The notes beneath the pieces were generated by a model, which did no database searches, was not told where the DNA came from, and saw only the letters and a list, made by a program, of their open reading frames with translations. Both the position numbers and the translations under genes were made by a program. Of a DNA stretch of 37,167 nucleotides, positions 1 to 37,167 are shown piece after piece. Each line of letters starts with the position of its first letter. Position 1 is the first letter of the stretch. Source of the stretch: Crocosphaera watsonii WH 8501 (GTDB lineage: Bacteria > Cyanobacteriota > Cyanobacteriia > Cyanobacteriales > Microcystaceae); NCBI RefSeq assembly GCF_000167195.1, contig NZ_AADV02000018.1:1-37167 (forward strand). Reading direction: 5' to 3'.

Positions 1-528
1 GTTCCTTGTGGGATTGTAGATGAAGATACAGGGCAACTTTATGTAACTTTTGGAAGTTCTTATAAAACGAGTGATTTCATGGTAGATAACTTGGAGCAAT
101 GGTGGACAAGTCTGAGTATAACTGAAAAGCAGCAACTAGAGAACATCCAAATTAAAGTTGATAATGGACCAGAAAATAGTGGAATAAGAAGGCAATTTTT
201 GAAGAGAATGGTAGAGTTTGCCGACCAAACTAAGAAATCTATTCAATTACTATATTTTCCTCCTTATCACAGTAAATATAATTCCATAGAAAGATGTTGG
301 GGAATTTTAGAGAGGCATTGGAACGGAACACTTCTGAGAAATGCTCAAACGATGTTAGCTTGGGTAAAAACTATGACATGGAAAGGCTTAAATCCGATAG
401 TTAAGTTAAGTAAAAAAGTTTATCAAAAAGGCATTTCTTTAACGAAAAAAGAGATGAAGGAAATTGAGAAACGTTTAGAACGTAATCCTCACTTACCTAA
501 ATGGGATATTTTGATTAGACCCAGTTAG
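1..528 (+). CDS. ISAzo13-family transposase, C-terminal part (runs in from the left edge)
   Basis: The reading frame is open from base 1, so the gene starts outside the window; an internal ATG at 79 is not the real start. The visible 175 residues hold the second half of a DDE transposase: a DNGPENSG motif carrying the second catalytic aspartate, then PPYHSKYNSIERCWG, whose E in IER is the expected catalytic glutamate, then LERHWNG. That PPYHSKYNxIE...LExHWNG pattern is what I associate with ISAzo13-like elements. The frame ends at a clean TAG. The right end of the element should lie in the AT-rich 530-690 stretch, but I cannot fix its inverted repeat without the other end. Family call is fairly sure; whether the element is complete is unknown. 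Confidence 0.85.
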   Translation, partial: VPCGIVDEDTGQLYVTFGSSYKTSDFMVDNLEQWWTSLSITEKQQLENIQIKVDNGPENSGIRRQFLKRMVEFADQTKKSIQLLYFPPYHSKYNSIERCWGILERHWNGTLLRNAQTMLAWVKTMTWKGLNPIVKLSKKVYQKGISLTKKEMKEIEKRLERNPHLPKWDILIRPS

Positions 529-635
529 CCTAAAAAGTTAATAAGAGTGTAAAATTAAGTGAATTTCCTTTTTAAAAATAGTCAAAGCTAATTTAAAAGT
601 TAGCGTATTTCTTTCTTTTAGATAGGGAGGTTTTT

Positions 636-658
636 GTTCGCGGAAAGTATCCGCGAAC
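636..658 (+). terminator. GC-rich hairpin flanked by T runs, possible bidirectional terminator or IS end structure
   Basis: A perfect 9-bp inverted repeat, GTTCGCGGA/TCCGCGAAC, with a 5-base loop. It is preceded by TTTTT (631-635) and followed by a T-rich tract (661-675). It lies about 105 bases past the transposase stop, so it could end that transcript or mark the element end. The rest of 530-775 shows nothing I recognise. Confidence 0.5.
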
Positions 659-775
659 AACTTTTTATTTTTCCCTTTTCGCTTATTTGAGATGTTCTAC
701 AAACAGATTCTGAGAATGGGTGGGAAACTTTTTCTTGGAAATCACCTTGGTTGGGGAAATCTGAGATCGCTCTGT

Positions 776-1036
776 TCAAACCCACTTCCTGTAAGGCTTC
801 TGTGTTTGGCGATCGCAGATTTTGTGAGAAATTCGGGTATTAGTGGGTTGTCCAGGAGCTGGGTTTCCCCATCTCACTTCTGAAGTGCCAAGTCCTGTGG
901 TTACCCCGGATGGATTTCCTTGGACTCCAGTCCATGTCCCATTAGAGGTGATGGTAATAGCTGATGCCATAGGTGCAGCAGCTAGTGATAATAGAGAGAA
1001 AGCTGATGTCGTAACTACAGACTTAAAATTGATCAT
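776..1036 (-). pseudogene. Truncated exported protein, choice-of-anchor K / PEP-CTERM-like N-terminus
   Basis: Only the N-terminal part of a secreted protein remains (about 86 residues). I chose the ATG at 1036 because GAGGAG lies 4 bases upstream; an earlier in-frame ATG at 1069 has no such site. The start encodes a classical signal peptide (hydrophobic TSAFSLLSLAAAP, then MASA as cleavage region), followed by TSNGTWTGV and GLGTSEVRWGNPAPGQ. That pattern resembles the start of the choice-of-anchor K domain found in cyanobacterial PEP-CTERM surface proteins, normally 200 or more residues. After about residue 63 the similarity stops and the frame ends early, with no anchor segment or PEP-CTERM sorting signal. 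The break faces the ISAzo13-type element, so IS-associated truncation is likely but unproven. Confidence 0.5.
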
Positions 1037-1084
1037 TAGACTCCTCATAGAAAAAAGTTTCAACACCATAATTGTTACACAGCC

Positions 1085-1118
1085 ATGTATAACTTCATGT
1101 ATAACTTCATGTATAACT
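1085..1118. repeat. Tandem 12-bp repeat, just under three copies
   Basis: The unit ATGTATAACTTC occurs at 1085 and 1097, and a partial third copy starts at 1109. It lies about 50-80 bases upstream of the truncated exported-protein gene, in its promoter region. It could be a regulator binding array or simple slippage; the sequence does not decide. Confidence 0.5.
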
Positions 1119-1258
1119 AAAAAAAGTACAAATATATTATTAAACTATCATAGATATTTCCCTATAGAACCCATTTGGGATCTCTGGTGAAATTAAGTGG
1201 GTTTGATTTTTTAACTTAAATTTCTAGAAAAAAGAATTTTCAAGAAACAATATAGGGT

Positions 1259-1290
1259 TTGTAGAGGTCAAAACTTTTTGACCTCTACAA
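1259..1290. repeat. Perfect 15-bp inverted repeat with 2-base spacer
   Basis: The left arm TTGTAGAGGTCAAAA (1259-1273) is the exact reverse complement of 1276-1290. It sits about 75 bases upstream of the GH116 gene. Such short palindromes are scattered through cyanobacterial genomes; it could extrude as a cruciform, bind a dimeric regulator or end an upstream transcript. The rest of 1037-1363 holds no gene I can support. Confidence 0.6.
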
Positions 1291-1363
1291 AATATGTAGC
1301 CTACACATAGTTATTTTTAGCATTTGTGAACTGTTTTGACCGTTATATCCTAAAATTTATGCC

Positions 1364-3778
1364 ATGAAGACTTTATTTTCCCTCCCCAACATCCCCTCTT
1401 GTGCTTGGAAACGTCTCATCGGTCAAGGATGGGATAACCCTTATACAGTACGCTATGCTAGTAATTTAGATGACGGCCCTTGGCACGGAATGCCTCTCGG
1501 TGGGTTTGGTGCAGGATGTATTGGGCGATCGCCTCGTGGTGATTTTAACCTTTGGCATTTAGATGGGGGTGAACATATTTTTAAGAGTATCCCATCTTGT
1601 CAGTTTAGTATTTTTGAACAATTAGAAGATGGTACAGCGCAAGCTTATGCTTTAGCAACGGAACCCCCAGAGGATAAAACCCTATCTCGTTGGTCTTGGT
1701 ATCCCACAGAAAAGGGAACTTACTCTGCACTTTATCCCTGTAGTTGGTATCAATATGAGGGGGTTTTTCAAGCAGAGATTTATTGTGAGCAGTTTTCTCC
1801 TATTATTCCAGATAACTATCAGGAAACAAGTTATCCTATTGGGGTATTTGAATGGACAGTAAAAAACCCTACTGATAAACCCATTACCCTCAGCATTATG
1901 CTTACTTGGCAAAATATTGTGGGTTGGTTTACTAATGCTATTAAATCCCCAGAAATTACTGTTAGGGATGATGGTAGTCCAGAGTACGAATATCAACCGA
2001 GATGGGGTCATAGTACGGGAAATTTTAATCAGTGGGTACAAGATAATTTTCGGGTGGGTTTTATTCTCAATAGATTACAACCCCATGAACAGGTACAAGA
2101 GGGAGAAGGACAGATTTGTATTGCCAGTGTTACTAATCCTAGTGTAGAGGTTTTTAATCTGGGTAAATGGAATCCTGACGGAGATGGTTCTGAGGTTTGG
2201 GACTATTTTGCTATGGATGGATCTTTACCTGATCAAGAGGATGAAACACCAGCAGAACCTGGGGAACAAATAGCGGCAGCTATGGCAATACGTTTTACTG
2301 TTAAACCAGGAAGAGTTAAGAAGATTCCCTTTATCTTAGCCTGGGATTTACCAGTAACAGAATTTACCCCAGGAGTACAATACTATCGTCGTTATACTGA
2401 CTTTTTTGGACGCAATGGTAACAACGGTTGGGCAATGGTGAGAACGGCTTTAAAACATTCTGATGTTTGGCGAGATAAAGTAGAAGAATGGCATAACTCT
2501 ATCTTAAAAAATGATAATTTACCCGACTGGTTAAAGATGGCTTTGTTCAATGAATTATATTTATTAACCGATGGGGGAACTCTATGGACAGCAGCATCTG
2601 AGACTGATCCTGTAGGACAGTTTGGGGTGTTAGAATGTTTAGATTATTGTTGGTATGAAAGCTTAGATGTAAGATTATATGGATCTTTTGGGTTATTGAT
2701 GTTATGGCCTGGTTTAGAAAAGGCAGTTATGGAAGCTTTTGCACGGGCAATTCCCAGTAGTGACGATACTATTAGAATTATTGGTTATAATCAGGCTGAA
2801 GGGTTCCGAAAAGTTAAAGGTGCAACTCCCCATGATTTAGGTGCGCCTAATGAACATCCTTGGGAGAAAACAAACTATACAAGCTATCAAGATTGTAATC
2901 TTTGGAAAGATTTAGGGAGTGATTTTGTTTTACAAGTTTATCGAGATTTTTTGTTAACTGGTTCCGATGATATTGACTTTTTATGGGAATGTTGGGCTGC
3001 CATTCCAGAAACATTAAACTATCTCAAAGAATTTGACTTAGATAATGATGGTATTCCTGAAAATTCTGGCGCACCAGATCAGACATTTGATGACTGGAAA
3101 TTAAGCGGTATTAGTGCTTATTGTGGTGGTTTATGGATCGCAGCTTTAGAAGCAGCAATTAAGATCGGAGAAATATTGTTAGAAAATTCTCCTAATAATC
3201 CACAATTAGAACCTGAAAATTATCCCGAATCTATAGAAAAGGAACTGGATAAATACAATAATTGGTTACAACAATCTCGTGCTATTTATCACAGTACATT
3301 ATGGAACGGAGAATACTATAATTTAGATAGTAAAAGCGGTTCTGATATAGTGATGGCGGATCAATTATGTGGTCAATTTTATGCCCGTTTATTGGGTTTA
3401 TCCGATGTAGTTGAGTCTGAATATACCCTATCAGCTTTGAATAAGGTTTATGAAGCTTGTTTTTTAAAGTTTCAAAACGGAAAATATGGGGCAGCAAACG
3501 GCATGAAACCCGATGGTACACCGGAAGATCCTAACTCAACTCATCCCCAAGAAGTTTGGACAGGAATTAATTTTGGAATAGCTTCATTTCTAATACAAAT
3601 GGGGATGAAAAATGAAGCCCTAAAATTAACCGAAACAGTGGTTAAACAAGTGTATGAAAATGGGTTACAGTTTCGGACACCTGAAGCAATAACCGCAGTG
3701 GGAACCTATCGTGCTTGTCATTATTTAAGAGCTATGGCCATCTGGGGAGTTTATTATCAGTTATCAGTGAACAGTTAA
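1364..3778 (+). CDS. GH116 family glucosidase (GBA2 / bile-acid beta-glucosidase-like)
   Basis: An 804-residue protein matching the GBA2-type glycoside hydrolase family 116. Members hydrolyse beta-glucosides; the mammalian member acts on glucosylceramide. The N-terminal beta-sandwich shows the family pattern MPLGGFGAGCIGRSPRGDF near residue 42, and the C-terminal (alpha/alpha)6 catalytic domain follows from about residue 390. Candidate catalytic residues are the glutamate in TAASETDP (about residue 414) and the aspartate in GAPDQTFDDW (about residue 572), assigned by comparison with the family from memory. No signal peptide is evident, so it is probably cytoplasmic. The gene stands alone and converges with the toxin gene downstream. 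The last residues (QLSVNS) are encoded by a tandem CAGT-rich repeat, so the native C-terminus may have ended slightly earlier. The natural substrate is not known from sequence. Confidence 0.9.
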   Translation: MKTLFSLPNIPSCAWKRLIGQGWDNPYTVRYASNLDDGPWHGMPLGGFGAGCIGRSPRGDFNLWHLDGGEHIFKSIPSCQFSIFEQLEDGTAQAYALATEPPEDKTLSRWSWYPTEKGTYSALYPCSWYQYEGVFQAEIYCEQFSPIIPDNYQETSYPIGVFEWTVKNPTDKPITLSIMLTWQNIVGWFTNAIKSPEITVRDDGSPEYEYQPRWGHSTGNFNQWVQDNFRVGFILNRLQPHEQVQEGEGQICIASVTNPSVEVFNLGKWNPDGDGSEVWDYFAMDGSLPDQEDETPAEPGEQIAAAMAIRFTVKPGRVKKIPFILAWDLPVTEFTPGVQYYRRYTDFFGRNGNNGWAMVRTALKHSDVWRDKVEEWHNSILKNDNLPDWLKMALFNELYLLTDGGTLWTAASETDPVGQFGVLECLDYCWYESLDVRLYGSFGLLMLWPGLEKAVMEAFARAIPSSDDTIRIIGYNQAEGFRKVKGATPHDLGAPNEHPWEKTNYTSYQDCNLWKDLGSDFVLQVYRDFLLTGSDDIDFLWECWAAIPETLNYLKEFDLDNDGIPENSGAPDQTFDDWKLSGISAYCGGLWIAALEAAIKIGEILLENSPNNPQLEPENYPESIEKELDKYNNWLQQSRAIYHSTLWNGEYYNLDSKSGSDIVMADQLCGQFYARLLGLSDVVESEYTLSALNKVYEACFLKFQNGKYGAANGMKPDGTPEDPNSTHPQEVWTGINFGIASFLIQMGMKNEALKLTETVVKQVYENGLQFRTPEAITAVGTYRACHYLRAMAIWGVYYQLSVNS

Positions 3779-3803
3779 CAGTGATCAGTGAACAGTGAAC
3801 AGT
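3758..3803. repeat. Degenerate CAGTGA/CAGTTA tandem repeat at the GH116 3' end
   Basis: About six imperfect copies of a 7-8 base unit built on CAGTGAA/CAGTTAA. It starts inside the last GH116 codons and runs about 25 bases past its stop. Such repeats are common in intergenic DNA of this group. Confidence 0.6.
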
Positions 3804-3826
3804 TTTTTTAGTTAAAATTAAAACTT

Positions 3827-3851
3827 GTAGGGTGGGCAATTCCCACCTTAC
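3827..3851. terminator. GGTGGG...CCCACC inverted repeat between convergent genes
   Basis: An inverted repeat built on GTAGGGTGGGCAAT and its complement, between the convergent GH116 and toxin genes, so it could serve both as a terminator. It belongs to the same repeat type as copies or halves near 4424-4454, 10469-10490, 19610 and 19771. Confidence 0.45.
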
Positions 3852-3864
3852 TTGAACACTAGAA

Positions 3865-4134
3865 TTAAGGAAAATAACGATAAAATTCTCTTCGATGTAG
3901 AACACGCATCATTTCTACTTGATGGCCTTGTACTTCTATTCCAATACGATAATCACCAATGCGAATAAGATAGCGATTAGAATAACCCTTCATTGCTTTA
4001 ATATTGCTTAAAACTTCCAAATTATCAGCTAAAGGAATAGTTTCAAAAGCTAGTTCAAAGATTCGCTTATATATCGGTTGTTTTTTCAACTTCTTTAAAT
4101 CTTTCAAAAATAATTGGCGATACTCAACTTGCAA
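3865..4134 (-). CDS. RelE/ParE-family toxin
   Basis: An 89-residue RelE/ParE-fold protein. Visible family features are the N-terminal helices (FLKDLKKLKKQP), the central LKGYSNRYLIRIGDYRIG-like core (here MKGYSNRYLIRIGDYRIG) and the C-terminal RVLHRREFYRYF strand. RelE-type toxins cleave mRNA at the ribosome, while ParE types poison gyrase; sequence alone does not say which this is. The start is TTG at 4134, directly after the antitoxin stop with a one-base gap. A GGAGG sequence inside the last antitoxin codons lies just upstream, so toxin translation is probably coupled to and limited by antitoxin translation. Both genes look intact. Confidence 0.85.
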   Translation of the reverse strand: MQVEYRQLFLKDLKKLKKQPIYKRIFELAFETIPLADNLEVLSNIKAMKGYSNRYLIRIGDYRIGIEVQGHQVEMMRVLHRREFYRYFP

Positions 4135-4135
4135 A

Positions 4136-4351
4136 TTATTCCTCCAAATATTGTAATGCTGTTTTGCTGTCTAATAAAGGAGTTGATTTTGCTTCATCCA
4201 TTGCTTGATTGAGACAATAATCTTCTAATCTATCCGATAACTCATCTAAGGAAATTTCTTCTTCAGGAAATATTTGTTTCCACACTTCGATTGGGATAAT
4301 AACCGCTGTCGGTTTACCATTTGGATCTTTCAGGTACTCAATTTCTAACAT
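4136..4351 (-). CDS. Antitoxin of the RelE/ParE pair
   Basis: A 71-residue acidic protein directly upstream of the toxin, with the usual antitoxin-then-toxin order. It starts MLEIEYLKDPNGKPTAVIIPIEVWKQI, resembling the short antitoxins with a PTAVxIPxxxW segment that cyanobacteria pair with RelE toxins. The N-terminal part would bind DNA and the acidic C-terminal tail (EDYCLNQAMDEAKSTPLL) would wrap the toxin. These systems usually repress their own promoter, expected in 4352-4420. The DNA-binding fold is inferred from family and context, not from a strong motif. Confidence 0.75.
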   Translation of the reverse strand: MLEIEYLKDPNGKPTAVIIPIEVWKQIFPEEEISLDELSDRLEDYCLNQAMDEAKSTPLLDSKTALQYLEE

Positions 4352-4497
4352 TTAATGCCTACCACTACCATTAATTTAATTTTAACGCTTTGCTTGATGA
4401 AAGCCATCAGTTTTAGAGACGAAATTTGTAGGCAGATACAATGCCCACCTTACTCTAATTTGAATTATAATAGAAATAGTGTCTAATTTATTCAATT

Positions 4498-5799
4498 ATG
4501 GCAACCAGTAATCTATTAGAAGCGTTTCGCCAAACTTATCAAAATTTTCAACTTCTACCATTAGTAACCGATGATAAATTAGATGATTTTAGAATTGAGT
4601 ATGGAACTCGTGTTAGATTAGAATTAGAACAAGTGCTAGAAGATTGTACTGATATTAATAATAAAGTAATTTTTACAGGACATCGAGGTTGTGGAAAATC
4701 AACCTTACTCGCTTATTTTAGTCGTCAAATACGAGATAACTATTTTGTAGTCTTTTTTTCTATTGCTGACATGATAGAAATGTCAGATGTGAATCATATT
4801 AATATTTTGTTTGCAATCGCAGTGCAAATGATGGCTAAAGCTGAACAAGATAAGATTAAAATAAAAGAGTCAAAAAAGCAAAAATTTTATCAATGGTTTG
4901 CTACAAAAACAAAAACCAATCTTGAAGAAAAAAAACGAGAATTGGGATTAAAATTTAATTTATTTAGTTGGATAAAAACCCAATTAACAACTAATTATAC
5001 CACTCGTAATGAAATCAAACAAGAATTTCAACGTAATATTTCTGAATTAACTGATCAATTGGATCTTATTGCTACTGTTATTAGAGAGCAAACTGATAAA
5101 GAAATTTTAGTTATTATTGATGATCTAGATAAACTTGATTTAGGGTTTGTTAGAGAAATTTTCAGCGATCATATCAAAGTTTTAATGCGTCCCAAGTTTA
5201 GAATTATTTATACAGTTCCAATGGCAGCAATGCGAGATAAAAATTTACGAACAATTATGCAAGATGAAAGTAATAATCAAGTTAAATTAATGCCTATTTC
5301 TAAGTTTTTTAGTAAATAAGAAAGCCATAACTCTGATGCTCTTCCCAATGAAAAAAATGTGAATACTTTTCGCAAATTAGTAGAAAAAAGGATTGATAAT
5401 AATTTAATTGAAACTGAGATTTTAGAACAAATTATTTTAAAAAGCGGAGGTGTTTTACGAGAAGCTATTCGTATTATGAATCAATGTTGTTCTGAATGTT
5501 TAGTATTAATTAGGATGGAACCTGAACAAACAAACATAAAAATCAATAAAGATATTTTAGATACAGCATTAAGAGAGTTAAGAAATGATATGGCCAGACC
5601 TTTATCTAATAATGAGTATAAGCTTTTAACAACAATTTATCATAAATTTAATCCCGATGATGAAAGTGATCAAGATCAGTTTTTAGACTTATTACATAAC
5701 GTTTATATTTTAGAATATATTAATGATAATTTATGGTACGATCTTCATCCTATTGTTATTTATTTATTGAATCGTAAAGGTTACTTATTAGAATCATAA
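4498..5799 (+). pseudogene. P-loop (AAA/KAP-like) ATPase gene broken by one in-frame TAA
   Basis: A 433-codon frame interrupted once, by TAA at 5317-5319. The reading frame is otherwise continuous, with GTG at 5359 as a possible restart for the last 146 residues. The first part has Walker A GHRGCGKST (residues 61-69) and Walker B ILVIIDDLDKLD (about 203-214). Between them is a charged coiled-coil-like insert rich in K and E. The part after the stop (NTFRKLVEKRIDN, then SGGVLREAIRIMNQCC) looks like the sensor and lid region of an AAA-type ATPase. The next gene starts 13 bases downstream with AAAGG as its ribosome site, so the two form an operon. A fragment with only the N-terminal core would probably be inactive. 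One base change would restore the gene, so the loss looks recent; read-through is possible but unsupported. Confidence 0.8.
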
Positions 5800-5812
5800 A
5801 GGTTAATAAATT

Positions 5813-6925
5813 ATGCCGTTAGAAACTACTTTAAAACTAAGCAAAGAAAATAATCTTAATTACCAAGGGTTATTAAGTCTTATTGAAGCAAGCGAAAACA
5901 CTTTAAGTATATTAATTGCTGTTTGTGATGATAGAAATTTACGAGATAAAATTATAGAAGATTGCGAAAAAGAATTATTACCTAATATTGCCAGTTATCA
6001 TGCTCGTCTTGACCAAAATGAACCCAGTTTAAGAGCAGCTATTTATAAAATTGTTCCATCAGAAGAATTCAAAAAAAATGAAAAATATACTCTTTTAAAT
6101 ATCACAGGTGCAGAAGATTTATTCTTTATTCGTAATAATGGGGAAAAATCACAACAAGAGAAATTTTTTGGTTATTTACAATGGACAAGGGAAGGGTTAA
6201 GAGAATTTCCTTATCCCATTCTTTTATGGGTGACAAATCAAATTTTAGTTAATTTAAGTAGAAAAGCACCTGATTTTTGGAGTTGGAGAAAAGGGGTATT
6301 TCATTTTATTCCTGAAGCTTCTTTAACTCCTGTTTTACCACCAGATAATAGAATTATTTCTGATGATTATTTGAAAGAAGATGATTCACATTCTTTATCT
6401 TTGGAAGATTTAGAAGAACTTATCAGCAATACTGAAAACAAAAGAGGCAAAAATGATCCTAATTTAGTTACCCTTTATAATCGTTTAGGGGATGTTTATT
6501 TTAATCGCATCAAAAGTGGTGTAGCAGTTAGTTTTCCTGATGAAAAAGAAAATGCTTTACATTGTTATTATCAAGCATTAGATATTTCCAGAGAAGTTGT
6601 GGATAGATATGGAGAAGGGAATTCTTTACAAAATCTAGGTATTATTTATAACTATTTAGCTAAATATCAAGAAGCGATCAAATACAATCAACAGTCTTTA
6701 GCTATCTTTAAAGAAATAGGAGATGGACACGGTGAAGCTTGTTCCTATAAGAATTTGGGGAATGCTTACTATTTTCTGGGACAATATGAACAAGCAAGAG
6801 AATACTATCAACAGTCCTTAGCTATCACTAGAGAAATCGGCGATCGCAAAGTTGAAGCAACTTCTTATAATAATTTGGGTATCGTTTATTCTTGGACTTT
6901 GGATAAAAAAGAATTGTTAGCGTAA
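5813..6925 (+). pseudogene. TPR-repeat protein, 5' part, split by an insertion sequence
   Basis: True coding runs to 6891; the last codons up to the stop at 6925 lie inside the inserted element. The first about 190 residues form a domain with LIAVCDDRNLRDKIIEDCE and LWVTNQILVNLSRKAPDFWSWR, a pattern I associate with cyanobacterial TPR proteins that pair with a P-loop ATPase. It looks like an ATPase-type fold without a Walker A motif. From about residue 220 tetratricopeptide repeats of 40 residues follow (LGNAYYFLGQYEQAREYYQQSLAI), protein-binding scaffolds. The rest of the gene resumes at 9074. Joining 6891 to 9074 restores the reading frame exactly. With the ATPase upstream it may have formed a sensor or signalling pair; function unknown. 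Confidence 0.8.
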
Positions 6926-6937
6926 ATTTTACGCTAA
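6917..6937. promoter_or_regulatory. Left-end 8-5-8 palindrome of the insertion sequence
   Basis: TTAGCGTA, five A/T bases, TACGCTAA. It starts exactly 25 bases from the left tip (6892), mirroring the right-end copy. Likely a protein-binding site at the transposon end. Confidence 0.6.
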
Positions 6938-7025
6938 ACATGTCTCCAGAGCTAAAATAGAGAATTAAGGTGATTTTAAAAACTCTCTTTCCATCTTTTT
7001 AGGGGGTTTTAAATATTAAATAGCT

Positions 7026-7421
7026 TCATTCAGTTTCGGTTCCAATATAGATATCTAAGTAGCTTTCAGTTAGAGATTGAATGACTCGTTCTAATTCATC
7101 AATGAGATTTCTTCTAGTGAGTTTTTCTACAGCATCAATATGAGCAGAACTTCCGGCTCGTCCTAAATATTTATATTTGGTTTTTTTCTCATTATTAGTG
7201 GCCATAGGAAAAATTGATTCAGCAGCCTGTAGTTTATAATACCAGTAGATTGTTCCCTTTCCATTAACCTGATAACGAATAATATGACAATTAGCTGGTG
7301 CTACTTCCCCTTCCCGTTCAATTTTCTTTATTTTCTGTTTAAGAGAGCGAATTAGACTCTTAATTTGTTTGGCTCTCAGGTGGACATCTTGACTGGTCTT
7401 AAGTTCGGAATGTTATGACAT
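7026..7421 (-). pseudogene. IS passenger protein gene, nonsense at codon 3
   Basis: The frame opens at ATG 7421, preceded by AAGG, but codon 3 is TAA (7413-7415). After that it runs open for 128 codons to TGA at 7026. A CAA-to-TAA change would explain the stop. The protein has a basic coiled-coil start (RAKQIKSLIRSLKQKIKKI), then NCHIIRYQVNGKGTIYWYYKL, KYKYLGRAGSSAHIDAV and a C-terminal helix (LIDELERVIQSL). The YWYYKL...KYLGRAGS pattern recalls the small DUF6788-like proteins carried beside transposases, but I am not certain of the family. It is divergent from the transposase with the shared palindrome between them, so it or the transposase may bind that site. The openness and protein-like composition argue that it was a real gene. 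Confidence 0.6.
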
Positions 7422-7455
7422 TAGCCTTAACTGTAACAAACAACCTTTTTTGATG

Positions 7456-7476
7456 TTAGCGTATATATTACGCTAA
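7456..7476. promoter_or_regulatory. Internal 8-5-8 palindrome in the divergent promoter of the insertion sequence
   Basis: The same TTAGCGTA-N5-TACGCTAA palindrome as at both element ends. It lies 24 bases upstream of the transposase ATG and 34 bases upstream of the passenger ATG. Position and identity to the end sites suggest autoregulation by whatever binds the ends. Confidence 0.6.
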
Positions 7477-7500
7477 TTTATAAGGTAATAAATTTTAAAA

Positions 7501-8939
7501 ATGACCAAAAATGAAACGGCTACGTCTGTCGAGGAATTCCTGGTGTGGAGGTCTAACCTCTTCCAAGGACTAAAAGCTAGAAAAGAAACTATTATAGAAT
7601 TACTCGATGCCCTCTCCAGTAACCAACAAGCTCACTCAGTCGTTGAATTGTCTCTCAATCCTTTATTTAGAAGAGATTATAACAGTTTATATAGAGGAAT
7701 TCAAGAGTTTTACCCACTCAAACTGACCCTAATTATGAACAGAGAATTGAGACTTTATTTTCAGCGGTATCGAGAACAATTCCTCCCACTTCAAAACATT
7801 ATAACTTATTTGGTATTGACACAACTCCCTGTCCACGACCGTTTGCCGAAACGTTAGCGGATAAAACCTTTATTCATTACCTCAATCCAATTAAGGGAAA
7901 TAAACCCATTAATATTGGACATTGTTATTCCGTTGTCTGCGCTTTACCTGACCAAATAGACACAGAAAAAGTCCCTTGGGCTGTCCCCTTATCAGGAGAG
8001 CGAGTCCCCTCTAAACATAAAGGAGTAAATCAAGGCAATCAACAACTAAAAAAAATCTGGCAAAGTTCTTTATTTTCTGATAAATTATCTGTCTTAGTGG
8101 CTGATAGTGACTACAGCCAAAAGGATTTTATTGGGGAACAAGTTAAGCATGAAGACGTAGTTACTATTACAAGAGTTAGAAGTGACCGAGTTTTTTATCG
8201 TCAATTTATTCGGGACCCAAATCAAGCCAAAATTTCGGGACATCCCCGTTGGTATGGGGATAAATTTGACCTTAAAGATGACCAAACTTGGACTGAACCT
8301 GATGAAGTTCATCATGTTCCCTTTACAACGAAAAAAGGTCGTCAATTAACAGTGACTATTTCGGGATGGAAACAGATGTTAATGAGAGGAACTAAAAACT
8401 ATAAAATGAACAATCACCCCTTTACTTTACTCCAGATTGTTGTCAGAGATCAAGAAAGAAATAGTATTTGGAAACCTATGTGGCTTATTGTTATTGGTTC
8501 TCGGCGCGATGAGTTAAGTTTAGTTGATTGTTATCAGTGTTATCGACAACGTTATGACATGGAACATCTTTTTCGATTTGGTAAACAAAGATTATTGATG
8601 ACATCTTATTTAACTCCCGATGTACATCATGAAGAAAATTGGTTTAAACTAACACTTCTTTCTTCTGTAAATTTGTGGGCTGCCAGAAAATTAGCTGTGG
8701 TTTTACCCCGTGATTGGGAACAGTATTTGAAGACTAATAAATCCATCAAAATCACCCCTAGTCTAGTTCAAAGAGACTTTTCAAGAATAATTACGACCTT
8801 GGGGACTTTTGCCAAATTTCCCAAACGTCGAGGTTTTTCTTCCGGACGTATTAAAGGTTACAAAAAAGCCCCACGAACTCGTCATGATGTTATCAAGAAA
8901 GGGAGCAAAAAATCAACTGAAAACTTAAAAGCTCCTTAG
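7501..8939 (+). pseudogene. IS4-superfamily DDE transposase, one frameshift
   Basis: Two overlapping frames make one transposase of about 480 residues. The first frame (from ATG 7501) is lost near 7708-7716, where one base appears to be missing. The correct frame continues as PTQTDPNYEQRIETLF and runs to TAG at 8937-8939. Catalytic motifs are visible: FGIDTTPCPRPFA (first D), LSVLVADSDYSQ (second D) and YRQRYDMEHLFRFGK. The last fits the IS4-superfamily Y-(2)-R-(3)-E-(6)-K signature. I recall relatives of the IDTTPCPRPFA type as widespread in cyanobacteria, but the exact IS family needs a database. The lesion does not sit on an obvious slippery heptamer, so mutation is likelier than programmed frameshifting. 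The element is probably no longer autonomous. Confidence 0.82.
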
Positions 8940-9021
8940 TTTTCCTCAGAATCTATAGATTAGCCCTATTTGTCAGCCAATTTTATTGACTGATACAGAG
9001 CCGATATTTTGGGATTTTAGT

Positions 9022-9042
9022 TTAGCGTAAAATATACGCTAA
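9022..9042. promoter_or_regulatory. Right-end 8-5-8 palindrome of the insertion sequence
   Basis: Third copy of TTAGCGTA-N5-TACGCTAA, ending exactly 25 bases from the right tip (9067), symmetric with the left copy. Confidence 0.6.
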
Positions 9043-9073
9043 CAAACTTTTTTTGTCCAAAGTCCAATTATTC

Positions 9074-9683
9074 TTCTCTGGGACAATATGAACAAGCAAG
9101 AGAATACCATCAACAGTCTTTAGCTATCTCTAGAGAAATCGGCGATCGCAAAGGTGAAGCTTATTCCTATAATAATTTGGGGAATGCTTACTATTTTCTG
9201 GGACAATATGAACAAGCAAGAGAATACTATCAACAGTCCTTAGCTATTACTAGAGAAATCGGCGATCGCAACGGTGAAGCTTCTTCCTATAATAATTTGG
9301 GGAGTGTTTACAATTCCCTGGGACAATATGAACAAGCAAGAGAATACTATCAACAGTCTTTAGCTATCACTAGAGAAATAGGCGATCGTAACGGTGAAGC
9401 TAATTCCTATATTGGTTTGGGGAATGCTTACTATTTTCTGGGACAATATGAACAAGCAAGAGAATACTATCAACAGTCCTTAGCTATTTTTAAAGAAATC
9501 GGCGATAAACCAGGTGAAGCGAAGGCTTTGTTTAATGTAGATTTATGCTTTAAAAAGGTTCAATGAAAAGATGAGGCAAAAGAATCCTTTCATAACGCCC
9601 GTTAATTGTATCAAGATATGAGACTCAATCCGATTGTAGAACGTTGCGATAATCAAATTAATGCTTTAGTTTCTAGGGGTTAA
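9074..9683 (+). pseudogene. TPR-repeat protein, 3' part, with two in-frame stops
   Basis: Continuation of the gene starting at 5813, resuming directly after the target duplication. It encodes four more near-identical 40-residue TPR units (GQYEQAREYYQQSLAITREI). The open frame stops at TGA 9564-9566. The same frame continues with protein-like sequence, KDEAKESFHNAR, a second stop TAA (9603-9605), then LYQDMRLNPIVERCDNQINALVSRG to a final TAA at 9681-9683. That tail resembles the usual C-terminal capping helices of cyanobacterial TPR proteins, so both stops look like nonsense mutations. An internal ATG at 9177 could start a 129-residue fragment, but I see no reason to think it is a native gene. 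Confidence 0.75.
9078..9557 (+). repeat. Four tandem 120-bp TPR-coding repeats, nearly identical at DNA level
   Basis: Each 120-bp unit starts CTGGGACAATATGAACAAGC, at 9078, 9198, 9318 and 9438, with a matching unit at 6776 before the insertion. Most units keep a HIP1-like GGCGATCGC. Synonymous positions are conserved too, which points to recent amplification or gene conversion. Confidence 0.85.
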
Positions 9684-9696
9684 TGATCAAACTCTG

Positions 9697-9800
9697 TTGA
9701 CGGATAACGTTACACGTCAAAATTATCATTATAAAATCATAACTCCGAACTCCGAACTCCTAACTCCTAACTCACCTTGACGGATAACGTTACACGTCAA
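9697..9800. repeat. 24-bp palindromic direct repeat, two identical copies 80 bp apart
   Basis: The unit begins TTGACGGATAACG and ends CACGTCAA, so it is itself partly palindromic (TTGACG/CGTCAA around AACGTT). Copies at 9697-9720 and 9777-9800 are identical. Between them lies the ACTCCGA-type heptamer array. No gene is present between 9684 and 9910. Confidence 0.75.
9741..9775. repeat. Short tandem heptamer repeat (AACTCCG/AACTCCT)
   Basis: About five tandem copies of a 7-base unit. The same heptamer family recurs at 10588-10609 and, on the opposite strand, at 19671-19704. It matches the short tandemly repeated heptanucleotides known from cyanobacteria. Confidence 0.75.
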
Positions 9801-9910
9801 AGTGAGAATTCTAATATTGCACTCTGAGACAACAATCTTTGCTTAACTTGACAGTACCAACTCCCAAGCTAAGATTAAAGTAGTCAAATCAATAATTCTC
9901 CTATATATGT

Positions 9911-10459
9911 ATGACGGTAACTACCTATAAATGGACAATTGAGAAATGGCACGAACTGGTTAACTCTGGGGTGCTAGACGGACAAAAAGTAGAATTATTA
10001 GAGCATAATATCGTTAATATGAGTCCAGAAGGGATTGAACATAGTTATACTACCGAAAATGTAGTTATTTACCTGAGAAATTTACTGTCAAATTTAGCTC
10101 ACGTCAAAGAATCCCATCCTATAACCCTAGATAACTCCGAACCGGAACCAGATATAGCTATAGTAAGACTCCCAGAAACTATTTATCGTAATCATCATCC
10201 CTACGCTGAAGATATTTATTGGTTAATCGAAATATCCCAAAGAACTCTCAAGAAAGATTTAGAACAAAAAAGCTTTACCTATGCGCGTAATAGTATCCCC
10301 GAATATTGGGTAATTGACTTACAAAATAAACAAGTCATCGTTCATACCCAACCCCAGGATAATAAATACTTACAACTGGTTACATATCAATCTGGGATTA
10401 TTTTACCTTTAGCTTTTCCTGAGATCGAAATTACTTTGCAAAAATTATTACTGTTTTAA
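9911..10459 (+). CDS. Uma2-family putative endonuclease (DUF820)
   Basis: A 182-residue protein of the Uma2/DUF820 family, highly expanded in cyanobacteria and built on a PD-(D/E)xK nuclease fold. Core motifs are visible: EPEPDIAIV (metal-binding D), IYWLIEIS (E) and the K in LEQKSFTYARNSIPEYWVID. The N-terminal YKWTIEKWHELVNSGVLDGQKVELLEHNIVNMSP is the typical family start. The biological role is not established; many copies lie near mobile elements. It stands alone here and looks intact, unlike its upstream neighbours. Confidence 0.9.
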   Translation: MTVTTYKWTIEKWHELVNSGVLDGQKVELLEHNIVNMSPEGIEHSYTTENVVIYLRNLLSNLAHVKESHPITLDNSEPEPDIAIVRLPETIYRNHHPYAEDIYWLIEISQRTLKKDLEQKSFTYARNSIPEYWVIDLQNKQVIVHTQPQDNKYLQLVTYQSGIILPLAFPEIEITLQKLLLF

Positions 10460-10468
10460 ACAAAATAA

Positions 10469-10485
10469 GGTGGACAATGTCCACC
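10469..10485. terminator. GGTGGACA/TGTCCACC hairpin between convergent uma2 and htpG
   Basis: A perfect 8-1-8 inverted repeat 10 bases past the Uma2 stop, of the same GGTGGNCA repeat type seen at 3827. It lies between convergent genes and could end transcription in either direction, though no T tract follows. Confidence 0.4.
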
Positions 10486-10587
10486 CTACTGTTAGAAATT
10501 ATTAATTACTCAACCGGAGTTCGATATAAGCAAGAAAACTGAATCAAATCAGAAGTATCAAACCTTCATTCTCTCCTTAAAAAAGAC

Positions 10588-10609
10588 CGAACTCCGAACT
10601 CCGAACTCA
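10588..10609. repeat. Short heptamer repeat (ACTCCGA), three copies
   Basis: Tandem ACTCCGA units just downstream of the htpG stop, same family as 9741-9775. Confidence 0.6.
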
Positions 10610-10617
10610 CCTCCTCA

Positions 10618-12612
10618 CTATTTCGTCAAACGAGTTAATACTTGATTAGATCGTTCAACAAAAGACTTCATACCCTCACCATCGAGTCCTTTTTGAGCAA
10701 TTAAAGCTAAATCATAGATATGTTGACACAACATTTTAGCCATTTCTGCCGAAGGTGAATCACCCCCTGCTTGGATAATACTTCCCTGACTCAACTGATA
10801 GATATTCTCGATCAATGGATGGGTAGTATTAATCACAAAAACGTGTTCATCTGGGAAGTCCATAACCTGTTGTTGAGAGACGGCCATCATCTCACGTAAA
10901 CGTCTCATTGCTTCTGGTAATAATACCATCGCAGGGGGTGTACTGTCGGGAGTATCTGACTTTAATGCTTGGGTTTTGATGTTGACTTTAGAATTATTTA
11001 AAGCCTTCTCAAAAATTTCCTTAATTTGATCGCTACGGGTTTTATTCGTATTCGGATCAACAATTTCATCCGCTTTATCTTGTTGAACTAAGGTATCATC
11101 TAACTCCGCATCTACACGGGAAAATTTAACCTCAGAATACTCTTTTTCCAGGAAAGGAATAAAGTAATTAGTATCGATGAAAGAGTCCATAAATAGGATC
11201 TCTAAACCCTGATTTTTGTAGAGTTCTACATAAGTCGCTTGGGTATCGGTATCCGTACAATAAAAGACCCGATTTTCATGACGTTCCTTGTTACGTTCTA
11301 GGTAAGCAGGTAAGGTAGTATAACCTTCGCTTTCGTAACTAAATTTCTCCTCACTTTCTCCTTTAGTTTTAACATTTTCCCAGAGATCCCCTTCACCTTC
11401 TACTTGAACTTGTGGGGTTTCAGGGTCAGATTTTGCCTCAACTTTATCCGCTTTATAAGTGGTTTTGTAGATGAGAATATCCTCAACTTGTTTCTTGAAC
11501 TTCTCATCTTTCAAAGAACCATATTTAATAAAAGTTCCCACATCTTTCCAACACTTAACATATTCTTCGGGGGTGTCCTCATAGATAGATTTGAGCCGTG
11601 TAGCTATCTTTTTGGCGATATGGTTAGCAATACTGCGAACCGTCCGATGATTAGTTAAAGCACTTCGAGAAACATTTAAGGGAATATCAGGACTGTCAAT
11701 AACACCCCGTAAAGGCATCAAGAAGTCTGGGATAATTTCTTCACAGTGATCATTAACAAAAACCTGATTACAGAACAGTTTAATATGTCCTTGTGACACA
11801 TCAACATCGGGTCTCAATTTAGGAAAGTATAAAATCCCGTTTAAAAGATAGGGATAATCCGTGTTTAAATGTACCCATAATAAGGGATCTTCTTGGAAAG
11901 GATAAAGATAACGATAAAACTCTAAATAGTCCTCATCCGTTAAATTTTGTGCCGAATCTTTCCAAAGAGCTTTTTGTTTGTTAATAGATTCGTTTTCAAA
12001 CTTAATCGGAACGGGAACAAAATCAGAATAAGTTTTAACCAATTGACGAATTCTTTGGGGTTCTATATATTCCTGTTCATCGTCCATTAAAGTTAAAGTA
12101 ACTGTTGTTCCGATTTGAGTTCTCGAAGATTCAGTTAACTCAAACTCAGGGGAACCGTCACAAGACCAATGAATAGCTTCTGAGCCTTCTTTATAGGATA
12201 AAGTATCAATTTCTACCTGTTTGGCTACCATAAAAGCAGAATAGAAACCTAAACCAAAATGTCCGATTAAATCATTGGCAGTTTTTTGGTATTTTTTAAC
12301 AAATTCTTCCGCACTAGAAAAAGCCACTTGGTTGATGTATTTTTTGATTTCATCAACAGTCATCCCAATACCATTATCATAGATACAAAGAGTTTTGTTA
12401 GTTGTATCTACCGTAATGGTAATTTCTGGTTCAGGAACATCCCCAGATAGTTCCCCTGCTAAAGAGGCCATTTTTAGCTTAGAAATAGCATCCACTGCAT
12501 TAGAAATTAATTCCCGTAAGAAGATTTCGTGATCGGTGTAGAGAGACTTCTTAATGATGGGAAAAATATTCTCAGTATGAATGGTAATATTACCTTTTTC
12601 CAGTACCGTCAT
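10618..12612 (-). CDS. htpG: Molecular chaperone HtpG (Hsp90)
   Basis: A 664-residue bacterial Hsp90. It is a cytosolic, ATP-driven dimeric chaperone; in cyanobacteria HtpG supports heat and light stress tolerance. The N-terminal GHKL ATPase motifs are intact: FLRELISNAVDAISKLK (near residue 29), DNGIGM and GHFGLGFYSAFMV. The middle domain (LRGVIDSPDIPLNVSRS) and the C-terminal dimerisation domain follow, at normal family length. The start at 12612 is supported by AAGGA about 6 bases upstream. I looked upstream for a CIRCE element and found none. Monocistronic as far as seen. Confidence 0.97.
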   Translation of the reverse strand: MTVLEKGNITIHTENIFPIIKKSLYTDHEIFLRELISNAVDAISKLKMASLAGELSGDVPEPEITITVDTTNKTLCIYDNGIGMTVDEIKKYINQVAFSSAEEFVKKYQKTANDLIGHFGLGFYSAFMVAKQVEIDTLSYKEGSEAIHWSCDGSPEFELTESSRTQIGTTVTLTLMDDEQEYIEPQRIRQLVKTYSDFVPVPIKFENESINKQKALWKDSAQNLTDEDYLEFYRYLYPFQEDPLLWVHLNTDYPYLLNGILYFPKLRPDVDVSQGHIKLFCNQVFVNDHCEEIIPDFLMPLRGVIDSPDIPLNVSRSALTNHRTVRSIANHIAKKIATRLKSIYEDTPEEYVKCWKDVGTFIKYGSLKDEKFKKQVEDILIYKTTYKADKVEAKSDPETPQVQVEGEGDLWENVKTKGESEEKFSYESEGYTTLPAYLERNKERHENRVFYCTDTDTQATYVELYKNQGLEILFMDSFIDTNYFIPFLEKEYSEVKFSRVDAELDDTLVQQDKADEIVDPNTNKTRSDQIKEIFEKALNNSKVNIKTQALKSDTPDSTPPAMVLLPEAMRRLREMMAVSQQQVMDFPDEHVFVINTTHPLIENIYQLSQGSIIQAGGDSPSAEMAKMLCQHIYDLALIAQKGLDGEGMKSFVERSNQVLTRLTK

Positions 12613-12864
12613 AGCTTTTCCTTGTTGTGAATATTGTAATTGAATTTGTTACCCATAGTTTTCACTATGCTATGAGTTAACACTAACTATTATCATAATT
12701 GATCTGATGTGTCACCATCAAGTTTGAGCTAATATTAAATCCGATTTTCAAACCCATCTTATCTTTTAGAAGGGGTAGAAAAATCTCCCAGTCACCCAGT
12801 CACCCAGTCACCCAGTCTCCCCGTCACCCCCTCTCCGGTGTCAATCAGAATTTAGAATTACAGC
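12613..12864. repeat. htpG upstream region with an 8-bp tandem repeat
   Basis: No gene. At 12787-12818 there are four tandem CCCAGTC(A/T) octamers followed by related C-rich sequence. The htpG promoter should lie in 12613-12720, but I cannot pick out confident -35 and -10 boxes. Confidence 0.6.
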
Positions 12865-13299
12865 TTATCTCTTCCATCTGATGGCTTTCATTGTACTTTC
12901 CAGTTGTTCAATCAAACCATCTAAACTCATATTCTCCTCATCAAAAAAAACAGAAGGAGACTGTTCACACTGATAATAAATCAATTTAATTTGACCTTCA
13001 TTAATGGCAATCATCGCTACTTCTTCGTTATAGTTATAATTGTCAACAATACCTAAAACTTCTTGTATTTTTCCTTCAACATTACGATTTAATTCGTCAA
13101 GAGATTGACGAGAACAACGGATGAAATGGGGTTCCGGTTCTAAATCAATCCCTAACACATCCTGGTCATTTTCCCATTCATTTTTTAAACCCCAAGCTAA
13201 GGCAGCGAGAGCCTGTTTATTTTCTGTTACAAAACGGTCTAATTGATATCGCCATTGATTTTCTGAATTATCTGGTACAGACTCACCAAATTGCATCAT
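12865..13299 (-). CDS. Conserved cyanobacterial protein, CcmS-like (putative beta-carboxysome assembly chaperone)
   Basis: A 144-residue soluble protein without signal peptide or membrane segment. The pattern WRYQLDRFVTENKQALAALAWGL, then IGIDLEPEPHF-like sequence (GIDLEPEPHFIRC), LNRNVEGKIQEVLGIVDNY and GQIKLIYYQCE, matches a cyanobacterium-specific family. I recall part of that family being annotated as the carboxysome assembly chaperone CcmS. The match is from memory and the family assignment is uncertain, so I give no gene symbol. It lies 72 bases from the VKOR gene on the same strand; no other carboxysome gene is nearby except the gamma carbonic anhydrase far away at 34264. Confidence 0.55.
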   Translation of the reverse strand: MMQFGESVPDNSENQWRYQLDRFVTENKQALAALAWGLKNEWENDQDVLGIDLEPEPHFIRCSRQSLDELNRNVEGKIQEVLGIVDNYNYNEEVAMIAINEGQIKLIYYQCEQSPSVFFDEENMSLDGLIEQLESTMKAIRWKR

Positions 13300-13371
13300 T
13301 TTTTTTAACCTAAATTGTTCTCAAATAAGCCATAGCAGGGGTTTAATGATATTAAACCCTCTACTTAATAA

Positions 13372-14367
13372 CTAACGTCCACGAATGGTATATTTCCAGT
13401 CATCTAGCCCTGTATAACCAGACTCTTGAGCTAAAGTTTCAGGCTCTTGCGCCCCTGATAATTGTTTACCATTAATTTCCCAACTAGGATAGGATCTAAT
13501 CCCAGCAGCTTGACAAGCTTCTGGTTGCGGATTTTTTCCCCTGGGATCACACTCAATATAGGTAATTTCCTTAACCGCTTCTTTCCCTAAAACTTGTTTT
13601 TGCTCGAAACAATGGGGACACCAAAAAGCCCCGTACATTTTTGCCTCTACGGAGGTTAAATGTTTAGCTAATTCAATTTCAGAGGCTCCCGACTCTGTAT
13701 TTACTTCCCACCCATAGGGTGCTTCTGGTTGTGTGTCAGGTGATGGGATGACAATACGGCCATCGGCAGTGGTAGCTGGGGGGGGTTGGTTAAGATGGGC
13801 ATAAGCTCCCAAAGTTCCTACCAAAGTAATCATAGCCACCACAATAGGTATAAAGAAAAGTTGACCTATTTCGTCCCATTCGCGGCCAAAAATACTTAAC
13901 CCCATTAAACTCAGGGAAAAAGCCGCCGAACCGATACAATAGTAACAAACCGATTGTAATTCCGTGGCTAGAATATACATCAGATAACCACTAAACACGG
14001 CCATCGAAGTACCCCCGGCTAAGAGGAACAACCATGTCCATTCATCAAGTTGTTTTCTAAAGCTTTTTTTCCCTTCTGGTTGAATTAAGAAAGGTCCCAA
14101 AGAAGCAGCGGACATACTGCTATAGGCCAAAAAACCAAACAAACTTAAGGGTAAACCGAAAACAGTGGCATAGGGACTATTGAGGACACTTTTACAGCCA
14201 CTGGCCACAGCCTCTGCATCCCCAGCACCACAAGCCACTTCTCCCCCAGTTAGTTTAGTGATGGTAAGATAGGCGGTTAGAACAGCCCCTGCAATGGCGA
14301 TCGCCCCAATCATAGGACGGGACCAACGATGGAGCCAAGGAACGGAACGTCTACTAATACGACTCAT
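13372..14367 (-). CDS. VKOR-thioredoxin fusion, disulfide-forming membrane enzyme
   Basis: A 331-residue vitamin K epoxide reductase homologue fused to a thioredoxin-like domain. Cyanobacterial proteins of this type oxidise cysteines in lumen or periplasm proteins and pass electrons to a quinone. I chose ATG 14367, preceded by AAAGGA, over an ATG 45 bases earlier. The VKOR part has four to five hydrophobic helices, the loop cysteines C46 and C58, and the CYYC active site (C141-C144). The C-terminal thioredoxin domain carries FWCPHC (C250-C253). All redox cysteines are present. It lies 49 bases downstream of btpA on the same strand, so both may be cotranscribed; both serve photosynthetic membrane assembly. 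Confidence 0.93.
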   Translation of the reverse strand: MSRISRRSVPWLHRWSRPMIGAIAIAGAVLTAYLTITKLTGGEVACGAGDAEAVASGCKSVLNSPYATVFGLPLSLFGFLAYSSMSAASLGPFLIQPEGKKSFRKQLDEWTWLFLLAGGTSMAVFSGYLMYILATELQSVCYYCIGSAAFSLSLMGLSIFGREWDEIGQLFFIPIVVAMITLVGTLGAYAHLNQPPPATTADGRIVIPSPDTQPEAPYGWEVNTESGASEIELAKHLTSVEAKMYGAFWCPHCFEQKQVLGKEAVKEITYIECDPRGKNPQPEACQAAGIRSYPSWEINGKQLSGAQEPETLAQESGYTGLDDWKYTIRGR

Positions 14368-14416
14368 AATCCTTTTTCTCTTTAAATAATCAATTATTCC
14401 TGATTCTAACAAGGGG

Positions 14417-15265
14417 TTATGATCTCAATCTTAACGGTTGCTGAGATTTCGTTTTTTCTTTAGATATGGTGGTTTCTTTGGCTGCTTCGACAAACTGAGC
14501 AACTCGAATGGGGTCAACGGTTTCGGTAATTTTTCCTTGACGTTTGAGGGAACTGGCTACAATCACACCATCCGCTGCCGTCATCAATTTTCCGATATTA
14601 TCCCAATCAGCCCCACTTCCGATAAACACAGGAGTTTCCTGGGCTGCGGCCTTAGCCAGTTCCAAATCTTCGAGACTGGGAGGACTACCAGTGGCCCAAC
14701 CTGAGAGAATCACCCCATCGGCCAATCCTCGTTCAATGGTATCTTGTACGGCAGTAGTTAAATTAGGGGTTCCCAGAGGACGGGCGTGTTTAACTAACAC
14801 ATCAGCTAAAATAGCCACTTCCGCATCTAATTGACGACGATAACGCAGGAGTTCGTAGGCGTTGCCTTCAATTAACCCCTGATCCGTGGCCATAATACCC
14901 GTTAAAACGTTTACACGGATAAATTGGGCATTAATGGTCGAAGCGATGGCCATTGCCCCTACAGAGTCATTCCGGAGGAGATTGATCCCAACTGGAACCA
15001 CCACTAAGTTTTTGATGCGATCGACAATCAAAGTCATAGCACTGATTACCACTGGATCGACCTTTTCTTTAGTAAAGGGGGCATCAAAAAAATTTTCGAC
15101 AATAATGCCATCAACTCCCCCTGCGGCCAGGGCGGTGGCTTCTTGTTCAGCCCTCTCAATCACTGCTTTTAAACTCCCTCCCCAACGAGGAGACGTGGGA
15201 AGGGGTAAGAGATGAACAACTCCAATAACTGGGTTGGTCGTGTTGAATATTTGAGTCAAGTCCAC
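14417..15265 (-). CDS. btpA: Photosystem I biogenesis protein BtpA
   Basis: A 282-residue BtpA/SgcQ family protein with a TIM-barrel-like fold. In Synechocystis, BtpA is a peripheral thylakoid protein needed to stabilise the photosystem I reaction-centre proteins. Family motifs seen are IGVVHLLPLPTSPRWGG at the start, ALAAGGVDGIIVENFFDAPF, and DGVILSGWATGSPPS, with IGSGADWDNIGKL near the end. The start is GTG at 15265, giving MDLTQIF. Length is typical. It is followed by the VKOR fusion gene on the same strand. Confidence 0.93.
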   Translation of the reverse strand: MDLTQIFNTTNPVIGVVHLLPLPTSPRWGGSLKAVIERAEQEATALAAGGVDGIIVENFFDAPFTKEKVDPVVISAMTLIVDRIKNLVVVPVGINLLRNDSVGAMAIASTINAQFIRVNVLTGIMATDQGLIEGNAYELLRYRRQLDAEVAILADVLVKHARPLGTPNLTTAVQDTIERGLADGVILSGWATGSPPSLEDLELAKAAAQETPVFIGSGADWDNIGKLMTAADGVIVASSLKRQGKITETVDPIRVAQFVEAAKETTISKEKTKSQQPLRLRS

Positions 15266-15346
15266 GCTTATCTACCTAACGGTCGACTACGGTTGATACC
15301 GTCTGAAATTTAGCTCTAGTTAGTCATTGTACCTTATTAGGTGAAC

Positions 15347-15480
15347 TGGGGTGAAACTTTTGGGGAGACTGGGGGATGGGGAGACATCGGAGACTGGGGG
15401 ACACCGGGGACTGGGGGACACCGGAGACTGGGGGGAGTGTGGGGAGTGTGGGGAGTGTGGGGAGATGGGGGAGTGTGGAG
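15347..15480. repeat. G-rich tandem repeat tract (GGAGACTGGGGGACACC-like), G-quadruplex prone
   Basis: About 135 bases of imperfect repeats of GAGACTGGGG, GGGGACACCGG and GGGGAGTGT, with at least ten runs of four or more G on the plus strand. It lies between btpA and the epimerase gene, upstream of btpA. A short frame crossing it (15341-15541) is low-complexity and not a real gene. No other feature seen in 15266-15530. Confidence 0.7.
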
Positions 15481-15530
15481 AGCAAAATATCAATTAATTA
15501 TTAATTACTCAACTACCCTCACCATCTGCT

Positions 15531-16463
15531 TCAAACGTTAGAATAAACACTATTGCGTAGGATAGTGTAGCCTTTGATCAATTCCCGAATTCCTCGACCT
15601 AATGGCCATTCTGGCTCAAATCCTGTTTTGAGGATACGGGCATTAGAAACAATATAATCCCGTTTATCGGGATCTTCGCCAATGGGAGCTTCTAAATAGG
15701 TGAATTTGGGTAAATATTTTTTGATCTCAGCACACAATTCCAACTTAGATAAATTGGCATCTTCTAAACCCACATTGTAGGGTTTGCCTTTCATGGTTTC
15801 AAAATTTTCAATTCCATGAACAAACACCTTAGCTACATCACGAATATGAATATAATTCCGTTTAAAGTGTCCTTCAAAAATGACCACAGCCCGATCATAA
15901 AAGGCACGATAAACAAAATCATTAACCAAGAGATCAACCCGCATTCTCGGGGACATTCCGAACACGGTAGCTAGTCGAAAAGTAATGCTATTTTCCCTTT
16001 CTAAAACCGCTTTTTCTGCGTCAACTTTAGTGGTTCCATAGAGGGAAATGGGACGTAAGGGGGATTCTTCTGTACAGAATTTTCCTGATTCTCCAATGCC
16101 ATAACCACTATTAGTTACAGGCATTAAAATCCGTTGTTGAGGACTAGCTAAATCACAAATCAATTTCACCGCTTCGTAGTTAATTGTACGGGTTCCCACT
16201 TCATCCCGACTACATAAGGGCGCACCCACTAAAGCAGCTAAGGGGATAATTACATCAGCATCTTGTAGTAATTCTTTGATTAAAGATTCGTTACGACAGT
16301 CCCCACGCACCACGTTAAAAGTATCGTACTGACAGCAATCAGCCAAACTATTCTGACCAAACATAAAACTGTCTAATACAGTGACTTCATAGCCTTTTGC
16401 CAATAAAGTTGGGGTTAAAATTGAGCCGATATAGCCGGCTCCCCCTGTAATTAAAATTTTCAT
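15531..16463 (-). CDS. NAD-dependent epimerase/dehydratase (extended SDR, sugar-nucleotide type)
   Basis: A 310-residue extended short-chain dehydrogenase. It has the NAD-binding GGAGYIGS motif (residues 7-14), a VxDxxMFG-type second strand, and the catalytic YGTTK (Tyr-x3-Lys, around residue 143) with an upstream NSGYG. Relatives act on nucleotide sugars such as UDP- or GDP-hexoses. The exact sugar cannot be read from sequence. Its start overlaps the ABC ATPase stop by 4 bases, so translation is coupled. With the permease and ATPase upstream, it probably makes or modifies a sugar in the exported polysaccharide. Confidence 0.9.
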   Translation of the reverse strand: MKILITGGAGYIGSILTPTLLAKGYEVTVLDSFMFGQNSLADCCQYDTFNVVRGDCRNESLIKELLQDADVIIPLAALVGAPLCSRDEVGTRTINYEAVKLICDLASPQQRILMPVTNSGYGIGESGKFCTEESPLRPISLYGTTKVDAEKAVLERENSITFRLATVFGMSPRMRVDLLVNDFVYRAFYDRAVVIFEGHFKRNYIHIRDVAKVFVHGIENFETMKGKPYNVGLEDANLSKLELCAEIKKYLPKFTYLEAPIGEDPDKRDYIVSNARILKTGFEPEWPLGRGIRELIKGYTILRNSVYSNV

Positions 16464-17230
16464 AGATGGTTTTGTAATTCTAGTGTTGAATGTTCTTGAA
16501 CAGAGAGAAGATAACGATTAATCCCTTCATCGGTATCACCAATAAAGCGAATTTTACCCCGATCTAGCCAAATAACGCGATCGCAAGCTTGTTGAATAAA
16601 ATCTAATCCGTGAGACACCACTAAAATAGTCGTATTATGTCCCCAGAGTCTATCCATTCGTTTCTTACATTTGTGTTTAAAGCTTTCATCTCCCACCGAT
16701 AAGACTTCATCCAAGATTAAAATATCTGGCTCAACATCGGTGGCGATGGAAAACCCTAAACGGGCAGTCATCCCTGATGAAAGGGCTTTTACGGGGGCTA
16801 AGGAGTAATCTGTTAAATCGGCAAACTCTAAGATCGAAGTAACGCGAGCTTCCATCTCTTGACGAGGGAACCCTAACATTACCCCGTAAAGGATTATGTT
16901 ATCAGTTACGGACAATTCAGCGTCAAATCCAGCACCTAATTCAATCAAAGGGGCAATGTCTCCCCTAACACGAATCTGGCCAGATGTAGGTTGTAAAATT
17001 CCTGTTATCACTTTGAGTAGGGTGGATTTTCCCGACCCATTGGAGCCAATGATACCGATTTTCTCCCCAGCATGAACCGTCAAATCAATGCGATCAAGAA
17101 TCAGTTTTCTTGAGGGTTGACGGTATTTCCCTTCTAAAATAGATAGGATAGTTTTCTTTAAGTCATAAGAAAACTCCTCTTGGGTTCTACGCCAGAGGGA
17201 AACGTGATCGAGTCTAATTGCTTCTACCAT
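16460..17230 (-). CDS. Polysaccharide ABC transporter, ATP-binding subunit (KpsT/RfbE/TagH type)
   Basis: A 256-residue ABC ATPase. Walker A is GSNGSGKST (residues 62-70), the signature is LSSGMTARLGFS and Walker B is ILILDEVLSVGD. The SSGM signature and the short C-terminus mark the ABC-2 family that exports O-antigen, capsule or teichoic-acid-like polymers. There is no long carbohydrate-binding C-terminal extension. The gene starts 7 bases after the permease stop and overlaps the epimerase start by 4 bases, a tight three-gene operon. The substrate is unknown. Confidence 0.94.
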   Translation of the reverse strand: MVEAIRLDHVSLWRRTQEEFSYDLKKTILSILEGKYRQPSRKLILDRIDLTVHAGEKIGIIGSNGSGKSTLLKVITGILQPTSGQIRVRGDIAPLIELGAGFDAELSVTDNIILYGVMLGFPRQEMEARVTSILEFADLTDYSLAPVKALSSGMTARLGFSIATDVEPDILILDEVLSVGDESFKHKCKKRMDRLWGHNTTILVVSHGLDFIQQACDRVIWLDRGKIRFIGDTDEGINRYLLSVQEHSTLELQNHL

Positions 17231-17237
17231 TTAACCT

Positions 17238-18044
17238 TTAAAGCAAATCCATAAAGTTTTTTTGCCAGGAGCGGAAACAGATCCAGCCTAACACTAAAAG
17301 TATGAAACCATTAAAAAATGAATGTAAAATTAAGGTTACATCGGGTAAAGCCGCAGATAATGATATCTGGCGAATACTTTCAATAATAGGGATTAAAGGG
17401 TTGAGGAGTAAGAAAGATTTGACCGAAGCAGGAACAATTTCCGCCGGATAAAAGACAGGGGAGCTAATCCAAAGAACAAAGCAAACTAGCTCATAAAAAT
17501 AGGGTAAATCTCTGAAAAATACATACAAAGCACTAACGAAAAAACCGACCCCTGTACAGACAAAACTGAGGGCGATCAAAGGGAATATTAGAGCAATAAC
17601 ATTGAGAGGATTTTTAGAAACAATTAAGGTAACAATGGCCAATAAGGGCAGTGGACCCATAACAAATTGAAAAATATTGGCCACAATCATCGACACTGGA
17701 AAAATAGTTATGGGTAAACGAACTTTATTTAACAAAGCTCCGTTACCTACTACACTCCCTAGAGCTTGATTGGTGGAAGATGAGAAAAAATTGATCACTA
17801 TCAAGCCTGTAAAGGCGGCTAAAATATAGTTAAAGGTTGAATTATCATAATACTGTGCAAATGCTGTACCAAAAATTGCAGCGTACAACCCCGTCATAAT
17901 CAGGGGATTTAGCAGCGACCAATACACCCCTAAAAATGAGCCTCGGTACCGTCCTTTTAAGTTTCTTTCTACTAACATTCGCAGCAACTCTAGGTATCGT
18001 CTGAGTGACGCTCCCTGAAGGCTCGCTTTTAGGCTAATGGTCAT
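17238..18044 (-). CDS. Polysaccharide ABC transporter permease (ABC-2 type)
   Basis: A 268-residue integral membrane protein with about six transmembrane helices, first gene of the operon. The N-terminal RNLKGRYRGSFLGVYWSLLNPL is the ABC-2 polysaccharide permease signature (KpsM/RfbA/TagG type). It forms the membrane channel for the ATPase encoded next. The divergent petP-like gene begins about 170 bases away, so the operon promoter lies in 18045-18212; no clear boxes were identified. Confidence 0.93.
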   Translation of the reverse strand: MTISLKASLQGASLRRYLELLRMLVERNLKGRYRGSFLGVYWSLLNPLIMTGLYAAIFGTAFAQYYDNSTFNYILAAFTGLIVINFFSSSTNQALGSVVGNGALLNKVRLPITIFPVSMIVANIFQFVMGPLPLLAIVTLIVSKNPLNVIALIFPLIALSFVCTGVGFFVSALYVFFRDLPYFYELVCFVLWISSPVFYPAEIVPASVKSFLLLNPLIPIIESIRQISLSAALPDVTLILHSFFNGFILLVLGWICFRSWQKNFMDLL

Positions 18045-18212
18045 AATGGATTATCAATACCAATAAATTACGAATTTTTAGGGGTATTGTATTAAATGTC
18101 AGATAGTTTTGTCGAGTTGTTCCCGTTGAATTAAGAAAATTTTAATCATTAACCTTGGCCCGAATTCCGCTAAACTAAGGAATGGTTAACTAATATAATA
18201 ATAAATTTGGGT

Positions 18213-18407
18213 ATGGAAATCGGGCAGAAAGTAAAGGTGATCCGTCTTCGAGATCGCGTCTCTGGACAGGTTGTGGATAAACTTGGAAAGGAAGGCACTA
18301 TCAAGGAATTCAAAATGACTGATGGTAGTGGAGTCGGAGCAATAGTCGAGTTTTCTGATAAATCAGAAACTTGGTTTTTTGATGATGAACTCAAAGCGAT
18401 CGATTAA
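18213..18407 (+). CDS. petP: PetP-like (DUF2862) cytochrome b6f-associated small protein
   Basis: A 64-residue SH3-like protein. The sequence EIGQKVKVIRLRDRVSGQV, GKEGTIKEFKMTDGSGVG and AIVEFSDKSETWFFDDEL is that of the DUF2862 family, which includes PetP, a peripheral subunit of the cytochrome b6f complex in cyanobacteria and red algae. Start: ATG 18213 is preferred over TTG 18207, which would add only two residues. The assignment to PetP follows family knowledge; a close paralogue with another role is possible. Confidence 0.8.
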   Translation: MEIGQKVKVIRLRDRVSGQVVDKLGKEGTIKEFKMTDGSGVGAIVEFSDKSETWFFDDELKAID

Positions 18408-18432
18408 CGAAGTCGCACTCGTCACTTCATTC

Positions 18433-18455
18433 GGGGCTTAATATTATTAAGCCCC
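18433..18455. terminator. GGGGCTTAAT/ATTAAGCCCC hairpin after petP-like gene
   Basis: Perfect 10-bp arms with a 3-base loop, 25 bases past the petP-like stop and before the Get3-like gene. It is stable enough to act as a terminator, but no T tract follows, so it may instead be one of the scattered palindromic repeats. Confidence 0.45.
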
Positions 18456-18499
18456 TACGAGGTTATGCTAATTACTAAAGACAATATTTTTGATAACTC

Positions 18500-19585
18500 A
18501 TGGCTTTGATTTTAACCTTTTTGGGCAAAGGCGGTAGTGGTTGTTCTACAGTAGCGATCGCTACAGCTAAAAAACTAGCAACCACGGGATCTCGTGTCTT
18601 ATTCTTGTCTCAAGATTCTAGCCCAGTATTGAATCATTTATGGGGAACTACCCTAGAAGCAGTTCCCACAGAAATTGAGCCTAACTTAAAGGGGATGGCT
18701 TTAAAATCAGCACAACTAATATCACAAAGATGGGAAGATGTCAAGGAATTAGAGGCGAAATATTTGCGATCGCCTACCATAAAAAATGTTTATGGACAGG
18801 AATTAGGGATATTACCTGGAATGGATGGGGCCTTAGCTCTGGATACTTTACGGGAATACGAACAAAGTAAGGATTACGATGTCATTGTTTATGACGGGGA
18901 TAGTGCTTTAAATACCCTGAGAATGTTTAGCATTCCAGAAATGATGAGTTGGTATGTACGACGGTTTCAGAAGGTATTAACGGAGTCAGATGTGGGTAAA
19001 ACTTTGGCTCCCTTTGTGCAACCCATTACCAGTGCTATTTTAAATGTTTCTTGGAGTGCGGATGATCTCAATGATACTCCTGCTAATGATATTTTACAGT
19101 CTGGTAAGGCTGCTTTAGCCGATGGTAACAGAGTAGCTGCTTATTTGGTGACAACGGAAGACGAAACTGCGATCGCCGCAGCTAAATATTATTGGGGTGG
19201 GGCGCAACAAGTGGGTTTATCAGTTCGGGGTATCATTGTCAACCAAGGTCAAACAAACGCTTTAGCCAACGAATTTGAACCCTTAAACCTATCTTCTCTA
19301 CCTAAAATGGGTGGGCATGACTGGCAACCATTAATGGACGCTTTACCGCAATTTTTAGGGGACTCTCAAGCTCCTAAACCTGTCACCATTGATGTTGCAA
19401 ATCGTCAAGTTAAGGTGTTTTTACCTGGGTTTGAGAAAAAACAGGTTAAACTAACTCAATATGGACCAGAATTAACCATTGAAGCAGGGGATCAAAGACG
19501 TAATATTGAATTACCTTCACCTTTAGCGGGACAATCAGTTAAAGGGGCAAAGTTTCAGAATAATTATTTGATTGTTTCCTTGTAG
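18500..19585 (+). CDS. Get3/ArsA-fold ATPase with C-terminal alpha-crystallin-like domain (Get3d type)
   Basis: A 361-residue SIMIBI-class ATPase. It begins MALILTFLGKGGSGCST, a deviant Walker A with the signature lysine (residues 9-17). The YDVIVYDGDSALNTLRM segment supplies the switch and Walker B region. The last about 80 residues (from about KPVTIDVANRQVKVFLPGFEKKQVKL) look like the Hsp20/alpha-crystallin beta-sandwich. That combination is the photosynthesis-associated Get3d type, relatives of tail-anchored protein targeting ATPases, and differs from arsenite pumps in lacking the ArsA cysteines. Its client is unknown. Intact, monocistronic. Confidence 0.82.
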   Translation: MALILTFLGKGGSGCSTVAIATAKKLATTGSRVLFLSQDSSPVLNHLWGTTLEAVPTEIEPNLKGMALKSAQLISQRWEDVKELEAKYLRSPTIKNVYGQELGILPGMDGALALDTLREYEQSKDYDVIVYDGDSALNTLRMFSIPEMMSWYVRRFQKVLTESDVGKTLAPFVQPITSAILNVSWSADDLNDTPANDILQSGKAALADGNRVAAYLVTTEDETAIAAAKYYWGGAQQVGLSVRGIIVNQGQTNALANEFEPLNLSSLPKMGGHDWQPLMDALPQFLGDSQAPKPVTIDVANRQVKVFLPGFEKKQVKLTQYGPELTIEAGDQRRNIELPSPLAGQSVKGAKFQNNYLIVSL

Positions 19586-19609
19586 TCTAATTATATCATC
19601 GCGATAACT

Positions 19610-19784
19610 GTAGGGTGGGCAATACTATAGCAATTCTTATACTTGTGAGGTACACAGTTTTCTATTTTTAGGAGTTCGGAGTTCGGAGTTCGGAGTTCGG
19701 AGTTAGATGTACCTCATGAGTCCGAGAAAACCTATAGCTAAAATGATTGTTAGTTAATATCATTGTTAGAATTGCCCACCATAA
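19610..19784. repeat. Foldback repeat unit with heptamer array in its loop
   Basis: Outer arms GGTGGGCAAT (19614-19623) and ATTGCCCACC (19771-19780) are exact complements. Inner arms TGAGGTAC (19646-19653) and GTACCTCA (19709-19716) pair as well, and CTATAG occurs in both halves. The loop holds about five GGAGTTC heptamers (19671-19704). No coding capacity; possibly a MITE-like or IS-derived repeat. Confidence 0.6.
19671..19704. repeat. Short tandem heptamer repeat (GGAGTTC)
   Basis: About five perfect heptamers, the reverse complement of the unit at 9741 and 10588. It occupies the loop of the foldback repeat. Confidence 0.75.
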
Positions 19785-19785
19785 C

Positions 19786-20974
19786 TTATGTTATTTGGAC
19801 TGAATTTAGTGTAATTAATTGTTGTAAGAATTTGTTTCCTGAGACTTCTATATCTTTATCTAGGGAAAAGTTTAAACTACGAATAGACATATTATTTATT
19901 TTAGCATTAATGGGCTTATTATTCGTGGGTTCTATAATAATAGCATGATTACAATTTTGTTGAAAAGTATAGGCAATGATTTGCTCAATATCAGATGTTT
20001 TGATTTTTGTTTTATATTTCGTATCCAGTACATATAAATTTTCCTGTGTCTCTTTATTGTAGATAATTAAATCAATTTTGAAACTAAAACTATCGTATTC
20101 TACACGATGCTGTGTTTTAATTCCTAAGTGTGGGGGAAGATGTTGTATTAACCATGCTGCGACAAATTTTTCATATAATTGATTCATATCAACTAAAAAA
20201 GGTAAGCTGTTGTAGTTTCCTTTGTCATGACTGGGTATTGTATTTTCTAAGAAGAAGCGACACAGGGAATGTAAACCGTGATAATCTTCATTGAGACGGT
20301 TACATTTTCGGTTAATACAATCATTTGCTGTAACGGGTGATAGGGTTACATAACCTTGTAATGCGTGATAAACTTTTCTAATTAATATACGAGTATTTGC
20401 TTGACAGATTTGTTGACGACTGATGATATATATTGTCCATAGTAAAATCTGATTATCTTCTATGTCTTGGGTAAAGTTATCATACTGACAAGTTAGTGTC
20501 GGTTTCCAGGGATGTTTAATCATAGTTTTGATATCTATTTTACCCTTGACATAATTTAACTCTTGTGATTGTTTTATATAGGTTGAATAGAGTTCTTTTT
20601 GAATACGGTTTAAGATACGATGAGCAAAAATAGTTGCTAAACGGTTATATAAAGTCGGGTAAACTTTCACAAGTCATTAAACCATCTAAAAATTGAAAAC
20701 TTTTGATGTTATAAGCATACTCTAACATTTAAAAAATATTCCTAATAGGAACTTTCGGGTTAATCTGAAAATTCCAGTCATTATTAATAGGGATATAACC
20801 TACCCATCCTTGAGAAATAATTAGCCACTGATCCCCTTGTTTTGTATATTTTAGATTGATTTGTAATTTACTTTTATATTTTTCTTTTAACTCATCAATA
20901 ATCTCTTGTGGAATTTGATCACGGGGAATATTACAAGGTTTATATTCAGTTAATTCTATCGTATTAGTACACAT
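19786..20974 (-). pseudogene. mcrC: McrC, restriction nuclease subunit, one nonsense and one frameshift
   Basis: A roughly 395-residue McrC broken twice. It starts at ATG 20974, one base after the mcrB stop, with TIELTEYKPCNIPRDQIPQE and IISQGWVGYIPI, the typical McrC N-terminus. TAA at 20729-20731 interrupts the frame (INPKVPIRNIF, stop, MLEYAYNIKSFQFLDGL). About 80 bases later, in 20642-20652, one extra base shifts the frame (ESLPDF to YNRLATIFAHR). The C-terminal PD-(D/E)xK nuclease site survives: FKIDLIIY then YVLDTKYK. McrC works with McrB to cut DNA carrying modified cytosines. With the two lesions the nuclease is probably not made. Two coding fragments remain (19786-20670 and 20729-20974). 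Confidence 0.85.
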
Positions 20975-20975
20975 A

Positions 20976-22496
20976 TCATCTATTTTTCCAACGAAATTGC
21001 TCAATCTTATCGGTTTCGTCAAAAAAGTATTCTTCTAAATAGGGTTCTATTTCCATTGTCCAAATATCCTCGAGCTCATCTAGTAAGCTTTCAGTTAAGA
21101 AGAAAGAAACACCAATTTCATAATGAGGATCATTAATAGTTTTATTGAGTTCAATTAAAATGTTGATTAAGGATTCAATATCATAGTTTGGGCTATTTTT
21201 TTGATGGTATTTTCTGAGGATGTCATAGTTAGGTTTGATGGGAATAAATGCAAAGCGACGACGCAAAGCATGATCTACTAAAGCAATTGAGCGATCGGCA
21301 GTATTCATAGTTCCAATTATATAAACATTTTCGGGTATTTTGAAAGTTTGATCGCTTCCTGCAAGTTGTATTTCTTCTTCTCTATATTCTAGTAAATACA
21401 TCAATTCTCCGAACACTTGAGAGAGGTTAGCACGGTTAATTTCATCAATGATTAAAATACACATCCCTTCACAGTCTTTTGCTTTTTCACAGAAGTTTAA
21501 AAAACGTCCAGGTATCATGGAATATTCTAGGTTTCCATCGGTTGAAGTTTGGGGACGAATACCTTGTATAAAGTCTTCATAACTATAACTAGGATGAAAT
21601 TGTATCAGTTCATAAAATCCATTGTTTTCACTACTGGTTAAATGATTAGCAATATGTTTCGCTAAGTAGGTTTTTCCTGTTCCTGGTGAACCTTGAAAGA
21701 TAATATGTTTTTTACGTTTTAGAGTTTTGATGTATTGGTTTAATTCATTTTCTTCTAAGTTAGTATCTTCAATAAGCTGCATCATTGTGTATTGTTTTGT
21801 CGGGTTTTTATCCAATAGTAGTGAAGTCTTATCAATTTTTTTAATTCTATATAACCAATCACAAAAGTAGTAAAAAATTTCACTGTCAGATAGAAATGGA
21901 ATACTAGACAAATTTTTAGAGTATTTCAGAATTGTAATTATTTTTTGACTTAAAAAATTAATAGATGGATAATCCCTAAGAGATAGATTATAGGAACTTT
22001 CTGATAAATAATTAATTAATTTTAGAGAAGTTGGAATAACCATAAAAAATTTTTGACGATTTAAAGCATTTAAGATTCGAGTAATTAAACAGAGAGGAAT
22101 ACTTTTAAATAAATCGTAGCTTAGATATCTATTACAAATAATCTGCAAATTTTCAGGGTATATTAACAAATCATGAATAAAATTATATACTTTTTCCGCT
22201 AATATATTCCATTGTTCCCTGTCATTAGTAAAAGTTTGATCTATCTTATAAGTTTTACATGATTTTATCCAAGTTTCCTGATCACTTAAACAAAGTAAAT
22301 CTTTCAAGACTCCATTAATAAAATCTTCTTCGTTTATTAATTCTAATTTTGTTTCAATATTTTGAAAACTATTATGTATTGTTTTATGATTATGATCATA
22401 AATATTCTGAGTTTCTAGAAATTCAGGACTATAAAAATAAGAATCAATAAACTCCTCAAATAAATTTTTAATTATATGTTCTTTTTCTTGTTTCAT
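20976..22496 (-). CDS. mcrB: McrB, AAA+ GTPase of modified-DNA restriction
   Basis: A 506-residue intact protein. The C-terminal half is the McrB-type AAA+ motor: Walker A GSPGTGKTYLA (about residue 267), Walker B ILIIDEINRANLSQVFGEL, and the family hallmark IIGTMNTADRSIALVDHALRRRFAF, which holds the GTP-selective MNTADRS. The first about 250 residues should recognise the target DNA; they match no domain I know by eye and are AT-rich. McrB hydrolyses GTP to drive translocation and activates McrC. The gene starts 15 bases after the ASCH gene, with AAGGA upstream, and mcrC follows at one base. With mcrC broken, McrB may bind DNA without cutting. Confidence 0.93.
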   Translation of the reverse strand: MKQEKEHIIKNLFEEFIDSYFYSPEFLETQNIYDHNHKTIHNSFQNIETKLELINEEDFINGVLKDLLCLSDQETWIKSCKTYKIDQTFTNDREQWNILAEKVYNFIHDLLIYPENLQIICNRYLSYDLFKSIPLCLITRILNALNRQKFFMVIPTSLKLINYLSESSYNLSLRDYPSINFLSQKIITILKYSKNLSSIPFLSDSEIFYYFCDWLYRIKKIDKTSLLLDKNPTKQYTMMQLIEDTNLEENELNQYIKTLKRKKHIIFQGSPGTGKTYLAKHIANHLTSSENNGFYELIQFHPSYSYEDFIQGIRPQTSTDGNLEYSMIPGRFLNFCEKAKDCEGMCILIIDEINRANLSQVFGELMYLLEYREEEIQLAGSDQTFKIPENVYIIGTMNTADRSIALVDHALRRRFAFIPIKPNYDILRKYHQKNSPNYDIESLINILIELNKTINDPHYEIGVSFFLTESLLDELEDIWTMEIEPYLEEYFFDETDKIEQFRWKNR

Positions 22497-22511
22497 TTTA
22501 TCTTTTCCTTA

Positions 22512-22973
22512 TTATGTGACTAAAATTTTTTCTTTAACTATAGATTCTAAAATTTCAATCTCTTTGGGTTTTAAGTATCTATAACTTTGGGGAGGAGTAA
22601 AATTTTTAATCTTCTGTTTAAGTTTAATAAGTTTAGCAGTATTATCAAACTTATGTACTTTTGTTATAAAAATGGCTACTCCTATAGATGCCCTTTTGTA
22701 ATAATCATTAAAATCCTTTTCTTTGATATGAGCTTTATTTTTAATTTTATCCCAAAAATTATTTTTTTGTTTAGGAAGATTTTCAAATATTTCAATATTT
22801 TTCACTTCAAAAAAACCGGCTATTACTTGTTGAGGTGAAGACACATAAACTAAAACTATGTCCCCAGGTTTTAATCGAGTCCTAGTTTTTCGTAATTCGA
22901 CTGTTTTTTCACCGTCCAGAATTTTCTGTGCATATTCTGGCTTAATAGAAATAAGAAGGAAATTTTTACACAT
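22512..22973 (-). CDS. ASCH/PUA-like domain protein
   Basis: A 153-residue single-domain protein with the ASCH pattern: LLISIKPEYAQKILDGEKTVELRKTR at the start, LKPGDIVLVYVSSPQQVIAGFFEV, then a C-terminal helical part. ASCH and the related EVE domains belong to the PUA-like superfamily and bind RNA or modified bases. EVE domains are known partners or fusions of McrB, where they read modified DNA. The gene sits in the middle of the operon, 10 bases after the GNAT-PIN pseudogene and 15 before mcrB, so a role as base-recognition module for McrBC is a reasonable inference, not shown by sequence. The frame looks intact. Confidence 0.75.
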   Translation of the reverse strand: MCKNFLLISIKPEYAQKILDGEKTVELRKTRTRLKPGDIVLVYVSSPQQVIAGFFEVKNIEIFENLPKQKNNFWDKIKNKAHIKEKDFNDYYKRASIGVAIFITKVHKFDNTAKLIKLKQKIKNFTPPQSYRYLKPKEIEILESIVKEKILVT

Positions 22974-22983
22974 AATGTTTGAA

Positions 22984-25102
22984 TTATTGACCTTTCATTC
23001 CCTGCTTATAAATTATAGCAAACTTTTCATTATTAATATAGGTAGGAGATATAAAAGTTGTTTTATTTTTAAGTATTTCTTGAGCTTCTTTTAAACTAAC
23101 AGGGTATTCAAATAATTCAGTATCACTAAACTTAATTGCCATGATTTCTGTCTGCTCATCATTCTTAGCAACTTCAAGAATATTAGACAATTCATAAATA
23201 CCCAAATGACGATATTTACGATGTAGTTCTTTTGGAGTATCAATAATAACTTCATCTAGTCTAGAACAAGCTCTAATGCGACCAACATGACAAAATTTTT
23301 TTCTATTACTACCACTACTGACATACCATAAAATTCGACCACTTATACCTAGAGCTAATTGTTTAGGGGATCTTTTAGACTTATAATACACTGCCTCTCG
23401 GTTAAGAGCTAGTTTTATTTGACTAAAACCAAATAAAGTTTGTTCAGCTAATTTTTGATCAAACAAATCAGCTGCCCATTTAGGTTCAATTGGTATGATA
23501 AAATTCTTAATATCATGATCAATAATTTTTAGAGGAAACAAGTAACGTTCAATCAGTAAAATATTTTCTGCATTTAAGTTATTTTTTCTAAGATTTTCAG
23601 AGAACCTTTGAAAAAAGAAAGTCAATTCTGGTATTTTTTTCCAACTTATTCAATTTGTCTGCAATATTTTTCTTTGTATCAATTAAAGATAAATTTAATT
23701 TTGATAATTCATTGTTTGTTTCTATAAAATAGTCTTCTTGAATTATATTAATGATTTCATATTGAAGGTATTTATCGGTAATTTTAGTTAATTGTCGTCC
23801 CTCTTGTGCTGATAGAGAAATACTTGTAAATAACAAATGTCTTGCTACTGTTTCAGCAAGATAATGTTCACTTATTCTAATCATAGTAATTTCTAGCTGA
23901 TCTTTTTTACTTCTATTATAGACAATTAAAGCTATTGCTTCGTTATCTTCATCTTTAATTATTAAGCACTCATGAGTATCTTTCTTAAAAATAAAATTTC
24001 TAAGATTTTCTAAAAAATATTGCTGTTCTTCTTCTGAGCAACTATTAACTAAATCATGTCTCAGTTTGTTTACTTCTTCTAGATTAATAGGAAGTTGTTT
24101 TAATGAGTGAATTCCTGCAAAAAATCTGGAGTGATAATTTTTTTGTTATTCAATATCATCAAAACGTTTTATAAAGTCATTAGGACTTATGAGAATAACT
24201 TTAAATTCTTCATAGAATTGGTCAGATAATTTCAAAATATCTACATTGTTAGTCAAAATTATATTAATCCCTGAAGCAAGAGATTGTACGATATGACGAA
24301 GATAAGATTCATCTATTAGTAAGTTATTTTCCTGAATAAGTGATTTTATTGATATTAAGAACCTTTGATATTGCTGATCTGTATAATTAATACAACTCAA
24401 TTGAGAAAAAATATTTCGGATAGATTGTCTTTTTTGATAATCATTTATTTGGTTAATTTTATTTAAAATTTCCTTACTAACCCACATCTCTATGTTAGGC
24501 TCAAGCCAATCAGCTAATAAAACTTTAGAATCCTTACTTTTTTCTTCTTGAGGTTTAGATGAATGATTATATAAATAAATTTCTTGAAATATAGAGTAAT
24601 CTATAATAATAGATAACTTTGATTCAGATTTTTGATCATTTATCAGTGACAATAAATTAGGATAGCCGTAGTCTAACCACCAATATGTAAGGAGTTTTCC
24701 TTTTGTTTTTGCTTTTTTATCATAGACAGCACAAAAACCTAGTTTGAGCCACATATTATCGATACCATAATCACGACGACATCGCAATTCTATCCCCCTA
24801 TATTGAGATGTTATACTTTTTAAATAATTTAAGAGTTGTTTCGCGATTCCTTGTCCTCTATAATTATTTTTAATACATAGATGTATAATACTAATTCGAT
24901 TATGACTCTTAACATTTCTGTACATTAAATAACCCATAAACTCGCCACTATCAGAAAGAGCAACTAAAATCTGTTTATTTCTTGCTTTTTCCTCAAAAGC
25001 CCCCTTATAAAAGAAGCCTAAAGTAGCTTTGTTTGCATCACCAAGCTTATTTACTTCAGGTAAATATGGAGAGGTTTCGTTGATAGCTTTAATTCGTACC
25101 AT
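22984..25102 (-). pseudogene. Multidomain GNAT-PIN-(GNAT-like)-ASCH-like protein, one nonsense and one A-run frameshift
   Basis: A single ancestral gene of about 705 codons, now three pieces. Part 1 (24146-25102, 318 residues) is a GNAT acetyltransferase (LVALSDSGEFMGYLMYR; acetyl-CoA loop NYRGQGIAKQLL near residue 80) followed by a PIN-like domain (IIIDYSIFQEIY; INIILTNNVDIL). TAA at 24146-24148 ends it, but the same frame continues: FFAGIHSLKQLPINLEEV, then FKKDTHECLIIKDEDNEAI and TMIRISEHYLAETVARHLL, a second GNAT-like region. At 23634-23640 a run of seven A on the coding strand holds one base too many. In the corrected frame follow IPELTFFFQRFSENL, IEPKWAADLFDQKLAEQTLFG, ILWYVSSGS, RIRACSRLDEV and IMAIKFSDTELFEYPV, an ASCH-like C-terminal domain. 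I recognise this as a known long bacterial family of unsettled function. It is the first gene of the ASCH-mcrB-mcrC operon. Confidence 0.75.
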
Positions 25103-25123
25103 AAGTTAAATATTATTGATATA

Positions 25124-25273
25124 ATGAACAAAAAAAATGAGTTTCATTTCAATAAAGCAAGACGAGTTACAATTGAAGAAAATAAGAAATTTAGACAAGC
25201 TATTTATGAACAGTTTGGTATAAAGTTTAGAGAACGAAAAAGAATCAAACAAGATGAAGATGATCAGAAATAA
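25124..25273 (+). CDS. Small basic protein, possibly antitoxin-like
   Basis: A 49-residue frame from ATG to TAA, very rich in K, R and E: FNKARRVTIEENKKFRQAIYEQFGIKFRERKR. The KARRVTxEE...FRxAI pattern recalls short antitoxin-like proteins, but I cannot name a family. It is divergent from the GNAT-PIN gene with only 21 bases between the two start codons, so promoters must overlap coding DNA. No good ribosome binding site is visible. It could be a chance frame; confidence is limited. Confidence 0.4.
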   Translation: MNKKNEFHFNKARRVTIEENKKFRQAIYEQFGIKFRERKRIKQDEDDQK

Positions 25274-25292
25274 GGAAAACGCTGACCATTAG

Positions 25293-25619
25293 TCATGTAT
25301 CTTCATCCTCTACAGTTTTTAATAATTCTGATAAGGCTTCAATTGATTTTTTATCAGTTTGAGGTGACCAAACCACTGCTGATGTAGAGGCTAACTGCTG
25401 TAAAAGTTTCTCGCTTTCTTCAACCCGAATAAAGCCTTCTTCTTTAGCTTTTATAGCTAATAATTTATCTTCTAATTCTGTTAACCTTTCAAATTCTTCA
25501 GTAGAAAGAACAACAGCAACATTACGTCCTTTTTTGGTGATGTGTACTGGTTCTCTTCTGGCTAAATCTAACATTTCACCAAAACGGTTTTTTGCGTCAG
25601 ATGCTGCTAACTTTTTCAT
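25293..25619 (-). CDS. Phd/YefM-family antitoxin, no partner toxin adjacent
   Basis: A 108-residue protein starting at ATG 25619 (a TTG three bases earlier would add one residue). The first half is a Phd/YefM antitoxin: KLAASDAKNRFGEMLDLARREPVHITKKGRNVAVVLSTEEFERL. These bind their own promoter and neutralise a Doc or RelE/PIN-type toxin. The C-terminal part (IRVEESEKLLQQLAST and a SPQTDKKSIEALSELL helix) is longer than usual. No toxin gene is adjacent; downstream is the small plus-strand frame, and upstream nirA. It may act on a toxin elsewhere. Confidence 0.82.
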   Translation of the reverse strand: MKKLAASDAKNRFGEMLDLARREPVHITKKGRNVAVVLSTEEFERLTELEDKLLAIKAKEEGFIRVEESEKLLQQLASTSAVVWSPQTDKKSIEALSELLKTVEDEDT

Positions 25620-25726
25620 CAATTTTTTAATTTAGTTACTATCATTAAGTCTAGAATAGCTATTTTAGCTAAAATAGTCAATTAACAATTCAATCTATCT
25701 CTGATTTTACCCTCAAGCCCATTCCT

Positions 25727-25754
25727 GTAGGGGTGAACGGCCGTTCACCCCTAC
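25727..25754. repeat. 28-bp palindromic repeat, copy 1 (GTAGGGGTGAACGG...)
   Basis: A perfect palindrome, GTAGGGGTGAACGG joined to its reverse complement, with central CGGCCG. It is related to copies at 27455 and 29298, which differ in both arms together. Confidence 0.8.
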
Positions 25755-25830
25755 CCGTAGGTAATCAAACGTAACAGATATGCAAGAAAAACATAATAAA
25801 AATGCAAAAAACGAATGTAATTTAACATTT

Positions 25831-25846
25831 TGTTACATTAGCTACA
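25831..25846 (+). promoter_or_regulatory. Candidate NtcA site and promoter of nirA
   Basis: TGTTACATTAGCTACA fits the NtcA consensus GTA-N8-TAC with one mismatch (GTT-N8-TAC). A TAAATT -10-like hexamer lies 23 bases downstream (25869-25874), the spacing usual for NtcA-activated promoters. It lies 62 bases upstream of the nirA start. NtcA would turn on nitrite reductase when ammonium is scarce. Confidence 0.6.
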
Positions 25847-25907
25847 TAAATTCTCCTATTGTGAAGTTTAAATTAAATACAACTCAAGCAAGAGGAGGGT
25901 TTTAATA

Positions 25908-27458
25908 GTGGTGCAGAGTACCCAACCTAAAAAGAAAGTAAAATTAAATAAATTTGAAAAACTAAAAGCCGAAAAAGATGGACTAGATATCAAAGATCAG
26001 TTAGAACATTTTGCCGAGATCGGTTGGCAGGCCATGGACAAAAGCGATCTCGAACTTCGCCTTAAATGGGTGGGCATTTTTTACCGTCCCCTCACCCCTG
26101 GTAAGTTCATGTTACGTCTGCGGATGCCTAATGGTATCCTCACCAGCGAACAAATGCGGGTTCTTGGTCATATCGTACAACGCTATGGGGAAGATGGAAA
26201 CGCTGATATTACCACCAGACAAAACCTACAACTAAGGGGTATTCGTCTCGAAGATATTCCCGACATCTTTAACCGTCTCCAAGAGGTTAACCTAACCTCT
26301 ATGCAGTCGGGAATGGATAACGTCCGTAATATTACGGGTTCACCCATGGCCGGGTTAGATGCGGATGAACTGATCGACACCCGTGAGTTAGTCCAGAAAG
26401 TACAGGACATGATTACTAATCACGGTGCAGGTAATTATGACTTTACTAACCTACCCCGAAAGTTCAATATTGCGCTCGAAGGGGGACGAGATAACTCGGT
26501 TCACGCTGAAATTAACGATATTGCCTTTGTTCCTGCTTACAAGAACGGTGAATTAGGGTTTAATGTCGTGGTTGGTGGCTTTTTCTCCGCCAGTCGTTGT
26601 GATGCTGCCATTCCCCTTAATGCGTGGGTTCCCCCAACAGAAGCAGCAGTTATCGACCTATGCCGTGCCATTTTAACAATATTTCGGAACAATGGCTTAA
26701 GAGGCAACCGTCAAAAAGCCCGTCTTATGTGGTTGATTGATGAATGGGGCTTAAATAAGTTCCGTGCCGAGGTGGAACAAGAATTAGGCTATCAACTGGA
26801 GACAGAAGCAGAAAAAGACGCTATTGACTGGGAAAAACGGGATCATCTCGGTGTCTTCCCCCAAAAACAAGCAGGTTTAAACTATGTGGGGATGCACGTC
26901 CCTGTGGGTCGTTTGTATGCTGAGGATATGTTAGACTTTGCTAGACTGGCAGAAGTCTATGGAAATGGTGAACTTCGCCTCACTGTTGAGCAAAATGTCC
27001 TTATTTCTCATATTCCCCAGGAAAACCTAGAGACATTTTTAGAGGAACCCATCCTCGAAAAATTCAGTATTAGCCCAAAACCCTTACAAAGAGCCTTAGT
27101 TTCTTGCACTGGAGCGCAATTTTGTAGCTTTGCTTTAGTTGAAACCAAAAATCGTGCCGTTGCTTTGGCTAAGGAACTAGATGAAGCCTTAGAAATTCCC
27201 AAAACCGTTCGTATTCATTGGACAGGGTGTCCCAACTCCTGCGGCCAACCCCAAGTTGCAGACATTGGTTTAATGGGGACGAAAGTTCGCAAAGACGGCC
27301 AAACTGTCGAAGGGGTTAACTTGTATATGGGGGGAAAAGTCGGAAAAGATGCTCATTTAGGCACTTGTGTGCAAAAAAGGATCGCTTGCGACGATTTAAT
27401 CCCTGTTTTGACCGATATCTTAATCGAAAATTTCGGGGCAAAACGAAAACTCCCGTAG
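25908..27458 (+). CDS. nirA: Ferredoxin-nitrite reductase NirA
   Basis: A 516-residue siroheme and 4Fe-4S enzyme that reduces nitrite to ammonium with six electrons from reduced ferredoxin. The cluster and siroheme ligands are intact: CTGAQFCSFA (about residues 400-406) and TGCPNSCGQ (about 439-443). The two-fold N- and C-terminal repeats are at normal length, and there is no ferredoxin-like C-terminal extension as in some cyanobacteria. The start is GTG 25908 (a second GTG follows at 25911), supported by AGGAGG 10 bases upstream. The stop TAG lies inside a 28-bp palindrome. It precedes the nitrate permease gene, the usual nirA-nrtP layout of marine cyanobacteria. Confidence 0.97.
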   Translation: MVQSTQPKKKVKLNKFEKLKAEKDGLDIKDQLEHFAEIGWQAMDKSDLELRLKWVGIFYRPLTPGKFMLRLRMPNGILTSEQMRVLGHIVQRYGEDGNADITTRQNLQLRGIRLEDIPDIFNRLQEVNLTSMQSGMDNVRNITGSPMAGLDADELIDTRELVQKVQDMITNHGAGNYDFTNLPRKFNIALEGGRDNSVHAEINDIAFVPAYKNGELGFNVVVGGFFSASRCDAAIPLNAWVPPTEAAVIDLCRAILTIFRNNGLRGNRQKARLMWLIDEWGLNKFRAEVEQELGYQLETEAEKDAIDWEKRDHLGVFPQKQAGLNYVGMHVPVGRLYAEDMLDFARLAEVYGNGELRLTVEQNVLISHIPQENLETFLEEPILEKFSISPKPLQRALVSCTGAQFCSFALVETKNRAVALAKELDEALEIPKTVRIHWTGCPNSCGQPQVADIGLMGTKVRKDGQTVEGVNLYMGGKVGKDAHLGTCVQKRIACDDLIPVLTDILIENFGAKRKLP

Positions 27459-27482
27459 GGGCTAACGGCCGTTAGCCCCTAC
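27455..27482. repeat. 28-bp palindromic repeat, copy 2, overlapping the nirA stop codon
   Basis: GTAGGGGCTAACGG joined to its reverse complement. The TAG that ends nirA (27456-27458) is the second to fourth base of this repeat. Confidence 0.8.
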
Positions 27483-27573
27483 AGAAACCAACTGTTCCCT
27501 GTTCAGAAGTTCCCTATTCCCTAACACTTGACTTGAAATCTTATCTAACCTTAATAGAGAGGAAAAATTAAAA

Positions 27574-29161
27574 ATGCTCGGAGAAATGTGGTCACTGCGT
27601 GGGCGATATAAGATCCTCCACATGACATGGTTTGCCTTCTTTTTATCCTTTGTGGTCTGGTTTAACCTAGCACCCTTAGCAACTCAAGTAAAAGCTGATT
27701 TTGGACTAGAAGTCAGTCAAATCAGAACTTTAGCTATCTGTAACGTCGCTTTAACGGTTCCTGCGCGCATTATCATCGGAATGTTATTGGATCGCTACGG
27801 ACCGAGAATCACCTATACATTATTGTTGATGTATGCCGCTATTCCCTGTTTAATCTTTGCCACGGCACAAAGTTTCACCCAGTTAGTGATCGGAAGATTA
27901 ATGTTGGGTATCGTTGGTGCAGGGTTTGTTATTGGTATCCGCATGGTTGCAGAATGGTTCCCCCCCAAAGAAATAGGACTAGCTGAAGGTATTTATGGCG
28001 GTTGGGGTAACTTTGGATCTGCTGCTGCTGCCTTTACCCTGCCCACCATCGGCGGTTGGTTCGCCTTTGGCGCACTTTCCCCCGCAGGTGATCCCCTTCA
28101 ACTGGAGGCTTTGCATCGCTGGAACGGGCATTATCGCAGCGCTGTATGGGATTTTATACTACAATAACGTCCAAGATTATCCCCCTGGAAAAACCTACCG
28201 TAAACCCAAAAGTGCTAGAGGGATCGAAGTTACGACAAAGCGTGATTTTTGGTTCTTAATGGTGATGAATGCGCCTTTATCCGGTATTCTCATGGTGTTA
28301 GCTTGGCGGTTGACAAAAGTGGGTTTCTATGGTGTCAATACCATGTACATTGTTTGGGCTTGTTTAATAGGTTTATATCTGTTCCAAGCTTATAACTGTT
28401 GGGTGGTAAATAAAGATTTAATGACCGGTAAGAAACAATATCCAGCTAAAGATCGTTATCGTTTCTCTCAGGTAGCTATTCTGGAATTAACCTATATTGT
28501 TAACTTTGGGTCAGAGTTAGCAGTGGTTTCTATGCTACCGACGTTTTTTGAAGGGACGTTTACCTTAACCCCGGCACAAGCAGGGATGATCGCTTCTAGT
28601 TATGCCTTTATGAACTTGATGTCTCGTCCGGGTGGTGGTTTGATCTCCGATAAGTTGGGCAGTCGTAAGAATACTATGGCTGTGTTAACTCTCTGTATGG
28701 GTATTGGTTATCTGATGATGGGGACTGTTAGTAGTAGTTGGTGGCTACCCGGTGCCATTATTTTAACTATGGCTTGTTCATTTTTTGTGCAAGCTGGAGA
28801 AGGGTCAACTTTTGCTATTGTACCCCTGGTAAAACGTCGTATTACTGGTCAAGTTGCTGGTAATGTGGGGGCTTACGGAAATGTGGGTGCAGTGGCTTAT
28901 TTAACCATTTTTAGTTTGTTACCGGAATGGTTGGGAGGAGGCAAAGATCCTAGTGCTGCTATTATTGCTCAAGCGAATACTGCATTTTTCCAGATAATGG
29001 GTATTATGGCGGTTATTGTTGCTTTCTTATGTTGGTTTATTCTCAAAGAACCGGAAGGATCTTTTGCTGAACACCATGAAGGGGAAGAGGAGGATCTTGG
29101 TTTATCTCCTGTTGCTGTGATGGAAAGTAATACTTCTCTTGATTCTGTTTCTAGGGGGTGA
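27574..29161 (+). pseudogene. nrtP: Nitrate/nitrite permease NrtP (MFS, NNP family), one-base frameshift
   Basis: About 528 residues if repaired. The first frame (from ATG 27574) has the NNP signatures: FNLAPLATQVKADFGL, VPARIIIGMLLDRYGPR and GIYGGWGNFGSAAAAF. It leaves the family pattern at 28093-28096, where a run of four C holds one base too many, and stops at 28165-28167. In the next frame the protein continues (FNWRLCIAGTGIIAALYGI), with the second NNP motif GNVGAYGNVGAVAYL, to the stop at 29159-29161. Twelve membrane helices are expected; the break is after about helix six, so a truncated product would not transport. NrtP is a high-affinity nitrate/nitrite importer, cotranscribed with nirA in many cyanobacteria. 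A sequencing error in the C run is the main alternative. Confidence 0.85.
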
Positions 29162-29167
29162 ACATAT

Positions 29168-29287
29168 TTGTAGGGTGCGCTAAGCGCGAACTATTGTTTA
29201 TTGGGATAAGCCACAATTTAGTTTATGCCGTAACGCACCGAACAACTAAACTCTGGTGTATTACGCTACGCTAATACACCCTACAAT
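29168..29287. repeat. Composite TGTAGGGTGCG / acgctacgc foldback repeat
   Basis: Two short palindromic segments: GTAGGGTGCG at the start with GTAACGCACC in the middle, and TGGTGTATTACGC with TAATACACCCTACAA at the end. This type of intergenic repeat is frequent in cyanobacteria. It lies between convergent nrtP and the amylase gene. Confidence 0.55.
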
Positions 29288-29297
29288 CTACAATACT

Positions 29298-29325
29298 GTA
29301 GGGGTCAACGGCCGTTGACCCCTAG
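29298..29325. repeat. 28-bp palindromic repeat, copy 3
   Basis: GTAGGGGTCAACGG joined to its reverse complement except for the last base (G for C). Ends 8 bases from the amylase stop. Confidence 0.75.
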
Positions 29326-29333
29326 TAATTTAT

Positions 29334-30695
29334 TTAAACCCCGTCGTTAACGGCGAGGTCTGATTGACATAACCACATTTGAGCGGTTCTCGGGTTAATA
29401 GATAGAGTAAACCAATCCCCACTAATTGTCATTTCGTTATTATTAATTAAATCCTTATAGACACTGGATTTTTTTAAGCAATGAGTGCTAAATTCAACGG
29501 AAGTATGCTCACCCCCTTTATTAATGGCAACAAGACCACAATCTCCCCTTCCAAACACTAACACTAAGTCACTTTCATATAACATAGTCATCTCTTTTCC
29601 CTGAACCTCATTATGAAAGCGAATCATGCGTTTAATATCCTCTCGTTTAAAGGCATCATACCAGCGATCGTGATCTTGATGATACCTATGAACCGACTCG
29701 TTATGGTCTGAGTAAATTAAAGGCAGTCCGCCATCTTTCCCTAAAATATAGGCATAAGCTAAATGTTCATCCCTTGGCTCGAGCAGAAACTCACGAAAAT
29801 CGTCGTTATGGGGGAGATCATGATTAACCACAAAGGTTACAGCCCGATCCCAAGGTAAACCATTATTCTCATTTTCAGGACGGGCCAGTTTTCTCAGGGA
29901 ACCCCCCATCTCGAATGCTTTTCGGATAGTTTGAAATAAACGGAAATCATAGGCAGATATCCAAGTTTCCTGAAGAAAGGGGTCTAAAAAGATCCGTTCT
30001 TCTTCATCATTAGTAGTCAAAACTTCCCCAAACAAATAGCTTCCTGCTAAAGCTTCACTATCAGCAAAATTATCAATCATTCTCGTCGTAATATGCTTAA
30101 TGGCATCAATACGGAAGCCATCAAAACCCATGTCAACTAAAGCTGCTAACATAGTTCTTTGCTGTAATAAAACCCAAGGAGAGTCCATTAAATCTGGTAG
30201 ATCGCTTAAATCTCCATAAATAACTCGTTCTCGATCCCACCATTCATGTTCTTGAATATTTCCTGTACGATTAAAATCAAAACCAGAAAATAAGCCCTCA
30301 TTTAAGTCCCCATATAACTTATTGGCTTCAAATAAATCTCGATTATGGCGATAGTTTGCTAGTTCAGCTTCTCCTGGAAAATCTAATCGATCGCCTCGAT
30401 CTTCATTAGCCATGTGGTTAATAACAATATCTGCATAAAGCTTTATTTGAGGCTCACTGCTATGACATTGTTTAATCAATTCTTCTAACTCTTTTTTTCC
30501 CCCTAAATGGGAGAGAAGCACTCGATAATCTTTGGGTTGATAACATTGCCACCAATGGTCACTGTGGACATCTGAATAAAGGGGTGGAGGAATTAAAATG
30601 GCACCGTAACCTGCCTCTTTTATTTCTCCCAATCGATCGATAATCTCTTGATACTTCCAATTAAAAGCATGAAGCACAACATCAGGTCTGACCAT
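29334..30695 (-). CDS. Alpha-amylase family (GH13) glycoside hydrolase
   Basis: A 453-residue GH13 enzyme, probably acting on glycogen or maltodextrins. The four conserved regions are seen: ADIVINH, GFDGFRIDAIKH (nucleophile D), YLFGEVLT (acid/base E) and FVVNHDLPHND (third catalytic D). No signal peptide, so cytoplasmic. ATG 30695 (MVRPDVVLHAFNW) is preferred because AGGGGA lies 8 bases upstream; an in-frame ATG at 30728 has a weaker site. FNWKYQEIIDRLGEIKEAGYGAILIPPP is typical of bacterial alpha-amylases. Single gene, convergent with nrtP. Confidence 0.9.
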   Translation of the reverse strand: MVRPDVVLHAFNWKYQEIIDRLGEIKEAGYGAILIPPPLYSDVHSDHWWQCYQPKDYRVLLSHLGGKKELEELIKQCHSSEPQIKLYADIVINHMANEDRGDRLDFPGEAELANYRHNRDLFEANKLYGDLNEGLFSGFDFNRTGNIQEHEWWDRERVIYGDLSDLPDLMDSPWVLLQQRTMLAALVDMGFDGFRIDAIKHITTRMIDNFADSEALAGSYLFGEVLTTNDEEERIFLDPFLQETWISAYDFRLFQTIRKAFEMGGSLRKLARPENENNGLPWDRAVTFVVNHDLPHNDDFREFLLEPRDEHLAYAYILGKDGGLPLIYSDHNESVHRYHQDHDRWYDAFKREDIKRMIRFHNEVQGKEMTMLYESDLVLVFGRGDCGLVAINKGGEHTSVEFSTHCLKKSSVYKDLINNNEMTISGDWFTLSINPRTAQMWLCQSDLAVNDGV

Positions 30696-30819
30696 TGGTT
30701 TGTTCCCCTGAATACTAAATTTTAACATTATCTTAAGGTTATCATTAAGAGGGTACTTACCCTGTTCTCTCCCTTAACAAAACTTCACTATTTACTCATA
30801 ATTAAACAGCGATAGGAAG

Positions 30820-32343
30820 CTAACTTAAAGAACGAATGGCCTCTAATAACCCCCTGGCCTTATTTATGGTTTCCTCATATTCTTTTTCGGGATCAGAATC
30901 AGCTACTAAACCTGCTCCTGCTTGAACACAGACCAAATGTTGACCGTTTTCGAGGGGACGCACCACCATTGTCCGAATGGCGATCGCAGTGTTTAACTGT
31001 CCTTCAAAATCATAGTAACCGTAAACCCCAGAATAGGGGCCTCGGCGTTCGGGTTCCAACTCATTGATAATTTCCATGGCCCGAATTTTAGGCGCACCGC
31101 TAACGGTTCCGGCAGGAAAACAAGCTTTAAATAAATCCCACGGGGTTTTATTGGGGGCTAATTTTCCGATCACATTACTGACAATGTGCATCACATGGGA
31201 ATAGCGTTCAATGACCATTAACTCATTAACTGTCACACTCCCTTGACAACAGGCACGGCCCAGATCGTTGCGGCCTAAGTCCACTAACATAACGTGTTCA
31301 GCTATTTCCTTGGGATCTTGTAATAAGTCTTCTGCTAAAGCCTGATCTTCCCTAGCAGTTTTGCCCCTTTTTCTTGTTCCTGCGATGGGTCGTAAAATGG
31401 CGGTTAAAGAATCGTCTTCGGTTTGCTCTGCTTTAACCATTACCTCGGGGCTGGAGCCAATAATCTGCCAATCTCCAAAGTTATAATAAGCCATGTAAGG
31501 GGAAGGATTGATCAACCGTAGGGAACGATAAAGATTAAAAGGATCATCGTCATAATGAGCTTGTAGCCGTTGAGATAGCACTACTTGAAATATATCCCCT
31601 GCACGGATATATTCTTTGGCCTGACCCACGTTTTTGTGAAACTGAGAGGGTTCTGTGTTGCTGGTGTAGCTTAAGGGTTGTGTCTCTTCTGAATTAAGAT
31701 TTAGTTCTAGAGTTTTGCCTTGAATTGGTAAGGGCAGTTGTAGCTTTAAGACTAACTTGGTGATGCGATCGCAAGCTTTTTGATAAGCTTCTTCCAAAGA
31801 GATCGTCTCATCTCGTAGATCAGCATAGGCGATGGCCCAAATTTTTCGTTTAATCTGATCAAAAATAAGCAGATGATCTACTTGCATCCAGATCCCGTCT
31901 GGAAGATCATCGTCAGTAATAGGATAAATAGGAACTATTGGCTCGATCCAATTAATCAACTCATAGCCCCAAAACCCGAATAAACCGCCAATACCAGAGG
32001 GTAGTTCCGGTAGAGTAACTGGTTTAATGGATGCTAAACATTCCATCAAAATATCAAAGGGGTTTCCTGTAAAAGTTTTGACCTCACCCTCTCGATAGGT
32101 TTGGGTGGTGATATTTCCTCGAGTAGATAACACCCACATGGGATCGCAACCCAAGAAACTGTAACGGCCTAAGTTTTCTCCTCCTTCTACCGATTCTAAG
32201 AGGAAACTGTAGGGGCGATCGCCACAAACTTTGTACCAAGAGGAAACTGGGGTTTCTAGGTCCGCCACCCATTCTTGATAAACTGGAACAAAATTACCCT
32301 GTTGTGCTAATACGGAAAACTGCTCAAAGTCAGGAAAAATCAT
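30820..32343 (-). CDS. trpE: Anthranilate synthase component I TrpE
   Basis: A 507-residue chorismate-utilising enzyme that makes anthranilate with the glutamine amidotransferase TrpG, the first step of tryptophan synthesis. Visible motifs include an N-terminal LLES segment (tryptophan-sensing in the family), FQVVLSQRL, SPSPYMAYYNF-like NPSPYMAYYNFG, RPIAGTRKRG, AEHVMLVDLGRNDLGR and FPAGTVSGAPKIRAMEII, with KEYEETINKARGLLEAI at the C-terminus. It is normal length, separate from trpG, and not in a trp operon, as is usual in cyanobacteria. Confidence 0.95.
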   Translation of the reverse strand: MIFPDFEQFSVLAQQGNFVPVYQEWVADLETPVSSWYKVCGDRPYSFLLESVEGGENLGRYSFLGCDPMWVLSTRGNITTQTYREGEVKTFTGNPFDILMECLASIKPVTLPELPSGIGGLFGFWGYELINWIEPIVPIYPITDDDLPDGIWMQVDHLLIFDQIKRKIWAIAYADLRDETISLEEAYQKACDRITKLVLKLQLPLPIQGKTLELNLNSEETQPLSYTSNTEPSQFHKNVGQAKEYIRAGDIFQVVLSQRLQAHYDDDPFNLYRSLRLINPSPYMAYYNFGDWQIIGSSPEVMVKAEQTEDDSLTAILRPIAGTRKRGKTAREDQALAEDLLQDPKEIAEHVMLVDLGRNDLGRACCQGSVTVNELMVIERYSHVMHIVSNVIGKLAPNKTPWDLFKACFPAGTVSGAPKIRAMEIINELEPERRGPYSGVYGYYDFEGQLNTAIAIRTMVVRPLENGQHLVCVQAGAGLVADSDPEKEYEETINKARGLLEAIRSLS

Positions 32344-32451
32344 AAGTCTAGCTAAAAATGAGCGGTGGCCAGTAACCAGTTATCTGGTTGTTAATGACTA
32401 CTTCATTAATTTTACCGATAACTCTATTATATTTTAACTTACTTTTTTTTC

Positions 32452-32523
32452 AATAATTGGGGCATCAAACCCCAATTATTGACCCGCCTTTCATCCCGAC
32501 ACTGACCTACGGTACAGTGCGGG
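32452..32523 (-). terminator. Hairpins downstream of psaD
   Basis: Two inverted repeats follow the psaD stop: CCCGACACTG/CAGTG-CGGG at about 32494-32518, and AATAATTGGGG/CCCCAATTATT at 32452-32480 with a 7-base loop. Neither is followed by a U run in the psaD direction, so termination or mRNA 3'-end protection is only a suggestion. Confidence 0.45.
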
Positions 32524-32555
32524 GCTACGGGCGCGGTTAGCTAATTTATCGACAA

Positions 32556-32984
32556 TTAAACATCGTAAGGAGCGTTACCAGAGAATTTAAGGGTAACAGG
32601 TTCAGGGTTATCCCCAATTTTTCTGTCGATTTTACCGTTGTATTCACGGCCTTCGTTAACTTTTTCGGGGAAGACACCATCAGCGGGGTGAAGGTATTGA
32701 ATTTCACCACTGGGATAAACGCGATAGATTTTATAATCTTGAATTCTGGGTTTGAACTTTGTCCGTAACTGGGTTCCCAAAGCCAAACATTGTTCTTTTC
32801 GAGCCAAATAGAGGAGATTTTCTCCTTCATTCATGATAGCCGCACCACCTGTAGGCATTTCAAAGACTTGCTCTTTTTTGCTAGTCCAGGTGATGGCATA
32901 TTTTTCTTCTCGTTCAGCTTTCGAGAGTAAACCGCCGGTGCTACCACCGAATTTAGGAAGGCTTCCTTTAAGTTCTTCTGCCAT
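32556..32984 (-). CDS. psaD: Photosystem I subunit PsaD
   Basis: A 142-residue extrinsic stromal-side subunit of photosystem I that docks ferredoxin and stabilises PsaC. The sequence [51 protein letters not shown] and [23 protein letters not shown] is the canonical cyanobacterial PsaD, with the usual length. The start at 32984 has GAGGGA about 12 bases upstream. A candidate RpaB (HLR1) site lies 75 bases upstream. Monocistronic. Confidence 0.98.
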
Positions 32985-33058
32985 GATATTTTTATGTCCC
33001 TCAGAAAAAAGGTATTTTAGGAAATAGTATCATTTCGTCATACTCTGTTACCTACATT

Positions 33059-33074
33059 AGTAAAGAACTGTAAC
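33059..33074 (-). promoter_or_regulatory. Candidate HLR1 (RpaB) site upstream of psaD
   Basis: On the psaD strand GTTACAGTTCTTTACT is a 6-4-6 direct repeat of (G/T)TTACA with one mismatch in the second half. HLR1 elements of this form bind RpaB and activate photosystem I genes in low light. A TACTAT -10-like box follows 29 bases downstream (33024-33029), placing the site near -42 to -57. Confidence 0.45.
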
Positions 33075-33091
33075 AATTTGAATAACAACTA

Positions 33092-33529
33092 CTACTGTTT
33101 CAAAATTCTCAGAAACTCTAAAGGCAAACCATCGCAATCAGCAATAAAAGCCACTTCATAGACGGTGTGGCCGATCATTTGTTGTTGGGGTTCTAGTAAA
33201 ATCGTCAGGGGGGAGAATTGGCTCGGATCTTTTTGAGAGAGTTCACTTAACTTAGTTTTTAAAGCAGTCAACCAAAGAGCAAGATCCGAGATGCGATCGC
33301 TTAAATCAAAGGATAAGTGATAATAGCCTACGTAATGCTCGTCCCCAAAAGCATCGGGTGCTGGTTTGGGTTCAGGAATTTGGATCAACTCGATTCTGCC
33401 CCCTAAACCTTCCATCCAACAAGCCAGGGTGTAACCCGTAGTAAACCGTTCTTTAACTGTAAAACCTAACAGTTCATAAAAAGCGATGGCTTGATGAATA
33501 TTAGCCGTGCGAATGGAAGCGTGGTGCAT
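33092..33529 (-). CDS. VOC-family (glyoxalase-like) protein
   Basis: A 145-residue vicinal-oxygen-chelate fold protein. It opens MHHASIRTANIHQAIAFYELLGFTVKERFTTG, the glyoxalase I-like N-terminal half with a potential metal-binding His (residue 2 or 3), and has a second half with IELIQIPEP, YYHLSFDLSD and VAFIADCDGLPLEFL, carrying His and Glu candidate ligands. Substrate unknown. It starts 2 bases after the stop of the TIGR02652 gene, so the two are cotranscribed. Confidence 0.85.
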   Translation of the reverse strand: MHHASIRTANIHQAIAFYELLGFTVKERFTTGYTLACWMEGLGGRIELIQIPEPKPAPDAFGDEHYVGYYHLSFDLSDRISDLALWLTALKTKLSELSQKDPSQFSPLTILLEPQQQMIGHTVYEVAFIADCDGLPLEFLRILKQ

Positions 33530-33531
33530 GA

Positions 33532-34035
33532 TTATTCAAACAGTCGAAAATAAGGATAACGTTTAGGAACCCCAGGCTCTTTTTCTAGATCGAAGTTAAT
33601 AACGTCCCATTGGGGTTCTCTGGGAATATCGGGGCTAAATTCTACCGGTAAACCATACAACCGAGGCACCGATTGAGAGCTTCCTCGCCAGGAGGTGTTA
33701 CGCTCCAAGTAGGTACTAACTAACTCTTTATAGCGATTGGCAATAATCACTTTAGTAGCCCGATACCCTTGGGTGTAAAGTCGATCTAGGGCTTCGTGAA
33801 TCTCAAAGCGAATACCGTCGGGATGGGTGTGTTGTCGATACCATTCCCCTTCCCACCGTCGCCAATGCCTACCTGACTGTAAATGAACTAGCTCATTATT
33901 TTTCGGGTTAGCTTCAAAGGCACCATGACGAGGACATAAGTAAGTATCTGTCAAGGTCAAAGCAGGAATAACTTGACGACAATGGGGACATTGGATTTCT
34001 GGCCCATAAATGGGGTATTGTAAACTTAGAGTCAT
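33532..34035 (-). CDS. TIGR02652 family conserved cyanobacterial protein
   Basis: A 167-residue soluble protein that I recognise as the cyanobacterium-specific TIGR02652 family. The N-terminus has a zinc-ribbon-like set (C16, C19, C34, H37 in CPHC and CPRHG). The central part reads RHWRRWEGEWYRQHTHPDGIRFEIHEALDRLYTQGYRATKVIIANRY. Function unknown. First gene of a two-gene operon with the VOC protein. The 228 bases upstream (34036-34263), shared with the divergent carbonic anhydrase gene, contain no further gene or clear motif. Confidence 0.82.
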   Translation of the reverse strand: MTLSLQYPIYGPEIQCPHCRQVIPALTLTDTYLCPRHGAFEANPKNNELVHLQSGRHWRRWEGEWYRQHTHPDGIRFEIHEALDRLYTQGYRATKVIIANRYKELVSTYLERNTSWRGSSQSVPRLYGLPVEFSPDIPREPQWDVINFDLEKEPGVPKRYPYFRLFE

Positions 34036-34263
34036 CTGTTTTTAGTTGTTTATAACTGCACTGGATGGTCTGAATAGCTGTGCTGAATAGGTTGTGTGTG
34101 TTTCAAGCAGCAGGACAGACCGGAGTTTTTACTTAGCAAGAAAAGAAAAGAAATTCTTAACTTCTGCTGGTGATCTCCTAATAACCGTTGCTAGTAGCTA
34201 TTATATCGACTAATTCCAAGTCGCCTCGATCCTACCGCGAGATTTTAGATTTAGCTTAGATTT

Positions 34264-34809
34264 ATGCCAGACTCCTTATGTTCATTTCCGTCTTATTGGC
34301 CACCGCCGGATCTCTCGCAAGCTGCTTTTGTTGCCCCGAATGCGGTGGTTGTGGGGGATGTAGAAATTGCTGAAGGGGTTAGTATTTGGTATTCTGCTGT
34401 GGTGCGCGCTGATGTGGAAAAAATTAAGATTGGAGCCTACAGCAACATTCAAGACGGAGCCATTCTCCACGGTGATCCCGGGGAAGTAACTTGTTTAGAA
34501 GAATACGTCACCATTGGACACAGAGCAGTAATTCATGGGGCCCATATCGAAAGAGCCTGTTTAATCGGTATTGGGGCGGTTATTTTGAACGGTATTAGGG
34601 TGGGAACGGGCAGCCTGATCGGTGCCGGTGCTGTGGTCAATAAAAATGTACCACCGAGATCCCTGGTGGTAGGGGTTCCAGCGAGACGGGCCCGGGATTT
34701 ATCCGAGACTGAAGCAGACAAAATGATCGAACACGCTAAGCGTTATCAACAACTTGCTTTAGTCCATGCCAACAAAGGAAATAATTTGGGATTCACAAAT
34801 GAATCGTGA
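34264..34809 (+). CDS. Gamma-carbonic anhydrase family protein (left-handed beta helix)
   Basis: A 181-residue hexapeptide-repeat protein of the gamma-carbonic anhydrase/YrdA family. The three zinc-ligand histidines are present at H69 (ILHGD), H86 and H91 (GHRAVIHGA), and the repeats IGAYSNIQDGAIL, IGIGAVILNGI, IGAGAVVNKN are regular. Such proteins may hydrate CO2 or act as assembly factors; it lacks the RbcS-like domains of the carboxysome protein CcmM. Start ATG 34264 is plausible but no strong ribosome site is seen. Confidence 0.9.
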   Translation: MPDSLCSFPSYWPPPDLSQAAFVAPNAVVVGDVEIAEGVSIWYSAVVRADVEKIKIGAYSNIQDGAILHGDPGEVTCLEEYVTIGHRAVIHGAHIERACLIGIGAVILNGIRVGTGSLIGAGAVVNKNVPPRSLVVGVPARRARDLSETEADKMIEHAKRYQQLALVHANKGNNLGFTNES

Positions 34810-34875
34810 TAAGTTATAAATAAAGAGATAATTTTTTCATTAAATTACCATAAAAAGTAACAGAGGAAACAAAAA

Positions 34876-34995
34876 ATGGATTGGCGTATTTTAGTCGTAG
34901 TAGGACCTATTCTCATCGCGGCCGGTTGGGCCGGTTTTAATATCGCAGCAGCCGCTATTGGACAAATTCAAGGATTCTTTAACAAAGAAGCTTAA
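34876..34995 (+). CDS. psbY: Photosystem II protein PsbY
   Basis: A 39-residue single-helix membrane protein, [21 protein letters not shown] followed in the same frame by [18 protein letters not shown], matching cyanobacterial PsbY in start, length and C-terminus. PsbY is a peripheral subunit of photosystem II beside cytochrome b559. GAGGAAA lies 8 bases upstream of the ATG at 34876. Below the usual gene-finder length limit. Confidence 0.88.
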
Positions 34996-35079
34996 ATTTT
35001 CATGTTTATTGGAGAGAGGGTCAATACTTTTAGTCTTTGTTAGACTTACAATTGATTACCTCTCTTTTTTTAATGATTT

Positions 35080-35778
35080 ATGTCTGTTGCTGATCAGATC
35101 ATTGTTCCTTTAGATGTTCCTACAGAAGAAGCAGCGATCGCCTTATTGGATCGTTTACCTCAAGTTAGCTTTTGGAAAGTGGGGTTAGAATTATTCGTGG
35201 CCACGGGGCCGACTATTCTTAAACACCTCAAAGAGCGGAAAAAAAAGATTTTTCTTGACTTGAAATTTCATGATATTCCTAACACGGTAATGGGAGCTTG
35301 CCGTAGTGCCTCTAGATACGAGGTAGACTTATTAACCCTTCATGCTACTGCTGGCAAAAATGCCCTCAAAGCAGCGAGAGAAGCTATTGCCCACAGTGCC
35401 TCACCCCCTCAATTATTAGCCATAACCTTGCTCACTAGCCTCAATGCACGGGACCTGGCCTTTGATCTGAAAATTCCTTTAGAACTGCCAGAATACGCCC
35501 TACAGATGGCTTTATTAGCCAAAGATTGCGGCATAAATGGGGCTGTGTGTTCTCCTCAGGAAGTAGCTCAACTGAGAGCAGTTTGTGGGAAAGATTTTGT
35601 CTTAGTTTGTCCTGGGGTTCGTCCTAGTTGGGGACAAACAGGGGATCAGCAAAGGGTAATGACACCTAAACAGGCCCTGGATGCAGGGGCAAATTATTTA
35701 GTCATTGGTAGACCTATTACAATGTCAGATGATCCTGTTATGGCTTGGAACCGTATTGTTGATGAAGTTAGTAGCTAA
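35080..35778 (+). CDS. pyrF: Orotidine 5'-phosphate decarboxylase PyrF
   Basis: A 232-residue TIM-barrel enzyme, the last step of UMP synthesis. The active-site motif [13 protein letters not shown] includes the catalytic lysine (K62). [14 protein letters not shown] at the start and [18 protein letters not shown] and [15 protein letters not shown] at the end form the phosphate-binding site. Length and motifs are normal. The next gene starts inside its last codons (17 bases of overlap). Confidence 0.97.
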
Positions 35779-36364
35779 AAATCAAATACCCACAGAGAGA
35801 AGAACAAGATTATCTAATAGTTTGTGGCTCTTAGTTCTCAGACTCCTCACTATGGCCTGTTTTCTATGGCCTGCTATGGCTCAAAGCCAAACTATACCGA
35901 AAAGTGACACTGCTTGTTCTTTGGATATAGAAACTTTGATGACTCGGATGTTAAAAGATTTACCCAGTTACGGCAACCGAGTGACACAACGGGCGAGAAG
36001 AGGCGATCGCAGTGTTGAAGTTTATAACTATATCTTGGTAGCAGGAAACCCTGACTTTGAGCCTTTGCCTCTGAGTAATTTACAATATGAACCTCAATTA
36101 CCCGATGAAACCAAACAGGTATTTTTTACTACCTTAGAACGACAATACACCGAAACAGAAGCGATTTTATTGCAAAATTATTATTGGTTATTTTTAACCC
36201 CCAGTTCCGACGGTTGGCGAGTTGTTTTATTGTTTTCTCAATTGGCGGATTTAGAACAAGCTGATCTACCTTTACCCCCTCAAGATGCCATCAATGGTGC
36301 GATCGGTCAAGGGATTAAACTGTGGTTAAAAGATTGTCGGGCAGGGGTTTTAAGAAGAGAATGA
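35762..36364 (+). CDS. Exported conserved protein of unknown function
   Basis: About 200 residues. I chose ATG 35762, overlapping the pyrF end by 17 bases, over a start 57 bases earlier that would lie deeper inside pyrF. The N-terminus has a signal peptide: charged RRTRLSNS, hydrophobic [17 protein letters not shown], then AMAQSQ as likely cleavage. The mature part ([22 protein letters not shown]) resembles a cyanobacterial protein family, but I cannot give a function. Translationally coupled to pyrF. The tnpB-type remnant begins 5 bases after the stop. Confidence 0.75.
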
Positions 36365-36368
36365 ATAG

Positions 36369-36451
36369 GTGAACTACCCCAACTAAGCTACCCTATAGTT
36401 GGGGCTTCCAAGCCGAAACCGAGAAGTCCAACTACAGCACTCAGGGCGGTC
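36369..36451 (-). ncRNA. Right end and presumed omega-RNA 3' part of an IS200/IS605-type element
   Basis: On the minus strand, downstream of the tnpB remnant, lies a stable hairpin: CCCCAACTA (36377-36385) pairs with TAGTTGGGG (36396-36404) and is followed by GTAGTTCAC at the element tip. This AGCCCC...GGGGTAGTTCAC arrangement is that of cyanobacterial IS605-type right ends. In such elements the same segment is the 3' end of the TnpB guide (omega) RNA scaffold. The guide would then be read from 36349-36368. Expression is not shown. Confidence 0.55.
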
Positions 36452-36550
36452 TTATTCGCCATGCGAGGCTTCCCACTTCACAGGGATGCGCTTTCTATTG
36501 CGAACAATAGCGAGTCTTACCTTCCCTCCATAGGCTGCAGTCCTAGTGCA
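36452..36550 (-). pseudogene. tnpB C-terminal remnant (about 32 codons)
   Basis: A short open frame (CTRTAAYGGKVRLAI, then VRNRKRIPVKWEASHGE and TAA) that fits the C-terminal tail of cyanobacterial TnpB proteins, where a CG motif of the zinc ribbon is followed by a basic VKQEAS-like end. The upstream part is missing and an IS630 transposase lies on the same strand beyond it, so the gene was cut by that insertion or by deletion. An internal hairpin (CTATTG/CAATAG, 36495-36510) belongs to the RNA scaffold region. Confidence 0.55.
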
Positions 36551-36573
36551 GCTTAGCAAAAATAATCCACCAG

Positions 36574-37167
36574 TCACTTATGATCTTTAAAGCCCTTAAA
36601 TTTCCAAACGAACGGCTTAGCAAAATGTTGATTAAAGTAATCAATAAAATTGAGAATTTTTTGGGATAGTTCTTCAGTTGAACGGACAGTAATTCTTTTG
36701 AGTAAACGCCGGACTAAGATCGAAAACCAACACTCAATTTGATTAAGCCACGATGTATGTTTGGGAATATAAACAAAGCGAATTCGATGAGATTCATCTG
36801 ATAAAAAATCTGCTCTGCTGTCCATAGATTGCAAAATCCCCTCCTTTCCCTTTCTCCCCAAATCAATAGTAATTCCACAGCTTTCTGCTACTAATTTGAC
36901 TAAGCTTTCCGATTTATGAGTGTTGAGTTTATCTACAATAAAAATCCATTCTGCTTTTTCATCAATCTTAATCGTTCTCTGGATATGTTCAGAAAAATCT
37001 TGTTCTGTTCTTGTCGGTCCAATAGAGGGACTAACAACTTTTCCTCTTGCCACATCCCAGTTCGCAATCAAGCTTAAAGTTCCGTGTCTTTCATATTCAA
37101 ATTCGATTTTTTCTACTTGCTTAGGCTTGATTCTTTTGTTCGGAAATAATCTCTCAAGAGCTTGAAT
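36574..37167 (-). CDS. IS630-family transposase (N-terminus beyond the right edge)
   Basis: The frame is open to the window edge, so the start lies outside; a TTG at 37071 is not needed. The visible 197 residues include EYERHGTLSLIANWDVARGK, the catalytic-core strand IFIVDKLNTHKSE (second D), and IPKHTSWLNQIECWFSIL (catalytic E), characteristic of IS630-family DDE transposases, which insert at TA. It ends at 36574, about 20 bases from the tnpB remnant. The visible part looks intact. Confidence 0.9.
   Translation of the reverse strand: MQALERLFPNKRIKPKQVEKIEFEYERHGTLSLIANWDVARGKVVSPSIGPTRTEQDFSEHIQRTIKIDEKAEWIFIVDKLNTHKSESLVKLVAESCGITIDLGRKGKEGILQSMDSRADFLSDESHRIRFVYIPKHTSWLNQIECWFSILVRRLLKRITVRSTEELSQKILNFIDYFNQHFAKPFVWKFKGFKDHK

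Follow-up and report, generated by a model that had tools for sequence, protein, structure and literature searches.

Cyanobacterial McrBC operons extended by an ASCH gene and a GNAT-PIN-GNAT-like-ASCH-like gene, with a broken copy in Crocosphaera watsonii WH 8501

Closest described systems and the window operon

Several described systems resemble parts of the operon analyzed here (published papers are represented by parts of their texts). Bell et al. (2020; PMC7641849) described operons of a (PIN)-GNAT-EVE gene and an ASCH gene. One protein there carries PIN, GNAT-like and PUA-superfamily domains, a layout that our large protein putatively shares, the ASCH gene is again separate, and the surroundings are those of defense genes; the authors interpreted such pairs as putative toxin-antitoxin systems. 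The neighbors named there are type I RM, CRISPR-Cas and DUF499, not McrBC, and the string "cyanobacter" is absent from the main text. The family described here differs by an N-terminal GNAT domain added before the PIN domain, and by the addition of an McrB with a special N-terminal domain, followed by McrC. PADLOC holds a corresponding entry, PDC-M11, in which the ASCH protein is M11B and the large protein aligns with M11A; however, the M11A profile begins after the first GNAT domain, and the matching candidate names no McrBC gene. PDC-M11 has the status of a candidate system only, and a literature search for this term found no paper. McrB and McrC of Escherichia coli K-12 share with the present proteins the GTPase domain with an NxxD-type motif and the McrC-family nuclease, but E. 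coli McrB has its own base-reading domain (PMC11090510), whereas the N-terminal domain here is predicted to be helical and the PUA/ASCH domains are separate. EVE-McrB fusions (Bell et al., 2020) also combine a PUA-superfamily domain with McrB; in our family, the PUA/ASCH domains sit on other proteins instead. The Brig3-BapA system (preprint PMC13160076), likened by description only, has an ASCH-like protein in an operon with an enzyme against modified phage DNA, but its partner is a DNA glycosylase and BapA is a glucosyl hydrolase of two barrels. Finally, CoCoNuT systems (PMC11090510) contain McrB relatives with RNA-related extra parts; their motif is NxD, whereas the McrB studied here has NTAD, the NxxD form. 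The terms ASCH, GNAT and acetyltransferase do not occur in the main text of the CoCoNuT paper.

The pair of large protein and ASCH protein is therefore already described (Bell et al., 2020; PADLOC PDC-M11). Among the papers, it was found only in Bell et al. (2020), and not in the parts represented here of PMC10853773, PMC12839542, PMC11090510, PMC5615036, PMC11514479, PMC11037411, and PMC13160076. Three features were not found in print in main texts, mostly of open-access papers: the four-gene form with the extra N-terminal GNAT, an McrB with an N-terminal domain predicted to be helical and to lack a base-reading barrel, and allelic exchange of the front block. The first-pass annotation had known of no described system with this composition, which, within these texts, stands for the fixed union with McrBC and fails for the first two genes.

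The window, that is, the whole analyzed stretch of 37,167 nucleotides, comprises positions 1 to 37,167 of Crocosphaera watsonii WH 8501 contig NZ_AADV02000018.1. Its operon, at 19786-25102 on the minus strand, contains the large gene, the ASCH gene, mcrB and mcrC in this order, separated by gaps of 10, 15, and 1 bases, with the following features:

24662..25102, minus strand: large gene, N-terminal GNAT acetyltransferase domain (codons 1-147; Pfam GNAT 8e-9)
24149..24640, minus strand: large gene, putative PIN-like domain (approximately codons 155-318; weak PIN_3 match, L070 model, conserved residues)
23639..24145, minus strand: large gene, putative second GNAT-like domain (tblastn of the L070 protein; model layout)
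Between 23639 and 23616, minus strand: large gene, frame change
22987..23616, minus strand: large gene, C-terminal PUA/ASCH-like domain, C-terminal part of PDC-M11A (PADLOC, hhalign, Foldseek)
22512..22973, minus strand: single-domain ASCH protein of 153 aa, PDC-M11B (Pfam, PADLOC, profile against structures)
20976..22496, minus strand: mcrB, whole
21843..22496, minus strand: mcrB, family-specific N-terminal domain (codons 1-218; without Pfam match)
20976..21800, minus strand: mcrB, AAA+ GTPase domain (Walker A GSPGTGKT, NTAD; Pfam AAA_5 1e-22)
19786..20974, minus strand: mcrC, broken by a stop and a frame change (Pfam McrBC, E 1.3e-39)

Re-derived coordinates and gene order agree with the first-pass annotation, which had listed four genes on one strand with these gaps and a multidomain gene of about 705 codons; the intact relative encoded at locus L070 has 708 residues. 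In a tblastn comparison with L070, the large gene matches in one frame at 25102-23639 and in another at 23616-22987, and its open frame stops after codon 318 (stop at 24146-24148). The mcrC match likewise occupies one frame at 20965-20561, which contains a stop, and another at 20658-19804, with three stops within the match in all. The large gene and mcrC are thus both broken, as had been noticed, and the window operon represents a damaged version of a four-gene McrBC-linked system. Intact operons such as that of L070 were also found, as anticipated. No second match to the C-terminal part of the large protein or to McrC is present elsewhere in the same genome. The dN/dS values of the window pieces against L070 are 0.17-0.38.

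Domain composition of the four proteins

The CoA motif of the first GNAT domain is mostly kept among 50 relatives (Arg82 in 39, Gly85 in 40, Ala87 in 41), and its best fold matches by a second structure aligner, whose matches were taken up by this domain and inform on it alone, are protein N-terminal acetyltransferases. The assignments of the next two domains, based on model layout, weak matches and conserved residues, are putative. Pfam matches to PIN are all below the cut-off (0.16 in the window, 0.012 in L033, 0.022 in L095), the L070 large protein has no Pfam match to PIN, and a PIN profile built from 18 sequences matched no PIN chain among solved structures. The corresponding part of the L070 model shows an alpha/beta pattern, and residues Asp168, Glu211, and Thr/Ser284 are conserved in 46, 44, and 50 of the 50 relatives, respectively. 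In the L070 model, the strands and helices of the second GNAT-like domain follow one another, by our own comparison, as in GNAT folds, and the domain has no recognizable CoA motif; for this and the C-terminal domain, sequence profiles yielded no meaningful solved relative. The C-terminal domain has no Pfam match, but a profile-profile comparison (hhalign, probability 96.8) shows its family to be homologous to the ASCH protein family. The window C-terminal piece matches PDC-M11A at 3.5e-8, and Foldseek matches of the whole L070 model include ZmASCH (5guq, E 2e-7). PDC-M11A is also matched by L033, L095, L085, L091, and L032, and not by L070; in a Prevotella relative, residues 163-649 correspond to profile positions 3-458 of 486. 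The L033 large protein had no match (E 1e-5) in one collection of 50,697 phage records, which was searched for a phage origin.

The single-domain ASCH protein of the window matches Pfam ASCH (3e-8) and PDC-M11B (8e-33). The closest solved relative of its family is ZmASCH (5gus, profile E 1e-28), which cleaves single-stranded RNA, not DNA (PMC5615036). Tyr47 of ZmASCH aligns with a tyrosine invariant in 32/32 ASCH sequences, and Ser128 with a mostly conserved serine (26/32). Other activities are described for ASCH and ASCH-like proteins: YqfB is an N4-acylcytosine amidohydrolase, and BapA, encoded in an operon with a defense enzyme, reportedly works on phage DNA that carries modifications (preprint PMC13160076).

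The Walker A motif and the NTAD motif of NxxD type in the McrB GTPase domain fit McrBC type IV restriction, and the McrC family PF10117 is matched by the broken window piece (E 1.3e-39) and by intact L070 (1e-46). No Pfam domain precedes the GTPase part in the window or in L070. In the L070 model (pTM 0.49, moderate), the McrB N-terminal domain consists of helices only, with no strand of at least three residues and no barrel, and it drew no match of its own among the matches listed. This McrB is thus predicted to have a helical N-terminal domain and no base-reading barrel. Of 13 matches to this domain in 386 genomes, other than its own, 12 adjoin the large gene and the other is weak (9e-4), so that strong matches occur only beside the large gene.

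Linkage to McrBC and exchange of the front block

An ASCH gene adjoins the large gene in 61 of the 62 named large-protein loci. In 40/62, all cyanobacterial, the ASCH gene and then mcrB follow the large gene, with mcrC as well in 38/62, and the four-gene order is also found on a plasmid; the pair has no mcrB in reach in 19/62. Strong matches to the C-terminal part of the large protein occur in 14 other genomes, with McrB adjoining in 12 and then McrC in 10, although an McrC match of any kind exists in just 74/386 genomes. The linkage between the large protein and McrBC is beyond chance, and the proposal that the large gene and the ASCH gene are part of the McrBC operon is borne out by the shared order in the 40 loci; the outcome that had been named as refuting it, merely random proximity, did not occur. 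The phylogenetic tree covers L095 and 50 of the 62 named loci, 12 truncated, broken or near copies being omitted. In it, McrBC-linked large proteins constitute one clade of 31 linked members and one unlinked member with support 97/95; among the unlinked group are three loci on contigs that stop prematurely. The linkage therefore represents one origin, not 40. A neighbor scan with 20 chosen proteins from 10 McrBC-less loci revealed restriction-type genes in five (Mrr, GmrSD with MmeI, DUF499/DUF1156, Eco57I methylase, and SNF2 helicase), and metabolic, signaling or other non-restriction neighbors in the other five.

The flanks of 46 module-bearing loci, among which species present in two collections are counted twice, were compared with those of 20 control loci, a selection of the McrC places without the large gene, mostly from the same taxonomic order. 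Twelve of the 20 controls, lacking the large and ASCH genes, share both flanks (300 bases or more per side) with a gene-bearing locus. In 17 of 18 pairs picked by eye from the shared flanks (L040/L099 is the unscored pair), homology resumes within mcrB, 10-39 codons ahead of Walker A, and the two partners agree in this offset to within one codon. Given this breakpoint and the shared flanks, the large protein, the ASCH protein and the McrB N-terminal domain move as one cassette: the front block is swapped as one unit between related strains on a common chassis of McrB GTPase domain and McrC. A mirror-tree comparison of the 31 loci from L033-L096 with all five parts complete showed that McrB N-terminal domain distances track the ASCH protein (0.70) and the large protein (0.68) more closely than their own GTPase domain (0.42), and the bootstrap intervals of both differences are above zero. 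At the same time, distances of the large protein track McrC (0.72) no less closely than they track the McrB N-terminal domain (0.68), and for the McrB N-terminal domain the interval of the difference between ASCH (0.70) and McrC (0.56) includes zero.

Proposed function and alternative readings

We regard it as an evenly balanced proposition that these genes form a four-gene restriction system based on McrBC and directed against phages. Its front block (large protein, ASCH protein, and helical McrB N-terminal domain) would be an exchangeable sensor/effector cassette, while the GTPase domain of McrB and the McrC nuclease, its back block, would be a common DNA-cutting chassis. Since this McrB is predicted to lack a base-reading domain, we propose that recognition falls to the PUA and ASCH proteins, which would sense some feature, probably a modified base, of the nucleic acid that invades. 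They may then dock via the McrB N-terminal domain, which is a guess, after which GTP-driven McrBC would cut the DNA. Where cutting does not suffice, the putative PIN RNase and the acetyltransferase would provide a second arm directed at RNA, perhaps tRNA. The first-pass annotation had suggested that the ASCH protein reads modified bases and that the GNAT and PIN parts are perhaps an abortive back-up; both suggestions are conjectural. Tentatively, and with confidence somewhat short of even, we extend this to a modular type IV restriction whose specificity comes in trans from an exchangeable cassette of PUA/ASCH sensors and McrB adaptor, the sensor also carrying the PIN/acetyltransferase effector; McrBC loci would then acquire a new target by swapping half of their operon, comparable to the exchange of specificity subunits in type I systems. 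The restriction reading is favored by the linkage, the cassette exchange, the distances of the McrB N-terminal domain, the restriction-type neighbors in five of the 10 McrBC-less loci, and BapA as a precedent. Points against it are the cleavage of single-stranded RNA by ZmASCH, the 19 of 62 loci without mcrB, the non-restriction neighbors in the other five McrBC-less loci, the lack of the PIN aspartate in 4 of 50 relatives, the moderate quality of the McrB model, the close tracking of McrC by the large protein, and the single origin of the linkage.

Two of these points also favor a different, rather unlikely reading, in which the large protein and the ASCH protein are an independent toxin-antitoxin-like or RNA-targeting pair, with GNAT and PIN as toxic enzymes and the ASCH protein in a regulatory or RNA-binding role, that shares the McrBC operon for joint expression as in layered defenses. 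The pair does occur without mcrB, the interpretation of Bell et al. (2020) is similar, and the counterparts of Tyr47 and Ser128 of the RNA nuclease ZmASCH are conserved here. However, the exchange unit takes in the McrB N-terminal domain, a type found beside the pair, and simple co-expression does not account for the joint exchange of half of mcrB. The activities of YqfB and of BapA, which as a glucosyl hydrolase unmasks DNA for the glycosylase Brig3, suggest that the ASCH or PUA protein might strip or alter a hypermodified base and so let McrBC cut; we consider this very unlikely, as ASCH partners are also present at loci without McrBC.

Hardly more than marginal is the reading in which the GNAT domain acetylates an amino-bearing base or tag that the PUA/ASCH domains read, with McrBC or PIN acting on tagged (or untagged) molecules. 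Iyer et al. proposed DNA-base acetylation for this protein class, according to Bell et al. (2020), and the added N-terminal GNAT retains its CoA motif in most relatives, but the best fold matches of that domain are acetyltransferases of protein N-termini. As for a chance neighborhood or decayed genes without common function, the breakage of two of the four window genes would suit it; we find it scarcely credible in view of the same order in 40 of 62 loci, plasmid included, and the dN/dS of 0.17-0.38 of the window pieces. Chance proximity was rejected, with McrB beside the gene in 12 of 14 strong-match genomes.

If the restriction reading is true, McrBC restriction retargets by exchanging separate reader proteins together with an McrB adaptor domain, not only by reader-McrB fusion, and the unexplained (PIN)-GNAT-EVE/ASCH genes gain a concrete partner and a testable role. 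The cyanobacteria concerned include Nostoc, Anabaena, and Planktothrix.

Association of the large gene, the ASCH gene and McrBC

The four genes of the operon in the window lie where the first-pass annotation had placed them, on the minus strand and in the order large gene (about 705 codons), ASCH gene, mcrB and mcrC, separated by 10, 15 and 1 bases. Pfam assigns GNAT to the first gene, ASCH to the second, an AAA+ domain to McrB and the McrBC family to McrC. The C-terminal part of the large protein was matched in 16 out of 386 genomes of the phylum set, namely in its own genome, strongly in 14 others and weakly in one. The ASCH gene adjoins in all 14 strong-match genomes, McrB in 12 and McrC in 10; in the two genomes with McrB and no McrC, the contig ends within mcrB in one and mcrB is short in the other. 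Among the 14, G255 has its large gene divided between two ORFs. McrC is present in 74 of the 386 genomes (80 matches), mostly without the first two genes. A scan of named genomes revealed 62 loci with the large gene, and ASCH lies directly behind it in 61. The mcrB gene is located within 2 kb in 40 loci, all cyanobacterial, with mcrC within 4 kb of that mcrB in 38; 19 loci have no mcrB, and in three the contig ends too soon. The remaining loci are from cyanobacteria and, by name, from Scalindua, Verrucomicrobia, Acidimicrobiaceae, Anaerolineales and Eubacteriales. On the phylogenetic tree, 31 McrBC-linked rows and one unlinked row (Spirulina, L078) constitute a single clade (support 97/95). 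The operon is also present on plasmid pCAL6303.01, where it follows genes for a cytosine methyltransferase and an Eco29kI-type nuclease. Planktothrix rubescens PCC 7821 (locus L086, equal to L018) has the large gene as two ORFs of 374 and 289 aa, a broken or divided copy.

Restriction-type neighbours were found at five out of ten examined loci without McrBC; at the other five, the neighbours tested are of other kinds.

Neighbours of the two-gene form (large gene and ASCH) at five examined loci without McrBC
L067 (Pseudanabaena): Mrr
L088: GmrSD and MmeI
L091: DUF499/DUF1156
L095: Eco57I-type methylase
L085: SNF2 helicase

In four Pseudanabaena loci (L067, L076, L079 and L080), a 304-aa gene in convergent orientation lies behind the two-gene form; it is the Mrr restriction endonuclease in L067 and has the same length and place in the other three.

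Exchange of the operon front

The front block of the McrBC operon, comprising the large gene, ASCH and the McrB N-terminal domain, is real, conserved and exchangeable. Used alone as a query, the McrB N-terminal domain matched 13 genomes besides its own; 12 of these matches adjoin the large gene and one is weak. For comparison, 20 McrBC loci lacking the large gene were fetched, and all but one contained a recognisable McrB. The C-terminal part of McrB is 51-70% identical to that of the window in 17 of these loci and 38-41% in two, and in none of the 19 does the match start earlier than residue 172 of the window's McrB. Both flanks are shared with a locus carrying the first two genes in 12 of the 20 cases. 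For instance, between genomes G064 and G048, identity is 95.7% over a shared 2.0 kb upstream and 97.5% over a shared 4.1 kb downstream, whereas a 3.5-kb segment with the large gene, ASCH and mcrB codons 1-271 is replaced by 1.2 kb. The same replacement pattern was observed with Nostoc, Planktothrix and Microcoleus partners, and homology restarts 10-39 codons ahead of Walker A in all 17 scored pairs. Among 31 complete operons, the McrB N-domain distances correlate better with those of ASCH (0.70) and of the large protein (0.68) than with those of its own GTPase domain (0.42), and the bootstrap intervals for both excesses exclude zero. However, the large protein distances track McrC equally well (0.72), and the margin by which the N-domain follows ASCH better than McrC (0.56) has an interval that includes zero.

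An alternative allele at the same locus (L098, L100, L103 and L107) has a 145-aa gene, which in L098 belongs to the PDDEXK_3 nuclease family, upstream of an McrB with a different N-domain. At another McrBC locus (L106, 5591-7831), the N-terminal part of McrB contains TPR repeats, and a range of different front ends of McrB thus seems to be present at these loci. Okeania L053 (10824-15218) encodes two McrB-like genes in tandem (568 and 510 aa), which may reflect a past insertion of the cassette.

Domains and proposed mechanism

The intact large protein of Crocosphaera sp. MO_192.B18 (L070) gave a good structure model (pLDDT 88, pTM 0.81), and ZmASCH is among the Foldseek matches listed for the whole model. 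Residues 1-147 match N-acetyltransferases. Since no recognisable CoA-binding motif was found in the second GNAT-like domain, acetyltransferase activity may reside in the added first one. A PIN-like layout is seen across residues 160-310; among 50 relatives, Asp168 is conserved in 46 (Ala in four), Glu211 in 44 and Thr/Ser284 in all 50. Mean column identity is 55% in the C-terminal domain versus 46% in PIN and 43% in the second GNAT; by profile comparison, the C-terminal domain is homologous to the ASCH partner. The ASCH family profile matches ZmASCH (E 1e-28), described in the accessible text as a nucleic-acid-binding protein that cleaves ssRNA via Tyr47, Lys53 and Ser128 (PMC5615036). In the family alignment, the Tyr is invariant (32/32), the Lys occurs in 24 and the Ser in 26 of 32 sequences; the window protein has Gln in place of the Lys. 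The McrB model combines a helical N-domain with a normal McrB GTPase domain.

The large protein/ASCH pair corresponds to the PADLOC candidate PDC-M11. According to the available sections of Bell et al. (2020; PMC7641849), (PIN)-GNAT-EVE proteins and their ASCH partners occur in the vicinity of type I RM, CRISPR-Cas and DUF499 systems; the pairs are interpreted there as putative toxin-antitoxin systems, and no McrBC operon partner is named. ASCH and GNAT are both absent from the main text, as far as accessible, of an McrBC census (PMC11090510). We infer a mechanism in which the target specificity of McrBC would be supplied in trans and an RNase/acetyltransferase would provide a second arm. The accessible part of PMC11037411 states that ASCH domains are predicted, but not confirmed, to act as 6mA readers. 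An unmasking role for the ASCH/PUA proteins is a real rival to a role in simple reading, since ASCH-like BapA is reported, in the portion available of a 2026 preprint (PMC13160076), to remove glucose from modified phage DNA for its partner glycosylase.

The window copy and its surroundings

The window pieces are 68-87% identical to the intact L070 relative. Compared with it, the large gene can be traced in one frame, interrupted by a stop after codon 318, as far as about codon 488, and continues in a different frame; McrC is also divided between two frames. Since dN/dS against L070 is 0.17-0.38 even for the pieces behind the lesions, the breaks are either recent or sequence errors. When the window's own genome was searched for McrC and for the C-terminal part of the large protein, neither gave an additional match. 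Two further features were observed in the window:

25293-25622: gene for a Phd/YefM-type antitoxin, immediately upstream of the operon (Pfam 2e-15; PADLOC PDC-M52A 3e-14)
4498-6925: AT-rich segment (GC 26-31% per kb) containing genes for a KAP-type NTPase and a TPR-repeat protein, which may be a second acquired region
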